Source: Citrobacter sp. FP75 | GTDB taxonomy: Bacteria; Pseudomonadota; Gammaproteobacteria; Enterobacterales; Enterobacteriaceae | Length of the DNA stretch: 64,000 bases | Reading direction: 5' to 3' | Assembly: GCF_018342065.1 (NCBI RefSeq) | Contig: NZ_JAFDOE010000001.1 | Coordinates: forward strand, 310,001 to 374,000 | Shown: in pieces, positions 1 to 64,000 of the stretch | Layout: the number at the start of each line of letters is the position of its first letter | Position numbering within the stretch: the stretch's first letter is position 1 | The notes under the pieces: generated by a model | What the model saw: only the letters and a program-made list of their open reading frames with translations | The model's database searches: none | Told to the model about the DNA's origin: nothing | Position numbers and translations under genes: made by a program

Positions 1-1
1 G

Positions 2-808
2 ATATGTTTTGACCCGAGCTACGACAGCTATGCGCCAGCGGTGGCGCTATCCGGTGGGATAGTGAAACGCATTGCGCTGCAGCCGCCATCTTTTCGTGTG
101 GACTGGCAGGAATTTACCGCGTTGTTGAGCGATCGTACCCGGCTGGTGATCCTCAATACGCCACATAATCCCTCCGCTACTGTCTGGCAGAAAGCGGACT
201 TTGACGCGCTGTGGCAGGCCATTAAAACACGAGAGATTTTTGTCGTTAGCGATGAGGTTTATGAACATATCTGCTTTGCCGCACACGGACATGCCAGCGT
301 GCTGGCTCATCCGCAACTGCGGGAGCGTGCGGTGGCGGTTTCATCGTTTGGTAAAACCTACCATATGACCGGCTGGAAGGTGGGGTACTGCGTTGCGCCC
401 AAAAACATCAGCGCAGAGTTACGCAAAGTGCATCAGTATTTGACTTTCTCGGTCAATACGCCGGCACAGCTGGCGCTGGCGGATATGCTGCGCGCAGACC
501 CGAGTCATTATCGCGACCTGCCCGCGTTTTATCAGAAAAAGCGTGACGTGCTGGTGAACGCGCTGCGTGACAGTCGACTGGAAATTTTACCCTGTGAAGG
601 AACGTATTTTCTGCTGATTGATTACAGTGCCGTATCCGATCTCGACGATGTGGCATTTTGTCAGTGGCTGACCAAAAAGGTTGGCGTTGCGGCGATCCCG
701 CTGTCTGTTTTTTGCGCCGATCCTTTCCCACATAAACTGATTCGTCTGTGTTTTGCTAAGCAAGAATCGACGCTATTGGCGGCGGCAGAACGTCTGGTTT
801 CGCTGTAA
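2..808 (+). CDS. ybdL: YbdL methionine aminotransferase (5' end cut by window edge)
   Basis: Fold-type I PLP-dependent aminotransferase that prefers methionine as amino donor (family knowledge of YbdL/MtnE-like enzymes). The reading frame is open from the first bases of the window, so the N-terminal third of the roughly 386-residue protein is missing; about 268 residues are present. The visible part has the substrate/PLP segment NTPHNPSATVW, the PLP aspartate in VSDEVYEH and the Schiff-base lysine in SSFGKTYHMTGWKVGY. The C-terminal domain ends normally at a TAA. Its stop codon directly abuts the stop of the convergent ybdM, with no terminator between them. Confidence 0.93.
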   Translation: MCFDPSYDSYAPAVALSGGIVKRIALQPPSFRVDWQEFTALLSDRTRLVILNTPHNPSATVWQKADFDALWQAIKTREIFVVSDEVYEHICFAAHGHASVLAHPQLRERAVAVSSFGKTYHMTGWKVGYCVAPKNISAELRKVHQYLTFSVNTPAQLALADMLRADPSHYRDLPAFYQKKRDVLVNALRDSRLEILPCEGTYFLLIDYSAVSDLDDVAFCQWLTKKVGVAAIPLSVFCADPFPHKLIRLCFAKQESTLLAAAERLVSL

Positions 809-1426
809 TTACTTCACGGTCCAGGCTTTAGAAAATCGACGGTCGGCGAACAATTCTTGCAGACCGTTAATTTGTTTAAGGCGCAGCACTTCGTCGTCAT
901 CCATACCTAACTCTTTACTGATCTTCTCTTCACTCCAGCCTAATTGTGATAATTCTCGGACGATTTCCGACATGGCATGGATTTGATGACGGCCACGGGC
1001 GCGGTTATGGCGAATTGTCGCCGCCATGCGTTCATGGCGTTCGCGCTGTAAACAGGTGACGGGCAGATAGCCTTTCAGGCGTGATTTCAGCAACGACTTG
1101 CTTTTACCTAACTCATGACGGTGGAAGCCATCGACGATTTCATAGTCTTCCGCCGTTGACTGGACTACAACAATAGGTTGAGTGAATCCGTCGGCTTCGA
1201 TGGACTTCAGCAGCAGCTTTTTCTCCGGCGGTGCAACGTTGTTTGGGTTGTAATCATTGGGCGAGATATGCTCATGTTTGACCCATAATACGCAATCGAC
1301 AGGCTCTTCGCGAAATGGGCTGACGCTGTGAATTGCCATTCTGAATTGGTTAATGGCTTCAATTCGCTCTTCTTCTGACAGGCCAGAAAGAAAACCGGTG
1401 AGTTCCTGAGTTAGTTTGTGTTGCAT
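809..1426 (-). CDS. ybdM: YbdM, ParB/Srx-like nuclease-fold protein
   Basis: ParB N-terminal-like (Srx fold) protein of about 205 residues. Visible features are the ParB-type block with VDGFHRHELGKS, a basic segment HNRARGRH where ParB-like proteins bind nucleotide, and a C-terminal helix-turn-helix stretch (GWSEEKISKELGMDDDEVLR). I chose the internal ATG at 1426 because GGGGGA lies four bases upstream of it; an ATG at 1438 would add four residues but has poor spacing. It overlaps the 3' end of ybdN, so translation is probably coupled. The pair resembles the IbrA/IbrB regulators described in E. coli, but the biochemical role is unknown. Confidence 0.85.
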   Translation of the reverse strand: MQHKLTQELTGFLSGLSEEERIEAINQFRMAIHSVSPFREEPVDCVLWVKHEHISPNDYNPNNVAPPEKKLLLKSIEADGFTQPIVVVQSTAEDYEIVDGFHRHELGKSKSLLKSRLKGYLPVTCLQRERHERMAATIRHNRARGRHQIHAMSEIVRELSQLGWSEEKISKELGMDDDEVLRLKQINGLQELFADRRFSKAWTVK

Positions 1427-2634
1427 AAGATCCCCCATTCCTGGCGTTTGGTTTTCATACGTTCGTTATAGCGTTGGTAGTTTTTGGGTTTTGTTGGGCT
1501 GAATGAAAGTGCCCGACACCAGTAATCATTATTCAGCAGGACTTTACATATGCGCCGCCACGACGGGATATCCTTCGAGCCAATATCGCTTTCTTGCGTT
1601 TGTGGAATATTGTCCATGCCCTTTTTCTTATACCACTGCAAATAAACGGCGATTTTATTGCGATAATGCTCTGCGGTAGTCTCCGGCATGCTGTTCAATA
1701 GCAGCATGGCATATTCCTGCCAGCTTAAATGTTCTGGTTTAAGTATTTTCCGGTGACCGTAAAAATGGTTGTCATGACCGGCATAAATACCGCCACTTTT
1801 AACACCGCTGACGCGGGCGCACATGGCTGCCCAGCGCTCGGGTTCAATGACGTGATATAGCCATAATCCCTGACGCTGTTCCGGGCCAAAGGGCTCACAA
1901 ATACGCATGTAGCGCGTTGGAACACCGGCCTGATACATCAGGTTGTATAAGGGATTACACGGCATTTTAGTCTTCGCAAACCATGTCCAGATGTCGGCGG
2001 TTTTCCAGTCATAAATTGGGTAAATATACCAGGTATGTCCGCCGGGGGCGCTGGTAGTCCAGGGTTTATCATCGGCAAAACGCTGCTTTTGCGAATTGGC
2101 AATGGCAACAAAGCGGTTATATGACTCGTCGGCGCGGATCCCCACCATCATGGCGGCAGGGCGTTTTGCTGAGAACCAATCAGCGAACTCGCGAACAAAT
2201 TGTTCGAAGGTCATGCCGGGTTGGTAGAACGAGAAGAACGTGGGATCGGTAATAGCGTCAGCGGGAGGTTGGCGAACCCATTGTGTGTTCGGTTCCCAGC
2301 ACTGCCATTCAGGTTGAAATTGTGAGAGTGAATTTTGCGTTGTCAGTGGCAATGCCACCCAATAAAACTGGTCAATCACATCGGCATAATGCTTGCGTAG
2401 TGCCTCGACATAGTCGATGGTACAGGAAAATTGCGCTTCCCAGTCGATAAACAAGACGTTTATTTTTTTATGCATCTGGCGTGCAAGCGTGGCTGTCAGA
2501 TGCAACATCAGTCCTGAGTCTTTCCCCCCGGATAAAGAAAGACATACGTGCGGCAGGGCTTCTAGCGTCCAGGTGATGCGTTCCAGAGCGGCTTCCAGAA
2601 CATTTTGATTCAACGGGATTTTATAAACAGACAT
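1411..2634 (-). CDS. ybdN: YbdN, PAPS-reductase-like PP-loop protein
   Basis: Member of the phosphoadenosine-phosphosulfate reductase superfamily (adenine nucleotide alpha hydrolase fold) with a C-terminal extension of the DUF3440 type. The ATP pyrophosphatase PP-loop is plain near residue 35 (LSLSGGKDSGLMLHL), followed by the strand VLFIDWEAQFS. At 407 residues it is longer than sulfate-assimilation CysH and lacks the C-terminal ECG(I/L)H motif, so it is not a PAPS reductase. It overlaps ybdM and probably acts with it. IbrA is the best described relative. Upstream (2635-2797) the DNA is AT-rich and probably carries the promoter. Substrate unknown. Confidence 0.87.
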   Translation of the reverse strand: MSVYKIPLNQNVLEAALERITWTLEALPHVCLSLSGGKDSGLMLHLTATLARQMHKKINVLFIDWEAQFSCTIDYVEALRKHYADVIDQFYWVALPLTTQNSLSQFQPEWQCWEPNTQWVRQPPADAITDPTFFSFYQPGMTFEQFVREFADWFSAKRPAAMMVGIRADESYNRFVAIANSQKQRFADDKPWTTSAPGGHTWYIYPIYDWKTADIWTWFAKTKMPCNPLYNLMYQAGVPTRYMRICEPFGPEQRQGLWLYHVIEPERWAAMCARVSGVKSGGIYAGHDNHFYGHRKILKPEHLSWQEYAMLLLNSMPETTAEHYRNKIAVYLQWYKKKGMDNIPQTQESDIGSKDIPSWRRICKVLLNNDYWCRALSFSPTKPKNYQRYNERMKTKRQEWGILCNTN

Positions 2635-2797
2635 ATCAAATCCAAATCAGAATTATTATTAAATCCATAACAAATGCTGACAATAAGATATGCTAATTTG
2701 CGTTAGGTGCAACAATTAAATACATTCATGAAACATCTTTAACTGTATTGATTTATATAAAAAGCAAATGAATGAAGACGGCATCGGCATAACCCAC

Positions 2798-3703
2798 TTA
2801 GTTGTTTGTATTCTCTATTTTTTTAATGAACTCAACGAATCCGGCGTTGTTGAGCGACGCTCGATTGTACATTAAAAAAAGATTCATTTTGGGCGGAGTG
2901 ACATCAATATTTATTTCCTTTAATTTGAAGGTGGAAGAATATTGTTCATAAATTTTCTTTGGTACCAGACCAATGATATCAGTATTTGAGATAACGTTGG
3001 CAATCGATATTAGCGAATCACTACGAAAACCAATGTCTCGATTGGTTAGAAAAGCATTTGTCTGTTGCCTGAAATCTTTAACGCCTTGATCTTCAGATGA
3101 AAATAACGTAAACTGTTCTTTCATGATTTGTTCGAAAGTGCTTGATTCATCTAATCTGGGATGATTTTCACTACGAATTAATACGGTTTCAAGGACTCTG
3201 AATGGGGTGCAAACAATAGAACGATTGCTAAGTGGAACGGTAGTGATAACCAAATCTGCTTTTCTATAAGCCAGCAAATCTTCAGCATTTTCGGCAGATA
3301 TTAATATATCGTGATGTTCAATTTCGATATGCGTATCATCTCTGATAAAATGAATTAATTCCTTTATGTTAGCGTCAGTGACAAGTTGAGGGCCATAAAT
3401 AACAAACTTTTTCTTCAGGTTGGAACTGTGCATTATATTTATAGTCTGTTCCAGACTGTTGAGATTTTTCTCAAGATGTTGATGCAGGTTAATTCCGGTC
3501 GTCGTTGGAGTGATTCCTTTACCTGAACGAATAAACAGCGGGTCATTAAACTGTGTACGTAGTCTCTGCAATGACTGACTGACAGCAGAGGGCGTAATAT
3601 ACAATGTTTCCGCCGCTTTACTGATGCTTAAATGTTGATAAATACATTCAAAAATAACCAGTAGATTGAGATCGAACTTTTTGAGATCATAGAGGTTAGC
3701 CAT
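2798..3703 (-). CDS. ybdO: YbdO, LysR-type transcriptional regulator
   Basis: LysR-family regulator of about 301 residues. The N-terminal winged HTH is clear (FDLNLLVIFECIYQHLSISK followed by AETLYITPSAVSQSLQRLR), then a substrate-binding domain with limited conservation. The start at 3703 (MANLYDLKKF) is preferred over an ATG 39 bases upstream because AGGAAGG stands five bases before it and because E. coli YbdO begins at the same place. The gene is AT-rich compared with its neighbours, as in E. coli. It lies between ybdN and dsbG, all on the same strand but with long spacers, so it is probably its own unit. In E. coli this gene is also called citR; the effector here is not known. Confidence 0.88.
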   Translation of the reverse strand: MANLYDLKKFDLNLLVIFECIYQHLSISKAAETLYITPSAVSQSLQRLRTQFNDPLFIRSGKGITPTTTGINLHQHLEKNLNSLEQTINIMHSSNLKKKFVIYGPQLVTDANIKELIHFIRDDTHIEIEHHDILISAENAEDLLAYRKADLVITTVPLSNRSIVCTPFRVLETVLIRSENHPRLDESSTFEQIMKEQFTLFSSEDQGVKDFRQQTNAFLTNRDIGFRSDSLISIANVISNTDIIGLVPKKIYEQYSSTFKLKEINIDVTPPKMNLFLMYNRASLNNAGFVEFIKKIENTNN

Positions 3704-3858
3704 GCATACCTTCCTGTGATGGTAATGTATTGAAAAATTCAATTATGGAATATTTTAAATGCTAATTATTCTTGAGATTTATGTTTATGTGCTTAATGAA
3801 TAATTAACTTTAGCTAAAATAGCACAGATTGCGTAATTTTAAGCAAGAAAGTTAATTT

Positions 3859-3899
3859 AAATGAGTGATTGAAATGAGAACGATAACAATCACTCATTT
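3859..3899. repeat. Perfect 13-bp inverted repeat downstream of dsbG
   Basis: AAATGAGTGATTG (3859-3871) pairs perfectly with CAATCACTCATTT (3887-3899) across a 15-base loop. It sits just past the dsbG stop and would form a stable stem in the dsbG transcript, but the bases after the stem (TTTAAATTAAC on the minus strand) make only a weak U-tract. It may be a poor intrinsic terminator or a 3' stabilising stem, or an operator of the adjacent ybdO regulator. Confidence 0.6.
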
Positions 3900-3907
3900 T
3901 GTTACCT

Positions 3908-4654
3908 TTATTTATTTCCCATAATGATATTTAATTTATCCTTATCGGGTAATCCTACTTCCTGCTGCAATGTATTGTCCTTGCTCATGTAATAGATTGC
4001 CGGTGTGACGTTAGCACCTAAATCATCCATTAATTTTTGATTTATATTCAATAGCTTAAGTTGTTCTGTAAGGGGCATCGCAGGCATCTTCAGCGTTAAT
4101 TTACCGCCGGAGGCCTCATAGTCATGCCAGGTTTTAGCGGGATCTTTGGTGGCCATAATTGCTGCGGCCGTTGCCGGGCTTTCTGGTTTGATTACGCCAA
4201 CCAGTAGCGTACGTAGCTGAACTTTACCGGCGTCGACCCACGGACGCGCCTGTTGCCAGAACTGTTTGCAATAGGGACAGAAGGGATCGGCAAACACGTA
4301 GACGATGACCGGAGCCTCTTTTTTCCCGTCCAGAATCCACGATGCTTTTTCCATGCGCTGCCACATCTCTCGTCCGGCAGGGGCATAGATCTCTTTTTCG
4401 ATTAGCGCATTGCTGAGGTTTTCGCCTTTTTCGTTATACATGTAGCCCGAGATGGCATGTTTACCGTCAGGCGTAACATAGATTGTGACCCCCATGTCCT
4501 GGTATTTTCCCAGATAACCTTTCAATCCTCCCGGCGCGTCGAAGGGTTTCAGGATAGTAATGCCCTGTTTCTCAATCGCTTTAACGGGAGCTGGCAGTTC
4601 TTCGGCGTGCACGGCCACAGGTAACAGGGCTAACAGTAATGTACGCTTTAACAT
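3908..4654 (-). CDS. dsbG: DsbG periplasmic disulfide isomerase/chaperone
   Basis: Periplasmic thioredoxin-fold protein that reduces sulfenylated cysteines and isomerises disulfides, kept reduced by DsbD. It has a signal peptide ([17 protein letters not shown], cleaved before EELPAP), an N-terminal dimerisation domain, and the catalytic CPYC motif in [13 protein letters not shown]; the cis-Pro loop is VTPAIYY. The length of 248 residues is normal for DsbG. It is transcribed divergently from ahpC, and in E. coli both belong to the OxyR regulon; the shared upstream region has an OxyR-like palindrome 45 bases before the dsbG ATG. Confidence 0.95.
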
Positions 4655-4699
4655 TGATTTTCCTCATAAAATCAGAAGGAAAGGGACCAAATTGCAAAA

Positions 4700-4716
4700 C
4701 CTATCACAACCATAGG
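4700..4716. promoter_or_regulatory. Candidate OxyR site between dsbG and ahpC
   Basis: The palindrome CCTATCACAACCATAGG contains CTAT-N7-ATAG, which matches the central two of the four OxyR contact elements. The flanking outer elements match poorly. A second partial dyad, TTATC...GATAA, lies at 4935-4956, closer to ahpC. OxyR control of dsbG and ahpCF is established in E. coli and Salmonella; assignment to these exact bases is inference. The whole gap 4655-5027 (373 bases) holds only these signals and the terminator at 4864-4889. Confidence 0.5.
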
Positions 4717-4863
4717 TAAGAAAGACGGTCTGCCGATTGCCCTTTCTTGAGTTGGGTGATGTAATCCCAATCGCTGTTACGGCCTTTGTTAAGGTAATGT
4801 AGAGCGCAACACATAGCCAGCCCTGCTGGCACTGACGTTACCTGCGGGTAGCTCGGGTAATGA

Positions 4864-4889
4864 GGCTCCCTGCAAAGGGGGCCTTTTTT
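4864..4889 (+). terminator. Intrinsic terminator in the ahpC upstream region
   Basis: GGCTCCC (4864-4870), loop TGCAAA and GGGGGCC (4877-4883) form a 7-bp G/C stem followed by TTTTTT. On the plus strand this is a strong intrinsic terminator, yet no annotated gene precedes it: dsbG is on the other strand. It must end a short transcript starting in 4655-4830, either an ahpC leader (attenuation) or a small RNA. A hairpin CCAGCCCTGCTGG at about 4818-4830 lies just upstream and would be part of the same RNA. Confidence 0.75.
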
Positions 4890-5027
4890 ACTTTTATCTT
4901 TAGGTTCACAACATGTGTTTGAGTGGGTTGTTAGTTATCGCTTATTGATTTGATAAAGGAAACGCATTAGCCCTGCGAAGAGATTTTCGTTAACTTATCT
5001 CTCAACGAAAACACGGAGGAAGTACAG

Positions 5028-5591
5028 ATGTCTTTGATTAATACCAAAATTAAACCTTTCAAAAACCAGGCGTTCAAAAACGGTGAGTTCATCGAAGTAA
5101 CCGAGAAAGATACCGAAGGTCGCTGGAGCGTCTTCTTCTTCTACCCGGCTGACTTTACTTTCGTATGCCCGACCGAACTGGGTGACGTTGCAGATCATTA
5201 CGAAGAACTGCAGAAACTGGGCGTAGATGTGTATTCCGTGTCTACCGACACCCACTTCACCCACAAAGCATGGCACAGCAGCTCTGACACCATCGCGAAA
5301 ATCAAATACGCGATGATCGGCGACCCGACTGGCGCCCTGACCCGTAACTTCGACAACATGCGTGAAGATGAAGGTCTGGCAGACCGTGCAACCTTCGTTG
5401 TTGACCCGCAGGGTATCATCCAGGCAATCGAAGTTACCGCTGAAGGTATCGGCCGTGATGCTTCCGACCTGCTGCGTAAAATCAAAGCCGCGCAGTATGT
5501 CGCTTCCCACCCAGGCGAAGTGTGCCCGGCGAAATGGAAAGAAGGTGAAGCCACGCTGGCTCCATCCCTGGATCTGGTCGGTAAAATCTAA
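5028..5591 (+). CDS. ahpC: AhpC alkyl hydroperoxide reductase peroxiredoxin
   Basis: Typical 2-Cys peroxiredoxin that reduces hydrogen peroxide and organic peroxides in the cytoplasm, recycled by AhpF. The peroxidatic Cys47 is in [10 protein letters not shown] and the resolving Cys166 in EVCPAKW; length is the standard 187 residues. A strong ribosome site (ACGGAGGAAGTACAG) precedes the ATG. Codon use is that of a highly expressed gene (CTG, CGT and GGT dominate). It is co-transcribed with ahpF across a spacer holding two hairpins that probably reduce read-through, consistent with AhpC being made in excess over AhpF. Confidence 0.98.
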
Positions 5592-5640
5592 AATTCGCTG
5601 CGAATTTATCCTCAAACGGGTGCGTAGCGCCCGTTTTATT
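5591..5640 (+). terminator. Tandem hairpins between ahpC and ahpF (partial terminator)
   Basis: Two stems follow the ahpC stop: AAATTCG-CTG-CGAATTT (5591-5607) and the 10-bp AAACGGGTGC-GTA-GCGCCCGTTT (5614-5636) followed by TATT. The second resembles an intrinsic terminator with a short U-tract. Since ahpF follows on the same strand without an obvious new promoter, this is best read as a leaky terminator or 3' stabiliser setting the AhpC:AhpF ratio (inference). Confidence 0.65.
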
Positions 5641-5720
5641 CCAGCACCATGACGCAAGTTGCATTAATGCAGTCCCATAAAGTCGGCTTGCATGATGATG
5701 TTTTCAGAGAGGGAAGAACA

Positions 5721-7286
5721 ATGCTCGACACAAATATGAAAACCCAGCTCAGGGCTTACCTTGAGAAACTGACCAAACCTGTTGAGCTGATAGCCACGCT
5801 GGATGACAGCGCTAAATCGGCAGAAATCAAGGAACTGCTGACTGAAATTGCTGAACTGTCAGAAAAAGTCACCTTTAAAGAAAACAACACCCTGGCAGTA
5901 CGTAAGCCATCATTCCTGATTACTAACCCAGGCTCTCACCAGGGACCACGTTTTGCCGGTTCTCCGCTGGGTCATGAATTTACTTCACTGGTACTGGCGT
6001 TACTGTGGACCGGCGGCCATCCGTCAAAAGAGGCGCAGTCTCTGCTGGAGCAGATTAGCGCCCTTGACGGCGATTTTGAGTTTGAAACCTATTATTCGTT
6101 GTCCTGCCACAATTGTCCGGATGTTGTCCAGGCGCTGAACCTGATGTCCGTACTGAATCCGCGAATCAAGCACACGGCGATTGACGGTGGCACCTTCCAG
6201 AATGAGATTACCGATCGCAACGTGATGGGCGTTCCGGCCGTCTTTATGAACGGCCAAGAATTTGGCCAGGGGCGTATGACGCTGACAGAAATCGTCGCCA
6301 AAGTGGATACCGGTGCTGAGAAGCGTGCGGCGGAAGAACTGAATAAGCGTGATGCCTACGATGTATTGATTGTCGGATCCGGCCCGGCAGGGGCGGCAGC
6401 GGCGGTATATTCCGCACGTAAAGGTATTCGTACCGGCCTGATGGGCGAACGCTTTGGCGGTCAGGTTCTTGATACCGTTGATATCGAAAACTATATTTCG
6501 GTACCGAAAACCGAAGGTCAGAAACTGGCCGGCGCGCTGAAAGCGCACGTTGATGATTATGACGTTGATGTGATTGATAGCCAGAGCGCCAGCAAACTGA
6601 TTCCGGCGGCGCAGGAAGGGGGGTTACATCAGATTGAAACCGCATCCGGCGCGGTGCTAAAAGCACGCAGCATTATTATTGCCACCGGTGCAAAATGGCG
6701 CAACATGAATGTTCCGGGCGAGGATCAGTACCGTACTAAAGGCGTAACCTATTGCCCGCACTGTGACGGTCCGCTGTTCAAAGGCAAGCGTGTTGCGGTG
6801 ATTGGTGGCGGTAACTCGGGTGTTGAAGCGGCTATCGATCTGGCTGGTATTGTTGAGCATGTAACGCTACTGGAGTTTGCCCCGGAAATGAAGGCTGACC
6901 AGGTTCTGCAAAATAAACTGCGCAGCCTGAAAAACGTCGACATCATTCTGAATGCCCAAACCACCGAAGTGAAAGGCGACGGCAGCAAAGTCACCGGTCT
7001 GGAGTACCGTGACCGTGTCAGTGGTGACGTCCACAATGTGGAACTGGCGGGTATTTTTGTGCAGATTGGCCTGCTGCCGAATACCAACTGGCTGGAAGGT
7101 GCCGTTGAGCGTAACCGCATGGGCGAAATCATCATCGATACCCGGTGCGAAACCAGTGTGAAGGGCGTATTTGCGGCGGGCGACTGCACCACCGTACCGT
7201 ACAAGCAGATCATCATTGCCACTGGCGAAGGCGCAAAAGCGTCGTTGAGTTCCTTTGATTATCTGATCCGCACGACTACAGCATAA
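5721..7286 (+). CDS. ahpF: AhpF alkyl hydroperoxide reductase, NADH-dependent subunit
   Basis: Flavoprotein disulfide reductase that passes electrons from NADH through FAD and two redox-active cysteine pairs to AhpC. The N-terminal thioredoxin-like domain holds SCHNCPD (Cys129/Cys132); the thioredoxin-reductase-like part has the FAD loop [17 protein letters not shown], the NADH loop [15 protein letters not shown] and YCPHCDG (Cys345/Cys348). The frame is open from 5649, but the ATG at 5721, preceded by GAGGGAAG, gives the family's 521 residues and is chosen. It forms an operon with ahpC and ends at a strong terminator. Confidence 0.97.
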
Positions 7287-7316
7287 AAAGAAGTAAGACT
7301 CACCTGCAATACTCAA

Positions 7317-7347
7317 ACCGCCAGTTATCTGCTGGCGGTTTTTTTAT
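7317..7347 (+). terminator. Intrinsic terminator of ahpCF
   Basis: ACCGCCAG (7317-7324) pairs with CTGGCGGT (7332-7339) around a seven-base loop and is followed by a run of T residues. It lies 30 bases after the ahpF stop. Confidence 0.9.
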
Positions 7348-7420
7348 TTCCGTTCCTCGCAGATTGTCAATTCTTGAAACAATAAACTGCAAAAATCATT
7401 ATTTTAGTTAGCCTGATCAT

Positions 7421-7436
7421 TTCTTTGGTCAAAGAA
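7421..7436. promoter_or_regulatory. Perfect palindrome upstream of the torD/dms-like operon
   Basis: TTCTTTGGTCAAAGAA has two perfect 7-bp arms around GT and lies 77 bases before the first ATG of the operon, in an AT-rich promoter region (7348-7512). It does not fit the FNR (TTGAT-N4-ATCAA) or CRP consensus. It is a plausible operator for an unidentified regulator; no regulator gene is adjacent. Confidence 0.5.
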
Positions 7437-7512
7437 AGAGTTAGCGTTTTCGTTATTATATTAACCTGCATTATGTTTTCATTTGTTGTATGAATAAATG
7501 GTTGGTTAATTC

Positions 7513-8067
7513 ATGGGTGAAATTTATGAAACCCTGACGAGCTTTGAATCGACAGGGTTATTGTTGCGTGACTTTTTTATCTCTTACGATAGTAACACGC
7601 TGAAAGAGGCTTATTCAGCCCTGAATAAAAATGCCTCAACGCTAACAGAGCAGGAGTGGCTGGAAGCGGAGTACGACTTCAATGCGCTATTTGTCGGGCC
7701 GCAGACGTTAAAGGCCGCGCCGTTCGCGTCGGTTTATCTCGAAGAAGATGCCCTTGTGATGGGTAAATCAGCCCTGAACATTCGGGAGTTTATGGCGAAT
7801 ATAGGTCTATCCATAAATAACGCAAATAATATACCTGATGATCATATTTCTTATGTATTGGAATTGACGGTTTTATTATCAGCTAACGCCAGGGCATCGT
7901 CTGAATATCAGGTTGCATTAAACCGCTATGCAAAAGAGTATATAGCGAGTTGGGTGCCCGAGTATATAGAAAAAATAAATATAAATGCACAAACCGTCAC
8001 GTTGAAAAGCGTAGCGGAAAAATTGTCTTTTTGGCTTGATGAATTAAACACGAGAGTATCACTATGA
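7513..8067 (+). CDS. TorD/DmsD-family molybdoenzyme maturation chaperone
   Basis: All-helical cytoplasmic chaperone of 184 residues that is expected to bind the Tat signal of the following molybdoenzyme and help cofactor loading (TorD/DmsD/NarJ family role). Family marks are the segment EYDFNALFVGP near residue 55 and PDDHISYVLELTVLL near residue 115. It overlaps the catalytic-subunit gene by four bases (ATGA), a sign of translational coupling. The interior around 7790-7990 is AT-rich compared with dmsA-like. It is not DmsD itself by position: it belongs to this operon, which E. coli K-12 lacks between ahpF and uspG. Confidence 0.88.
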   Translation: MGEIYETLTSFESTGLLLRDFFISYDSNTLKEAYSALNKNASTLTEQEWLEAEYDFNALFVGPQTLKAAPFASVYLEEDALVMGKSALNIREFMANIGLSINNANNIPDDHISYVLELTVLLSANARASSEYQVALNRYAKEYIASWVPEYIEKININAQTVTLKSVAEKLSFWLDELNTRVSL

Positions 8068-10340
8068 GCAATGATCCGGGACTTCTGAACAGACGTTCTT
8101 TTTTAAAGGGATTGGTTGTACTGGGCACGGTAGCGGCTTTGCCGGGCGGGTTGTTGTCATCCCGCTGTGCTTATGCGCAGCCGCCGGTTCCGTTTAACCC
8201 TAAGACTTATAAAATTTTTCGCAATGCTTGTCCGCGTAACTGCTATGACACCTGTAGCATGAAAACCTGGGTGAAGGATGACGTTATCACCTTTGTGGAA
8301 GGTGCGCCGGAGTCGACTTTCACGCACGGAACGCCTTGTGTTAAAGGGCTGACGTATCCGCGTCGGGTATACAGCCCCGATCGCATTAAGTATCCGATGG
8401 TTCAGGATGGTCGTGGCAGCGGTAAATGGCGTCGGGTTTCCTGGGATGAGGCGATGCAGCGCATTGCCAGCAAAATGCTGGAAATCAAAAAGAAAGACGG
8501 CTCAATGTTGGGGCTGGCGCTGTCAAAATACTCAGGCAATCTTGGGGTAATGGGATACGCCGTTGAGGGGATGATGTCTTCTCTGGGTTACACCACGCGT
8601 TTTGCCGGTACACCATGCTGGCCTGCGGGTATTGATGCGCAGAACTACGACATGGGTGATATGTGGTGTAACGACCCGGAGGATTTTGTTAAAGCCAAAT
8701 ACATTATTATTTGGGGGGCAAATCCGGCATGGTGCTCGATGCACACCATGAAGTATATCTATCAGGCTCGCGAGAAAGGGGCGAAGGTCGTGGTGATTGA
8801 CCCACTGCTGACGCAAACGGCGGCCAAAGCCGATCTGTACCTGCGCGTTCGTCCGGGTTCTGATGGTGCGCTGGCGCTCGGTATGGCGCGTCACCTGGTG
8901 GACAAAGGTCTGGTTGATCAGGATTTCGTTAACAACTATTCCCACGGCTATGCCGAATTTGAAGATTACCTGCGCAATAACGTTACCGTCGAGTGGGCGT
9001 CTGAAATTTGTGGCCTGCCAGCCGATGTGATCCGTGAATTGGCCGAAGAGTTCACCGCGGTAAATCCTGCCACGGTGTGGATTGGCTACGGGATGCAGCG
9101 CCATGTCAACGGCGGCGCTAACGTCCGTGCGATCGACGCGTTTGTCGCGATGACCGGTAATATCGGCATTGAAGGCGGTGGCGCTCGCTACGGCCATTTG
9201 CAGACCTGGGGCTACAACTACCATGGCATGATGCAGAAACCGCCGGTGGGCTCTGTCGGGATGAAGGGGGCGGGTGGCCCAGTGGGTGAGTTTGTCAGCG
9301 ATAGCGGTGAAAAGAGCGAATACTCCGACCGCGCGCTGAACATTAACCAGACGGCGCAGGGGATCCTCGACGCCAGCGAACCGCCAGTACGAATGCTGTG
9401 GGTCGCGTCTAAAAACCCGTTTGCCCAGGATTTCGACCGCAACAAGATGGTGAAAGCGTTCGATAAACTGGAGATGGTGGTTTGTGTCGATCAGTTCTTC
9501 AATGAAACCGTGCAACACGCCGATATCGTCTTGCCTGTCACCACCACGTTTGAGCAGTGGGATGTCTCCTCGTCTTATTGGCACTACTGGTTGTCGGTCA
9601 ACGAACCGGCCATTAAACCGCTGTATGAGTGCAAAAGCGACCCGGAAATCGCCGCGTTGCTGTCCAAAACTATTAATAAACTGGAGCCGGGTTCGTGTAC
9701 CTTCCCGCAGGAGTTTGATGCCAAACGCTGGTTGGATCAGGAGTTCAACGAGGCGATGGGTAAACAGTTTGGTATTGCGGGCTGGGACGATCTGCTTGAA
9801 GGACCGCGCAAAGCGAAAATGGTCAGCACAGCGGCCTGGTACGATCGCAAATTTAAAACACCATCAGGCAAGTACGAATTTAAATCAGAACGCTGTGCGG
9901 AAAATGGTCACACTGCCTTGCCGGAATATAAGGCCGGTGCCAAAGGCGCGCTACCGTTCCATTTGTTTACGCCTCATCTCCAGTACGGACTGCACTCGCA
10001 GTTTGTGAATCTGGACTGGATGCAGGTTTTCTGGCCGGAACCGTTTGTGTATATCCATCCGTTTGCTGCGCAGAAAAAGGGGATTGCTGAAGGGGATCGC
10101 GTCAAAGTCTTCAACGAGGCGGGCCACGTTGAACTGCGCGCCAAAATCACCACCAACGTGCCGGAAGATTTCCTTGTGATGTATGAGTCCTGGTTCAACA
10201 AGCTTAGTTACAACGTACAAAACGTGGTTAAGGACACGCCGGCCGATATGGGAAAAATGGCGACCGGCGCACCCGGCGCGGCCATTCACAGTCAATTTGT
10301 AGATATTACCCTGTTGGGAAGTGAAGGAGCTGCGGCATGA
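8064..10340 (+). CDS. Tat-exported molybdopterin oxidoreductase, catalytic subunit (DmsA-like)
   Basis: Catalytic subunit of a DMSO-reductase-superfamily enzyme, 758 residues. A twin-arginine signal is present (NRRSFLKG, then a hydrophobic core ending at AYA). The [4Fe-4S] motif is Cys56, Cys60, Cys64 and Cys92. Motifs typical of bis-MGD binding follow (IIIWGANPAWC, VVIDPLLTQTA, VRPGSDGALALGM). Cys185 in AGTPCWPAG lies where these enzymes place the molybdenum ligand, so a cysteine ligand rather than the serine of DmsA is possible (inference from an eye alignment). The operon layout chaperone-A-B-C predicts a periplasm-facing, quinol-linked complex. Substrate unknown; a Salmonella operon of the same kind is annotated only generally. 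Confidence 0.9.
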   Translation: MSNDPGLLNRRSFLKGLVVLGTVAALPGGLLSSRCAYAQPPVPFNPKTYKIFRNACPRNCYDTCSMKTWVKDDVITFVEGAPESTFTHGTPCVKGLTYPRRVYSPDRIKYPMVQDGRGSGKWRRVSWDEAMQRIASKMLEIKKKDGSMLGLALSKYSGNLGVMGYAVEGMMSSLGYTTRFAGTPCWPAGIDAQNYDMGDMWCNDPEDFVKAKYIIIWGANPAWCSMHTMKYIYQAREKGAKVVVIDPLLTQTAAKADLYLRVRPGSDGALALGMARHLVDKGLVDQDFVNNYSHGYAEFEDYLRNNVTVEWASEICGLPADVIRELAEEFTAVNPATVWIGYGMQRHVNGGANVRAIDAFVAMTGNIGIEGGGARYGHLQTWGYNYHGMMQKPPVGSVGMKGAGGPVGEFVSDSGEKSEYSDRALNINQTAQGILDASEPPVRMLWVASKNPFAQDFDRNKMVKAFDKLEMVVCVDQFFNETVQHADIVLPVTTTFEQWDVSSSYWHYWLSVNEPAIKPLYECKSDPEIAALLSKTINKLEPGSCTFPQEFDAKRWLDQEFNEAMGKQFGIAGWDDLLEGPRKAKMVSTAAWYDRKFKTPSGKYEFKSERCAENGHTALPEYKAGAKGALPFHLFTPHLQYGLHSQFVNLDWMQVFWPEPFVYIHPFAAQKKGIAEGDRVKVFNEAGHVELRAKITTNVPEDFLVMYESWFNKLSYNVQNVVKDTPADMGKMATGAPGAAIHSQFVDITLLGSEGAAA

Positions 10341-10894
10341 GACGCGCGTTTTTAGTCAATAGCGATAAATGCATCGGCTGCCGTGGCTGCGCGATGGCGT
10401 GTAAGAGCTTTAACCAACTGGAGCCTGAACGCTACTGGCGCTATGTCTACCCGCTGGATAAAGAAATTTATCCGCATGAGGAGCGGGCGTTCTACTCGCT
10501 GGCCTGTAACCACTGCGAAAATCCGGCCTGCCTTGCGGCTTGTCCGGTAGAGGCCTACACCAAACGCGAAGATGGTGTGGTGGTGCATAACCCAGAACGC
10601 TGTATCGGATGTAAAAACTGTATCCGCAACTGCCCTTACGGTGCTCCGCGCTTCAATGAAGAGACGAAAAAGGCGGAAAAATGCAGTATGTGTTACGAAC
10701 GTCTTGATGTCGGGATGAACCCGGCGTGTGTGAACGCCTGTCCGGTAGGTGCACTTACTCTTATTGATCTGGATGCTGACCCCATCCCGAACAATGCCGT
10801 GCAGTATCCGCCGGGGTTCCCACGCATGCCGCAGCTTAATCCTGGGACGCGTTTTATCCTAGCTCGCCAACCGAAGCAGCCGGAGGACAAGTAA
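10337..10894 (+). CDS. Four-cluster ferredoxin subunit (DmsB-like)
   Basis: Electron-transfer subunit of 185 residues carrying cysteine motifs for four [4Fe-4S] clusters: DKCIGCRGCAMACKSF, ACNHCENPACLAACPVEAY, ERCIGCKNCIRNCPYG and KCSMCYERLD with ACVNACPVGAL. No signal peptide is seen, so it would be exported bound to the Tat-targeted catalytic subunit, as with DmsB. It overlaps the upstream gene by four bases and shares one base with the downstream anchor gene, so the three subunits are translationally coupled. Confidence 0.92.
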   Translation: MRRAFLVNSDKCIGCRGCAMACKSFNQLEPERYWRYVYPLDKEIYPHEERAFYSLACNHCENPACLAACPVEAYTKREDGVVVHNPERCIGCKNCIRNCPYGAPRFNEETKKAEKCSMCYERLDVGMNPACVNACPVGALTLIDLDADPIPNNAVQYPPGFPRMPQLNPGTRFILARQPKQPEDK

Positions 10895-11661
10895 TGGAAA
10901 AGTATGAACTTCCTCTGGTGATTTTTACGGTTTTAAGCCAGATGTCTGTCGGGATGACACTCATTCTGACGCTGCGCACATTGCGTGGGCAACTGGAGAG
11001 CAAGCGTCTTTACTGGCTGGTTAGCGGACTGATCCTGGCGGCGGCGTCCGTGGCGGCGGTGTTACACCTCGCACACCCGGATCGCGCCTACAACGCCCTG
11101 ATTAACCTGCAGCATGCATGGTTGAGCCGCGAAATTCTCGGTGCAACCTTGTACGGAGCGGCAGTCGGTGTGGCGTTCCTGGCGAAGGGGCACAAAGTTC
11201 CGGCCGTTCTGGCATCTCTTCTCGGGATCGCGCTGGTGGCGGTACAAGGCATGACCTATGCCGCACCGGCAATGGTCGCTATCGCCAATGGTCTGACGAT
11301 GCTGCTGTTCTTTACTACGGTATGGGTCATGGGCTGTGCGGCGATTCCGCTACTTAATCTCGCACCTGCGGTTAGCGCATTACGCCAGGGGATTGTGGTT
11401 TGCCTGGCAGTGCTGATCGCCGCGCCGATTATCTGGTTAAGCGGTGGCACCATTATGCAGATGACGGCACATGCCTGGCTTTCGTCACCGCTTTATCTGG
11501 CGAGTCTGGTGTGTCTGGCGCTGGCCTTCGTGCTGAGCCGTCACGGTGAGCGTAGAGCTAAGGTGCTCTTTATCCTGCTGTTTGTTGGCGTATTTCTGAG
11601 CCGTCTGACGTTCTTTGGCGATACGGTCAGCACCATCGTAAATATCGGTCACTTGTACTGA
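10894..11661 (+). CDS. DmsC-like integral membrane anchor subunit
   Basis: Polytopic membrane protein of 255 residues with about eight hydrophobic segments, the first at residues 5-25 and the last near the C-terminus. The start fits the DmsC family (MEKYELPLVIFTVLSQMSVG). It is expected to anchor the catalytic and ferredoxin subunits and to oxidise menaquinol. The start ATG overlaps the stop of the ferredoxin gene (TAATG). The operon ends 14 bases later at a bidirectional terminator. Confidence 0.88.
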   Translation: MEKYELPLVIFTVLSQMSVGMTLILTLRTLRGQLESKRLYWLVSGLILAAASVAAVLHLAHPDRAYNALINLQHAWLSREILGATLYGAAVGVAFLAKGHKVPAVLASLLGIALVAVQGMTYAAPAMVAIANGLTMLLFFTTVWVMGCAAIPLLNLAPAVSALRQGIVVCLAVLIAAPIIWLSGGTIMQMTAHAWLSSPLYLASLVCLALAFVLSRHGERRAKVLFILLFVGVFLSRLTFFGDTVSTIVNIGHLY

Positions 11662-11674
11662 TCGTGATGAAATA

Positions 11675-11710
11675 AAAACCCCTGTCAGGGCTTCACCTGG
11701 CAGGGGTTTT
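11675..11710. terminator. Bidirectional terminator between the dms-like operon and uspG
   Basis: AAAACCCCTG-TCAGG-GCTTCA-CCTGG-CAGGGGTTTT forms a long stem with A- and T-rich ends on both strands. It serves the plus-strand dms-like operon and the minus-strand uspG, which converge here. Confidence 0.9.
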
Positions 11711-11730
11711 CTATAGCAAATCAGTTACTG

Positions 11731-12159
11731 TTAACGTACAACCAGCACCGGCAGGGTCGCGTGACGCACAACGCTGGAGGCGTTAGAGCCGAGCAGATGA
11801 GTGCTGATTGACGGGTTACGTGACCCAATGACCACGACATCCGCATTGAGCTCTTCGCCCAACTCGTTGACTACATCACGCACGCTACCAAAGCGAACGT
11901 GCTGTTTGATGCGCGAAGGGTCAATACTGAAGTGACCGACCATCGTTTGCAGACGGGTTTCCGCTTCGTGCTGCAGATGTTCCTCAAAACGACGAACGTC
12001 AGCAGCAAAACGATGCAGGCTTAAGCTGGCGGAGCCAGGAAGCACATGCAGGAGATGGATAATCCCGTTTTCCTGTGCCAGAAATTCTGCATGGCGAACA
12101 GCCTTATCGCTCAGTTCCATTTCGAATACATCAACAGGCATTATGATTGTGTTGTACAT
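11731..12159 (-). CDS. uspG: UspG universal stress protein
   Basis: Small cytoplasmic universal stress protein of 142 residues that binds nucleotide and is autophosphorylated/adenylylated in E. coli. The N-terminal beta-strand [20 protein letters not shown] and the C-terminal nucleotide loop [20 protein letters not shown] are intact. The frame extends upstream, but AAGGAG seven bases before the ATG at 12159 and the family length favour this start. It stands alone, converging on the dms-like operon. Confidence 0.95.
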
Positions 12160-12303
12160 AAACATTCTCCTTGTCATTACATGAACACATAACAGCATAG
12201 TATTAAAAATGATTCTGTCAGTCACGACACAGATTTATGTTTTGCGAGCAGGAGAGGGAAAGCGGTGACAATGTAAATGAGGGTTGAGATTTCAGCGGAA
12301 AGA

Positions 12304-12319
12304 GGATGCGTAAGCATCC
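12304..12319 (-). terminator. Weak terminator-like hairpin after rnk
   Basis: GGATGC-GTAA-GCATCC lies 38 bases beyond the rnk stop; on the minus strand it is followed by TCTTTCC. The stem is short and the U-tract interrupted, so function is uncertain. Confidence 0.4.
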
Positions 12320-12356
12320 CCTGTAAGATAAAGCGAGTGGCTTTGATATGACAGAG

Positions 12357-12767
12357 TTAGCGCAGGTAGTCGCCTGCAGCTTCAGGCTGGTACTCAAGTG
12401 CAATGACTTCGAGATGAGTTGACATACCGCCTGGCAGTTCCCAGTGGATCGTGTCGCCAACGCGCAGGCCCAGCAGGGCTGCACCAACCGGGGCCATCAC
12501 TGAAAGCTGAGTACTGCTGTCGGTCATATTTGCCGGATACACCAGGGTACGCACCCGGACTTCACCATCGCTCAGATTGCGGAATTTCACGCGGCTGTTC
12601 ATGGTGACGACATCGTGCGGCATGGTTTCCGGAGAACACATTTGAGCGCGATCCAGTTCGGCGTTTAAGGCGTCAGCAATCGGTAAACCAGCAAACGCAG
12701 GTTGTTCCAGCAGGCGGTCAATGCGCTCAGCATCGAGGTCGTTAATGATGATAGTTGGTCTGGACAT
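12357..12767 (-). CDS. rnk: Rnk, regulator of nucleoside diphosphate kinase (GreA/B-like)
   Basis: Cytoplasmic 136-residue protein of the GreA/GreB structural family that can bind RNA polymerase; the name comes from its effect on Ndk levels. It has a short N-terminal coiled coil ([20 protein letters not shown]) and the C-terminal FKBP-like domain with [19 protein letters not shown]-type sequence. The N-terminal helix pair is shorter than in GreA, as is normal for Rnk. It lies downstream of rna on the same strand, separated by the rna terminator, so it probably has its own promoter in 12768-12815. Confidence 0.94.
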
Positions 12768-12815
12768 TTATTACTCCATGTCGTCGATACTGCGAGTGCG
12801 CAGGTAAATAATCCC

Positions 12816-12850
12816 AAAAGAAAACCCTCACCGTCAGGCGGCAAGGGTTT
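12816..12850 (-). terminator. Intrinsic terminator of rna
   Basis: On the minus strand AAACCCT and AGGGTTT (12844-12850 and 12822-12828) flank an inner CCGCC/GACGG stem, followed by TTTCTTTT. It lies between the rna stop and the rnk start. Confidence 0.75.
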
Positions 12851-12913
12851 AGCTTTTATGATGATACTGAGACTTACCCCAGGTTTGAAGTGATTTAGTT
12901 CACATTCAGGCGA

Positions 12914-13720
12914 TCAATAACCGACTTTATCGAGGATAAACTGCTTACCGCAGTTGCCGGGATGCGCCTGTGGCAGGAATGACGCAGCTGAAAGCGGGGA
13001 ATTAATGGTGTCCGCTTTCAGGGTAAACTGGATTTCCGTCAGGTAAGCCGGGTTACCATGGCAGCTTAATTTCACCGCCTTCACGCTCTCTTTACCCCAG
13101 CTTTTCGCGACTGCGGCGTCAAATTCGTTGCGGCTGATGGCTTTTCCGTAATTGTCGGCAATAAATTTGCCTAATTCGGTATTTTTTATCTCGCTACTCA
13201 TTCGCACCATGGTGCCAAAGTACGCGTCAGGGTCGAAACCAAAACAGGCCCCGTGTTTGGCATATTCGTAACGTTCGAGGCAGGATGTTCCGCCAGCACC
13301 GGGCATCACGGCGCTCAGTTTCGCCGCACTCTCCAGTGACAGCCCCGTTTCTGGTGCAGCGCATTTACGGCTGGCACGGGCTTCCGGCAGATTTGGGATT
13401 GGGCGCGTTGCGCAGCCAAAGCGCATCCACCGACGATTATCCACGCCGCGGGCGGCGATTGATTTTGGCAGGCCCGGCCACAGACCGTGGACGGTCAGGA
13501 AATCCGTTTTATTTGCAGCTTCTTTTTGCAGGCGACATTCGTCGGGTTCCTGGCGATTACGCTCGTGTTGGCTCTGACAAAAACCGGTTTGCCAGGAGAG
13601 CGCCAGCACATAGCGGTCAAAATCACCGTATTGTTTTGCCTGAAGTTGTTCGGCCTGGGCCGCAGAGACCGGCAGCAGAAGTGCCGCCAGCAAAGAGCAA
13701 TAACGCCATGTTGATATCAT
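12914..13720 (-). CDS. rna: RNase I, periplasmic T2-family ribonuclease
   Basis: Broad-specificity periplasmic endoribonuclease of the T2 family, 268 residues. A signal peptide (CSLLAALLLPVSAAQA) precedes the mature start EQLQAK. The two T2 catalytic blocks with histidines are present: FLTVHGLWPG (CAS I) and the region RYEYAKHGACF (CAS II, EYxKHG). Several cysteines suit disulfide-bonded periplasmic folding. It is monocistronic, between citT and rnk. Confidence 0.95.
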   Translation of the reverse strand: MISTWRYCSLLAALLLPVSAAQAEQLQAKQYGDFDRYVLALSWQTGFCQSQHERNRQEPDECRLQKEAANKTDFLTVHGLWPGLPKSIAARGVDNRRWMRFGCATRPIPNLPEARASRKCAAPETGLSLESAAKLSAVMPGAGGTSCLERYEYAKHGACFGFDPDAYFGTMVRMSSEIKNTELGKFIADNYGKAISRNEFDAAVAKSWGKESVKAVKLSCHGNPAYLTEIQFTLKADTINSPLSAASFLPQAHPGNCGKQFILDKVGY

Positions 13721-13767
13721 GATGAATTCGAATACTTATATAATTTCTGAATGTCATCTATTAAATC

Positions 13768-13802
13768 ATAAAAAATGCCAGTCAGGTTTAGCCGACTGGC
13801 AT
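13768..13802 (-). terminator. Intrinsic terminator of the citCDEFXGT operon
   Basis: On the minus strand ATGCCAGTC and GACTGGCAT (13794-13802 and 13775-13783) form a 9-bp stem followed by TTTTTTA. It lies 29 bases after the citT stop and ends the operon before rna. Confidence 0.88.
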
Positions 13803-13830
13803 CATTTTCGTTACGCGTCAGGAGGAACGA

Positions 13831-15294
13831 TTAGCTCCACATCGCCAGAATCGGCCAGCCGACCAGCAGAAGCATGGAGATGTAGATAACGCCGAAGATT
13901 GCACCCAGACGCCAGTAGTCTTTGGACTTCACATAACCACAGCCGTAGATGATAACGCCAGGACCGGTGGCATACGGAGTCAGACAGCCCATGATACCGA
14001 TGGACAGTACCAGCAGAATACACAGATGCTCCATTGGTACGCCCGGGATCCCTTTACCAACGGCCAGAATCACCGGCAGCATGGTCGCGGTATGCGCAGA
14101 AAGGCTGGCAAACAGGTAGTGAGCAAAATAGAACACCAGTACCAGCACGATGACGGTCGCGTTAGGCGAGAAGCCTTCCAGATGCGAGCTCATGGCGTTG
14201 GCGAACCAGTCGATAAAACCTGAACGGGTTAAGCCGTTGGCCATCACCACCAGGGTAGCGAGGTTGACCAGCGTGTTCCATGCGCTGTTATAGCGGGTAA
14301 TGTCTTTCCACGGTACCACGTGCAGCGCCAGCATCAGAGAAACCGCCAGCAGACCTACTGCGGTGGCATCAATCACCTTGCCACCGAATACCCACAGACC
14401 CAGGCTCAGCAGCACCAGACCGATCAGTGTCAGCTCTTTACGGGTCAGTTTACCCATGGTTTTCAGTTCGTCACCGGCCCATGCGGCAACTTCTGCACTG
14501 TGAGTGACTTCCGGTTTGTACAGAACGTAGGACAGCCACGGCGCAACGATCAGTAAAATAATACCGACCGGCAGGAAGCTGAGGAACCACTGCAGCCAGC
14601 TGATTTGGATGCCGGCAATTTTGTTGACGAATTCCAGACCCAGTACGTTTGGTGCCGCGCCAGTAACGAACATTGAGGAACTCAGGCTGGTACTGATCAC
14701 CATCATCCACATCAGATAACCGCCGATACGGCGTGCTGAAGGATCGTTAGGGAATGATTTAAACAGCGGCGGCAGGTTTTTGATAACCGGGAAGACGGTA
14801 CCACCGGTACGCGCGGTGTTAGATGGTGTAAACGGCGCCAGCAGGATGTCGATAATCACAATCGCATAGCCCAGCGTCAGGGTACGTTTCCCCATGAACT
14901 TCACCAGGAACAGTGCGATACGACGACCCAGACCGGTGACTTCATAACCCAGTGCGAAAATAAACGCACCGAACACCAACCACACGGTGGTGCTGGAGAA
15001 GCCCGCCAGACCCCATTTCAGCGCCTGTTTACCGGCGTGAAAGGTTGGATCAGCCAGTTCTTTGGCATCAAACAGCAGGTAGTTACTGCCGATAACGCAA
15101 ATAGTCACGGCAATAAAGCTGATCGCTGTTGCCGGGATTGGCTCGAGGATCATACCGACGATCATAGCCACAAACACGGCAAAGTAGTGCCAGGCCTGCG
15201 GGGGCATTCCATCAGGGACGGGGATAAGAAACATGACGCCCATTACAACCAGCGGGGCCAGTAACTTCCATATACTATCTTTTGATAAAGACAT
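13831..15294 (-). CDS. citT: CitT citrate/succinate antiporter
   Basis: Inner-membrane carrier of the DASS (CitT/2-oxoglutarate) family, 487 residues, exchanging citrate for succinate during anaerobic citrate fermentation. Hydrophobic segments run throughout; family marks include GLAGFSSTTVWLVFGAFIFA and the conserved LAPFTPSNTARTGGTVFPV, which forms a substrate/sodium-type loop. It is the last gene of the citrate lyase operon. The succinate exported is the end product of the fumarate branch that uses oxaloacetate from citrate lyase. Confidence 0.96.
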   Translation of the reverse strand: MSLSKDSIWKLLAPLVVMGVMFLIPVPDGMPPQAWHYFAVFVAMIVGMILEPIPATAISFIAVTICVIGSNYLLFDAKELADPTFHAGKQALKWGLAGFSSTTVWLVFGAFIFALGYEVTGLGRRIALFLVKFMGKRTLTLGYAIVIIDILLAPFTPSNTARTGGTVFPVIKNLPPLFKSFPNDPSARRIGGYLMWMMVISTSLSSSMFVTGAAPNVLGLEFVNKIAGIQISWLQWFLSFLPVGIILLIVAPWLSYVLYKPEVTHSAEVAAWAGDELKTMGKLTRKELTLIGLVLLSLGLWVFGGKVIDATAVGLLAVSLMLALHVVPWKDITRYNSAWNTLVNLATLVVMANGLTRSGFIDWFANAMSSHLEGFSPNATVIVLVLVFYFAHYLFASLSAHTATMLPVILAVGKGIPGVPMEHLCILLVLSIGIMGCLTPYATGPGVIIYGCGYVKSKDYWRLGAIFGVIYISMLLLVGWPILAMWS

Positions 15295-15317
15295 GAATGA
15301 TTCTCCGGAAAGGATCT

Positions 15318-16223
15318 TTAATTGTGATAATGATGAACTTGTGAAATCTGAGCTAAGAACCAGGTGACAATCAGCAGATCGGCGCAGCCTCCAGGACTGA
15401 GATTGCGTTCAATACACTGTTGGTCGAACTGGTGCAGGTAATCGAGATCGGCGGGGGTACGAATTCCCCCTTGCTGCAATAATGTGGCGGATTGCTGCTG
15501 TAACCAGCGCAAGCCCTCAGCGCCACCGCGGGAAGCCACGTTGGTATCGCCGTTGATTGCCATGAGCAGCAGTAAGGTGTCGAGCAACGCCAGTTCAGGA
15601 TCGAGGCCCTGAGCCAGCAACGTGCGGTAGTGCGGTAAAGCGTGGTTGATCACTAATGGATAGCCCGCTTCTGCTTCACCGCGTGCGCCGGTTAACCCCA
15701 GTTGTTGATACAGACGCTGGCCAGCCGTGAGTTGTTGATTGTTCTGGCGCAGTTCGCGCTCGGTCAGGCCGCGGCAAAAGGTTGCCGCCGTAGAGCAAAT
15801 GGTTTCAGGTGTAACGGTTTGGCGGAGCTGGTGCAGGCGGCCAATGGCGGCGCACAGCAATCCCAGCGAAAAGATACTGCCTTTATGGGTGTTCACCCCG
15901 GCGGTGGCGCGAAACATCTCGGCCTCGCAGGCCATACCCACTGGACGCAGTCCTTTCAGCACATCTTCAGGCGCGAGTTGCGAGCTGAATGCTCCGTATT
16001 CGACGAAACGTGGCAACCAGGCCTGGATGGCCTCTGCGCTGCGGTGAAAATCTTCCAGCGCCATGTCTTTGTGCGCGCCGTTATTAATGCGATCCACCAG
16101 ACCGGGTTTGGGCGACAAGTTGACTTCCGTCATCATGGCGCGCCACGCGAGCGTCGCGTAGGCTTCAGGCAGATCCTGAGGAAGGACGGTGGAATCAGTC
16201 GATGTTGCGGGAATCGGCATCAT
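15318..16223 (-). CDS. citG: CitG, triphosphoribosyl-dephospho-CoA synthase
   Basis: Makes 2'-(5''-triphosphoribosyl)-3'-dephospho-CoA from ATP and dephospho-CoA, the precursor of the citrate lyase prosthetic group. The 301-residue protein has the family segments [19 protein letters not shown] and [19 protein letters not shown], and a C-terminal [10 protein letters not shown]. It overlaps citX by 29 bases; two adjacent ATG codons (16223 and 16220) are possible starts. It lies between citX and citT in the operon. Confidence 0.94.
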
Positions 16224-16746
16224 GCAGCAGTTCCTCCATGCGAATAAGTAGGTCGGAAAGCGCGTGGGTTTTACCCCGCGCGCAGTCGGCAGCGCTTTGC
16301 TCGCACAGCAGGCAGCGGCGGGCAGGGAGCGCGAAATGACGGCGGGACAGGATCTCCCCTTCAGGGGTCAGGACATCGAGGTCCCATAACCGTCCCAACG
16401 GATGTGAATGCTCAAGCCCGATGGTGGCGAGTTTGAGGTCGTGTGCCGGGGCTTCAATAGACAACAGACCTTCCGGTCCGCTGGCAGAAACCCGCGCAGT
16501 TTGCTCCCTGACAATCCAGCCAGATTTTTCCGCCAGCGCGAGCAGGGCAGTCATGCCGTGATTAAAAATACGACGAGTGAGCTCGCTGTCTTTAATCGGG
16601 CCCGGCGCTACCACGGTAAAAGAGACCAGTGGTGCGTGGTGGCGCGTGAGCCAGGCATGCTGCCGCGCTTGTCTCTCATCCCGGCTGGCGAGCAGCTCGA
16701 CAATAGAAACCGCGTGGCAGGTGGCATGTTCAGGGAGCAGGTGCAT
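16195..16746 (-). CDS. citX: CitX, apo-citrate lyase phosphoribosyl-dephospho-CoA transferase
   Basis: Nucleotidyltransferase that attaches the prosthetic group made by CitG to the serine of the acyl carrier protein CitD. The nucleotidyltransferase motif G-R-x-x-D-x-D is seen as GRLWDLD, near residue 120. Length is 183 residues, as in E. coli. It starts three bases after the citF stop and overlaps citG, in keeping with tight translational coupling of the operon. Confidence 0.94.
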
Positions 16747-16749
16747 GGC

Positions 16750-18282
16750 TTATTCCTTCACCTGATGCACAACGTCAATCACTGAACCGTCGCGGTAACG
16801 CACAACGGCAATCACGCGATCGGTAAATTCGATAGCGCGTGGCTGACCGGTGAGCTGCTGTGCACGTTCGCGCAGCCATTCGATGGATACCACTTTCATG
16901 CCCGCTTCCTTCAGACGTTCAGCCAGTTCAGGGCGTGCAGGATTGACTGCGATACCGTGGTCAGTGACCAGGATATCAACGCTGGAGCCTGGGGTTACGC
17001 AGGTCAGCACGTTATCAACCAGAGTCGGGATGCGACCACGTACCAATGGCGCGACGATGATCGACAGCGCAGCGCCGACGGCGGTATCGCAGTGGCCACC
17101 GGATGCGCCACGCAGCACGCCGTCAGAGCCGGTCAGTACGTTGATGTTGAAGTTCGTATCCACTTCCAGCGCGCTCAGCACCACGACGTCCAGACGATCG
17201 ACAGATGCGCCTTTCGAACCCCAGTTAGCGTACTGGTTAGCGCTGATCTCAATGTGGTTTGGGTTGCGGGCCAGGGACTCAGCGGCACAACGATCGAAGC
17301 TTTGTACGTCCAGCAGTTTGCGGATTAAACCTTTTTCATGCAGGTCAACGATGGTGGCAGTGATGCCGCCCAGTGCGAAGTCGGCGCGGATATCGCGGCT
17401 GCGCATTTTGTCTTCCAGGAAGCGGGTCACGGCCAGTGAAGCGCCGCCGGTTCCGGTCTGCAATGAGAAGCCTTCGTTGAAGTAGCCGGAGTTCGCGATC
17501 ACCTCTGCAGCGCTGCGGGCGATCAGCAGTTCACGCGGGTTGGTAGTCATACGGGTCGCATCGGCGCCGATCTTGTCGGCATCGCCGACCTGCTCGATCT
17601 GCACGATCAGATCCACCTGATCCTGGGTGATGCTGGCTGGATTATGCGGATAGGTCAGCAGTTGTTCGGTGAGCAGGACGACCTGCTTCGCGTTTTCAGC
17701 ATCGACACGGGCGTAACCCAGCGAACCGCAACAGGCTTTACCGGTGTAGCCGTTGGCGTTACCAAACTGATCGCAGGACGGCACGCCGAGGAATGCCACG
17801 TCAATATTTAACTCGCCGCTTTGTACCAGGTGTACGCGACCACCGTGAGAGTGGACCTGTACGGGTTCAGCCAGCAGACCACGAGAGATTTCTTCTGCCA
17901 GCGGGCCGCGTAGCCCGGAGGTATAAATACGGCTGACCACGCCCTGACGGATGTGCTCAACCAGCGGAGCATGGCAGTCGCTCAGGGAGCTGGAAGCCAG
18001 CGTCAGATTTTTGAAACCCATTTTGGCGATGGCATCCATCACCAGGTTAATGGTCAGATCGCCGCCGCGAAAAGCGTGGTGGAAAGAGATAGTCATCCCA
18101 TCCTGTAGACCTGAACGGCGTATTGCGTCTTCCAGGTTAGCGCACAGCTTTTGGTCGCGTGGTTTTTGCGTCTGCAAATCCACTTTTGCGCTGCTGTGGA
18201 AAGCGGAAAGGTCGCTTTCTGCATGACGACTCCAGGTCGCCACGCGATCCTGGCGTTGAGACTGTTCGATTTTCTGCGTCAT
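16750..18282 (-). CDS. citF: CitF, citrate lyase alpha subunit (citrate:acetyl-ACP transferase)
   Basis: Alpha subunit of citrate lyase (510 residues), which swaps the acetyl group on CitD for citrate to give citryl-ACP. CoA-transferase family features include SFHHAFRGGDLTINLVMD near residue 65 and ETGTGGASLAV-like glycine-rich sequence (QTGTGGASLAVTRFLE). GASGGHCDTAVGAAL toward the C-terminus is also characteristic. It lies nine bases after citE and three before citX. Confidence 0.96.
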   Translation of the reverse strand: MTQKIEQSQRQDRVATWSRHAESDLSAFHSSAKVDLQTQKPRDQKLCANLEDAIRRSGLQDGMTISFHHAFRGGDLTINLVMDAIAKMGFKNLTLASSSLSDCHAPLVEHIRQGVVSRIYTSGLRGPLAEEISRGLLAEPVQVHSHGGRVHLVQSGELNIDVAFLGVPSCDQFGNANGYTGKACCGSLGYARVDAENAKQVVLLTEQLLTYPHNPASITQDQVDLIVQIEQVGDADKIGADATRMTTNPRELLIARSAAEVIANSGYFNEGFSLQTGTGGASLAVTRFLEDKMRSRDIRADFALGGITATIVDLHEKGLIRKLLDVQSFDRCAAESLARNPNHIEISANQYANWGSKGASVDRLDVVVLSALEVDTNFNINVLTGSDGVLRGASGGHCDTAVGAALSIIVAPLVRGRIPTLVDNVLTCVTPGSSVDILVTDHGIAVNPARPELAERLKEAGMKVVSIEWLRERAQQLTGQPRAIEFTDRVIAVVRYRDGSVIDVVHQVKE

Positions 18283-18291
18283 TTTTTTGCC

Positions 18292-19200
18292 TTATTCTTC
18301 GCGAATGCCGGAAAGTTCTGCACGGGAGATAACCAGAAGGGCGCGCTCGATAACCGGGCTGTCGACCATCTTACCGTTCAGGGAGACAACGCCACGGCCT
18401 TCGCGAGCGGCGGCTTCAGCGGCTTCTACAACCAGGCGGGCGTGCGCCAGCTCTTTGCGCGTTGGCGCGTACAGGTTGTGCAGGAGTTCTATCTGGCGCG
18501 GGTTGATGAGCGACTTACCGTCAAAACCCAATTGCTTGATGTGTGCGGCTTCGTGCAGGAAACCGGCTTCGTTGTTGGCGTCGGAATAGACGGTATCGAA
18601 CGCCTGAATACCTGCGGAGCGTGCAGCCTGCAAAATAGAGCAGCGGGCGAACAGCAGTTCGGTGCCTTCCGGCGAACGTTCGGTGCGCAGGTTGCGCACG
18701 TAATCTTCTGCACCCAGCGCAATGCCGATCAGGCGCTCAGAAGCATGGGCGATTTCAACGGCGCGGGTGATACCCAGCGGCGATTCGATGGCGGCAAGCA
18801 GACCGGTGCTGCCGGGCTCGCGACCGCAGGCGTTTTCGATACGCAGGATTTCGCTTTCGATGTCGATGACATCCTGTGCGGTATCGGTTTTGGGTAATCG
18901 CACGATGTCAGCACCACCGCGAACGACCGCTTCGAGGTCGTTGATACCCCATTCTGAGTCGAGGGCGTTCACGCGGACAATAGTTTCAACATCGTGGTAC
19001 AGCGGGTGCTGCAGCGCGTGGTAAACCAGACGACGCGCGGTATCTTTCTCGCGCAGTGCGACGGAGTCTTCCAGGTCGAACATCAGCGCATCTGCCGGGT
19101 AGATAAACGAGTTGCTGATCATTGCAGCATTGGCACCCGGCACGAACAGCATGCTGCGGCGGGTACGGGATTTACGTTGTTGCAAAGAGTCGGAAATCAC
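18292..19200 (-). CDS. citE: CitE, citrate lyase beta subunit (citryl-ACP lyase)
   Basis: Beta subunit, cleaving citryl-ACP to oxaloacetate and acetyl-ACP; a TIM-barrel enzyme of the CitE/HpcH family. Motifs: [44 protein letters not shown] and [12 protein letters not shown] (metal ligands). I place the start at a GTG at 19200: GGGAGG stands seven bases upstream, the GTGA overlaps the citD stop by four bases, and the result has 302 residues as in E. coli. An ATG at 19215 would overlap its own ribosome site. Confidence 0.93.
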
Positions 19201-19493
19201 TGGCAATCCTCCCATGGCAGTGCCGGAATGCCGCTGGCGCGGGCCAGTAATGCTTCCAGTCGCGCACGTAAAATGCAGTCCAGTGCGCCTTTATCATCAA
19301 CATTTAATTGCACGCCGCGTACGTTGTAGCGGGACAGTACGTCCAGAATGGTGGTGCGAATGGCTTCACCAAACTGTTTTTCAACGCTACTGTTAACCTG
19401 CAGGTCGATATCCTGCGTATCGAGTGGGGCGATGCGAATCATCACATCACCGGACTCGAGAGTGCCTGCGACGGCTGCCTGCTTTATTTTCAT
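19197..19493 (-). CDS. citD: CitD, citrate lyase acyl carrier protein (gamma subunit)
   Basis: Acyl carrier protein of citrate lyase, 98 residues. Ser14 in AGTLESGD is the expected site for phosphodiester attachment of the phosphoribosyl-dephospho-CoA group. It overlaps citC upstream and citE downstream by four bases each, so stoichiometric translation of the D, E and F subunits is likely. Confidence 0.96.
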
Positions 19494-20566
19494 TTTTCAC
19501 CTGTTGCTAATGCGGGGGTATTTTGGCGGACTACCGCGCCCGGTGAGGTTCTCTCAAGCATGTTTTGCAGGTAGTGCAGCGTGGCTTCAGGAACCAGAGG
19601 GGCGATAGCCGTGAGATCTTTTTTAACCAGCAGCTTGCGTACCCAGGAGGCGGAAATCGGCATCTCCTGGAAGCACAGCCGCTCAATTTCCACCAGTTCA
19701 ATCGGTGGGGCGGGGAGCATTGGGGTCTCCAGCCAGTAGCGCATGTCGTTGTTGTACTGGGAGGTGACGGTGCAATACGGTTCGGTACCGACGAAGCGGT
19801 GCGTGACGCCGAGTGCCGGGGCCAGATACTGACGGAAGATTTTCAGGTCAATTTCGGTGTAGCAGTGGTTAATGACGCTTTGCTCTTTAATGAAGTAGCA
19901 CGGGAACGTGGCGCGAGAAATGATGTATTCCGATCCGCGATGCACGGTTAAATGCGGAATGTCTTTTGTTCCCTTAAGCACCAGATCCAGTCGGTCTTCA
20001 TACGGGAAGCGTGAGGTATCTTCTTTCACCAGGAACAGATGCAGCCAGTCGCACTGGGCTGCCGCCTGTTGGATCAGAAAACGATGACCGTTAGTAAAAG
20101 GGTTGGCGTTCATGACGATACAACCAATTTTCTTCCCTTCGCGACGTTGTTTTGTCAGCGATTCGGCGTAACGTTTCAGACGCGTAGTGCTGTTTTCCAT
20201 CAGCACCATAATGCCCGGTACGCTGGTCAGCGTAGAGAAACCACACTGCTTAAACAGCGTTTCGTATTCGGTTTTGGTATAAATGAAAAGATGTGTGCAG
20301 TGCCGCTCATAAGCGAGATTGATGAGCTCAGTGGCCAGCGTCAGCGCCAAACCTTCGCCGCGCACGGTTTCGCTGATTGCCACGCATTTAATGATATTTC
20401 CGGCAATGCCTCCGCAGGCAATCAGGCGGTCATCACGGGTGACGGTGATAAATACTTCAACGGTTGTATCAACGCTCAAATCATTCTCTTTCAGAAATTG
20501 AGCGATAGCCGCCATCTTTTTATTTTCTGAGCGTTTAACGTGCGAGAATATATTATTACCGAACAT
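19490..20566 (-). CDS. citC: CitC, [citrate lyase] ligase
   Basis: Activates citrate lyase by acetylating the thiol of the CitD prosthetic group with acetate and ATP. The 358-residue protein has an N-terminal GNAT-like domain ([20 protein letters not shown]) and a nucleotidyltransferase domain with the HxGH-type signature [18 protein letters not shown]. It is the first gene of the citCDEFXGT operon and is read divergently from citAB; the 389-base gap between them holds the shared control region. Confidence 0.95.
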
Positions 20567-20760
20567 AGTAAAAAGTGTCCTGATGGTATATTTGTTACTT
20601 GTTTTTGGGTTTTGTTGCCAGGCTTAGCAACCTGATAACGTTTTGTTTGCAATTGAAGGGAAGGTTTTTTTATTACGGAGTATTTCTTTTTTTCCCTGTT
20701 GCATACATCGTAAGGGGTATTTTGGAGGTAAATTTTGATTTATTTCACAATAAGTTAGAA

Positions 20761-20835
20761 GGTTTTAATGTGTTTTATGGTTTTAAGTTTTTTAATTAAT
20801 TTAACCCGGAAATAGCGCGTGGTTTTAATTTGTTT
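20761..20835. promoter_or_regulatory. Direct repeats in the citC-citA control region
   Basis: GGTTTTAATGTGTTT (20761-20775) recurs as GGTTTTAATTTGTTT (20821-20835), 14 of 15 bases identical and exactly 60 bases apart; GGTTTTAAG at 20779 is a third partial copy. The gap 20567-20955 is very AT-rich. The response regulator CitB/DpiA is known to bind AT-rich DNA between citC and citA in relatives, so these repeats are candidate CitB boxes (inference). No gene was seen in the gap. Confidence 0.5.
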
Positions 20836-20955
20836 AATTGATTTAAAGTGGGGAATCTGCAACGATCCTATTTTATGCCGTGACTTGTAAATAAAACATT
20901 TTTATTACAAATACAAAGAAAAATAAGTTTCGGTTAACGTCGGTAAGGAAAAATT

Positions 20956-22617
20956 ATGTCACAGCATAAAAATAAAACGCGGTTTTCATTTTTTCGGAAG
21001 CTGGCGTTCCCATTGCGTATTTTCCTGCTGATCCTGGTGGTTTCCGTTTTTATCATTGCCGCATTGGCGAAATATTTTACCGCCAGTTTTGAAGACTATC
21101 TGACAACGCATGTCCGTGATATGGCGATGAACCAGGCGAAAATCATTGCCTCCAACGACAGTATCATCACGGCGGTGAAACATCGCGATTACAAGCGCCT
21201 GGCGACCATAGCCGACAAGCTTCAGAGCGGGACTGATTTCGATTACGTGGTGATTGGCGACGAGAACTCTATTCGTCTCTACCATCCGAATCCGCAAAAA
21301 ATTGGCTACCCAATGCAGTTTACCAAGCCCGGCGCGTTGGCAAACGGGGAAAGCTACTTTATCACCGGTACGGGGTCTATTGGGTCGGCGATGCGCGCTA
21401 AAACGCCCATTTTTGATGATGATGGCAAAATTATTGGCGTTGTCTCGATAGGCTACCTGATCAGTAAAATCGACAGCTGGCGATCGGATTTCTTATTGCC
21501 GATGGCTGGGGTGTTTCTTTTGCTGTTGTTGTTACTGATGTTGCTCTCCTGGTTTTTTGCCGCGCATATTCGCCGCCAGATGTTGGGGATGGAGCCGAAA
21601 CAAATTGCTCGCGTCGTGCGCCAGCAGGACGCGCTGTTTAGCTCAGTATACGAAGGTTTGATTGCCGTGGACCTGGATGGATGCATTACGGCCATCAATC
21701 GGAGTGCGCGTAAAATGCTGGGGCTGCCATCGCCAGGGCGGCAGTGGCTGGGGAAACCGATTGATGAAGTCGTTAACCCGTCGGACTTTTTTACGCAGCA
21801 GATTGCGGAACAACGTCAGGATGCGATGGTGAATTTTAATGGGCTGAGCGTTATCGCCAATCGGGAGGCTATCCGTTCCGGCGAAGAATTACTGGGGGCG
21901 ATTATCAGTTTTCGTAGCAAGGATGAGATAGCCACCCTCAATGCCCAGCTTACGCAAATCAAGCAATATGTTGAGAGTCTGCGAACGCTGCGTCACGAAC
22001 ATCTGAACTGGATGTCGACCATTAATGGCCTGCTGCAAATGAAAGAGTACGATCGAGTTCTCGAGATGGTCCAGGGCGAGTCCCAGGCTCAACAGCAGCT
22101 GATTGATGACCTGCGCGGCGCATTTGCCGATCGTCAGGTTGCCGGCTTGCTGTTTGGTAAAGTCCAGCGTGCGCGGGAACTGGGGCTCCAGATGATAATT
22201 GTCCCCGGTAGCCAGCTTCATCAACTTCCCGAAGGACTGGATAGCACAGAGTTTGCAGCAATTGTTGGCAATCTGCTTGATAATGCATTTGAGGCCAGCT
22301 TACGTACCCAGCAAGGAAATAAGGTCATTGAACTCTTTTTGAGCGATGAAGGGGACGAAGTGATCATTGAAGTCGCCGATCAAGGCTGCGGTGTGCCGGA
22401 AGCGTTGCGTGAAAAAATATTTGAACAGGGTGTGAGTACCCGTACCGATGAACCAGGCGAACATGGCATCGGTTTGTATCTGATTGCAAGTTATGTGAGG
22501 CGCTGTGATGGGGTTATTACGCTCGAAGATAACTCCCCTTGTGGCACTTTATTTTCTCTATTTCTTCCGAAAGTGAAAAAAAACGATGACGGAACCATTA
22601 ACGCTATTGATCGTTGA
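20956..22617 (+). CDS. citA: CitA (DpiB) citrate-sensing histidine kinase
   Basis: Membrane sensor kinase of 553 residues in the CitA/DcuS family. Order: first membrane helix (about 20-45), periplasmic PAS domain that binds citrate (about 45-175), second membrane helix with the leucine run VFLLLLLLLMLLSW (about 180-200), cytoplasmic PAS (IAVDLDGCITAINRSARKML), the phosphoacceptor histidine region LRHEHLNWMSTINGLLQM, and the ATPase boxes VGNLLDNAFEA, DQGCGVP and EHGIGLYLIASYV. It overlaps citB by 32 bases. With CitB it switches on citrate fermentation. Confidence 0.95.
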   Translation: MSQHKNKTRFSFFRKLAFPLRIFLLILVVSVFIIAALAKYFTASFEDYLTTHVRDMAMNQAKIIASNDSIITAVKHRDYKRLATIADKLQSGTDFDYVVIGDENSIRLYHPNPQKIGYPMQFTKPGALANGESYFITGTGSIGSAMRAKTPIFDDDGKIIGVVSIGYLISKIDSWRSDFLLPMAGVFLLLLLLLMLLSWFFAAHIRRQMLGMEPKQIARVVRQQDALFSSVYEGLIAVDLDGCITAINRSARKMLGLPSPGRQWLGKPIDEVVNPSDFFTQQIAEQRQDAMVNFNGLSVIANREAIRSGEELLGAIISFRSKDEIATLNAQLTQIKQYVESLRTLRHEHLNWMSTINGLLQMKEYDRVLEMVQGESQAQQQLIDDLRGAFADRQVAGLLFGKVQRARELGLQMIIVPGSQLHQLPEGLDSTEFAAIVGNLLDNAFEASLRTQQGNKVIELFLSDEGDEVIIEVADQGCGVPEALREKIFEQGVSTRTDEPGEHGIGLYLIASYVRRCDGVITLEDNSPCGTLFSLFLPKVKKNDDGTINAIDR

Positions 22618-23266
22618 GGATGAAACGCTGCTGGCGGAAATGCATGCTGAGTATATCCGCCATATACCCGGCTTCAGCCAGATATGGCTGGCGGGTAACC
22701 TTGAGCAGGCGCGGATGATGATTGCGCGTTTTAAGCCCGGACTGATTCTTCTGGATAACTATTTGCCGGACGGTAAGGGCATTACCCTGCTACATGAACT
22801 GACCCAGGCACGCTACCCTGGCGGCGTGGTGTTTACCACCGCAGCCAGTGATATGGACACGGTGTCTGAGGCCGTGCGTAGCGGGGCGTTTGACTACCTG
22901 GTCAAACCGATTGCCTACGAACGACTGGGGCAGACGTTGACGCGCTATCAGCAGCGCAGGCGCATGTTGGCGGGTAATGACAGCGCCAGTCAAAAGCAAA
23001 TTGATGAAATGTTTAACGCTTATGCGCGCGGTGAGCCGAAAGGGGATTTGCCAACGGGGATTGATGCCTTAACGCTGAATGCGGTGCTGAAGTTATTTGC
23101 CGATCCGGCGGTGCATCATACTGCAGAAACCATCGCCCAGGCGCTGACCATCAGCCGAACAACCTCGAGGCGCTACCTGGAATACTGTGCCAGCCGCCAT
23201 TTGATTATTGCGGAGATTATTCACGGGAAGGTTGGGCGGCCGCAGCGGATTTATCACGGCGGCTAA
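22586..23266 (+). CDS. citB: CitB (DpiA) response regulator
   Basis: Response regulator of 226 residues: receiver domain with acidic pocket ED near residues 11-12, phosphoacceptor Asp in LILLDNYLPDGKG, Thr/Lys switch residues in VVFTTAAS and YLVKPI, and a C-terminal HTH (ETIAQALTISRTTSRRYLEY). It is the partner of CitA and activates the divergent cit operon. Its stop codon is the first triplet of an ERIC element. Confidence 0.95.
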   Translation: MTEPLTLLIVEDETLLAEMHAEYIRHIPGFSQIWLAGNLEQARMMIARFKPGLILLDNYLPDGKGITLLHELTQARYPGGVVFTTAASDMDTVSEAVRSGAFDYLVKPIAYERLGQTLTRYQQRRRMLAGNDSASQKQIDEMFNAYARGEPKGDLPTGIDALTLNAVLKLFADPAVHHTAETIAQALTISRTTSRRYLEYCASRHLIIAEIIHGKVGRPQRIYHGG

Positions 23267-23391
23267 TACACATCATCCTTTAAGCTGTCACTTTGTTGGC
23301 TACGTGAAGACATCCCCAGTCACATCGTTATCTACGCTTCTGGGGATTTCACCACTTGCCGCCTTGATGCAGCTTAAATGATTTTGTGTAT
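23264..23391 (-). repeat. ERIC (IRU) element between citB and dcuC
   Basis: A 128-bp imperfect palindrome that matches the ERIC consensus, read on the minus strand: TACACAAAAT and CATCAAGGCGGCAAG, then ATCCCCAG, a degenerate centre, CTGGGGAT, and AAGGATGATGTGTATTA. The same end sequences occur in the second copy at 59515-59651 in this window. It begins in the citB stop codon and reaches to within 20 bases of the dcuC stop. The central stem CCCCAG/CTGGGG is kept and could fold in either transcript. Confidence 0.85.
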
Positions 23392-23411
23392 CAAGGTCTT
23401 ATAGACAGGTT

Positions 23412-24794
23412 TCAACCGCCAATCAGAGCGGACGTTGCCGGTACCATCACTTCCGTTGCGATAATCACAACCAGCAGTCCGACCATTACCGGTACAGAAG
23501 TACGTTTGACCACTTCAAACGGTGAAATCTTCGCCATACCCGCAACTGCCACTACCACGCCGGAAACCGGGGAAATTGTGCGCCCAAGGTTTGACGCCTG
23601 CAGCATCGGAATCGAGAGGTAAGCCGGGTTAATTCCGGAAGAGTGCGCCAGTTTTGGGATCATCTCAACGAAGGCATAGAACGGCGCATTACCAGAACCG
23701 GTGGTCATCGCTGCCAGCATAGTCAGGATAACCAGCACCAGCATCAGAATAATGCTCGCTGAGCCAAACGAGGTGGCGATCGAAATCAGGCTCTGAATAA
23801 AGCCGATCGTGCTCAGGCCCTGGGCGAACACCCCGGCGGCAACTAACAGCATAACCACGTTAGCAAAGGCATCTGCCATGCCGCGGTAGGCCACTTCCAG
23901 ACCAGAGAAAACCTTCTGGGTATTGAATCCACGAACAAACTCCAGCACCGCTGCAATAAGCATGCACAGCACCAAAATGGTAATGATGTGCAGTTGCGGA
24001 CCCCATTTACCATCAAAAATGAGAACACCCACAATCGGGGTAAACGGCAGGATGGCGTAAAACGACGGTGCGGTGGTAGTGATTTCGGCCACGTCTAACA
24101 TTTCGTGAGAAACGTTCTCTTTTTTATCCAGATAGCGCTGCCAGAAAAAGTGGGCAATCGCCATGCCGATGATGGCGGCAATGGAAATCGGCAGCGTAGT
24201 TTTAAACGCGAAGTCGATCAGCGGCATTTCTGCGGCTTTTGCGGCAAGTACTACGTCACCAGAGGTGGGGGAAAGAATAATGGCGGCAGGGGAGGCGCAA
24301 ATGGCCGCCGCAGCGCCACGGCTGATACCCACGTTAACCATGACCGGAAAGAGGGTTGCCATTAGCAGTACGCCAAGCCCCGTCGCCGAAGAAACAGCCA
24401 GTGACATCAGGCAGGCGACAAAGTAGGCGGCAATCATTAACACATAGGGTGAGTTGATATATTGCAAAGGCTTAGAGGCCAGCTTTACGACCATATCGTT
24501 CGCACCAATATGCGTCATGTAGGCGGCAAAACCACACAGCATCATGATCATCATGCCGAGATCGCCACCGCGGCTCATCAGCAAAATTTTAATGTATTCA
24601 ACGATGTCTGTTGCCGTGTAGCCGGTACTTTCTGCACTGCCAGGCAGAACCTTATGTCCCATAAGGGCGCTGATAATCAGTAACACCAGGCCACCGACAA
24701 ACAGTACACCGGTCGCGGAATAACCTTTAATGATGTAGCGCGCTACACCCACAATAATCATAACTCCGATAAGGAGTTCTATAAATGTCAACAT
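23412..24794 (-). CDS. dcuC: DcuC anaerobic C4-dicarboxylate transporter
   Basis: Inner-membrane C4-dicarboxylate carrier, 460 residues, acting mainly in succinate efflux during fermentation in E. coli. About 12 hydrophobic segments are visible; conserved stretches are SSATGLGVLLMATLFPVMVN and TTGSGNAPFYAFVEMIPKL. The start MLTFIELLIG at 24794 has AGGGG five bases upstream and gives the usual length; an ATG 15 bases earlier lacks a ribosome site. Its promoter region has an FNR-like box. Being next to cit genes fits joint use in citrate-to-succinate fermentation. Confidence 0.95.
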   Translation of the reverse strand: MLTFIELLIGVMIIVGVARYIIKGYSATGVLFVGGLVLLIISALMGHKVLPGSAESTGYTATDIVEYIKILLMSRGGDLGMMIMMLCGFAAYMTHIGANDMVVKLASKPLQYINSPYVLMIAAYFVACLMSLAVSSATGLGVLLMATLFPVMVNVGISRGAAAAICASPAAIILSPTSGDVVLAAKAAEMPLIDFAFKTTLPISIAAIIGMAIAHFFWQRYLDKKENVSHEMLDVAEITTTAPSFYAILPFTPIVGVLIFDGKWGPQLHIITILVLCMLIAAVLEFVRGFNTQKVFSGLEVAYRGMADAFANVVMLLVAAGVFAQGLSTIGFIQSLISIATSFGSASIILMLVLVILTMLAAMTTGSGNAPFYAFVEMIPKLAHSSGINPAYLSIPMLQASNLGRTISPVSGVVVAVAGMAKISPFEVVKRTSVPVMVGLLVVIIATEVMVPATSALIGG

Positions 24795-24887
24795 TGTTTC
24801 CCCTGTCACATTGACGCCCAGAAAGTAAAAAAACTAAAAAAAGCATAAAACGGTGAGAGAATGTGCCTAATAAATGGATAACCCTTG

Positions 24888-24901
24888 CTGATTGAAATCA
24901 A
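24888..24901 (-). promoter_or_regulatory. Candidate FNR box upstream of dcuC
   Basis: Read on the minus strand, TTGATTTCAATCAG matches the FNR consensus TTGAT-N4-ATCAA at nine of ten defined positions, about 95 bases before the dcuC start. FNR activation of dcuC is known in E. coli. The rest of the 460-base gap 24795-25254 is AT-rich with no gene apparent; its right end carries the pagP promoter. Confidence 0.65.
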
Positions 24902-25188
24902 TAAAAATACGGATTAAACCAATGGCTGAGTCGTTTTCTCAACATAGAGGATGAACAGGGAATACTGAAATCAAAAAATGTGAAGCATTCTATGGTTGTA
25001 TTCTGTTTGATATTACATTGATCTTTTATTGTTAATAAATTGTTTGTTTGTTTAACTTTTGCATACAAAAAGAGCAATTTATTGGCGCTAAGAAAAAAAC
25101 GGCTATTTTTGATAATCCTCAGGAAATACAGGGGAATGATCTAAGAACTATATACAGGGAATATTCTGATTTTTTATAAGTGCTTTTT

Positions 25189-25223
25189 TGTTAAGCTATC
25201 ATTAAGGTTGTGTTTGCTACAAT
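25189..25223 (+). promoter_or_regulatory. PhoP-box-type promoter of pagP
   Basis: TGTTAAGCTATCATTAA (25189-25205) contains two TTAA half sites exactly 11 bases apart, the spacing of PhoP boxes, and is followed 12 bases later by a -10 element TACAAT (25218-25223) about 30 bases before the pagP start. This is the layout of directly PhoP-activated promoters, where the box takes the place of the -35. PhoP/PhoQ control of pagP is established in Salmonella; the match here is by eye. Confidence 0.6.
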
Positions 25224-25254
25224 TAATATTAAATCCCGGGATGGTAATTAAGTT

Positions 25255-25818
25255 GTGATTGTTGCTAAACGATATATTCTCATTTTTTCATTTCTTTTTA
25301 TTCAGTTAGCCTTTATTCCTCAGAGCCTTGCGGAAGATAAAGGCTGGTTTGATACCTTTAAAGATAATGTCAGCGAAACCTGGCACCAGCCGGAACATTA
25401 TGATCTGTATGTACCAGCCATTACCTGGCATGCGCGCTTTGCCTACGATAAAGATAAAACGGATCGCTACAACGAACGCCCGTGGGGAGCAGGATTTGGT
25501 CAGTCCCGTTGGGATGATAAAGGCAACTGGCATGGGCTTTATATTATGGCCTTTAAGGACTCCTACAATAAATGGGAGCCGATTGGTGGCTATGGCTGGG
25601 AAAAAACCTGGCGGCCGTTGGCCGATGAGAATTTCCATACCGGCCTGGGCTTTACCGCCGGTTTCACTGCGCGTGATAACTGGAACTACATTCCTGTTCC
25701 GGTGATACTGCCACTGGCATCAATAGGTTATGGTCCGGCAACGTTCCAGATGACCTACATACCCGGTACGTATAACAACGGAAATGTCTATTTTGCCTGG
25801 ATGCGTTTCCAGTTTTGA
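25255..25818 (+). CDS. pagP: PagP (CrcA) lipid A palmitoyltransferase
   Basis: Outer-membrane eight-strand beta-barrel enzyme that transfers palmitate from phospholipid to lipid A, giving resistance to cationic peptides. The 187-residue precursor has a signal peptide ([17 protein letters not shown]) and the mature barrel with [20 protein letters not shown] (catalytic His), the residues D and S in [15 protein letters not shown] (Asp, Ser of the active site) and a C-terminal Phe. It starts with GTG at 25255; no upstream ATG is better, and the length matches the family. Confidence 0.95.
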
Positions 25819-26006
25819 TGAACGGTGTGTATTGTTAAGTGGATAAATTAAAGCTAATAAAAAACAATGCGTTATGATGTTATCTGTAAAAATAACGCGA
25901 CATTTATCACTTTTTGGCAAAGTTCGACTGGACAAAGTCCATCACAATTGTTGTACTGATACCCGACACAGCATTTGTGTCTATTTTTCATGTAAAGGTA
26001 ATTTTG

Positions 26007-26216
26007 ATGTCTAAGATTAAAGGTAACGTTAAGTGGTTTAATGAGTCCAAAGGATTCGGTTTCATTACTCCGGAAGATGGCAGCAAAGATGTGTTCGTAC
26101 ACTTCTCTGCAATCCAGACCAATGGTTTTAAAACTCTGGCTGAAGGTCAGCGTGTAGAGTTCGAAATCACTAACGGTGCCAAAGGCCCTTCTGCTGCAAA
26201 CGTAACCGCTCTGTAA
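26007..26216 (+). CDS. cspE: CspE cold-shock-family RNA chaperone
   Basis: OB-fold nucleic-acid binding protein of 69 residues that melts RNA hairpins and acts as a transcription antiterminator. The RNA-binding motifs RNP1 (KGFGFITPE) and RNP2 (VFVHFSAI) are exact. The upstream frame is open, but the ATG at 26007 ([11 protein letters not shown]) is the family start. A leader of unknown length lies in 25819-26006; a strong terminator follows. Confidence 0.97.
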
Positions 26217-26236
26217 GCATACGACAGCAAGAATTC

Positions 26237-26265
26237 AAAACCCGCTTAATTGCGGGTTTTTTTTG
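26237..26265. terminator. Intrinsic terminator of cspE
   Basis: AAAACCCGC-TTAATT-GCGGGTTTTTTTT is a compact stem with a long T-run. A-rich sequence on the left also makes it usable by the convergent crcB on the minus strand. Confidence 0.92.
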
Positions 26266-26268
26266 TCT

Positions 26269-26652
26269 TCAGTGCGCCGGAGAGGCGGAAACCAGCCAGA
26301 AAGCCAGGGCAGTCATAGCAAAAGATCCCAACAGATTAATCAGTACGTTCACCATTGCCCAGCCAAAGCGTCCATCCTGCAGTAAAAATACCACTTCTGC
26401 TGAGAAGGTAGAGAACGTGGTCAATCCGCCGCAAAAACCCGTTGTAATCAATACCTTCCACATGGGGTCAATGTTGGTCATGCGATTAAACCATGCCAGT
26501 CCCATGCCAATAATAAATGCGCCAATCAAGTTTGCGGCCAGCGTGCCGAAGGGAATTGCCTGATGAAGTGGGTTAAATCTCATGCTCAATAGCCATCTGG
26601 CTACGCTACCGGTACCACCACCAATAAAAACCGCTAAAAGGAGTTGTAACAC
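26269..26652 (-). CDS. crcB: CrcB (Fluc) fluoride channel
   Basis: Dimeric dual-topology fluoride exporter of 127 residues with four hydrophobic segments. Family motifs are [13 protein letters not shown] at the N-terminus, NLIGAFIIG and the central [16 protein letters not shown]. The start codon is GTG at 26652, with AGGA seven bases upstream, as in E. coli. No fluoride riboswitch was recognised in the short 5' region. Confidence 0.95.
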
Positions 26653-26741
26653 TGCATAATCCTGCTATTTGATTGTATATATTGTGAGTGTAACGCTGAA
26701 TAATCATCATTGGCGAGCCTAACCGTTTTTCAGGAGGGAAT

Positions 26742-27530
26742 ATGTTCGTTGCTGCAGGGCAATTTGCCGTGGGTCCCTCATGGGAGAAAAACGCCGAAAC
26801 GTGCGCATCATTGATGTCTCAGGCAGCAAGTGAGGGCGTCTCATTGCTGGTCTTGCCTGAAGCGTTGCTGGCCCGTGACGATCTCGACCCGGATCTGTCA
26901 GTGAAGTCTGCTCAATTGCTGGAAGGAGGATTTCTGACGAGGCTACTGCGAGAGAGCGCGCAGAATGGTATGACAACGATCCTGACGATTCATGTTCCCT
27001 CGCTGCCGGGACGGGCGTTTAACATGTTGGTGGCGCTGCGGGAAGGGCGAGTTGTTGCGCATTACGCCAAATTACATCTCTATGATGCCTTTTCGATTCA
27101 GGAGTCGCGTAATGTTGATGCAGGGGATGCCGTGGCGCCGCTGTTGGACGTTGAAGGTCTCAAGGTAGGGTTGATGACCTGCTACGATTTACGCTTCCCT
27201 GAACTGGCGTTAGCGCATGCTTTGCAGGGGGCGGAAATCCTGGTACTCCCAGCGGCGTGGGTTCGGGGCGCGCTAAAAGAGCATCACTGGGCTACGCTAC
27301 TGGCGGCAAGGGCGCTGGATGCAACCTGCTATCTGATTGCAGCAGGTGAGTGCGGTAATAAGAATATCGGCCAAAGCCGGGTTATCGATCCGTTTGGCGT
27401 GACGATTGCTGCTGCCGCAGAGACGCCCACGCTGATAGTCACCGAGGTTTCTGCTGAGCGGGTAAGGCAAGTCAGGGCGCAACTTCCGGTGTTACGCAAC
27501 CGACGCTTTGCGCCACCGCAATTATTATGA
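26742..27530 (+). CDS. ybeM: YbeM, Nit1-type amidase (deaminated glutathione amidase)
   Basis: Full-length nitrilase-superfamily amidase of 262 residues. The catalytic triad is visible: Glu in LVLPEALL, Lys in [11 protein letters not shown] and Cys in [12 protein letters not shown]. Members of this branch hydrolyse deaminated glutathione, a side product of transaminases (metabolite repair). In E. coli K-12 the gene is described as interrupted or truncated; here it is intact, with AGGAGG upstream of the ATG. It is followed by tatE, probably separately transcribed. Confidence 0.92.
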
Positions 27531-27658
27531 CGTTTTTTTAAACAAGGCTTGATTCACCTTGTTACAGATTGCTATTGTGTGCCCGCGTCGAAAGGCCGTT
27601 AATATTCTCAGGTTAATATGGCGCTTTATGCAGCCTGGTTTAAGTGAAGAAGGTATCT

Positions 27659-27862
27659 ATGGGTGAGATTAGTATTACCAAACTGCTGGTGGTTGCCGCA
27701 CTGGTCGTTCTGCTGTTTGGTACCAAGAAGTTACGTACACTGGGTGGAGACCTGGGAACGGCAATTAAAGGCTTCAAGAAAGCGATGAACGATGAAAATG
27801 CCGAAGCGAAGAAAGATGCTGATGGTAGCGTTCAGGCTGAGAAGCTTTCTCATAAAGAGTAA
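27659..27862 (+). CDS. tatE: TatE, TatA-like Tat translocase component
   Basis: 67-residue inner-membrane protein of the twin-arginine translocase, a paralogue of TatA. One N-terminal membrane helix ([17 protein letters not shown]), the hinge and amphipathic helix [20 protein letters not shown], then a charged tail are seen. The ATG at 27659 has GAAGAAGG upstream and matches the family start; an in-frame GTG lies five codons before it. The Tat system is what exports the dms-like catalytic subunit at 8064-10340. Confidence 0.96.
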
Positions 27863-27900
27863 TATCAGGAGCATGATGCTCATACTGCATACTCTGCATG

Positions 27901-27930
27901 AAAAAAACCGGCAATTTGCCGGTTTTTTTA
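27901..27930. terminator. Bidirectional terminator between tatE and lipA
   Basis: AAAAAACCGGCAATTTGCCGGTTTTTTT is symmetrical, so it can end tatE on the plus strand and lipA on the minus strand. Confidence 0.93.
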
Positions 27931-27959
27931 TTGCTGAAATGTAAGTGAGTATTACACGA

Positions 27960-28925
27960 TCACTTCACTTCCAGTCCTTTTGCCTGCATATCTGCATGGT
28001 ATGAAGAGCGAACAAACGGACCACAAGCCGCATGGGTAAAGCCCATAGCCATCGCTTCCGCTTTCATCTCATCGAACTCATCCGGGCTAACATAGCGCTG
28101 AACCGGCAGATGATGACGGCTAGGCTGCAAATACTGCCCCAACGTCAGCATAGTTACGCCATGGCGACGCAAGTCGCGCATAACCTCAATGATTTCGGCG
28201 TTGGTTTCGCCCAGACCCACCATCAGACCTGATTTGGTCGGGATCTCCGGATGGGCTTCTTTGAAACGTTCCAGAAGCTTCAGTGACCAGTTGTAATCAG
28301 CGCCCGGGCGCACATTGCGATAAACTCGCGGTACGTTTTCGAGGTTGTGGTTGAATACGTCTGGCGGCGTTGCGGTGAGGATATCCAGCGCGCGATCCAT
28401 ACGGCCACGGAAGTCAGGCACCAGCGTTTCGATTTTAATTGACGGACTTTTTTCACGGATAGCCGTGATGCAGTCAGCGAAATGCTGAGCACCGCCGTCA
28501 CGCAGATCGTCGCGGTCAACGGAGGTGATGACGACATAGCGCAGCGCCATGTCCGCAATCGTCTGAGCCAGTTTTAACGGTTCATTGACATCCGGGGCAA
28601 CCGGACGGCCATGTGCAACGTCGCAGAACGGGCAACGGCGAGTACAGATTGCGCCGAGGATCATAAACGTTGCGGTTCCGTGATTGAAACATTCCGCCAG
28701 GTTAGGGCAGGACGCTTCTTCGCAAACAGAGTGCAGGCCATTTTTGCGCATTGCTGCTTTGATGCCCTGGATGCGAGTGGAGTCCGCTGGCAGTTTTATT
28801 TTCATCCATTCCGGTTTACGCAGCAGGGCTTCACGCTCTGTTGCCACATTTTTTACCGGGATAAGAGCCATCTTATCGGCATCGCGGTATTTAACACCGC
28901 GTTCCATCACAATGGGTTTACTCAT
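27960..28925 (-). CDS. lipA: LipA lipoyl synthase
   Basis: Radical-SAM enzyme that inserts two sulfurs into protein-bound octanoyl groups. It has the auxiliary cluster motif [13 protein letters not shown] (C-x4-C-x5-C) and the radical-SAM motif CTRRCPFC, plus the C-terminal serine motif RSSYHAD that ligates the auxiliary cluster. Length is 321 residues, as expected. It lies 200 bases downstream of lipB; the regulator gene ybeF that separates the two in E. coli is absent here. Confidence 0.97.
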
Positions 28926-29131
28926 AGCTTGCGTGTTCCAGTTGCGAATTACGAAGGAAAGCGTTTCAATTCAAGGGAATGTTGCATTTATCAACTATTT
29001 TTGAATTAGTGATACGCAGTATATCATTGAAACGGGCCAGAAAGCAGCCTGACAGGCTGGCAAAATGTAAAATAGTTGTTGTTTTGTGCCATTTGCCACA
29101 ACATTTGCCGTGGCAAAGTATGACCGTATTT

Positions 29132-29773
29132 TCAGTCTGCAATGTACTCGTGTGGTGGGTTACCCAACAGCGCTAAGATGTTGGCCAGCAGCCGGGGGCG
29201 AACGCTCTCGGTCGTAGCATTACTCTCCCACTGCGATACTTTCGCCATCTCCATTCCGGCGTAACCACAAGGATTGATACGCAGGAAAGGCGACAAATCC
29301 ATATCCACGTTGAGCGCTAAGCCGTGAAACGAACATCCTCTACGAATTCGTAATCCCAAAGAGCAGATTTTCTTCTCCCCGACGTACACGCCAGGCGCAT
29401 CGGCTCGCGGGTGGGCATCAATACCGATTTCCGCAAGCGTATTCACCACGGTTTGCTCCAGTAGCGTAACCAGTTCGCGAACGCCCAGTTTACGACGCTT
29501 CAGGTTCAACAGCACATACATGACCTGCTGGCCTGGGCCGTGGTACGTCACCTGGCCGCCACGATCGCTCTGAATAACAGGGATGTCACCCGGCACCAGT
29601 ACGTGTTCTGCTTTGCCTGCCTGCCCCTGGGTAAAGACCGGATAATGCTCTACCAGCCAGATCTCATCATGACTATTTTCATCGCGGGTATCGGTGAATT
29701 CGTGCATGGCCAGAGAGACGGGCTCATAAGGTTGCAGACCGAGCTGGCGAACCAGAATTTTATCCTGATACAA
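29132..29773 (-). CDS. lipB: LipB octanoyl-ACP:protein transferase
   Basis: Moves octanoate from acyl carrier protein to lipoyl domains, the step before LipA. Motifs: [18 protein letters not shown] with the catalytic lysine in [13 protein letters not shown] and cysteine in [12 protein letters not shown] choose a TTG start at 29773: GGAG stands eight bases before it and it gives 213 residues as in E. coli. An in-frame GTG at 29797 would add eight residues and has no ribosome site. It is followed by lipA. Confidence 0.92.
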
Positions 29774-29847
29774 AACGGCATCTCCGTAGATACTCACATA
29801 GAGTAGAGAATGTTAAAGAGGGGAAAAAGTATATCACAGGGGGGAGA

Positions 29848-29878
29848 GGTTACCCGAGCGAGGATGCAGCGGGTAACC
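29848..29878 (-). terminator. Hairpin between ybeD and lipB
   Basis: GGTTACCCG (29848-29856) pairs with CGGGTAACC (29870-29878) across 13 bases, just past the ybeD stop. No T-run follows on the minus strand, so it is a stem that may slow or protect rather than a classical terminator. Confidence 0.45.
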
Positions 29879-29887
29879 GACAGGTTT

Positions 29888-30151
29888 TTACAGCACCATG
29901 CGTACGATATCGATGTTGCCTAATTCTTCGTACAGGGTTTCAACCTGCTCAATGTGCGTAGCAGTAATGGTGATAGAGACCGAGTGGTAGTTGCCTTTGC
30001 TGCTCGGTTTTACCGTTGGGGAGTAATCACCTGGCGCATGGCGCTGTACCACTTCAACCACCTGATCAACCAGCTCAGGCAACGCCTGCCCCATTACTTT
30101 GTAAGTAAATGGAGTAGGGAATTCAAGCAGTTCGTTAAGTTTGGTTTTCAT
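29888..30151 (-). CDS. ybeD: YbeD, DUF493 family protein
   Basis: Conserved cytoplasmic protein of 87 residues in the DUF493 family, with a ferredoxin-like (ACT-like) fold in the known structure. It starts [20 protein letters not shown]. The function is not known; the constant location between dacA and lipB has suggested a link to lipoate metabolism, but the sequence alone does not show this. It is separated from dacA by the dacA terminator. Confidence 0.93.
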
Positions 30152-30171
30152 GTCAGCTCCGGCGTTACATC

Positions 30172-30206
30172 AAAAAATAATAACTCCCACGCTGAGTGGG
30201 AGTTAT
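30172..30206 (-). terminator. Intrinsic terminator of dacA
   Basis: On the minus strand ATAACTCCCAC-TCAGC-GTGGGAGTTAT is followed by TATTTTTTG. It ends the cell-wall cluster before ybeD. Confidence 0.85.
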
Positions 30207-30257
30207 CTGGATACCTAGTATATGGGGACGTAAATCACACTTTCAAGTGTTCAATTT

Positions 30258-31469
30258 TTAGCCAAACCAGTGATGAAACATTAATTTAATGTAATCAATG
30301 ATTTTACCAAAGAAGTTGCCCTCAGGGATTTCCTGCAAGACCACCAGCGGGCGCTGTTCAATGGTTTTGCCATCCAACTGGAAGTTGATAGTACCGACAA
30401 CCTGATTTTTCTGCAGCGGTGCGTGCAGTTCAGTGGTGTTCAGCACATAGCTCGCTTTCAGGTCTTTCATACGACCGCGCGGAATGGTCAGGTAGACATC
30501 TTTATCAACACCCAACGATGCGCGATCGGTATTACCAAACCAGGCCGGTTCAGAGGCAAATTCTTTGCCGACTTTCAGCGGGTTCACGGTTTCGAAGAAA
30601 CGGAAGCCCCAGGTCAGCAGCTTTTTGCTTTCAGTCTCACGACCTTTATAGGTGCGACCACCCATGACGGCGGAGATCAGGCGCATCTGACCTTCGGTTG
30701 CGGAGGCCACCAGGTTATAACCTGCCTTATCGGTGTGACCGGTTTTAATCCCGTCAACATTCAGGCTGTTATCCCACAGCAGACCGTTACGGTTTAACTG
30801 ACGAATGCCGTTGAAGGTGAACTCTTTTTCTCGGTAGATAGAGTATTCGTTAGGCACGTCGCGAATCAGCGCCTGACCAATCAGCGCCATGTCGCGTGCA
30901 GAGCTGTACTGGCCTTCAGCATCCAGACCATGAACGGTCTGGAAATGGGTGTTCTTCAGACCCAGCGCATTCACATAGCTGTTCATCAGACCGACGAAAG
31001 CGTCCTGGCTACCGGCAGCAAAGTCGGCCATCGCCACACAAGCATCGTTCCCGGATTGCAGGTTAATACCACGGATCAGTTGTGAAACGGGAACCTGCAT
31101 GCCTGGTTTGAGGAACATCAGCGATGAGCCTTTAAATACCGGGTTACCGGTAGCCCACGCGTCATTGCCAACGGTGACCAGATCGGTTTCTTTGAATTTC
31201 CCGGCTTTCATTGCCTGGCCGATGACGTAGCTGGTCATCATTTTGGTCAGGCTGGCGGGGTCGCGGCGGGTGTCCGCATTCTGTTCGGCCAGAACTTTAC
31301 CTGAATTGTAATCAATCAGGATATAGGACTCCGCGTCGATCTGCGGAACGCCCGGGATCATGGTTTTAATATTCAGGTCATCGGCATGAGCAGCAGAGAG
31401 AGAGGCTGCGCAGAGAGCCGCGGTGAGCGCCATGCGCTGCACGAAACGAGCGGAAAAAGTGGTCTTCAT
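30258..31469 (-). CDS. dacA: DacA (PBP5) D-alanyl-D-alanine carboxypeptidase
   Basis: Low-molecular-mass penicillin-binding protein trimming the pentapeptide D-Ala in the periplasm; 403 residues. It has a signal peptide ending in SAAHA, the SxxK box SLTKMM, the SxN box SGN in [10 protein letters not shown], the KTG box in [10 protein letters not shown], and a C-terminal amphipathic membrane anchor ([16 protein letters not shown]). It is the last gene after rlpA in the elongation cluster. Confidence 0.97.
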
Positions 31470-31611
31470 GGTCTGAACTACGACGTCCGTGATGAAAGTA
31501 AAAAAAGTGCCCTACTATAGCAAATGCGTAACTTGCAGGCATCCGACTTTCCGCATGACTTTGTTAACGTCATTGACAGAAATTGACAGATCGGGTGCCT
31601 GATTTACGTTA

Positions 31612-32703
31612 CTACACGCCTGTGATGAAGGACTGTAATTGCGCTTCGGATTGCAGGCGCTGCTGCAAAGTACTGGCTTCCGCTTTGCTGGCGAATGGCC
31701 CCATCTGGATACGCCACACTGCACCGTTTTGTACCACGCGGCCCGGCACACCAAACTGCTGGCTTAGCCGTTTTTGATACTGTTGCGCACGAGCCTGCTC
31801 GCTGACGGCGCCCACCTGCACAACATAACGTCCATTAGACGCAGCGACTGGCGTAGCGGCGGTCGGAGCAGATACCGGTGCTGACGCTGTTGCAGGGACC
31901 GTTGCTACAGGCTGTGGGGCCGGCGTCGGTTCGCTACCTTCGAGCACACCAGCGGCAAGCGTGGTTGGCGCGCCGAGGAAACCGCTGCTGTTAACAGGTG
32001 CGCCGGAAGCGTCATCGCTTTTCAGCGTTGAATTACTGATAGGGCGGATATCGCTTTGCGGCTGGCCTGCGTCCGGTGCGGAAGGCATTGTGCCACCCCC
32101 GCTTAAATCAGGACGCGAGGGCAGGGCGTAAGTCTGTTTCGCGACCGTTGTACACGCCATGCCGGGACCAGACAACGAACCATCCTGCGCAACGATGATC
32201 GGATCAATGCGTACTTTTGTATTGTTCGAGGTATTCAGACGATCGGCTGCGGCACGTGAAAGGGAGATCGCGCGATCGTTACCGTAAGGGCCGCGATCGT
32301 TAATCCGCACAACGATCATCCTGCCGTTTGCCAGATTGGTAATCCGGGCGTAGCTGGGGACCGGTAATGTTGGATGTGCGGCAGTGAGCTGCATCGGGTC
32401 AAACGCTTCTCCTGATGCGGTTAAATTGCTGCCGGGTTCTGCATCATAGATAGCAGCCAGTCCGGCCTGGCTAAAGCGAGAGGGATCCTGAACGATTTTA
32501 TAGCTCTTACCATCACGCTGGTAATCCTGATTAGCCGTCGGGTTCAGAGGTTCAAAGCGCGGATCGGCCCCGCTGATTTCAACAATCGGGCCATTACACA
32601 CCGCCGGCTGCGGCGCGACAGCAACCTGTTGCTGACCATCATCATTCGAACACGCCGCGAGCATTCCTGCTGCGATGCAGATTCCAAGCCACTGCTTACG
32701 CAT
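31612..32703 (-). CDS. rlpA: RlpA septal-ring lipoprotein
   Basis: Outer-membrane lipoprotein of 363 residues. The lipobox is LAACS with the lipidated Cys near residue 18. A double-psi beta-barrel domain follows (about 75-165, with TNLANGRMIVVRINDRGPYG), then a long Pro/Ala/Thr-rich linker and a C-terminal SPOR domain (about 285-360, VVQVGAVSEQARAQQYQKR-type) that binds denuded glycan at the septum. In Pseudomonas RlpA is a lytic transglycosylase; activity in enterics is uncertain. It begins ten bases after mrdB. Confidence 0.95.
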   Translation of the reverse strand: MRKQWLGICIAAGMLAACSNDDGQQQVAVAPQPAVCNGPIVEISGADPRFEPLNPTANQDYQRDGKSYKIVQDPSRFSQAGLAAIYDAEPGSNLTASGEAFDPMQLTAAHPTLPVPSYARITNLANGRMIVVRINDRGPYGNDRAISLSRAAADRLNTSNNTKVRIDPIIVAQDGSLSGPGMACTTVAKQTYALPSRPDLSGGGTMPSAPDAGQPQSDIRPISNSTLKSDDASGAPVNSSGFLGAPTTLAAGVLEGSEPTPAPQPVATVPATASAPVSAPTAATPVAASNGRYVVQVGAVSEQARAQQYQKRLSQQFGVPGRVVQNGAVWRIQMGPFASKAEASTLQQRLQSEAQLQSFITGV

Positions 32704-32713
32704 TGCGTACCCC

Positions 32714-33826
32714 TTACACGCTTTTCGACAACATTTTTCTATGGGTGTGGATCGACATCACAATCCCGAACCCGGCCATCAGCACAATTAGTGCAGAGCC
32801 TCCGTAACTGACCAGCGGGAGTGGAACCCCTACTACAGGCAGAATACCGCTCACCATACCAATATTTACGAAGACATAAACGAATAATATCAACATTAAA
32901 CCGCCAGCCATGACGCGACCAAAGGTGGTTTGTGCGCGTGCGGCAATCCATAGCCCGCGCATAATCAGCAAAATATACAGCGCCAGCAGAATTAAAATCC
33001 CTACCAGTCCAAGCTCTTCGGCTAATACCGCGAAGATAAAGTCGGTGTGGCGTTCGGGTAAAAATTCAAGCTGCGACTGCGTACCGTGCAGCCAACCTTT
33101 GCCGCGCAGACCGCCAGAGCCAATAGCAATTTTGGACTGAATGATGTGATAACCCGCGCCCAATGGATCGGTTTCCGGGTCGAGAAGCATCATCACGCGC
33201 TGACGCTGGTAATCATGCATCAGGAAAAACCACAGTATCGGGATAAACGCGGCGACCAGAACCACGGCAACGCCGATTAAGCGCCAGCTTAATCCCGACA
33301 GGAACAGCACAAACAGACCGGAAAGGGCCACCAGGATAGAGGTCCCCAGATCGGGCTGTGCGGCAACCAGCAGCGTCGGCATGAAAATCAACACCAGCGC
33401 GATGGCGGTATTCTTCAGCGACGGCGGACAAACATCACGGTTAATAAAGCGCGCCACCATCAGCGGGACGGCGATTTTGGCAATTTCAGAGGGCTGAAAA
33501 CGCACAATGCCCAAATCCAGCCAGCGCTGTGCGCCTTTGGAGATGGCGCCGAAGGCATCTACCGCCACCAGCAGAATAATACAGATAATATAAAGATAGG
33601 GGGCCCAGCCTTCGTAGACCCTGGGAGGGATCTGCGCCATCACTACCATGATGACCAGGCCCATGGCGATCTGACCGACCTTACGCTCCATCATGCCAAT
33701 GTCCTGGCCGCTGGCGCTCCAGATAACCAGCGAGCTGTAAACCAGCAGCGCCAGCAAAATAAGCAACATCGTGGGATCGATGTGTATTTTATCCCAGAAC
33801 GTTCTTTTGTTCGGATTATCCGTCAC
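32714..33826 (-). CDS. mrdB: RodA (MrdB) peptidoglycan polymerase of the elongasome
   Basis: SEDS-family glycosyltransferase of 370 residues with about ten membrane helices; it polymerises glycan in lateral wall synthesis with PBP2. Conserved sequences are [33 protein letters not shown] and the acidic region around [19 protein letters not shown]. It starts two bases after the mrdA stop, so the partner pair is co-translated. Confidence 0.97.
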
Positions 33827-33828
33827 GA

Positions 33829-35730
33829 TTATTGGTCCTCAGCTGCGGCAGCCACCGGGTTTTCCGCAGGCAGATTGGTGTTGTTGTCGCCCAACATAAT
33901 ATGGTCAAGGATCTGGCGCATAATGGTACCTACAGCCGGACCGGCGCCGCCGTTTTCGAGGATTATCGCGACAGCAACCTCGGGTTTATCGTAGGGCGCG
34001 AATGCGGTCATTAGCTTATGGTCGCGTAAACGCTCGGCAATTTTATGGGCATTATAGGTTTCATTGGCCTTCAGGCCGAAGACCTGAGCGGTACCGGATT
34101 TCGCCGCAATTTTATACGGTGCACCGGCAAAATACTTATGTGCGGTACCGTTAGGACGGTTTGCCACGCCGTACATACCGTCTTTGGCGATTTCCCAGTA
34201 ACCCGAATGAATGTCACCCACAGGCGGTTCATGTGGCTGAACCCACGGCACTTGTTTACCGTTCTCCGTGGTGCTCATCAGCAGATGCGGGACTTTTACC
34301 ATACCGTCGTTGATAAGAATCATCAGCGCTTTACTCATCTGGATAGGGGTTGCTGTCCAGTAACCCTGGCCGATGCCTACCGGAATGGTATCACCCTGGT
34401 ACCACGGCTTTTTAAACCGTTTTTGCTTCCATTCACGCGTGGGCATATTACCGGCGCGTTCTTCAGCAAGATCGATGCCCGTATAATGGCCGTAGCCGAA
34501 CTTACTCATCCACTCGGAAAGACGGTCTATCCCCATATCATAGGCGATTTGGTAGAAAAACGTATCCGCTGACTCCTCAAGAGAGCGGGTGATGTTCAGA
34601 TGGCCATGCCCCCACTTTTTCCAGTCGCGGTAACGTTTTTCAGAACCGGGCAGTTGCCACCAGCCGGGATCGAACAGTCCGGTATTACGGGTAATTACGC
34701 CCGCGCTTAATGCGGATACCGCCACGTAAGGTTTAACCGTGGATGCAGGGGGGTAAACACCTTGCGTTGCGCGGTTAACCAGCGGGGTATTGGGGTCATT
34801 GAGTAACCCTGAATAATCTTTGCTGGAGATACCATCCACAAACAGGTTGGGATCGTAGCTGGGCATAGAAACCAGCGCCAGCACGCCGCCGGTACGCGGG
34901 TCAGTGACCACTACGGCGGCGCGACTGCCCGCCAGCAGAGTCTCAATATACTGCTGGAGTTTCAAATCAAGTGTCAGATAGATATCGTGCCCGGCCTGGG
35001 GGGCGACTTCCTTCAGCTGACGGATCACACGACCACGGTTATTCACTTCAACTTCTTCGTAACCGGTCTGGCCATGAAGTACGTCTTCGTAATAGCGTTC
35101 AATACCCAACTTCCCGATATCGTGGGTGGCGGCGTAGTTGGCGAGCTTACCGTCTTTGTCCAGGCGCTCAACGTCTTTATCGTTAATTTTCGAGACGTAG
35201 CCAATGACGTGGGTCAGCGCAGAGCCGTAGGGATAGTAACGACGTTTGTAGCCTTTGACTTCCACTCCGGGAAAACGATATTGATTAACAGCGAAGCGCG
35301 CCACCTGAACTTCAGTCAGGTTGGTTTTCACCGGAATGGAGGTGAAGCGGTGGGAGCGTGCGCGCTCTTTCTTAAAGGTGGCAATATCGTCGTCCGTCAG
35401 GTCTACGACGTTACGCAGCGCGTCGAGCGTATCCTGAATGTTGTCGACCTTCTCAGGCATCATTTCTATTTGGTAAATGGTGCGGTTGAGGGCCAGGGGG
35501 ATACCATTGCGGTCGTAAATGATACCGCGACTGGGCGCAATGGGCACCAGTTTGATGCGGTTCTCGTTTGAACGGGTCTGATAATCGGTGAAACGAACGA
35601 TTTGCAGATTATAAAGGTTGGCGATCAGCACGCCAGTGAGCAGCAAAATCCCCAAAAAAGCGACCAGCGCCCGACGCACAAACAGCGCGGACTCAGCCGT
35701 ATAGTCGCGAAAAGAATTCTGTAGTTTCAT
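33829..35730 (-). CDS. mrdA: PBP2 (MrdA) elongation transpeptidase
   Basis: Class B penicillin-binding protein of 633 residues with one N-terminal membrane helix ([20 protein letters not shown]), a pedestal domain and a transpeptidase domain. The catalytic boxes are SxxK in [11 protein letters not shown], SxD in [11 protein letters not shown] and KSG in [11 protein letters not shown]. With RodA it makes the rod-shaped sidewall. First gene after rlmH in the rsfS-rlmH-mrdA-mrdB-rlpA-dacA cluster. Confidence 0.97.
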
Positions 35731-35760
35731 CCGCTGCTTAATCTACTCAAGACTCAATGA

Positions 35761-36228
35761 TCACTCACGGTGATAAGGGTGGTTGGTGGTAATGCTCCAC
35801 GCCCTGTACAGACTCTCTGCCACCAAAACCCGAACAAGAGGGTGGGGAAGGGTTAATGCAGAGAGTGACCAGCTTTGCTCCGCGGCAGCTTTACAGGCAG
35901 GGGATAGACCTTCCGGTCCGCCAATCAGCAGACTCACGTCACGGCCATCCAGTTTCCAGCGTTCCAGCTCGACCGCCAACTGTGGCGTGTCCCAGGGTTT
36001 CCCGGGGATATCAAGGGTGACGATGCGATTTTTGCCCGCGGCAGTCAGCATCTGTTCACCCTCTTTATCGAGTATGCGTTTAATGTCCGCGTTCTTGCCG
36101 CGTTTTCCTGCCGGGATCTCGATTAGCTCAAAAGGCATGTCTTTTGGAAACCGGCGGAGATACTCCGTAAAACCGGTTTGCACCCAGTCAGGCATTTTCG
36201 TACCCACAGCGACAAGTTGCAGCTTCAC
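35761..36228 (-). CDS. rlmH: RlmH 23S rRNA pseudouridine-1915 N3-methyltransferase
   Basis: SPOUT-class methyltransferase of 155 residues that modifies m3Psi1915 in the 70S ribosome. The knot and SAM-binding loop are seen as [10 protein letters not shown] and [20 protein letters not shown]. It starts three bases after rsfS and precedes mrdA. Confidence 0.96.
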
Positions 36229-36231
36229 GCA

Positions 36232-36585
<354 letters not shown>

Positions 36586-36803
36586 TTAGTATACCTGAAC
36601 CAGAGGCGATATCGGGACAAATGTCTCCGAAAGCGTTTTTGAAGTGGGCTATCATCCCACCCCGCGCAACAGAATGCATCGCCATTTTTGTAAAACAATT
36701 TCTGCAAAGCTCTGAAGGGCGGGAAAAGTCAGGCTGCGGAGAATAGCAGCCTGTCATGGGGTGTCAATGGGCGTGAGGCTCTTCGGCAGAAAAAACCGCG
36801 TAT

Positions 36804-37415
36804 TCACTCCCCCACATGCCACACGGCCCGGCTGTTTAATACTTTCAACACCGCAAAATTGTCACAGAAATCAATCGCGCTCCAGCAACCCTGTTCAACG
36901 CGGAAATGCCACATTGATGCTGCTGGCATTGACATGAGTCGGGCGATCAGCACGCTGAGTACGCCCTGATGGCTGACCACCAGCAGGTTCTGCGCATCTT
37001 TATAATCAGCAAGTTGAGCAATGAAGCGTTCGACACGTTGTGAAAACGCCTGAAAGCCTTCGCCGTTGGTGGGCCTCGCATTCTGCCAGTCGTTACACCA
37101 CAAGGCGTAGTTTTCTGCGTCCTCACGCGCCAGATCGCGATGATGGCGCATTTCCCAGTCGCCAAAGAACATCTCATTGAGTTCGGGCATGATGCGTAGC
37201 GGAACGTCGCGCCCTGCTAAGACCAACTGAGTGGTATGGCGTGCGCGCTCAAGCTCGCTACAGAGGACGTGTTCGAAAGGAACATTGCGTAACAGCGCTG
37301 CCAGCGTTTCAGCCTGGGTTACTCCCCGCGCGGTTAGCGACGTGGGAGCATGCCCGCTGTATAACCCGGCAACATTGGCTTCCGTTTCACCGTGGCGTAC
37401 TAACCAAAGTCTCAT
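36804..37415 (-). CDS. cobC: CobC alpha-ribazole-5'-phosphate phosphatase
   Basis: Histidine-phosphatase-superfamily enzyme of 203 residues that removes phosphate from the alpha-ribazole (or cobalamin) 5'-phosphate in nucleotide-loop assembly. The catalytic RHG motif is at the N-terminus ([10 protein letters not shown]), and the second histidine is in [16 protein letters not shown]. coli also keeps this gene next to rsfS/nadD. It is divergent from cobD, with 96 bases between starts. Confidence 0.93.
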
Positions 37416-37511
37416 TTTTTCCTCGTGAGGCTATTCGCACAAAACATGATGTTGGCCCTGATTGCGCAGAGATTTTTCAATAAAATACCCTTTTTTACCT
37501 GGAGCAGCACG

Positions 37512-38606
37512 ATGTCTTTATTGAAGAGCGCGCATGGTGGTAATACCCGGGAAGCCGCCGCATTATTGGGCATCCTGCCTGAGCAACTGCTGGATTTTAG
37601 CGCGAATATTAACCCGTTGGGTATGCCAGCAAGCTTAAAACGCGCGCTTACCGACAATTTGGACCGTGCGGAGCACTATCCGGACGTAGACTACGCCCAC
37701 CTGCATGCCGCACTGGCGGAGCATCATCACATTCCTGCTTCGTGGATCCTCGCCGGTAACGGGGAGACGGAGTCGATCTTTACGTTGGTTAATAGCCTTA
37801 AGCCGCGCCATGCGATGATAGTCACCCCAGGATTTGCGGAATACCGTCGGGCATTGCAATGGGGCGAATGTGCAATACATGAGTTTGCGCTGTGCGAAGA
37901 AGATGGCTGGCAGCTAACCGGGGCGATTCTCGACGCGCTCACCCCGGACCTGGATTGCCTGTTCCTGTGTACGCCTAACAATCCCACCGGGTTGTTGCCC
38001 GATAAGCCTCTGCTGTTGGAGATAGCACAGCGCTGTGAACAACTCGGCATCGCGCTGATCCTTGATGAAGCGTTCATCGACTTTATCGCCGGGGAACAGG
38101 GATTCATCCCGTTGTTGTATGAGAATCCGCATATCTGGGTATTGCGTTCATTAACCAAATTTTATGCGATACCCGGGCTGCGATTAGGGTATCTGGTCAA
38201 CAGCAACGAGCAGGCCGTAGCGCACCTGCGCAGCCGGCAGATGCCCTGGTCAATCAATGCATTTGCCGCACTGGCGGGCGAAATCATTCTCCACGATAGT
38301 GCCTATCAGCAGGCAACGTGGGAGTGGCTGGAGCAAGAGGGAAGTCGCTTTGATCAACAATTGCAAAAACTGCCTGGCCTGACGGTCTTTCCCGGTCAGG
38401 CTAACTATCGTCTGTTACGCTGCGATCGACCGGGTTTAGATTTGCAAAAATCAATGCTGGAACAGCATATTTTGATCCGCAGTTGCGCCAATTATTCGCG
38501 GTTGGATGCGCGCTACTATCGGGTGGCGGTCCGTGGATTTGAAGAGAATAACCGCCTGCTGGTGGCATTACGCTATGCGCTTAGCGGTACAACCCCTGCT
38601 GATTGA
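37512..38606 (+). CDS. cobD: CobD L-threonine-O-3-phosphate decarboxylase
   Basis: PLP enzyme making (R)-1-amino-2-propanol phosphate, the linker of the cobalamin nucleotide loop. The 364-residue length equals Salmonella CobD. PLP-binding elements are [29 protein letters not shown] and the Schiff-base lysine in [16 protein letters not shown]. The open frame begins at 37425, but GGAG eight bases before the ATG at 37512 and the family length set the start. Its 3' end overlaps nadD (opposite strand) by 26 bases. E. coli K-12 lacks cobD here. Confidence 0.95.
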
Positions 38607-39222
38607 TGTAGTCCAGTACGGAATCCGGCATTAAGTCGTCGCACGGCTCGCCGTGTTCCAGGCGCTCGCGGATGAGGGTGGCGGAGATATTGAACCACGG
38701 GGTTTCGGCCAGGTAAATTTTCCCGCAAGGCAGGTTATGCAGGTCATCCGGGGTTGGGGTCAGATGACGTTCCAGCCACTGCTGGTGCTGCGCCTGAGCC
38801 ATCTCCAGCGGATATCCCGGTCGTCGGCAAACAATGAGATGAGTATTGTCCAGAATGGTGTCGGAATCATGCCAGGAAGGAAAGGTAAGCAGCGAGTCCT
38901 GACCGATAATAAACGCCAGCGGCGCGTGTGGCCCTTGCTCCTCGCGCCACTCTTTTAGCGTCTGCGCGGTGTAAGAGGCGGTATCTCGTTTGAGCTCACG
39001 TTCATCCAGAATAAACAAAGGTTTATCAGCGATTGCCAGCTCAAGCATCTGTTTACGCTGTGCGCTGGAGGCTTCTGGCTGCGCACGATGTGGGGGCACA
39101 TTATTGGGCATGATAATCACCCGTGACAAGCCAATCAGATTAGCCAGAATTTCCACGGGTTTTAAATGACCATAATGCACCGGATCAAAGGTGCCACCGA
39201 ACAGAGCCTGTAATGATTTCAT
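38581..39222 (-). CDS. nadD: NadD nicotinate-mononucleotide adenylyltransferase
   Basis: Essential NAD biosynthesis enzyme forming deamido-NAD; 213 residues from the ATG at 39222. The nucleotidyltransferase signature [15 protein letters not shown] and the [10 protein letters not shown] motif are present. The frame is open 29 codons further upstream, inside holA, but the family start is clear. It begins one base after the holA stop, so the two are coupled. Confidence 0.96.
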
Positions 39223-39223
39223 A

Positions 39224-40255
39224 TCAACCGTCAATAAAAACATCTGCCAGCGATTTATGGCAGAGTAGCAGGGAAAGTCCCTCAAGCTCCGCCCACACTG
39301 ACTGACCATAGTCTTGTTTAAGCGTAATTTCCATGCGCGTTAACAGTTGCACTGCCTGACGTAATTGTGCAGGTGAGAGTCGGTTTAGCGCATCACTCAT
39401 CATGCCGCGGCGGTTTTGCCATACCCGGTGCTTATCAAACAGTGCACGCAATGGCGTATGGGATGATTGCCGTTTCAGGTTTACCAGCAACAATAATTCA
39501 CGCTGTATCGTGCGTAGCAAAATAACCGGTTCACTACCCTCAAGGCGCAGTTGCTGCAGAATGTGCAACGCGCGCTTACTTTTGCCCATCAGCAGCGCAT
39601 CCACCCAATGGAAAGGGGTAAAGTGCGCCGCATCGTTAACCGCTTGCTCCACGCGAGGTAGCGTGAGTTTGCCATCAGGCCACAGCAACGATAACCGCTC
39701 CAGTGCCTGCGCCAGGGCTAACAGGTTGCCTTCATAGCAATAGCACAAGAGCTGATTGGCTGCGTCATCCAGTTGCAGGTTATTTTGTTTTGCTCTGGCG
39801 GCAACCCAGCGTGGAAGCTGCGCCTGCTCAGGCGTCTGGCAGCTAACCTGAACCGCATTGTTCGCCAGTTCGGTATACCACGCGGCGTTTTCCTGCGCTT
39901 TGGTCAGCTTGTTGCCGCGAACAATCAGCAGCAGATCGTCATGTAGCAGGCTAACCAGCGTGGCGAGCTGTTCGTTAATGGCGGCATTTGGACCGTTTTC
40001 AGGCAGTTGCAGAAGTAATGTCTGACGGCTGGCAAACAGGCTCATGGCCTGGCAGAGGGAAAAAATAGCCCCCCAGTCAGTGCTGGTGTCGAGAGTGAAA
40101 GTGTGGTGTTCTTCGAACCCTTGCGTGGCAGCGGCCAGACGGACAGCATCCTGGCTTTCCTGCAACAACAGGGGATCGTTGCCCAGTAATAAATACGCCG
40201 CGCGCAGCCCTTCTTTGAGCTGTGCGCGGAGTTGTTCAGGGTACAACTTGAGCAT
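39224..40255 (-). CDS. holA: HolA, DNA polymerase III delta subunit
   Basis: Delta subunit of the clamp loader, which opens the beta sliding clamp; 343 residues. The N-terminal AAA+-like domain includes the beta-contacting hydrophobic wedge [15 protein letters not shown]; the collar domain with helical sequence follows. It shares one base with the lptE stop (TGATG) and is followed by nadD. Confidence 0.96.
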
Positions 40256-40848
40256 CAGTTACCCAGCGTGGTGGAAACACGCGCCGGAGAAGACGTTGGC
40301 GCTGCTGTGTTGTTCTCAGCAGGTTTTACGTCATCACTGGATGACTGAACGTCAGCAACATGTACGCTTGGCAGTTTACGAATCAACTGTTCGGCCGCTT
40401 TGTCATACATCTCTTTAACGATCATCTCCTGCTCATTATCCTTCGCCAGTGCCGCCTGTGGGTTGTCAAAGAACGAGCGGAAGACGGTGGCGCTGATCGG
40501 GTAAATGTCATGACCCGGAATCAGCACTGAGGCACTGACCGACATCACCATCTGGTATTCAGCCGTTTGACCGTTCTGGAATACAGACGCCGTATCTTGG
40601 GAAATACTGACCGCACCAAGGCGCAGGGACGGAACGTCCTTACGCATTGAACCGTCTTCAAGCAATGTTACACCGTTCAGACGTAATTGATTACGTACCG
40701 CACGGCTTAACGGGCCATTCGGATCGCCAGAGTTCAGAATCATGGTTTTCATCGTGGGTGGGACCTGCGTAGTGCTACGCAGATGCCATCCACACCCGGC
40801 GGTGACCAGCACCGCCAGAGATAACAACAATGTTGTCAGAAGTCGCAC
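40255..40848 (-). CDS. lptE: LptE (RlpB) LPS-assembly lipoprotein
   Basis: Outer-membrane lipoprotein plug of the LptD LPS translocon; 197 residues. The signal peptide ends in the lipobox VTAGC with Cys19 as the lipid site. The C-terminal tail is rich in Ser/Thr/Ala/Pro. It starts 14 bases after leuS and overlaps holA by one base. Confidence 0.95.
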
Positions 40849-40862
40849 GCTTCCTCCCGCGC

Positions 40863-43445
40863 TTAGCCAACGACCAGATTGAGGAGTTTACCCGGTACAT
40901 AAATCACTTTACGTACGGTAACGCCATCAAGATATTTTGCCACCAGGTGTTCCTGGCCAGCACGCTCACGAACCTGCTCTTCGGTGGCGTTTACCGGAAC
41001 GGTAATTTTACCACGGACTTTACCGTTTACCTGAACCACAACCAGCGTTGAGTCTTCGACCATTGCGCTTTCATCAGCAACCGGCCACGGTGCGTTGTCG
41101 ATATCGCCTTCACCTTTCAGCGCCTGCCACAAAGTGAAGCAAACGTGTGGGGTGAACGGGTTAAGCATACGCACAACGGCCAGCAATGCTTCCTGCATCA
41201 AAGCTCTGTCCTGCTCGTCTTCCTGCGGCGCTTTCGCCAGCTTGTTCATCAGTTCCATAATCGCCGCAATGGCGGTGTTAAAGGTCTGACGACGGCCGAT
41301 ATCATCGGTCACTTTAGCGATGGTTTTGTGAACATCACGACGCAGCGCTTTCTGATCTTCGCTCAATACGTCAACGTTCAGGGCAGCAACATCACCTTTG
41401 CTGGTGTGTTCGTAAACCAGTTTCCAGACACGCTTCAGGAAGCGGTTTGCTCCTTCAACGCCGGATTCCTGCCATTCCAGAGTCATGTCAGCCGGGGAGG
41501 CGAACATCATGAACAGACGCACGGTGTCCGCGCCGTAACGCTCAACCATCACCTGCGGGTCGATGCCGTTGTTTTTCGACTTGGACATCTTGCTCATGCC
41601 GGTATACACCAGTTCATGACCTTCGGCATCCTGCGCCTTCACGATACGGCCTTTCTCGTCACGTTCAACGATCGCGTCAACCGGAGAAACCCAGTTACGT
41701 TCGCCATTGGCTCCGACGTAGTAGAAGGCATCAGCCAGTACCATACCCTGACACAGCAGCTGTTTAGCCGGTTCGTCAGAGTTCACCATGCCCGCGTCAC
41801 GCATCAGCTTGTGGAAGAAGCGGAAGTAGAGCAGGTGCATGATGGCGTGTTCAATCCCGCCAATGTAGATGTCAACCGGCAGCCAGTAGTTGGCGGCCTT
41901 AGAGTCCAGCATGCCTTCCTGATACTGCGGGCAGGTGTAGCGCGCGTAGTACCATGAAGATTCCATAAAGGTATCAAAGGTGTCGGTTTCACGCAGCGCA
42001 GGCATACCGTTAACGGTCGTTTTTGCCCACTCCGGGTCAGCTTTGATCGGGCTGGTGATTCCGTCCATGACCACATCTTCTGGCAGAATGACCGGCAGCT
42101 GATCTTCTGGCGTTGGCAGTACGGTGCCATCTTCCAGCGTGACCATCGGGATCGGTGCACCCCAGTAACGCTGACGGGAAACGCCCCAGTCGCGCAGACG
42201 GTAGTTCACTTTACGCTCGCCTACACCTTTTTCGACCAGCTTGTCGGCAATGGCATTAAAGGCGGCTTCGAAGGCCAGACCGTCAAACTCGCCAGAGTTA
42301 AACAGTACGCCTTTCTCGGTCAGTGCCTGCTCAGACAGATCCGGTTCTGAGCCGTCAGCTGCCAGAATGACCGGTTTGATGCTCAGGCCATATTTGGTGG
42401 CAAACTCGTAGTCGCGCTGATCGTGGCCCGGAACGGCCATTACGGCACCTGTGCCATATTCCATCAACACGAAGTTTGCCGCCCAAACCGGGATCTCTTC
42501 GCCGGTCAGCGGGTGAATCGCTTTGAAGCCGGTGTCGACGCCTTTTTTCTCCATGGTCGCCATTTCAGCTTCGGCAACCTTGGTGTTGCGGCACTCGTCA
42601 ATGAAGGCGGCCAGTTCTGGGTTGTTCGCGGCGGCTTTCTGCGCCAGCGGGTGACCTGCGGCAACCGCCAGGTAGGTCGCACCCATAAAGGTGTCCGGGC
42701 GGGTGGTGTAAACGGTCAGCGTGTTGTCGTAACCATTGACGTCGAAGGTGATTTCCACGCCTTCAGAACGGCCAATCCAGTTACGCTGCATGGTTTTAAC
42801 GGTGTCCGGCCAGTGATCCAGGTTATCCAGATCGCGCAGCAGTTCGTCTGCGTAAGCGGTGATTTTGATGAACCACTGTGGGATCTCTTTACGCTCAACC
42901 TTGGTGTCGCAGCGCCAGCAGCAACCGTCGATAACCTGTTCGTTCGCAAGGACGGTCTGGTCGTTAGGGCACCAGTTAACCGCTGAAGTTTTTTTGTACA
43001 CCAGACCTTTTTTGTACAGTTCGGTGAAGAATTTTTGCTCCCAACGGTAATATTCCGGGGTGCAGGTCGCCAGCTCACGGCTCCAGTCATAGCCGAAGCC
43101 CAGCATTTTGAGCTGGTTTTTCATGTAAGCGATGTTGTCGTACGTCCACGGTGCGGGCGCGGTGTTGTTTTTAACCGCAGCGCCTTCTGCAGGCAGACCG
43201 AATGCATCCCAGCCAATAGGCTGCAGGACGTTTTTACCCAGCATACGTTGGTAGCGGGCGATTACGTCACCGATGGTGTAGTTACGTACGTGGCCCATGT
43301 GTAGTCGACCAGAAGGATAGGGAAGCATAGACAGGCAGTAATACTTCTCTTTGCTCTCGTCTTCGGTAACTTCAAATGTGCGCTTCTCATCCCAGTGAAG
43401 CTGTACTTTGGATTCTATCTCTTCCGGGCGGTATTGCTCTTGCAT
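40863..43445 (-). CDS. leuS: LeuS leucyl-tRNA synthetase
   Basis: Class I aminoacyl-tRNA synthetase of 860 residues. The HIGH box is HMGH in [19 protein letters not shown] and the KMSKS box is in [15 protein letters not shown]; the CP1 editing domain ([16 protein letters not shown]) and zinc-ribbon cysteines ([11 protein letters not shown]) are intact. I place the start at [10 protein letters not shown] (43445); the frame extends eight codons upstream without support. First gene of leuS-lptE-holA-nadD. Confidence 0.97.
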
Positions 43446-43680
43446 GGCAGCCAGTGGTCCTGTTTTCAATACAGCTACAAACGTAGCTTTAGATGTGGTG
43501 TTTCAGATCCGCATAGCATAGCCCAAACGTCCGCGTCAAAACAGCCTTTCGCGCATTCAGCATTGAATTCCCGCAAGGATAAATATTGCACGAATTTACA
43601 TACTCTGTGGACAGTCTTGCAAAGCGTAGCGTAAATAACGTCTATTATTATAGACAGTTAACGACCCAGGAGGCGAAGCG

Positions 43681-44163
43681 ATGAACAAGGTTGCTCAATA
43701 TTACCGTGAACTGGTGACGTCACTTAGCGAGCGTCTGCGCAATGGTGAACGCGATATCGATGCGCTGGTGGAGCAGGCACGTCAGCGAGTTATGCAGACC
43801 GGGGAGTTAACGCGAACCGAGGTGGAGGAACTCACAAGGGCCGTCAGACGCGACCTTGAAGAGTTTGCGCTTAGTTACGAAGAGAGCCTTGATGAGGAGA
43901 CTGACAGCGTCTTTATGCGGGTCATCAAGGAAAGTATCTGGCAGGAACTGGCAGATATTACCGATAAAACGCAGCTCGAATGGCGCGAAGTGTTCCAGGA
44001 TCTCAGCCATCACGGGGTTTATCACAGCGGTGAAGTGGTTGGGCTGGGGAATCTGGTGTGCGAGAAGTGCCACTTCCACTTAGCCGTTTACACACCGGAT
44101 GTGCTGCCGCTTTGTCCGAAATGTGGTCACGATCAATTCCAGCGACGACCGTTTGAGCCGTAA
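43681..44163 (+). CDS. ybeL: YbeL, DUF1451 zinc-ribbon protein
   Basis: Conserved protein of 160 residues: a charged, helical N-terminal two thirds rich in Glu and Arg, and a C-terminal zinc ribbon with two CxxC pairs (VCEKCHFHLA and LCPKCGHDQF). A strong ribosome site (AGGAGGCGAAGCG) precedes the ATG. The molecular function is unknown. It is divergent from leuS and converges on rihA; the genes between ybeL and rihA in E. coli are absent. Confidence 0.92.
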   Translation: MNKVAQYYRELVTSLSERLRNGERDIDALVEQARQRVMQTGELTRTEVEELTRAVRRDLEEFALSYEESLDEETDSVFMRVIKESIWQELADITDKTQLEWREVFQDLSHHGVYHSGEVVGLGNLVCEKCHFHLAVYTPDVLPLCPKCGHDQFQRRPFEP

Positions 44164-44168
44164 TTTTG

Positions 44169-44193
44169 TGCCGGATGGTATCGCCATCCGGCA
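44169..44193. repeat. REP-like palindrome between ybeL and rihA
   Basis: TGCCGGATGG-TATCG-CCATCCGGCA is a perfect 10-bp stem of REP type (GCCGGAT core) between two convergent genes. It has no T-run, so it acts as a transcript-end stem or nucleoid-protein site rather than an intrinsic terminator by itself. Confidence 0.7.
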
Positions 44194-44198
44194 ATTCA

Positions 44199-45134
44199 TC
44201 AGGCATAAAACTTGAGACGTTCGGCCAGCAGATCGACAAATCCTTCGCGATCCACATCTACCATCACTGTGGCGTTTGGCTTATTACCGCTCAGGAAGTA
44301 GTAATCCACCACGGTCATGCCTTGCGTGTATTTCCCCTGCGTCTCTACGCCGACCCAACGTTCAACAGTAGTGAACAGTTCCGGTTTCAGCAACCAGGCG
44401 ATGGTGCACGGGTCGTGCAGCGGTGCGCCGACGAACCCCCATTTCTCGTCTTTGTGATATTCGAGAAAGAAATCCAGTAACTCAGCAACAATCGTCGAAA
44501 TGGGATTACCAATAGCGCGGAATCGCTCGGTATCTTCACGATGAATTTGCGCTTTATGCGTGACATCAAGTCCGGCCATCACCACCGGAATGCCCGACTG
44601 GAATACGATCTCAGCGGCTTCTGGATCCACGAAAATGTTGAACTCGGCGGCGGGCGTCCAGTTCCCGAGGCCCATCGCACCGCCCATAATCACGATGCGG
44701 GCAATTTTATTGTGCAGTTCAGGATGGCTGTTCAGCAGTAATGCCACGTTAGTCTGCGGGCCGGTTGACACAATAGTGACCGGTTCAGGGCTTTCACGCA
44801 GGGTTTTCGTCATCAACTCCACTGCTGTACAGCGTTGTGGGGCGAAAGCGGGATCCGGTAGCGCTGGGCCGTCCAGGCCGCTCTCCCCGTGAACGTTATC
44901 GGCAATAATCAAATCACGCATCAGCGGTTTCACCGCGCCACCAGCAACGGGAATATCCGTACGGTTGAGCAGCGTTAACATACGCAGCACATTACGCAGG
45001 GTTTTGTCAGGTGTCTGGTTACCGGCAGATGAGGTTATCGCTTTCACATCCAGTTCAGGTGAGGCGAGGGCGAGAACAATTGCGATAGCGTCGTCATGAC
45101 CTGGATCGCAATCAAACAGGATCGGAAGTGCCAT
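44199..45134 (-). CDS. rihA: RihA pyrimidine-specific ribonucleoside hydrolase
   Basis: Nucleoside hydrolase of 311 residues cleaving cytidine and uridine to ribose and base. The calcium-binding cluster is DCDPGHDDA at residues 8-16, and the conserved [13 protein letters not shown] and [20 protein letters not shown] are present. AAGGAG precedes the ATG. It lies 116 bases downstream of gltL, likely separately transcribed. Confidence 0.95.
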
Positions 45135-45219
45135 TGTTGCTCCTTGTGAGTGGGACTTTGTGACAAGGTTAACGCCGGGCTGTATGTGATTCGAGAAGCG
45201 AAGAGATAAAGCGTGAGTT

Positions 45220-45243
45220 GGCGCGCACTCTGATGTGCGCGCC
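45220..45243. terminator. GC-rich hairpin downstream of gltL
   Basis: GGCGCGCAC-TCTGAT-GTGCGCGCC forms a perfect 9-bp stem eight bases after the gltL stop. No clear T-run follows on the minus strand, so termination there would be imperfect or Rho-assisted. Confidence 0.55.
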
Positions 45244-45250
45244 GGGAAAA

Positions 45251-45976
45251 TTAATGCAGTATTTTGGCCAGGAAGTCTTTAGCGCGGTCTGATTTTGGAT
45301 TGGCAAAAAACTCTTCTTTCGGTGAGTCTTCCACAATCCTGCCTTCATCCATAAAGATCACCCGGTTCGCCACTTTCCGCGCAAAGCCCATTTCATGGGT
45401 GACTACCATCATGGTCATCCCTTCATGGGCCAGTTCAACCATGACGTCCAGCACCTCGTTGATCATTTCGGGATCGAGCGCCGACGTTGGTTCATCAAAC
45501 AGCATGGCAATAGGATCCATACACAGCGCCCGGGCAATGGCCACGCGCTGCTGCTGCCCACCGGAAAGCTGGGCCGGAAACTTTTCAGCATGTGCAGATA
45601 ACCCCACTCGTTCAAGCAGCTTTTGCGCTTTCTCGCGTGCTGGCGTTTTATCGCGCTTGAGCACTTTCACCTGGGCCAGCGTCAGGTTTTCGATGATCGA
45701 CAAATGCGGGAACAGTTCAAAGTGCTGGAAGACCATACCCACGCGGGAACGCAGTTTGGCCAGATCGGTTTTTTTGTCATTCACCACGGTACCATCAACG
45801 GTGATCACACCCTGCTGCACAGGTTCCAGACCGTTTACCGTTTTGATAAGCGTTGACTTACCTGAACCTGACGGACCGCAGACCACGACCACTTCACCTT
45901 TTTTGACTTCCGTGGAGCAGTCGGTCAGCACCTGAAAGTGACCATACCATTTAGAAACATTTTTCAGGGTAATCAT
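45251..45976 (-). CDS. gltL: GltL glutamate/aspartate ABC transporter ATPase
   Basis: ATP-binding subunit of 241 residues. Walker A is GPSGSGKST, the Q-loop region [10 protein letters not shown], the ABC signature [15 protein letters not shown], Walker [13 protein letters not shown] and the H-loop VVTHEMGFA. It is the last gene of gltIJKL and shares one base with gltK. Confidence 0.97.
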
Positions 45977-46650
45977 TAAACTGTCCTTTTCTTCAAATAG
46001 CTGACCAACAACGATGCGCTCAGACTGAATACAAAATAGACGGCGCCAGCGAACAGAATCATCTCGACCTGTGTACCGTCACGCTCGCCAATGGTGGAGG
46101 CGGTGCGGAAGAAATCTGCCAGACTCAATACGTAGACCAGCGAGGTATCCTGAAACAGGACGATGCCCTGAGTGAGCAGCAATGGCACCATCGCGCGAAA
46201 TGCCTGCGGCAATATGATGAGCTTCATTGACTGCCAGTGGGTCATCCCCAATGCCAGCGCGGCGCTGGACTGTCCACGAGAGATACTCTGGATCCCGGCA
46301 CGGATAATCTCTGAGTAGTACGCCGCTTCAAACATTGAAAACGCCACCATTGCTGAGATCAGGCGAATATCGGTTTTCGGTGACAGGCCTAATACGTTCT
46401 GCAAAAATCCGGGCACAATCAGGTAAAACCACAGCAGCACCATCACCAGTGGAATGGAGCGGAAAACGTTAACGTAGATCTTCGCAAACCAGGCAATGGG
46501 GGCGAAGCTGGACAGGCGCATCACTGCAAGGAGCGTGCCCCAAACGATGCCGATGATAACCGCCGTGACGGTAATTTTTAGCGTAATAAGCAGCCCATCC
46601 AGCAGATACGGCAGGGAGGGGACGATTGAACTCCAGTCAAATTCGTACAT
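45976..46650 (-). CDS. gltK: GltK glutamate/aspartate ABC transporter permease
   Basis: Inner-membrane permease of 224 residues, HAAT family, with about five helices and the EAA loop [20 protein letters not shown]. It pairs with GltJ to form the channel. One-base overlaps with gltJ and gltL show tight coupling. Confidence 0.96.
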
Positions 46651-47390
46651 TATTTGCCTCCCAAATTGCCCGGCAGGCGAGTTTTACGTTCAACCAGATT
46701 CATCACCAGCATAATAAAGGCGTTAATCAATACGTAAGCAAGGGTGATAGCGGTAAACGACTCCCAGGCGTGGGCAGAATAATCCAGCAGTTTGCCTGCC
46801 TGCGCCGCCATATCTACCAGACCGATGGTCGAGGCGATGGCGGAGTTTTTCACCAGGTTCATCATCTCTGAGGTCATTGGCGGGACAATCACGCGGTAAG
46901 CGTTAGGCAGCAGAACATAGCGATAGGCCTGCGGCAGCGTCAGCCCCATCGCCAGCGCGGCGTTTTTTTGCCCGCGGGGTAGGGACTGAATCGCAGCGCG
47001 CACCTGCTCACAAACGCGGGCGGCGGTAAACAGCCCCAGACATAGCATTGATGAGAGGAAAAACTGAATGTTAGGATCCAGTTCTGACTTGAACCACATG
47101 CCAATATTTTCCGGCAGCAGCTCGGGGATCACCAGATACCAGGTAAAAAACTGAACGATCAGCGGAACGTTACGAAACAGTTCAACGTACAACGTGCCAA
47201 TCCCGGAAAGAAAACGATTGGGAACGGTGCGTAAGATGCCGAATAAGGAGCCTACCAGAAAAGCGATAATCCAGGCGGTGATAGATAACGCGACGGTGAC
47301 CTGGAAGCCGCTCCAGAGCCAGCCGAGATAGGTGGTGTTGCCGAACGGGGCTGCTTGTAAAAAAATACCCCAGTTCCAGTCTATAGACAT
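46650..47390 (-). CDS. gltJ: GltJ glutamate/aspartate ABC transporter permease
   Basis: Permease partner of GltK, 246 residues, with the EAA loop [21 protein letters not shown] ribosome site CTGGAG lies ten bases before the ATG, inside the end of the SroC hairpin region. Transcription reaches it only by reading past the terminator at the SroC 3' end, which lowers JKL relative to gltI. Confidence 0.96.
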
Positions 47391-47402
47391 AAATCTACTC
47401 CA

Positions 47403-47556
47403 GAAAAAAAAGGGTAGCAGCGCTACCCTCGAAGATTGTTGAGAAGCTCATTTTTCGCGTTGAGTGGGGAACGACCACTCAACGTATAGTCTGTCCATGC
47501 TTCCCGACAATCGTGAGGGCAAGGTGAACTCGCCCCATTTCGTTTTAGTTAGTTAA
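47403..47556 (-). ncRNA. sroC: SroC small RNA (gltI-gltJ spacer)
   Basis: In E. coli and Salmonella the spacer between gltI and gltJ is processed from the gltIJKL mRNA to give SroC, an Hfq-bound sponge RNA that triggers decay of GcvB (and MgrR). The 158-base spacer here has the expected position and strand, and its 3' end is an intrinsic terminator: GGGTAGC-GCT-GCTACCC (47412-47428) followed by eight T residues. The 5' end, made by RNase E near the gltI stop, is approximate. Confidence 0.75.
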
Positions 47557-48457
47557 GTGCTTTATCATTCGGTTCTTTGAACAAGGCCTTCATTTCGCTC
47601 GACAGTTCGAAATTCATGTTCAGGTTCTTCGGCGGAATTGGGTTTTTAAACCACTTATCAAACCATTTCTCCGCTTCGCCTGAGGTTTGTGCCTGCGCAA
47701 TGGTGTCATCCATCAGCTTTTTGAACGCCACGTCGTCTTTACGCAGCATACAGCCGTAGGCTTCCTGAGATTGCGGCTTGCCGACGATCTCCCAGTTGTC
47801 CGGCTTCTTCGCCTTCGCGCGTTCGCCTGCCAGCAGGGCGTCATCCATCATAAAGGCAACGGCGCGACCACTTTCCAGGGTGCGGAAAGAGTCACCGTGG
47901 TCTTTTGCGCTGATGATGCGCATATCCATTTTTTGCTCTTCATTTAGCTTATGCAGCAGCACTTCCGAAGTGGTGCCGGAAGTCACGACCACCGCTTTGC
48001 CTTTCAGGTCGGCGAAATCTTTGATGTCGCCGCCTTTTTTCGCCAGCAGACGGGTGCCGACAACGAAAATGGTGTCAGAGAACGCAGCTTGCTTCTGGCG
48101 CTCAACGTTGTTGGTGGTGGAGCCACACTCAAAGTCGAAGGTGCCGTTTTGCAGCAGCGGGATACGGTTCTGGGAGGTAATTGGAATCAGCTTCACCTGC
48201 AGGTCAGGCTTGTTCAGCTTTTTCTTCACGGCCTCAACAATGGCGTTGGAGTAATCCTGTGAATAACCGACCACTTTTTGCTGATTGTCGTAGTAGGAAA
48301 ACGGGACCGAGGATTCGCGGTGTCCGACGACGATCACGCCATTTTTAGCGATTTTATCCAGCGTACTGCCTGCCGCAGGGGCGGCATCTTCTGCGTGCGC
48401 CAGGCCAGCAGACATTCCCATAACCAGCATGGTTGTGGCGAGCTTACGTAATTGCAT
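47549..48457 (-). CDS. gltI: GltI periplasmic glutamate/aspartate-binding protein
   Basis: Periplasmic solute-binding protein of the GltIJKL system, 302 residues. A signal peptide (MQLRKLATTMLVMGMSAGLAHA) is followed by the family domain with VVGHRESSVPFSYYDNQQKV and FDFECGSTTNNVERQKQAAF. The ATG at 48457 has AAGGAG six bases upstream; the upstream in-frame ATG at 48502 falls in the regulatory leader. The leader has a C/A-rich GcvB target. Confidence 0.96.
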   Translation of the reverse strand: MQLRKLATTMLVMGMSAGLAHAEDAAPAAGSTLDKIAKNGVIVVGHRESSVPFSYYDNQQKVVGYSQDYSNAIVEAVKKKLNKPDLQVKLIPITSQNRIPLLQNGTFDFECGSTTNNVERQKQAAFSDTIFVVGTRLLAKKGGDIKDFADLKGKAVVVTSGTTSEVLLHKLNEEQKMDMRIISAKDHGDSFRTLESGRAVAFMMDDALLAGERAKAKKPDNWEIVGKPQSQEAYGCMLRKDDVAFKKLMDDTIAQAQTSGEAEKWFDKWFKNPIPPKNLNMNFELSSEMKALFKEPNDKALN

Positions 48458-48500
48458 ATCCAACTCCTTTATCGTCTGCGCCATGGACGCATTGATACCC

Positions 48501-48522
48501 ATTGTGATGTTGTTATTGTTTG
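48501..48522 (-). promoter_or_regulatory. C/A-rich GcvB target in the gltI leader
   Basis: The minus strand reads AACAATAACAACATCACAAT, lying about 44-65 nucleotides upstream of the gltI AUG. In Salmonella the C/A-rich element at about -45 to -57 of gltI is the GcvB R1 target and also enhances translation; position and composition agree. The remaining upstream DNA (48523-48770) should hold the gltI promoter; no gene is seen there. Confidence 0.65.
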
Positions 48523-48773
48523 CTACTTAAAAGTGCAGTCTTGTATATGTTTGTTAACATTTAGTTTGGATGAATGTAAAGAATTTGCTGTGTTATTGTT
48601 TATTTTTGCGAGGTGCGCCGCACCATTTGGGGGCAAAAATATCTTGTTGCACTTATCAGGTGCTACCTGTGCTCAACTTTGGTGCGACCAGGTTGCACAT
48701 TCAGCCAAAACAACGTTTGCCTTGTATAACAAAGCAATAGGCGTGCCAGAATGGGAAGGGGAAGTGTTTTGTT

Positions 48774-48801
48774 GGCCGGATAAGTGAAACGTTATCCGGC
48801 C
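48774..48801. repeat. REP-like palindrome after lnt
   Basis: GGCCGGATAA (48774-48783) and TTATCCGGCC (48792-48801) form a perfect 10-bp stem with the REP core GCCGGATAA. It lies 12 bases beyond the lnt stop and may mark the 3' end of the lnt transcript. Confidence 0.7.
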
Positions 48802-48813
48802 GGGGGGCGAGGG

Positions 48814-50376
<1,563 letters not shown>

Positions 50377-51255
50377 TTATTCGTCCAGTTTTGGCTGGGG
50401 TGAGTCGTCCGGAATTCTGACATGAACCTGAATAATACGACGGCTGTCGGCCATTGCCACTTTGAACTGGTAACCATCAATGTCGATGGTCTCCCCACGC
50501 GCGGGCAGATGACCAAAGGCCTGCATCACCAGACCGCCAATCGTATCGACTTCTTCGTCGCTAAAGTGGGTGCCGAAGGCTTCGTTGAAGTCTTCAATCG
50601 GCGCCAGCGCGCGAATGGTCCAGGTGTGACGACTGAGCTGACGGAAATCGATATCGTCTTCTTCGTCATATTCATCTTCGATTTCACCGACGATCAGTTC
50701 AAGGATGTCTTCAATGGTCACCAGACCCGAGACGCCGCCGAACTCGTCAATGACGATAGCCATATGGTACCGCTGAGAGCGGAACTCTTTCAGCATGCGG
50801 TCAACACGCTTGCTCTCAGGTACGACAACCGCCTGGCGTAACACTTTCTCCATGCTGAAGGCTTCGGCGTCGCTGCGCATAAACGGCAGCAGATCTTTGG
50901 CCATCAGAATCCCTTCTATGTGATCTTTGTCTTCGCTAATCACCGGGAAACGCGAGTGGGCAGACTCGATGATGACATCAAGACATTCATCCAGGGTCTG
51001 GTTGCGTTTCAGGGTGATCATCTGGGAACGGGGGATCATGATGTCGCGAACGCGCTGGTCCGCAATGTCCATCACCCCTTCGAGCATATCGCGCGTATCT
51101 TCATCGATAAGGTCGTTTTGCCCGGAATCACGGATCAGCTCCAACAGTTCGTCGCGGTTTTTCGGTTCACCGTGGAAAAGTTGGCTCAGTAACAGGGAAA
51201 AGAATCCCTTTTTGCTGTGTAAGGTGTCACTACTGTGTGAATTGTCGTCGCTCAT
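50377..51255 (-). CDS. corC: CorC (YbeX), CBS-domain protein of magnesium homeostasis
   Basis: Cytoplasmic protein of 292 residues with two CBS domains ([20 protein letters not shown] and [20 protein letters not shown]) and a C-terminal CorC/HlyC domain ([19 protein letters not shown]). Named for effects on Co/Mg efflux; recent work links YbeX to ribosome maturation. It lies between ybeY and lnt. Confidence 0.95.
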
Positions 51256-51352
51256 GGCGTCGTATGGGTTCTCATGTTAGTTAATAGGTGGCTCAAGGCA
51301 CGCAAACTCAGTGCCTGGCGTCGTGACCTGTTACCGGTTTACCGGCAGCAGG

Positions 51353-51820
51353 TTATTCCTTCTCGGCAATGTACGGATCCTCATAGCCCAGAGCAAGCAT
51401 AATCTCTGTTTCGAGGGATTCCATTTCTTCCGCTTCGTCGTCTTCGATATGGTCGTAGCCCAATAGATGCAGGCTACCGTGTACCACCATGTGCGCCCAG
51501 TGGGCCTCAAGTGGTTTACCTTGTTCCTGGGCTTCCTTTTCAACGACCTGACGACAGATGATAAGATCGCCCAGCAGCGGCAGTTCGATGCCCGGAGGGG
51601 CTTCAAACGGGAAGGACAGCACGTTGGTTGACTTGTCTTTCCCGCGATACGTCAGGTTCAGTTCGTGGCTTTCAGCGTCATCGACCAGACGAATGGTTAC
51701 TTCTGACTCTTCCTGAAACTGCGGGATCACCGCATCCAGCCATGCCTGAAACTGGCTCTCATCCGGTAAACCGGCGTTATCTTCACATGCCAGTTGTAAA
51801 TCGAGAATAACCTGACTCAT
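51353..51820 (-). CDS. ybeY: YbeY endoribonuclease / rRNA maturation factor
   Basis: Zinc metalloprotein of 155 residues acting in 16S rRNA 3'-end maturation and ribosome quality control. The zinc motif is [11 protein letters not shown] (H-x3-H-x5-H). It overlaps ybeZ by four bases and the two proteins are known partners. Confidence 0.97.
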
Positions 51821-52863
51821 TTTTGTTCCTGCTCCTGAGCTTCACGCTTGCGTTCCGCTGCCTGTTCGGCTTTACGTTTTTGTTCTGCTTCTTCCCAGGC
51901 TTCATATGCCGTCACGATACGGGCAACCACCGGATGGCGCACCACGTCTTCGCTATGGAAGAAATTAAAACTAATCTCATCGACTTCAGCCAGCACTTCT
52001 ATGGCATGACGCAGGCCGGATTTGGTGCTGCGTGGCAGGTCAATCTGAGTGATGTCACCGGTGATAACCGCTTTAGAATTGAAGCCGATACGGGTCAGGA
52101 ACATTTTCATCTGTTCGATGGTGGTGTTCTGGCTCTCATCAAGAATGATAAATGCATCGTTCAGCGTACGACCGCGCATGTAGGCCAGCGGGGCGACTTC
52201 AATGACGTTACGCTCAATCAGTTTCTCGACCTTCTCAAAGCCAAGCATTTCGAACAGCGCGTCATACAACGGGCGCAAATAGGGATCGACTTTCTGGCTG
52301 AGATCGCCCGGCAGGAAGCCCAATTTTTCACCGGCTTCCACCGCCGGGCGGGTCAGCAGGATACGGCGAATTTCCTGACGCTCAAGCGCATCGACTGCGG
52401 CGGCAACCGCCAGGTATGTTTTACCCGTACCTGCAGGACCCACGCCGAAGGTGATGTCATGATCGAGAATATTGGCGATGTACTGCGCCTGATTAGGCGT
52501 ACGCGGTTTAATCACGCCGCGCTTGGTTTTGATGTTCACCGCTTTGCCAAACTCCGGCACGCTGTCTGCGCTCTGCTCAAGCACGCGCGCTTCTTTAATC
52601 GCCAGATGAATTTGTTCGGGTTCAATGTCCTGGGTCTGACCGCGCATCGGGGCGGTATCGACGTACAGGCTGCGTAAAATATCTGCCGCAGCGGTGACGC
52701 AAATTGGGCGACCGGTCAGCTTAAAGTGGTTATCACGGCGGTTAATTTCGATGCCGAGGCGACGCTCCAGCTGTTTGATGTTGTCATCAAAAGGACCGCA
52801 AAGGCTCAACAGGCGGGCATTATCTGCGGGTTCAAGGGTAATTTCGCGAGTGTCTATGTTCAA
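51817..52863 (-). CDS. ybeZ: YbeZ (PhoL), PhoH-like ATPase
   Basis: PhoH-family ATPase/putative RNA helicase of 348 residues. Walker A is [13 protein letters not shown] and Walker [10 protein letters not shown]; an N-terminal KH-like part precedes, and the C-terminus is a charged Glu/Arg/Lys tail. The start codon is TTG at 52863, preceded by AAGAGGA. It overlaps ybeY and works with it in rRNA processing (family knowledge). Confidence 0.95.
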
Positions 52864-53018
52864 ACTGTTCCTCTTATGCTGAATATCGCCGGACGTTGAA
52901 CATTTACCGGCATCTAAGGAAATTATTCACGCCACAGGGGAAAGGCGCAAGCATTGCGACAAATATGGGGATTGCGGGAGGAAAAACAAGACCCGCCAGA
53001 GCTGACGGGTCATAAAGA

Positions 53019-54449
53019 TTACGGCTGATAAATACCGACGCCGAGATCGTTTTCTTTGCGAGTGCGTGCAATGACCGACTCCGGGCTTTCTGCGATGCGC
53101 AGGCCCATTTCGTCTTCGGTACGCACCACTTTGCCGCGCAGGGAGTTGGTCCAGACGTCGGTAATTTCAACATCCACAAACTTACCGACCATCTCCGGGG
53201 TGCCTTCAAAGTTCACCACGCGGTTATTTTCGGTACGACCAGACAGCTCCATCACGCTTTTACGCGACGTACCTTCGACCAGAATGCGTTGGGTGGTGCC
53301 GAGCATACGACGGCTCCAGGCCATTGCCTGCTGGTTGATGCGATCCTGCAGGATATACAGACGCTGTTTCTTCTCTTCTTCCGGGACGTCGTCAACCATA
53401 TCGGCGGCAGGTGTGCCAGGACGCGCTGAGAAGATAAAGCTGTAGCTCATGTCGAAGTTGACGTCAGCAATCAGCTTCATGGTCTGTTCGAAATCTTGCG
53501 TGGTTTCGCCAGGGAACCCCACAATAAAGTCGGAGCTAATTTGAATATCCGGGCGAGCGGCGCGCAGTTTACGGATGATCGCTTTGTATTCCAGCGCGGT
53601 ATGGGTACGCCCCATCAGATTCAATACGCGGTCTGAGCCACTTTGTACCGGCAGGTGCAAGAAGCTCACCAGCTCCGGGGTATCGCGGTAAACTTCAACG
53701 ATATCGTCGGTGAACTCAATCGGATGACTGGTAGTGAACCGGATACGGTCGATGCCGTCGATCGCCGCCACCAGACGCAGTAAATCCGCGAACGAGCCGG
53801 TTGTGCCGTCATAGTTTTCACCGCGCCAGGCGTTCACGTTTTGTCCTAACAGATTGACTTCACGCACGCCCTGTGCCGCAAGTTGGGCGATTTCAAACAG
53901 GATATCGTCAGCCGGACGGCTGACTTCTTCACCACGGGTGTACGGCACCACGCAGTAAGTGCAGTATTTGTTACAACCTTCCATGATGGACACAAACGCG
54001 CTTGGACCTTCAGCACGCGGCTCCGGCAGACGGTCGAATTTTTCGATTTCCGGGAAACTGATATCAACCACCGGGCTACGCTTAACGCTTCCGCGAACCT
54101 TGTTGATCATCTCAGGCAGACGGTGCAGGGTTTGTGGCCCAAATATAATATCGACGTAGTGCGCGCGTTGACGAATGTGATCGCCTTCCTGAGAGGCCAC
54201 ACAGCCACCCACGCCGATAATCAGATCCGGGTTTTTCTCTTTTAAGAGTTTCCAGCGACCTAACTGATGGAACACTTTTTCCTGAGCCTTCTCGCGGATT
54301 GAGCAGGTATTCAGCAGCAGCACATCCGCTTCTTCCGCCACGTCGGTCAGTTGATACCCGTGAGTGGCATCCAGCAGATCGGCCATCTTCGATGAATCGT
54401 ATTCGTTCATCTGACAGCCCCAGGTTTTAATATGGAGTTTTTTTGTCAT
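53019..54449 (-). CDS. miaB: MiaB tRNA-2-methylthio-N6-isopentenyladenosine synthase
   Basis: Radical-SAM methylthiotransferase of 476 residues acting on i6A37 of tRNAs. The N-terminal auxiliary cluster cysteines are in [23 protein letters not shown] and [11 protein letters not shown]; the radical-SAM motif is CNKYCTYC; a TRAM domain closes the protein. There are about two more residues than E. coli MiaB, near [15 protein letters not shown]. The ATG at 54449 is the family start. Several of the tRNAs nearby are not its substrates. Confidence 0.96.
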
Positions 54450-54594
54450 CGACTTGCTCTTGCGAAATTGTGGCTGAAATGCAGGGCGCATAGTGTACTG
54501 CGTTGGCGCGGTTGTGACCAGTATGACGGATGTCAGCCTCAAGGGGTAAAAAATCCTGTAAACTTACACAATACATGTAACAGGATGATTGACC

Positions 54595-55770
54595 ATGACA
54601 AATCAACCAACGGAAGTTGCCATTGTCGGCGGGGGGATGGTCGGCGGCGCGCTGGCGCTTGGACTGGCGCAGCATGGATTTACGGTGGCGGTGATTGAGC
54701 ATGCCGCGCCTGCGCCGTTTGTGGCTGACAGCCAGCCTGATATCCGTATTTCGGCCATTAGCTCTGCCTCTGCATCGTTGCTGAAAGGTCTGGGCGTCTG
54801 GGATGCGGTGCAGGGTATGCGCACTCATCCATATCGTCGTCTGGAGACCTGGGAGTGGGAGAATGCCCACGTCGTGTTTGATGCCGCTGAGCTAAAGCTG
54901 CCATTGCTGGGCTATATGGTAGAAAACAACGTCCTGCAGCAGGCCTTGTGGCAGGCGCTGGAGGCACACCCCAAAGTGACCCTGCGCGTGCCGGCATCAC
55001 TGATTTCTCTGCATCGGCATAATGACCAACACGAACTTGAATTAGCGGGTGGCGAAAAGATAACCGCAAAGCTGGTAATTGGTGCCGATGGCGCGAATTC
55101 TCAGGTTCGTCAAATGGCCGGGATTGGCATTCATGCCTGGCAGTATGCGCAATCCTGCATGCTGATTACCGTGCAATGCGAGAATTTGCCGGGAGACAGC
55201 ACCTGGCAGCAGTTTACCCCTGACGGGCCGCGTGCGTTTTTACCGCTGTTCGATAATTGGGCCTCGCTGGTGTGGTACGACTCTCCGGCCCGTATCCGCC
55301 AGTTGCAGAGTCTCGATATGGCACAGCTCCAGGCGGAGATCGCCAAATATTTCCCTTCACGGCTGGGTCACGTTACGCCTGTTGGCGCAGGGGCATTTCC
55401 TCTTACACGCCGTCACGCGTTGCAGTACGTGCAGCCAGGGTTGGCGCTGGTGGGCGACGCCGCGCACACTATTCATCCGCTGGCCGGGCAGGGGGTGAAT
55501 CTCGGATACCGTGATGTTGATGCGCTGATTGATGTTCTGGTGAGCGCCCGCAGCTATGGTGAGGCGTGGGCCAGCCAACAGGTACTGAAGCGCTACCAGG
55601 CGCGTCGTATGACCGATAACTTCATCATGCAAAGTGGGATGGATCTGTTCTACGCCGGATTCAGCAACAACCTGCAACCGCTGCGCATTATGCGTAACCT
55701 CGGGCTGATGGCGGCCGAACGCGCAGGCGTTCTGAAACGTCAGGCGCTGAAGTATGCGTTAGGGTTGTAA
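54595..55770 (+). CDS. ubiF: UbiF 3-demethoxyubiquinol 3-hydroxylase
   Basis: FAD monooxygenase of 391 residues adding the last ring hydroxyl in aerobic ubiquinone synthesis. FAD motifs: IVGGGMVGGALALGLAQHG (GxGxxG), LVIGADGANSQVRQ (DG) and LVGDAAHTIHPLAGQGVNLG (GD). AGGA lies nine bases before the ATG at 54595. It is divergent from miaB and converges on the tRNA operon. Confidence 0.96.
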   Translation: MTNQPTEVAIVGGGMVGGALALGLAQHGFTVAVIEHAAPAPFVADSQPDIRISAISSASASLLKGLGVWDAVQGMRTHPYRRLETWEWENAHVVFDAAELKLPLLGYMVENNVLQQALWQALEAHPKVTLRVPASLISLHRHNDQHELELAGGEKITAKLVIGADGANSQVRQMAGIGIHAWQYAQSCMLITVQCENLPGDSTWQQFTPDGPRAFLPLFDNWASLVWYDSPARIRQLQSLDMAQLQAEIAKYFPSRLGHVTPVGAGAFPLTRRHALQYVQPGLALVGDAAHTIHPLAGQGVNLGYRDVDALIDVLVSARSYGEAWASQQVLKRYQARRMTDNFIMQSGMDLFYAGFSNNLQPLRIMRNLGLMAAERAGVLKRQALKYALGL

Positions 55771-55799
55771 TTCAGGCAGGCCTACAGGGAGTTTCGTGG

Positions 55800-55825
55800 G
55801 CCTGATAAGCGTAGCGCCATCAGGC
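55800..55825. repeat. REP-like palindrome after ubiF
   Basis: GCCTGATAAGCGTAGCGCCATCAGGC has 7-bp arms GCCTGAT/ATCAGGC and an inner AGCG-GCGC stem, resembling REP units. It precedes the terminator at 55843-55869. Confidence 0.6.
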
Positions 55826-55842
55826 AATAAATGCAGAAAAGC

Positions 55843-55869
55843 AAAAAGCTCGCCGAAGCGAGCTTTTCT
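55843..55869. terminator. Bidirectional terminator between ubiF and the tRNA operon
   Basis: AAAAGCTCGC-CGAA-GCGAGCTTTT is a 10-bp stem with a tetraloop and A/T-rich ends on both sides. It ends ubiF on the plus strand and the tRNA operon on the minus strand. Confidence 0.88.
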
Positions 55870-55873
55870 AAAA

Positions 55874-55948
55874 TGGCTGGGGTACGAGGATTCGAACCTC
55901 GGAATGCTGGTATCAGAAACCAGAGCCTTACCGCTTGGCGATACCCCA
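55874..55948 (-). tRNA. glnX: tRNA-Gln (CUG), glnX-type
   Basis: 75 bases including encoded CCA. Starts TGGGGTATCGCCAAGCGGTA, anticodon CTG in TTTCTGATA, T-loop GTTCGAATC. Last gene of the seven-tRNA operon, identical to the next copy apart from position. Confidence 0.96.
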
Positions 55949-55984
55949 ACGGGTGCACCCACAGAGTGGACGACTTTTTGAAAT

Positions 55985-56059
55985 TGGCTGGGGTACGAGG
56001 ATTCGAACCTCGGAATGCTGGTATCAGAAACCAGAGCCTTACCGCTTGGCGATACCCCA
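55985..56059 (-). tRNA. glnV: tRNA-Gln (CUG), glnV-type
   Basis: 75 bases with CCA, anticodon CTG, sequence the same as the copy at 55874-55948. The two are separated by 36 bases. In E. coli the equivalent gene gives the supE amber suppressor when mutated. Confidence 0.96.
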
Positions 56060-56104
56060 ACAATTTTTTTGGATTTATCGAACTAGATCGATACGTCCTT
56101 AATA

Positions 56105-56181
56105 TGGTGGCTACGACGGGATTCGAACCTGTGACCCCATCATTATGAGTGATGTGCTCTAACCAACTGAGCTACGTAGCC
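56105..56181 (-). tRNA. metU: tRNA-Met (CAU), elongator, metU-type
   Basis: 77 bases with CCA. Begins GGCTACGTAGCTCAGTTGGT, anticodon CAT in CTCATAATG. The paired A-U/G-C acceptor end marks it as elongator, not initiator. It differs from the metT copy by one D-loop/stem base (GTTGG versus GCTGG). Confidence 0.96.
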
Positions 56182-56202
56182 AAATACTATCATATTCTTC
56201 GA

Positions 56203-56277
56203 TGGCTGGGGTACCTGGATTCGAACCAGGGAATGCCGGTATCAAAAACCGGTGCCTTACCGCTTGGCGATACCCCA
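56203..56277 (-). tRNA. glnW: tRNA-Gln (UUG), glnW-type
   Basis: 75 bases with CCA. Same acceptor and D-arm as the CUG isoacceptor, anticodon TTG in TTTTTGATA, T-stem CCTGG. Identical to the copy at 56314-56388. Confidence 0.96.
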
Positions 56278-56313
56278 ATGACCGTCGCGGTGAACCGCTA
56301 TATCGAAGAAAAA

Positions 56314-56388
56314 TGGCTGGGGTACCTGGATTCGAACCAGGGAATGCCGGTATCAAAAACCGGTGCCTTACCGCTTGGCGATACCCCA
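56314..56388 (-). tRNA. glnU: tRNA-Gln (UUG), glnU-type
   Basis: 75 bases with CCA, anticodon TTG; second identical copy, 36 bases from the first. Confidence 0.96.
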
Positions 56389-56411
56389 TCCGTGCAACGC
56401 TTTCGGGTGAA

Positions 56412-56496
56412 TGGTGCGGGAGGCGAGACTTGAACTCGCACACCTTGCGGCGCCAGAACCTAAATCTGGTGCGTCTACCAATTTCGCCACTCCCGC
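56412..56496 (-). tRNA. leuW: tRNA-Leu (UAG), leuW-type
   Basis: 85 bases with CCA and a long class II variable arm. Begins GCGGGAGTGGCGAAATTGGT, anticodon TAG in ATTTAGGTT, T-loop GTTCAAGTC. Confidence 0.96.
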
Positions 56497-56505
56497 AAAA
56501 AAAGA

Positions 56506-56582
56506 TGGTGGCTACGACGGGATTCGAACCTGTGACCCCATCATTATGAGTGATGTGCTCTAACCAGCTGAGCTACGTAGCC
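56506..56582 (-). tRNA. metT: tRNA-Met (CAU), elongator, metT-type
   Basis: 77 bases with CCA, anticodon CAT. First tRNA of the operon, nine bases before leuW and about 34 bases after the predicted transcription start. Confidence 0.96.
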
Positions 56583-56622
56583 ATCTTTTTTTTCGCGTTA
56601 CCTTATCGGCGTTGCGGGGCGC

Positions 56623-56651
56623 ATTATGCGTATTGAGCCTTGAAGCGTCAA
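56623..56651 (-). promoter_or_regulatory. Promoter of the seven-tRNA operon
   Basis: Minus strand: -35 TTGACG (56651-56646), 17-base spacer, -10 CATAAT (56628-56623), followed by a GC-rich discriminator GCGCCCCGC. This is the structure of stringently controlled stable-RNA promoters, and it lies just upstream of metT. Confidence 0.8.
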
Positions 56652-56766
56652 CCCCTTTTTCATTGAAAATAGCTGGAATGTGACTGTTTGGTTAGGTTGC
56701 GAACAGCATGACGCAATATTCGGCAATTATTAGTTATTAATTGTTTTTCCGCGCGTTAAATCGATA

Positions 56767-56793
56767 TAAAAAAAGAGCCCCGCAGGGCCCTTT
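56767..56793 (-). terminator. Intrinsic terminator of asnB
   Basis: On the minus strand AAAGGGCCC and GGGCTCTTT form a 9-bp stem (one G-U) followed by TTTT, 18 bases past the asnB stop. Confidence 0.85.
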
Positions 56794-56810
56794 GCTGATG
56801 ATTGGTTTAC

Positions 56811-58475
56811 TTACTTATAAGCCGACTGGTGTACGCCAACCGCACGACCTGAGGGATCGTTCATGGTTTTAAACGCTTCATCCCATTCAATGGCTTTGGC
56901 AGAAGAACAGGCGACGGACGGACCGCCCGGAACACACTCGGCGGCGCTGGCTACCGGGAACAGCTCTTCGAAAATTTCACGGTACAAATACGCTTCTTTA
57001 GACGACGGCGTGTTGTACGGGAAACGGAAGCTGGCGGTTTCCAGTTGTTGGTCGGAAACTTGCTCCGCCGCGACTTCTTTCAGTGTGTCAATCCAGCTAT
57101 AACCGACACCGTCAGAGAACTGCTCTTTCTGACGCCACGCAATGCTGGCCGGCAGGTAGGATTCAAAACATTCGCGCAGGACGTGTTTTTCCATTTTCCC
57201 GTTACCGCACATTTTATCCTGCGGGTTGATGCGCATCGCCACATCAAGGAATTTCTTATCGAGGAATGGCACGCGGGCTTCAACCCCCCAGGCTGACATG
57301 GCCTTGTTAGCACGGGCACAGTCGAACATATGCAGCGCCTGTAGTTTACGTACTGTTTCTTCGTGCAATTCTTTTGCATCTGGCGCTTTGTGGAAATAAA
57401 GGTAACCGCCAAACACTTCATCGGAACCTTCGCCCGATAGCACCATTTTAATGCCCATCGCTTTAATTTTGCGTGACATTAAGTACATCGGCGTTGAGGC
57501 ACGAATGGTGGTTACATCATAGGTTTCAATGTGATAAATCACATCGCGGATGGCATCCAGGCCTTCTTGTACGGTGAAATGGATCTCGTGGTGTACGGTA
57601 CCAAGGTGGTTAGCCACTTCCTGAGCGGCTTTCAGATCCGGTGCGCCTTTCAGGCCTACGGCGAAGGAGTGCAGCTGTGGCCACCAGGCTTCACTGCGCT
57701 CTTGATCTTCAACACGGCGCGCCGCGTATTTTTTGGTGATGGCGGAAATCACCGAGGAGTCCAGACCACCAGACAGCAGCACACCGTAAGGAACGTCTGA
57801 CATCAGGTGGCTTTTAACCGCGTCTTCCAGCGCCTGACGCAGTTCGTTTTTATCCGTCACATTGTCTTTTACGGCGTCGTATTCGAACCAGTCGCGCTGA
57901 TAGTACTGACGGATTTCCCCGTCTTTGCTCCACAGATAGCTACCAGCCGGGAATTCTTTAATCGTGCGGCATACCGGAACCAGCGCTTTCATTTCAGACG
58001 CCACATACAGGTTGCCGTGTTCGTCATGTCCCATGTACAGCGGGATGATCCCGATATGATCGCGGCCGATCAAATACGCATCCTGTTCGCTGTCGTACAG
58101 TGCGAAGGCAAACATGCCTTGCAGAGAGTCGAGGAACTCAGGACCTTTTTCCTGGTACAACGCGAGGATAACTTCGCAGTCGGAACCGGTCTGGAACTGG
58201 TAGCGATCGCCGTATTCAGCGCGTAACGCCTGGTGGTTATAAATCTCGCCGTTCACCGCCAGGATGTGCGTTTTTTTCACGTTGTACAGCGGTTGAGCAC
58301 CGGCGTTGACGTCGACAATGGACAGACGCTCATGCGCCAGAATTGCGTTATCGCTGGCGTAAATACCCGACCAGTCCGGACCGCGATGGCGCATCAGACG
58401 AGACAGTTCCAGGGCTTTTTTACGCAGCTCAACTGCGTCTGTTTTAATATCGAATACGCCAAAAATAGAACACAT
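56811..58475 (-). CDS. asnB: AsnB asparagine synthetase B (glutamine-hydrolysing)
   Basis: Class II glutamine amidotransferase of 554 residues. Cys2 at MCSIFGVFD is the glutaminase nucleophile; RLSIVDVNAGAQPL and LAVNGEIYNH complete the N-terminal domain, and the synthetase domain has the PP-loop LLSGGLDSSVISAI. It is separately transcribed from the tRNA operon and from nagD; upstream 58476-58728 holds its promoter and the nagD 3' stem. Confidence 0.97.
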   Translation of the reverse strand: MCSIFGVFDIKTDAVELRKKALELSRLMRHRGPDWSGIYASDNAILAHERLSIVDVNAGAQPLYNVKKTHILAVNGEIYNHQALRAEYGDRYQFQTGSDCEVILALYQEKGPEFLDSLQGMFAFALYDSEQDAYLIGRDHIGIIPLYMGHDEHGNLYVASEMKALVPVCRTIKEFPAGSYLWSKDGEIRQYYQRDWFEYDAVKDNVTDKNELRQALEDAVKSHLMSDVPYGVLLSGGLDSSVISAITKKYAARRVEDQERSEAWWPQLHSFAVGLKGAPDLKAAQEVANHLGTVHHEIHFTVQEGLDAIRDVIYHIETYDVTTIRASTPMYLMSRKIKAMGIKMVLSGEGSDEVFGGYLYFHKAPDAKELHEETVRKLQALHMFDCARANKAMSAWGVEARVPFLDKKFLDVAMRINPQDKMCGNGKMEKHVLRECFESYLPASIAWRQKEQFSDGVGYSWIDTLKEVAAEQVSDQQLETASFRFPYNTPSSKEAYLYREIFEELFPVASAAECVPGGPSVACSSAKAIEWDEAFKTMNDPSGRAVGVHQSAYK

Positions 58476-58685
58476 AACCTTCTCCGTTAACCTGTTGCGT
58501 GATGCTTTTTATGTTTGCTTAATAAAGAAAATGCCGCAAAGCCGCAGGGGGCGCAAGGAGTTTGGTGGGCGGAAAAGAAAAAAATCAATGATGATTGCTG
58601 AATGATGAAAAAGGGTTATGAAATGGACGTATTTATTGATGAATTGTCAGTGAAGTGGCGATTTTATTAGATGAGGTGATTTTGC

Positions 58686-58720
58686 GTGCCGGCTAACGCG
58701 TTCTTATGATTATCCGGCAC
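58686..58720. repeat. REP-like dyad downstream of nagD
   Basis: GTGCCGG (58686-58692) and CCGGCAC (58714-58720), with inner GCTAA/TTATC-like bases, form an imperfect REP-type stem eight bases past the nagD stop. Confidence 0.5.
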
Positions 58721-58728
58721 AGCGTTGC

Positions 58729-59481
58729 TTAAATAACATCTATCTCGGCAACGGATGGGTAGATCCAGCTTGGTCGGAACGGCATGCTGTCGATATCGTC
58801 AAGCGTTGAGACGCCGGACAGAACCAGGATAGTTTCAAGACCGGCCTGAAAACCTGCCAGTATATCGGTACGCAGGTTGTCGCCAACAATAACGGTTTCT
58901 TCCGAGTGCGCCTGCATTTTGTTGAGCGCTGCGCGGATAATCCACGGACTAGGTTTACCAACATAAAACGGCTTACGGCCCGAGATTTTTTCAATACCGG
59001 CGCAAAGCGCACCGCAGGCAGGGTAAAAGCCGCGGCCGTGCGTATCCGGGTTGGTGGCGATGAAACGTGCGCCGTTGGCAACAAAGTACGCCGCTTTATG
59101 CATCATGTCCCAGTTGTAGGATCGCGTCTCACCAACAATCACAAAATCGGGGTTAACGTCGGTAATAGTAAAGCCCGCTTTGTACAGCTCGTGAATCAGT
59201 GCGCCTTCACCGACGACGTAGGCTTTTTTCCCTTCCTGGCGACGCAGGAAATCGGCGGTAGCCATGGCGGAGGTATAAAAAACGCTGTCGGGAACATTCA
59301 CACCTGCGGTAGCAAAGCGGTTCGCCAGATCCTGACCGGTTTGCGAAGGGTAATTAGTCAGCAGGACTAACGGCAACCCTTTTTCCAGTACGGCGGTCAA
59401 AAATTCTGCCGCACCCGGTACGGCAACATTGTCGTGCATCAGCACGCCGTCGATATCACAAATTACATTCTTAATGGCCAT
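58729..59481 (-). CDS. nagD: NagD HAD-family nucleotidase
   Basis: HAD-superfamily phosphatase of 250 residues, active on UMP/GMP and sugar phosphates in vitro. HAD motif I is CDIDGVLMHDN, motif II LLTNYPSQTG and motif III/IV VGKPSPWIIRAAL with IVGDNLRTDI. The start at 59481 (MAIKNVICDI) gives the family length; the frame runs 14 codons upstream into the ERIC element. Last gene of nagBACD. Confidence 0.95.
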   Translation of the reverse strand: MAIKNVICDIDGVLMHDNVAVPGAAEFLTAVLEKGLPLVLLTNYPSQTGQDLANRFATAGVNVPDSVFYTSAMATADFLRRQEGKKAYVVGEGALIHELYKAGFTITDVNPDFVIVGETRSYNWDMMHKAAYFVANGARFIATNPDTHGRGFYPACGALCAGIEKISGRKPFYVGKPSPWIIRAALNKMQAHSEETVIVGDNLRTDILAGFQAGLETILVLSGVSTLDDIDSMPFRPSWIYPSVAEIDVI

Positions 59482-59514
59482 GGATAATCCGACATCAAAA
59501 AAAGAAGGCATTAC

Positions 59515-59651
59515 TATACACAAAATACACTAAATCATTCGAGTCGCATCAAGGCGGCAAGTCTGAGAATCCCCTGGAGCTTACTGAAGTAAGTTACTGG
59601 GGTGAGCAGACGCAGCTAACGCAGAGGCGGCTAGAAGGATGACGTGTATTA
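59515..59651 (+). repeat. ERIC (IRU) element between nagC and nagD
   Basis: About 137 bases matching ERIC: left end TATACACAAAAT, then CATTCGAGTCGCATCAAGGC, the core GAATCCCCTGGAGCTTAC and AAGTAAGTTACTGGGGTGAG, ending AAGGATGACGTGTATTA. The core is close to the ERIC consensus used for ERIC primers. It ends in the nagC stop codon (TAA at 59651-59649) and fills the nagC-nagD spacer of the transcribed nag operon. It has about nine more bases near the left end than the copy at 23264-23391. Confidence 0.93.
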
Positions 59652-60869
59652 GCTTTCCAGCAAATGTTGCAATAACGTCCCATTGAGCATCGCACGCTTC
59701 ACCAGCGCAAAGGCGCCAATGGCGGAACGGTGGTCCAGCGTGGAGCGAACCACGGGCAAATTGTGGCGAAACGCCTTCAACGCCTGGGCATTAATGCAGC
59801 TTTCTATTGCCGGAAGAAGAACCTTATCTGCCTCAGTAATCTCACCGGCAATAACGATTTTTTGCGGGTTAAACAGGTTGATAGCGATAGCGATCGTTTT
59901 ACCCAGATGGCGACCTACGTGCTCAATGACTTCCGACGCCAGGTTATCACCTTTGTTGGCGGCCTTGCAGATGGTTTTGATATTACAATCATCCAGCGTG
60001 AGTCGGCTCGGATAGCCCTGCTTGAGTAAATTCTGGACGCGATGTTCGATGGACGCGTTGGCCGCGATGGTTTCCAGACAACCAAAATTGCCGCAGTGGC
60101 AGCGCTCTCCCAGCGGTTCTACCTGAATGTGACCAATCTCACCGACGTTACCGTTACGGCCAATGAAAATGCGACCATTGGAGATTATCCCGGCACCGGT
60201 CCCGCGATGCACTCGCACCAGAATGGAGTCTTCGCAATCCTGGCTTGCCCCGAAATAGTGCTCAGCCAGCGCCAGACTACGGATATCGTGGCCGACAAAG
60301 CAGGTCACCTGAAACCGTTTTTCCAGCGCTTCGACCAGACCCCAGTTTTCAACCTGGATATGCGGCATATAGCGAATGACGCCGCTTTCAGGGTCAACCA
60401 GCCCTGGCAGAATGACGGATATGGCAATCAGTTCACGAATTTTCCGCTGACAGCTGTCAATAAAGGTGGCAATGGTATTGAGCAGCGCATGCTCCAGCGT
60501 TTCCTGGGTACGCTCAGGCAGAGGGTAGTGCTCTTCAGCGACGGCTCTGCTGCTCATATCATAGAGCGTTAACGTGGTGTCGTGACGGCCCAGACGCACG
60601 CCAATAGCGTGGAAATTGCGGGTTTCGGTGACGATAGAGATAGCGCGGCGGCCCCCGGTGGAGGCCTGCTGATCCACTTCTTTGATCAGCCCACGCTCGA
60701 TAAGCTGGCGCGTAATTTTCGTTACGCTAGCGGGAGCAAGCTGGCTCTGCTCAGCAATCTGAATTCGCGAGATTGGCCCATGCTGGTCAATCAAGCGATA
60801 AACTGCCGCGCTGTTAAGCTGTTTTACGAGATCAACATTACCTATTTGAGCTTGTCCGCCTGGTGTCAT
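59649..60869 (-). CDS. nagC: NagC N-acetylglucosamine repressor (ROK family)
   Basis: ROK-family repressor of 406 residues that releases DNA on binding GlcNAc-6-phosphate. It has an N-terminal winged HTH (GPISRIQIAEQSQLAPASVT) and the ROK zinc motif CHCGNFGCLETIA. It controls nagE and nagBACD through two operators at the nagB-nagE divergence. Eight bases after nagA; the stop codon is formed by an ERIC end. Confidence 0.96.
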   Translation of the reverse strand: MTPGGQAQIGNVDLVKQLNSAAVYRLIDQHGPISRIQIAEQSQLAPASVTKITRQLIERGLIKEVDQQASTGGRRAISIVTETRNFHAIGVRLGRHDTTLTLYDMSSRAVAEEHYPLPERTQETLEHALLNTIATFIDSCQRKIRELIAISVILPGLVDPESGVIRYMPHIQVENWGLVEALEKRFQVTCFVGHDIRSLALAEHYFGASQDCEDSILVRVHRGTGAGIISNGRIFIGRNGNVGEIGHIQVEPLGERCHCGNFGCLETIAANASIEHRVQNLLKQGYPSRLTLDDCNIKTICKAANKGDNLASEVIEHVGRHLGKTIAIAINLFNPQKIVIAGEITEADKVLLPAIESCINAQALKAFRHNLPVVRSTLDHRSAIGAFALVKRAMLNGTLLQHLLES

Positions 60870-60877
60870 TCTTTCTC

Positions 60878-62888
<2,011 letters not shown>

Positions 62889-62986
62889 TCTTCACCTCAG
62901 TAGTAAATGTAAGCAATTGGCGGATTGAGTCGCTGTGCAGCATTAAGCGTAACCTGGTTTTGCATCGGTAAGGATCAATCCGTTTC

Positions 62987-63008
62987 GATTTTTTGAATGA
63001 TAAAATAA
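62987..63008. promoter_or_regulatory. Candidate NagC operator near nagB
   Basis: GATTTTTTGAATGATAAAATAA resembles the nagB-proximal NagC operator of E. coli in sequence and location. Its centre is about 94 bases from the second operator, which agrees with the looped two-operator arrangement known for nagE-nagB. The whole gap 62889-63233 holds these sites, a CRP site and no gene. Confidence 0.6.
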
Positions 63009-63052
63009 GTTTTCGTAGTTAGCCAGTAGAAGGGAGGGTTGATAACGATATT

Positions 63053-63070
63053 TGGTGACTTTAATCACAA
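63053..63070. promoter_or_regulatory. CRP site between nagB and nagE
   Basis: TGGTGACTTTAATCACAA matches TGTGA-N6-TCACA at nine of ten core positions and lies between the two NagC operators, as in E. coli, where CRP activates both nag promoters. Confidence 0.75.
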
Positions 63071-63081
63071 AAAACACGCTT

Positions 63082-63102
63082 TTAATTTGCGATACGAATT
63101 AA
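63082..63102. promoter_or_regulatory. NagC operator near nagE
   Basis: TTAATTTGCGATACGAATTAA is a near-perfect dyad and matches the high-affinity nagE operator of E. coli. Confidence 0.8.
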
Positions 63103-63233
63103 TTTTCCACACACTCTGAATGTAGATGAATGGTTAATATCGTTGTTCCAGAATATCTTGCTGTCTGAATTGGTCGCACAATAAAAATATGGCTTCAAAG
63201 GAGCCTGAATCGGGGTCTCGTAGGGGGAATAAA

Positions 63234-64000
63234 ATGAATATTTTAGGTTTTTTCCAGCGGTTGGGTAGGGCGTTACAGCTTCCCATCGCTGTGCTGCCTG
63301 TCGCGGCACTGTTGCTGCGATTTGGCCAACCAGATTTGCTTAACGTACCCTTCATCGCGCAAGCGGGTGGGGCCATCTTTGATAACCTCGCGTTAATATT
63401 TGCCATCGGTGTGGCATCCAGCTGGTCGAAAGACAGCGCAGGTGCTGCAGCGCTGGCAGGTGCGGTCGGTTATTTCATATTGACCAAAGCAATGGTTACC
63501 ATTAACCCGGCGATCAACATGGGCGTGCTGGCTGGTATCATCACCGGTCTGGTCGGCGGTGCTGTGTATAACCGCTGGTCTGGCATCAAACTGCCTGACT
63601 TCCTGAGCTTCTTCGGCGGTAAACGCTTTGTGCCAATCGCTACCGGTTTCTTCTGCCTGGTGCTGGCTGCTATCTTCGGCTACGTGTGGCCGCCGGTGCA
63701 GAACGTCATCCATGCAGGTGGTGAGTGGATCGTGGGCGCTGGCGCGCTGGGTTCCGGTATTTTTGGTTTCATCAACCGTCTGCTGATCCCAACCGGTCTG
63801 CATCAGGTTCTGAACACCATCGCCTGGTTCCAGATTGGTGAGTTCACCAACGCGGCAGGAGCGGTCTTCCACGGCGACATCAACCGCTTCTATGCGGGTG
63901 ACGGCACTGCAGGTATGTTCATGTCTGGCTTCTTCCCGATCATGATGTTTGGTCTGCCGGGTGCGGCACTGGCGATGTACTTCGCCGCGCCGAAAGCACG
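63234..64000 (+). CDS. nagE: NagE N-acetylglucosamine PTS permease (3' end outside window)
   Basis: PTS enzyme IICBA for GlcNAc; only the first 255 codons of the membrane IIC domain are inside the window. It starts MNILGFFQRLGRALQLPIAV after AGGGGGA and shows the IIC motifs DNLALIFAIGVASSWSKD and RLLIPTGLHQVLNT, with several hydrophobic segments. The frame is open to the right edge. Divergent from nagB, under NagC and CRP. Confidence 0.95.
   Translation, partial: MNILGFFQRLGRALQLPIAVLPVAALLLRFGQPDLLNVPFIAQAGGAIFDNLALIFAIGVASSWSKDSAGAAALAGAVGYFILTKAMVTINPAINMGVLAGIITGLVGGAVYNRWSGIKLPDFLSFFGGKRFVPIATGFFCLVLAAIFGYVWPPVQNVIHAGGEWIVGAGALGSGIFGFINRLLIPTGLHQVLNTIAWFQIGEFTNAAGAVFHGDINRFYAGDGTAGMFMSGFFPIMMFGLPGAALAMYFAAPKA

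Follow-up and report, generated by a model that had tools for sequence, protein, structure and literature searches.

Anaerobic respiration shapes the growth of Salmonella, Citrobacter and Enterobacter in the gut. PhsA, PsrA and TtrA are Cys-ligated, three-subunit periplasmic reductases of thiosulfate, polysulfide and tetrathionate, respectively, with membrane anchors of the NrfD or cytochrome b type rather than the DmsC type; DmsC anchors are quinol oxidases. In Salmonella, thiosulfate and tetrathionate reduction is credited to phs and ttr. According to a 2025 preprint (PMC12636705), Salmonella DMSO reduction requires Ser205 of DmsA, membranes of a strain without four dmsA paralogues show no respiration on sulfate, and MoCo-independent catalysis at FS0 is claimed in related enzymes. 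Selenate reduction in Salmonella is reported to require YnfE in a ynfF-deletion strain.

In print, the Salmonella locus numbers STM0608, STM0609 and STM0614 denote ahpC, ahpF and ybdQ/uspG, and STM0611 occupies one table line among predicted Tat substrates in a single paper, as 'ynfEb', in which the b may be a footnote mark. Our literature search, with most subscription journals outside it, found no function for STM0611, no mention of STM0610, STM0612 or STM0613, no report tying ahpF/uspG to dimethyl sulfoxide reductase, no Citrobacter molybdoenzyme with thiosulfate and selenate anaerobic respiration, and nothing on DmsC versus NrfD anchors together with the metal ligand. Here, an operon between ahpF and uspG is analysed in the window, a 64,000-nucleotide stretch of Citrobacter sp. 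FP75 DNA; it encodes a whole respiratory complex, for which no assigned acceptor was found.

Operon organization and flanking regions

Reading of the open reading frames places four genes within positions 7513-11661 of the plus strand, their ends overlapping by 4, 4 and 1 bases, in the order TorD-like chaperone, molybdopterin oxidoreductase, 16-cysteine ferredoxin and DmsC-type anchor (Table 1). These overlaps and the Pfam domains agree with the preliminary description of four tightly coupled genes of a molybdoenzyme operon. Its siting between two genes adjacent in E. coli K-12 also holds, as ahpF ends there at 641318 and uspG lies at 641439-641867 on the minus strand, with no annotated gene in the gap. 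The operon had further been described as flanked by terminators. A strong hairpin does follow ahpF; the second, at 11675-11694, is predicted on the minus strand only, as the terminator of the uspG side, so the wording is fair only if this hairpin acts both ways. On the plus strand beyond the operon, CCCCTG...CAGGGG with a longer loop was seen by eye.

Table 1 Features of the operon and its surroundings in the window
Feature	Position	Strand	Evidence
ahpF, left neighbour, conserved flank	5649..7286	+	
Intrinsic-terminator-like hairpin closing the ahpCF unit	7315..7341	+	11-pair stem, 6 G-C, loop 5, T-run
Operon upstream region	7342..7512	+	Alignment of 14 upstream regions
TorD/DmsD-family chaperone, 184 aa	7513..8067	+	Pfam Nitrate_red_del 83.5 bits; DmsD structures match, 1.5e-9
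Catalytic subunit, MopB/DMSO-reductase superfamily, 758 aa	8064..10340	+	Pfam, invariant residues, trees
Twin-arginine motif LNRRSFLKGL, residues 8-17	8085..8114	+	R10, R11, F13, L14, L17 invariant in 17/17
FS0 cysteines C56, C60, C64, C92 (C-x3-C-x3-C-x27-C)	8229..8339	+	Direct reading; invariant in 17/17
Signature GTPCWPAGIDAQNYDMGDMWCNDPED, residues 182-207, predicted metal ligand Cys185 at 8616-8618	8607..8684	+	24/26 residues invariant in 17 sequences
Electron-transfer subunit, four [4Fe-4S] motifs, 185 aa, 16 Cys	10337..10894	+	
DmsC-family membrane anchor, 255 aa	10894..11661	+	Pfam DmsC; His58 and Glu80 conserved
Terminator-like hairpin in the operon/uspG gap, perhaps for both	11675..11694	-	Predicted on minus strand only
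uspG, right neighbour, conserved flank	11731..12159	-	

In the upstream region, a candidate [AG]TCAAA[AG]AA element at 7428-7436 is matched in 13 of the 14 aligned regions, and a TATTAT-like -10 was noted by eye. The best match to the FNR site TTGATN4ATCAA upstream of the window operon reaches 7/10 and was equalled by 463 of 500 shuffles; the other 13 regions reach 6 to 8/10, and the 8s were equalled by 136 to 178 of 500. These shuffles were first-order Markov resamplings, not exact dinucleotide shuffles. FNR control was rejected as evidence, the matches being no better than the shuffles, and anaerobic control is unproven because no FNR-like site upstream exceeds them.

The catalytic subunit and its predicted metal ligand

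The Molybdopterin, Molydop_binding and Molybdop_Fe4S4 domains of the catalytic subunit score above their Pfam cut-offs, placing it in the MopB/DMSO-reductase superfamily. Pfam TAT_signal scores slightly below its cut-off (20.5 vs 22.7). The molybdoenzyme had been said to carry a twin-arginine motif, and RRSFLK is indeed present, with R10 and R11 invariant throughout an alignment of 17 sequences made up of the window protein and members 62-97% identical to it. The subunit is thus a predicted Tat substrate, probably exported to the periplasm. One operon encodes an A subunit with FS0, a B subunit with four [4Fe-4S] motifs and a C anchor, the gene set of a predicted complex iron-sulfur molybdoenzyme. 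An AlphaFold model from the 17-row alignment gave a mean pLDDT of 53.4 and a pTM of 0.43, values too low for any structural conclusion about Cys185.

Cys185 is invariant in all 17 aligned sequences and shares its column with the in-frame TGA (selenocysteine) of the genome's three formate-dehydrogenase-type frames and with the serine of its own DmsA. In three further alignment modes, this column holds C in 50 of 56 rows and S in 6; serine occurs in all six DmsA/Ynf/Tor/Bis-type rows, and cysteine in 22 relatives at about 30% identity from the tree set. The genome's own PhsA and TtrA-type rows also have cysteine at the ligand position. The names DmsA, YnfF type, TorA, bisC family and PhsA for the genome's own paralogues come from NCBIfam, and the types FdhF, FdnG/FdoG, NapA, NarG, TtrA and BisC were assigned by eye. 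The residue following the ligand position is Trp186, in place of the His after Sec in formate dehydrogenases. The NarG row also has C in the ligand column and is probably misaligned there, because the NarG ligand is Asp. The agreement of Sec, Cys and Ser ligands in one column bears out the earlier observation that Cys185 stands at about the molybdenum-ligand position, where DmsA has serine, and Cys185 is predicted to ligate Mo. Judging from the relatives at about 30% identity, which share it, the cysteine is not a change that arose inside DmsA. Its metal role is not taken for granted because catalysis at FS0 without MoCo is claimed in the preprint for related enzymes (PMC12636705).

Family placement

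The catalytic subunit scores 302.7 bits against NCBIfam TIGR02166 (dmsA_ynfE), below the cut-off of 777.7, and the genome's own DmsA scores 1425. Scores also fall below the equivalog cut-offs for PhsA thiosulfate reductase (NF012032, 252.6 vs 694 bits), ArrA arsenate reductase (133 vs 1600), TtrA tetrathionate reductase (75.7 vs 1750) and Fdh-alpha (279 vs 666.25 bits), and no family cut-off is reached among the NCBIfam matches listed (25 of 27). Identity to the genome's own DmsA is 27.5% by blastp and 34% by another count. A tree uniting the catalytic subunit with the DmsA/YnfF rows, namely the genome's own DmsA, its own YnfF-type piece and Rhodovastum DmsA, with E. coli YnfE absent, was rejected (AU p 0.000272). 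Together with the TIGR02166 score, this sustains the earlier view of an enzyme distinct from DmsA. Firm clustering inside DmsA, sought as a refutation of that view, was not found in a superfamily tree in which the Citrobacter YnfF piece represented YnfE/F and whose set was without ArrA, PsrA, SrdA, E. coli YnfE and catechol dehydroxylases. On the TIGR02166 score, Cys185 instead of Ser and the AU test, membership in DmsA/YnfE/YnfF was rejected.

In both trees (support 97* and 94), the rows closest to the clade belong to 'molybdopterin-dependent oxidoreductases' of the Cys type from Peptoclostridium and Acetoanaerobium, a kinship that is unsure because of long branches. We know of no function for the phylogenetic neighbours at about 31% identity.

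The 16 Cys of the ferredoxin subunit form four sets of four, and the subunit has a Pfam Fer4_11 domain. It scores 142.9 bits against DmsB TIGR02951, below the equivalog cut-off of 214.1, and reaches no family cut-off among the NCBIfam matches listed (25 of 47). The anchor exceeds the Pfam DmsC (PF04976) cut-off (63.8 vs 22.3 bits). Its H58 and E80, which we take to be the quinol-site positions of DmsC, are invariant in 10 of 10 sequences, among them the DmsC and YnfH-type anchors of this genome.

Distribution and gene neighbourhood

Relatives are encoded at 22 loci in the searched genome contigs, 21 of them at 62-97% identity, and all four genes are present in 20 of these 21 close relatives, the exception (L024) having no recognisable anchor gene; this recurrence makes a chance arrangement an insufficient explanation. 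The ahpF-uspG site is also occupied in Enterobacter, other Citrobacter and three further genomes. In one of these three, genome G260, the same four genes lie between ahpF and uspG, with a catalytic subunit 82.6% identical; we infer that this genome is Salmonella LT2, its operon filling the STM0610-STM0613 slot and its catalytic subunit being STM0611. At other sites, relatives were found in Kluyvera, Superficieibacter and Raoultella, on rare E. coli plasmids and in MAGs of other phyla; Desulfovibrio and Desulfuromonadales MAGs are among the carriers. The operon is no isolated oddity and is part of a patchy, scattered Cys-type lineage of gut and sediment bacteria.

Three genomes of Superficieibacter and one of Kluyvera have hypA and genes of a hyb-type [NiFe] hydrogenase directly downstream of the operon in the same orientation, starting 80 bases after the anchor gene in L018; this suggests that H2 is the electron donor and that the enzyme is therefore a reductase. 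These four genomes are all close kin. Outside Enterobacterales, the neighbours comprise LuxR-type regulators, with GerE in L022 and L024 and PAS in L024, as well as a putative secreted protein that matches no Pfam family; none of them names a substrate.

Discussion

With a probability of roughly three in four, the operon encodes a quinol-driven periplasmic terminal reductase of three subunits, a complex iron-sulfur molybdoenzyme with a Cys-ligated Mo. The chaperone would hold the catalytic subunit until the bis-MGD cofactor is loaded, and the catalytic and ferredoxin subunits would be exported together by Tat. Menaquinol (or ubiquinol) would give electrons to the DmsC-type anchor at the His58/Glu80 site, and these would pass through the four [4Fe-4S] clusters and FS0 to the molybdenum held by Cys185. 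DMSO is probably not the acceptor, which would be some other small compound in an oxidised state. Quinol oxidation and the reductase direction are thus predicted properties of the complex.

The opposite direction, in which a formate-, sulfite-, arsenite- or polysulfide-like substrate is oxidised and quinone reduced, is unlikely: formate dehydrogenases share the Cys/Sec ligand, and Fdh-alpha ranks near the top of the profile matches, but Trp186 replaces their His, the adjoining hydrogenase genes in four genomes are more natural for a terminal reductase, and anchors of the DmsC type are known to oxidise quinol. It is quite unlikely that the complex is a divergent DmsABC/YnfEFGH reducing DMSO, methionine sulfoxide or selenate, to which the Cys ligand, the TIGR02166 score and the AU test are opposed, even though dmsA_ynfE is the best among the NCBIfam matches listed, the anchor belongs to the DmsC family and the FS0 spacing C-x3-C-x3-C is in common. 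The printed name ynfE(b) likewise places the enzyme near DMSO/selenate reductase, as do the profile searches; ligand and tree contradict this. The least probable reading, to which we give very little weight, is a non-redox role or an organic aromatic substrate, as in MopB proteins of the acetylene hydratase or transhydroxylase type. Acetylene hydratase (3.8e-39) and pyrogallol transhydroxylase (9.1e-31) match the profile, many other MopB structures doing so better, and the neighbours at about 31% add no known function, but electron transport is indicated by the Tat motif, the ferredoxin with its four clusters and the quinone anchor.

A periplasmic reductase with its chemistry at FS0, like the claimed Salmonella Psr1-3 sulfate reductases, is very unlikely. 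The superfamily is the same, the subunit set is similar, and the FS0 spacing is that of the DmsA/Psr2/Psr3 group, but DmsA and Psr1A-3A keep Ser and are treated as DmsA paralogues in the preprint (PMC12636705), whereas the operon enzyme has Cys and is no DmsA paralogue. Moreover, the strain lacking the four dmsA paralogues, without sulfate respiration, probably still holds the STM0611 orthologue. If the orthologue is present and expressed in them, the published Salmonella mutants, with their requirements for DmsA Ser205 and YnfE, speak against DMSO, selenate and sulfate; on the same condition, the selenium oxyanion proposed in the preliminary description loses ground.

Among possible substrates of the terminal reductase proposed here, our first choice, a doubtful guess, is an inorganic sulfur compound of the polysulfide or thiosulfate type, in which an S-S bond can be reduced. 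This choice is prompted by the Cys-ligated three-subunit PhsA, PsrA and TtrA, which act there, and by the Desulfovibrio and Desulfuromonadales carriers, and is weakened because Salmonella, an apparent carrier of the orthologue, has its thiosulfate, tetrathionate and selenate reduction credited to phs, ttr and ynf. We agree with the earlier statement that the function is not set by sequence. With a little less than an even chance, the operon represents a respiratory molybdoenzyme family of its own that has not been described before, Cys-ligated, with the signature GTPCWPAGIDAQNYDMGDMW and a DmsC-type quinol-oxidising anchor. The family would have spread laterally among gut Enterobacteriaceae, their plasmids and anaerobes from other phyla, in part joined to an uptake hydrogenase in a single unit, and would use an acceptor new for Salmonella/Citrobacter.

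Compared with known systems, Salmonella STM0610-STM0613 has the same four genes in the same ahpF/uspG slot as the Citrobacter operon, a match that rests on the inferred identity of G260. The Peptoclostridium and Acetoanaerobium enzymes share the Cys ligand but are shorter (655 and 651 aa), and no ferredoxin or anchor gene adjoins the former, the latter being unannotated. The genome's own PhsA and TtrA-type rows are alike in the ligand column, whereas the catalytic subunit is only 25% identical to that PhsA. E. coli DmsABC/YnfEFGH likewise has a chaperone, a twin-arginine motif, the same FS0 spacing, a ferredoxin with four clusters and a DmsC-type anchor with the His/Glu pair, but has a Ser ligand and forms a clade separate from the Cys enzyme of the operon.

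The operon between ahpF and uspG

In the window, four Pfam-supported genes encoding a TorD-like chaperone, a catalytic subunit (758 aa, with a Tat motif), a ferredoxin and a DmsC-type anchor lie between ahpF and uspG, and successive genes overlap by 4, 4 and 1 bases. A strong terminator at 7315-7341 ends ahpCF, and the minus strand has a called hairpin at 11675-11694. E. coli K-12 has no annotated feature between its adjoining ahpF and uspG genes. The ORFs, the Pfam matches and the K-12 comparison thus bear out the preliminary description of a four-gene operon at this place. Upstream of the operon, a near-palindrome (TTTCTTTG-GT-CAAAGAAA) is present at 7420-7437, the right part of which matches a candidate [AG]TCAAA[AG]AA element shared by 13 of the 14 upstream regions that were aligned.

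Coordinates of the operon and its neighbours in the window
Feature	Position	Strand	Basis or remark
ahpF	ends 7286		left neighbour
TorD-like chaperone gene	7513-8067	+	ORF call, Pfam
Catalytic subunit gene	8064-10340	+	ORF call, Pfam
Ferredoxin gene	10337-10894	+	ORF call, Pfam
Anchor gene	10894-11661	+	ORF call, Pfam
uspG	11731-12159	-	right neighbour

The catalytic subunit and its ligand column

The catalytic subunit reached the cut-off in none of the 25 NCBIfam matches listed (of 27), scoring 302.7 for dmsA_ynfE (cut-off 777.7), 279 for Fdh-alpha (666.25) and 252.6 for PhsA (694), while the genome's own DmsA scored 1425 against the dmsA_ynfE profile. The next match within the genome is 34% identical (27.5% by blastp). 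In a 56-row tree, the 17 catalytic sequences of the operon, hereafter the clade, formed a single group (SH-aLRT support 100), and the DmsA/Ynf/Tor/Bis rows were separate from it (support 98). In a 34-row tree, from which the longest branches were left out, forcing the clade together with the genome's DmsA and YnfF-type piece and the Rhodovastum DmsA cost 67.3 log units (AU p 0.000272). The low dmsA_ynfE score, the separate tree group and the AU result uphold the earlier inference that the catalytic subunit is not a DmsA. The two trees come from fast searches supported by SH-aLRT only, several long branches meet in them and E. coli YnfE was not among their rows, so any exact sister group of the clade is provisional, and the separation from DmsA indicated by these sequences is the tree result relied on. 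The single ynf-type catalytic gene noticed in this genome (locus L111, 1185-3606) is broken into two frames (198 and 655 aa), possibly because it is a pseudogene or through an error of assembly.

In an L-INS-i alignment of 50 rows, Cys185 shares its column with the in-frame TGA (Sec) codons of three of the genome's formate-dehydrogenase-type frames (L040, L052 and L053) and with Cys of its NapA-, PhsA- and TtrA-type rows, whereas DmsA has Ser. Three other MAFFT modes, in which Sec positions were not separately followed, gave C in 50 and S in 6 of 56 rows, the latter being the genome's DmsA, YnfF, bisC-family, BisC and TorA-type rows and the Rhodovastum DmsA. Across the 17 sequences of the clade, the most distant at 62% identity, Cys185 never varies, and neither do 24 of the 26 residues of the surrounding signature (182-207). 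These alignments support the earlier assignment of Cys185 to the ligand position occupied by Ser in DmsA, and we infer that it binds the metal. Cys185 did not arise by a Ser-to-Cys swap within DmsA: all 22 relatives at ~30% identity within the 56-row set carry Cys as well, so that Cys is the usual state of the clade's branch.

Distribution and genomic sites

At E <=1e-150, the catalytic subunit was found in 10 of 17 congeneric genomes and in 10 of a 295-genome sample of the family, both counts including this genome. The order sample at 1e-80 gave 4 of 295 (this genome and three at about 31% identity), and the phylum sample 15 of 398 (this genome and 14 at 31-37%). The closest named relatives are from Citrobacter sp. 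MGH106 (97% identity of the catalytic subunit) and C. braakii (96%), on which grounds this genome is taken to be a Citrobacter. In genome contigs, named carriers at 81-97% belong to Citrobacter, Enterobacter, Raoultella, Pseudenterobacter, Kluyvera and Superficieibacter, and those at 62-69% are MAGs labelled Desulfovibrio (two), Proteobacteria, bacterium, Desulfuromonadales and Actinomycetota, labels whose reliability is limited by binning. The four-gene set is complete in 20 of 21 named carrier loci, with no recognisable anchor gene in L024. Near the operon of non-enteric relatives, similar putative secreted proteins without a Pfam family are encoded (L022, 3453-3845, minus strand; L021, 2365-3225, minus; L024, 6316-6759, plus), and LuxR-type regulators lie upstream in L022 and L024. 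In Raoultella ornithinolytica (L025, 6001-8278), the catalytic gene is divided between frames of 279 and 517 aa.

Both ahpF and uspG flank the operon in seven Citrobacter, three Enterobacter and one Pseudenterobacter loci, and also in genomes G179, G227 and G260. Neither was found beside it in Superficieibacter, Kluyvera, Raoultella, genera g115 and g141, or plasmid CP027641. Among operon-free Citrobacter genomes, ahpF directly adjoins uspG in six of seven. In the seventh (G917, L109), other genes stand beside uspG in the expected place of ahpF, which was not reached within 12 kb; by eye, they comprise a CoA transferase, two acyl-CoA dehydrogenases, ETF-like genes, a FixC-like gene, a transporter and an AraC-type regulator. 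The ahpF/uspG site seems to take up accessory metabolic cargo, and the place beside uspG is possibly an insertion hotspot. One part of the catalytic gene is 86-90% alike in DNA within a group including C. braakii and MGH106 but 72-77% alike against three other Citrobacter, whereas its N-terminal half and the ferredoxin and anchor genes are 81-93% alike across all six, a pattern suggesting that recombination has replaced a portion of the gene.

The conjugative E. coli plasmid CP027641 carries the operon with a catalytic subunit 79% identical. On this IncF plasmid, the operon (L059, 7270-11440), judged by eye, has the traI end of the transfer region on one side and a TonB-dependent receptor gene on the other. 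It is rare in the species: of 5426 complete E. coli genomes searched with this version, 5 gave matches, all on plasmids (one whole operon, one 78% and three 10% of it). The window's version matched two further E. coli genomes over 47%, both on plasmids. One of these, NZ_LR890350, carries IS26 followed by a truncated catalytic gene, the ferredoxin and anchor genes, uspG, rnk, rna and citT, an arrangement resembling a piece of Citrobacter chromosome that has been captured.

Probable Salmonella counterpart, hints on the acceptor and predicted electron path

G260, which we take to be Salmonella LT2, has the order ahpF-torD-A-B-C-uspG and a catalytic subunit 82.6% identical to the window's. Printed Salmonella locus numbers assign STM0608 to ahpC, STM0609 to ahpF and STM0614 to ybdQ/uspG, so that STM0610-0613 are very probably the operon's counterpart, on numbering and the presumed identity of G260 rather than a named record. 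STM0611 appears in print as a predicted Tat substrate, 'ynfEb' (b perhaps a footnote mark). STM14_1089, 1809, 1811, 3103 and 5178 are examined in a 2025 preprint on the DmsA paralogues of Salmonella, which reports that DmsA and Psr1A-3A retain serine and presents an NJ tree of 17 MopB proteins; its main text contains neither 'STM0' numbers nor 'ahpF' (PMC12636705).

The selenate reductase phenotype of a Salmonella ynfF-deletion strain is reported to depend on YnfE. Membranes of a four-paralogue mutant showed no sulfate respiration but respired thiosulfate and DMSO, and DMSO reduction requires DmsA Ser205 (PMC12636705). If the orthologue was present and expressed under those conditions, it provided no selenate, sulfate or DMSO reduction; if it was absent or silent, these phenotypes are uninformative on the operon. 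The suggested sulfur- or selenium-oxyanion substrate is not upheld.

The anchor gene of Superficieibacter (L018; L019, which shares its contig with L089; and L090, from that genus too) and of Kluyvera (L027) precedes hypA, a gene for the Tat-type small subunit of a [NiFe] hydrogenase, and HybA-, HybB- and HybC-type genes, all in one orientation. Pfam gave HypA, NiFe_hyd_SSU_C and Fer4_11 in L018 and no match for the HybB-like protein, and HybC was named by eye. These adjoining genes suggest an H2-to-acceptor chain, which would fit a terminal reductase.

The ferredoxin subunit has 16 Cys, and its closest solved structure is the ferredoxin subunit of ArrA entry 6cz7 (9.5e-33), followed by type II, ethylbenzene dehydrogenase and Thermus NrfC-type subunits. 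The anchor belongs to the DmsC family, and all 10 aligned sequences, including the genome's DmsC and YnfH-type anchors, keep its His58 and Glu80; the presumed equivalents in DmsC are the menaquinol-site residues His65 and Glu87.

In summary, the operon represents a well known kind of enzyme, of which it forms an uncharacterised branch, coherent and patchy in distribution. To our knowledge, the pairing of a DmsC-type anchor with a catalytic subunit of the Cys type has not been described; a narrow literature search, a weak negative, found none. The PhsC, PsrC, TtrC and ArrC anchors are of types other than DmsC.
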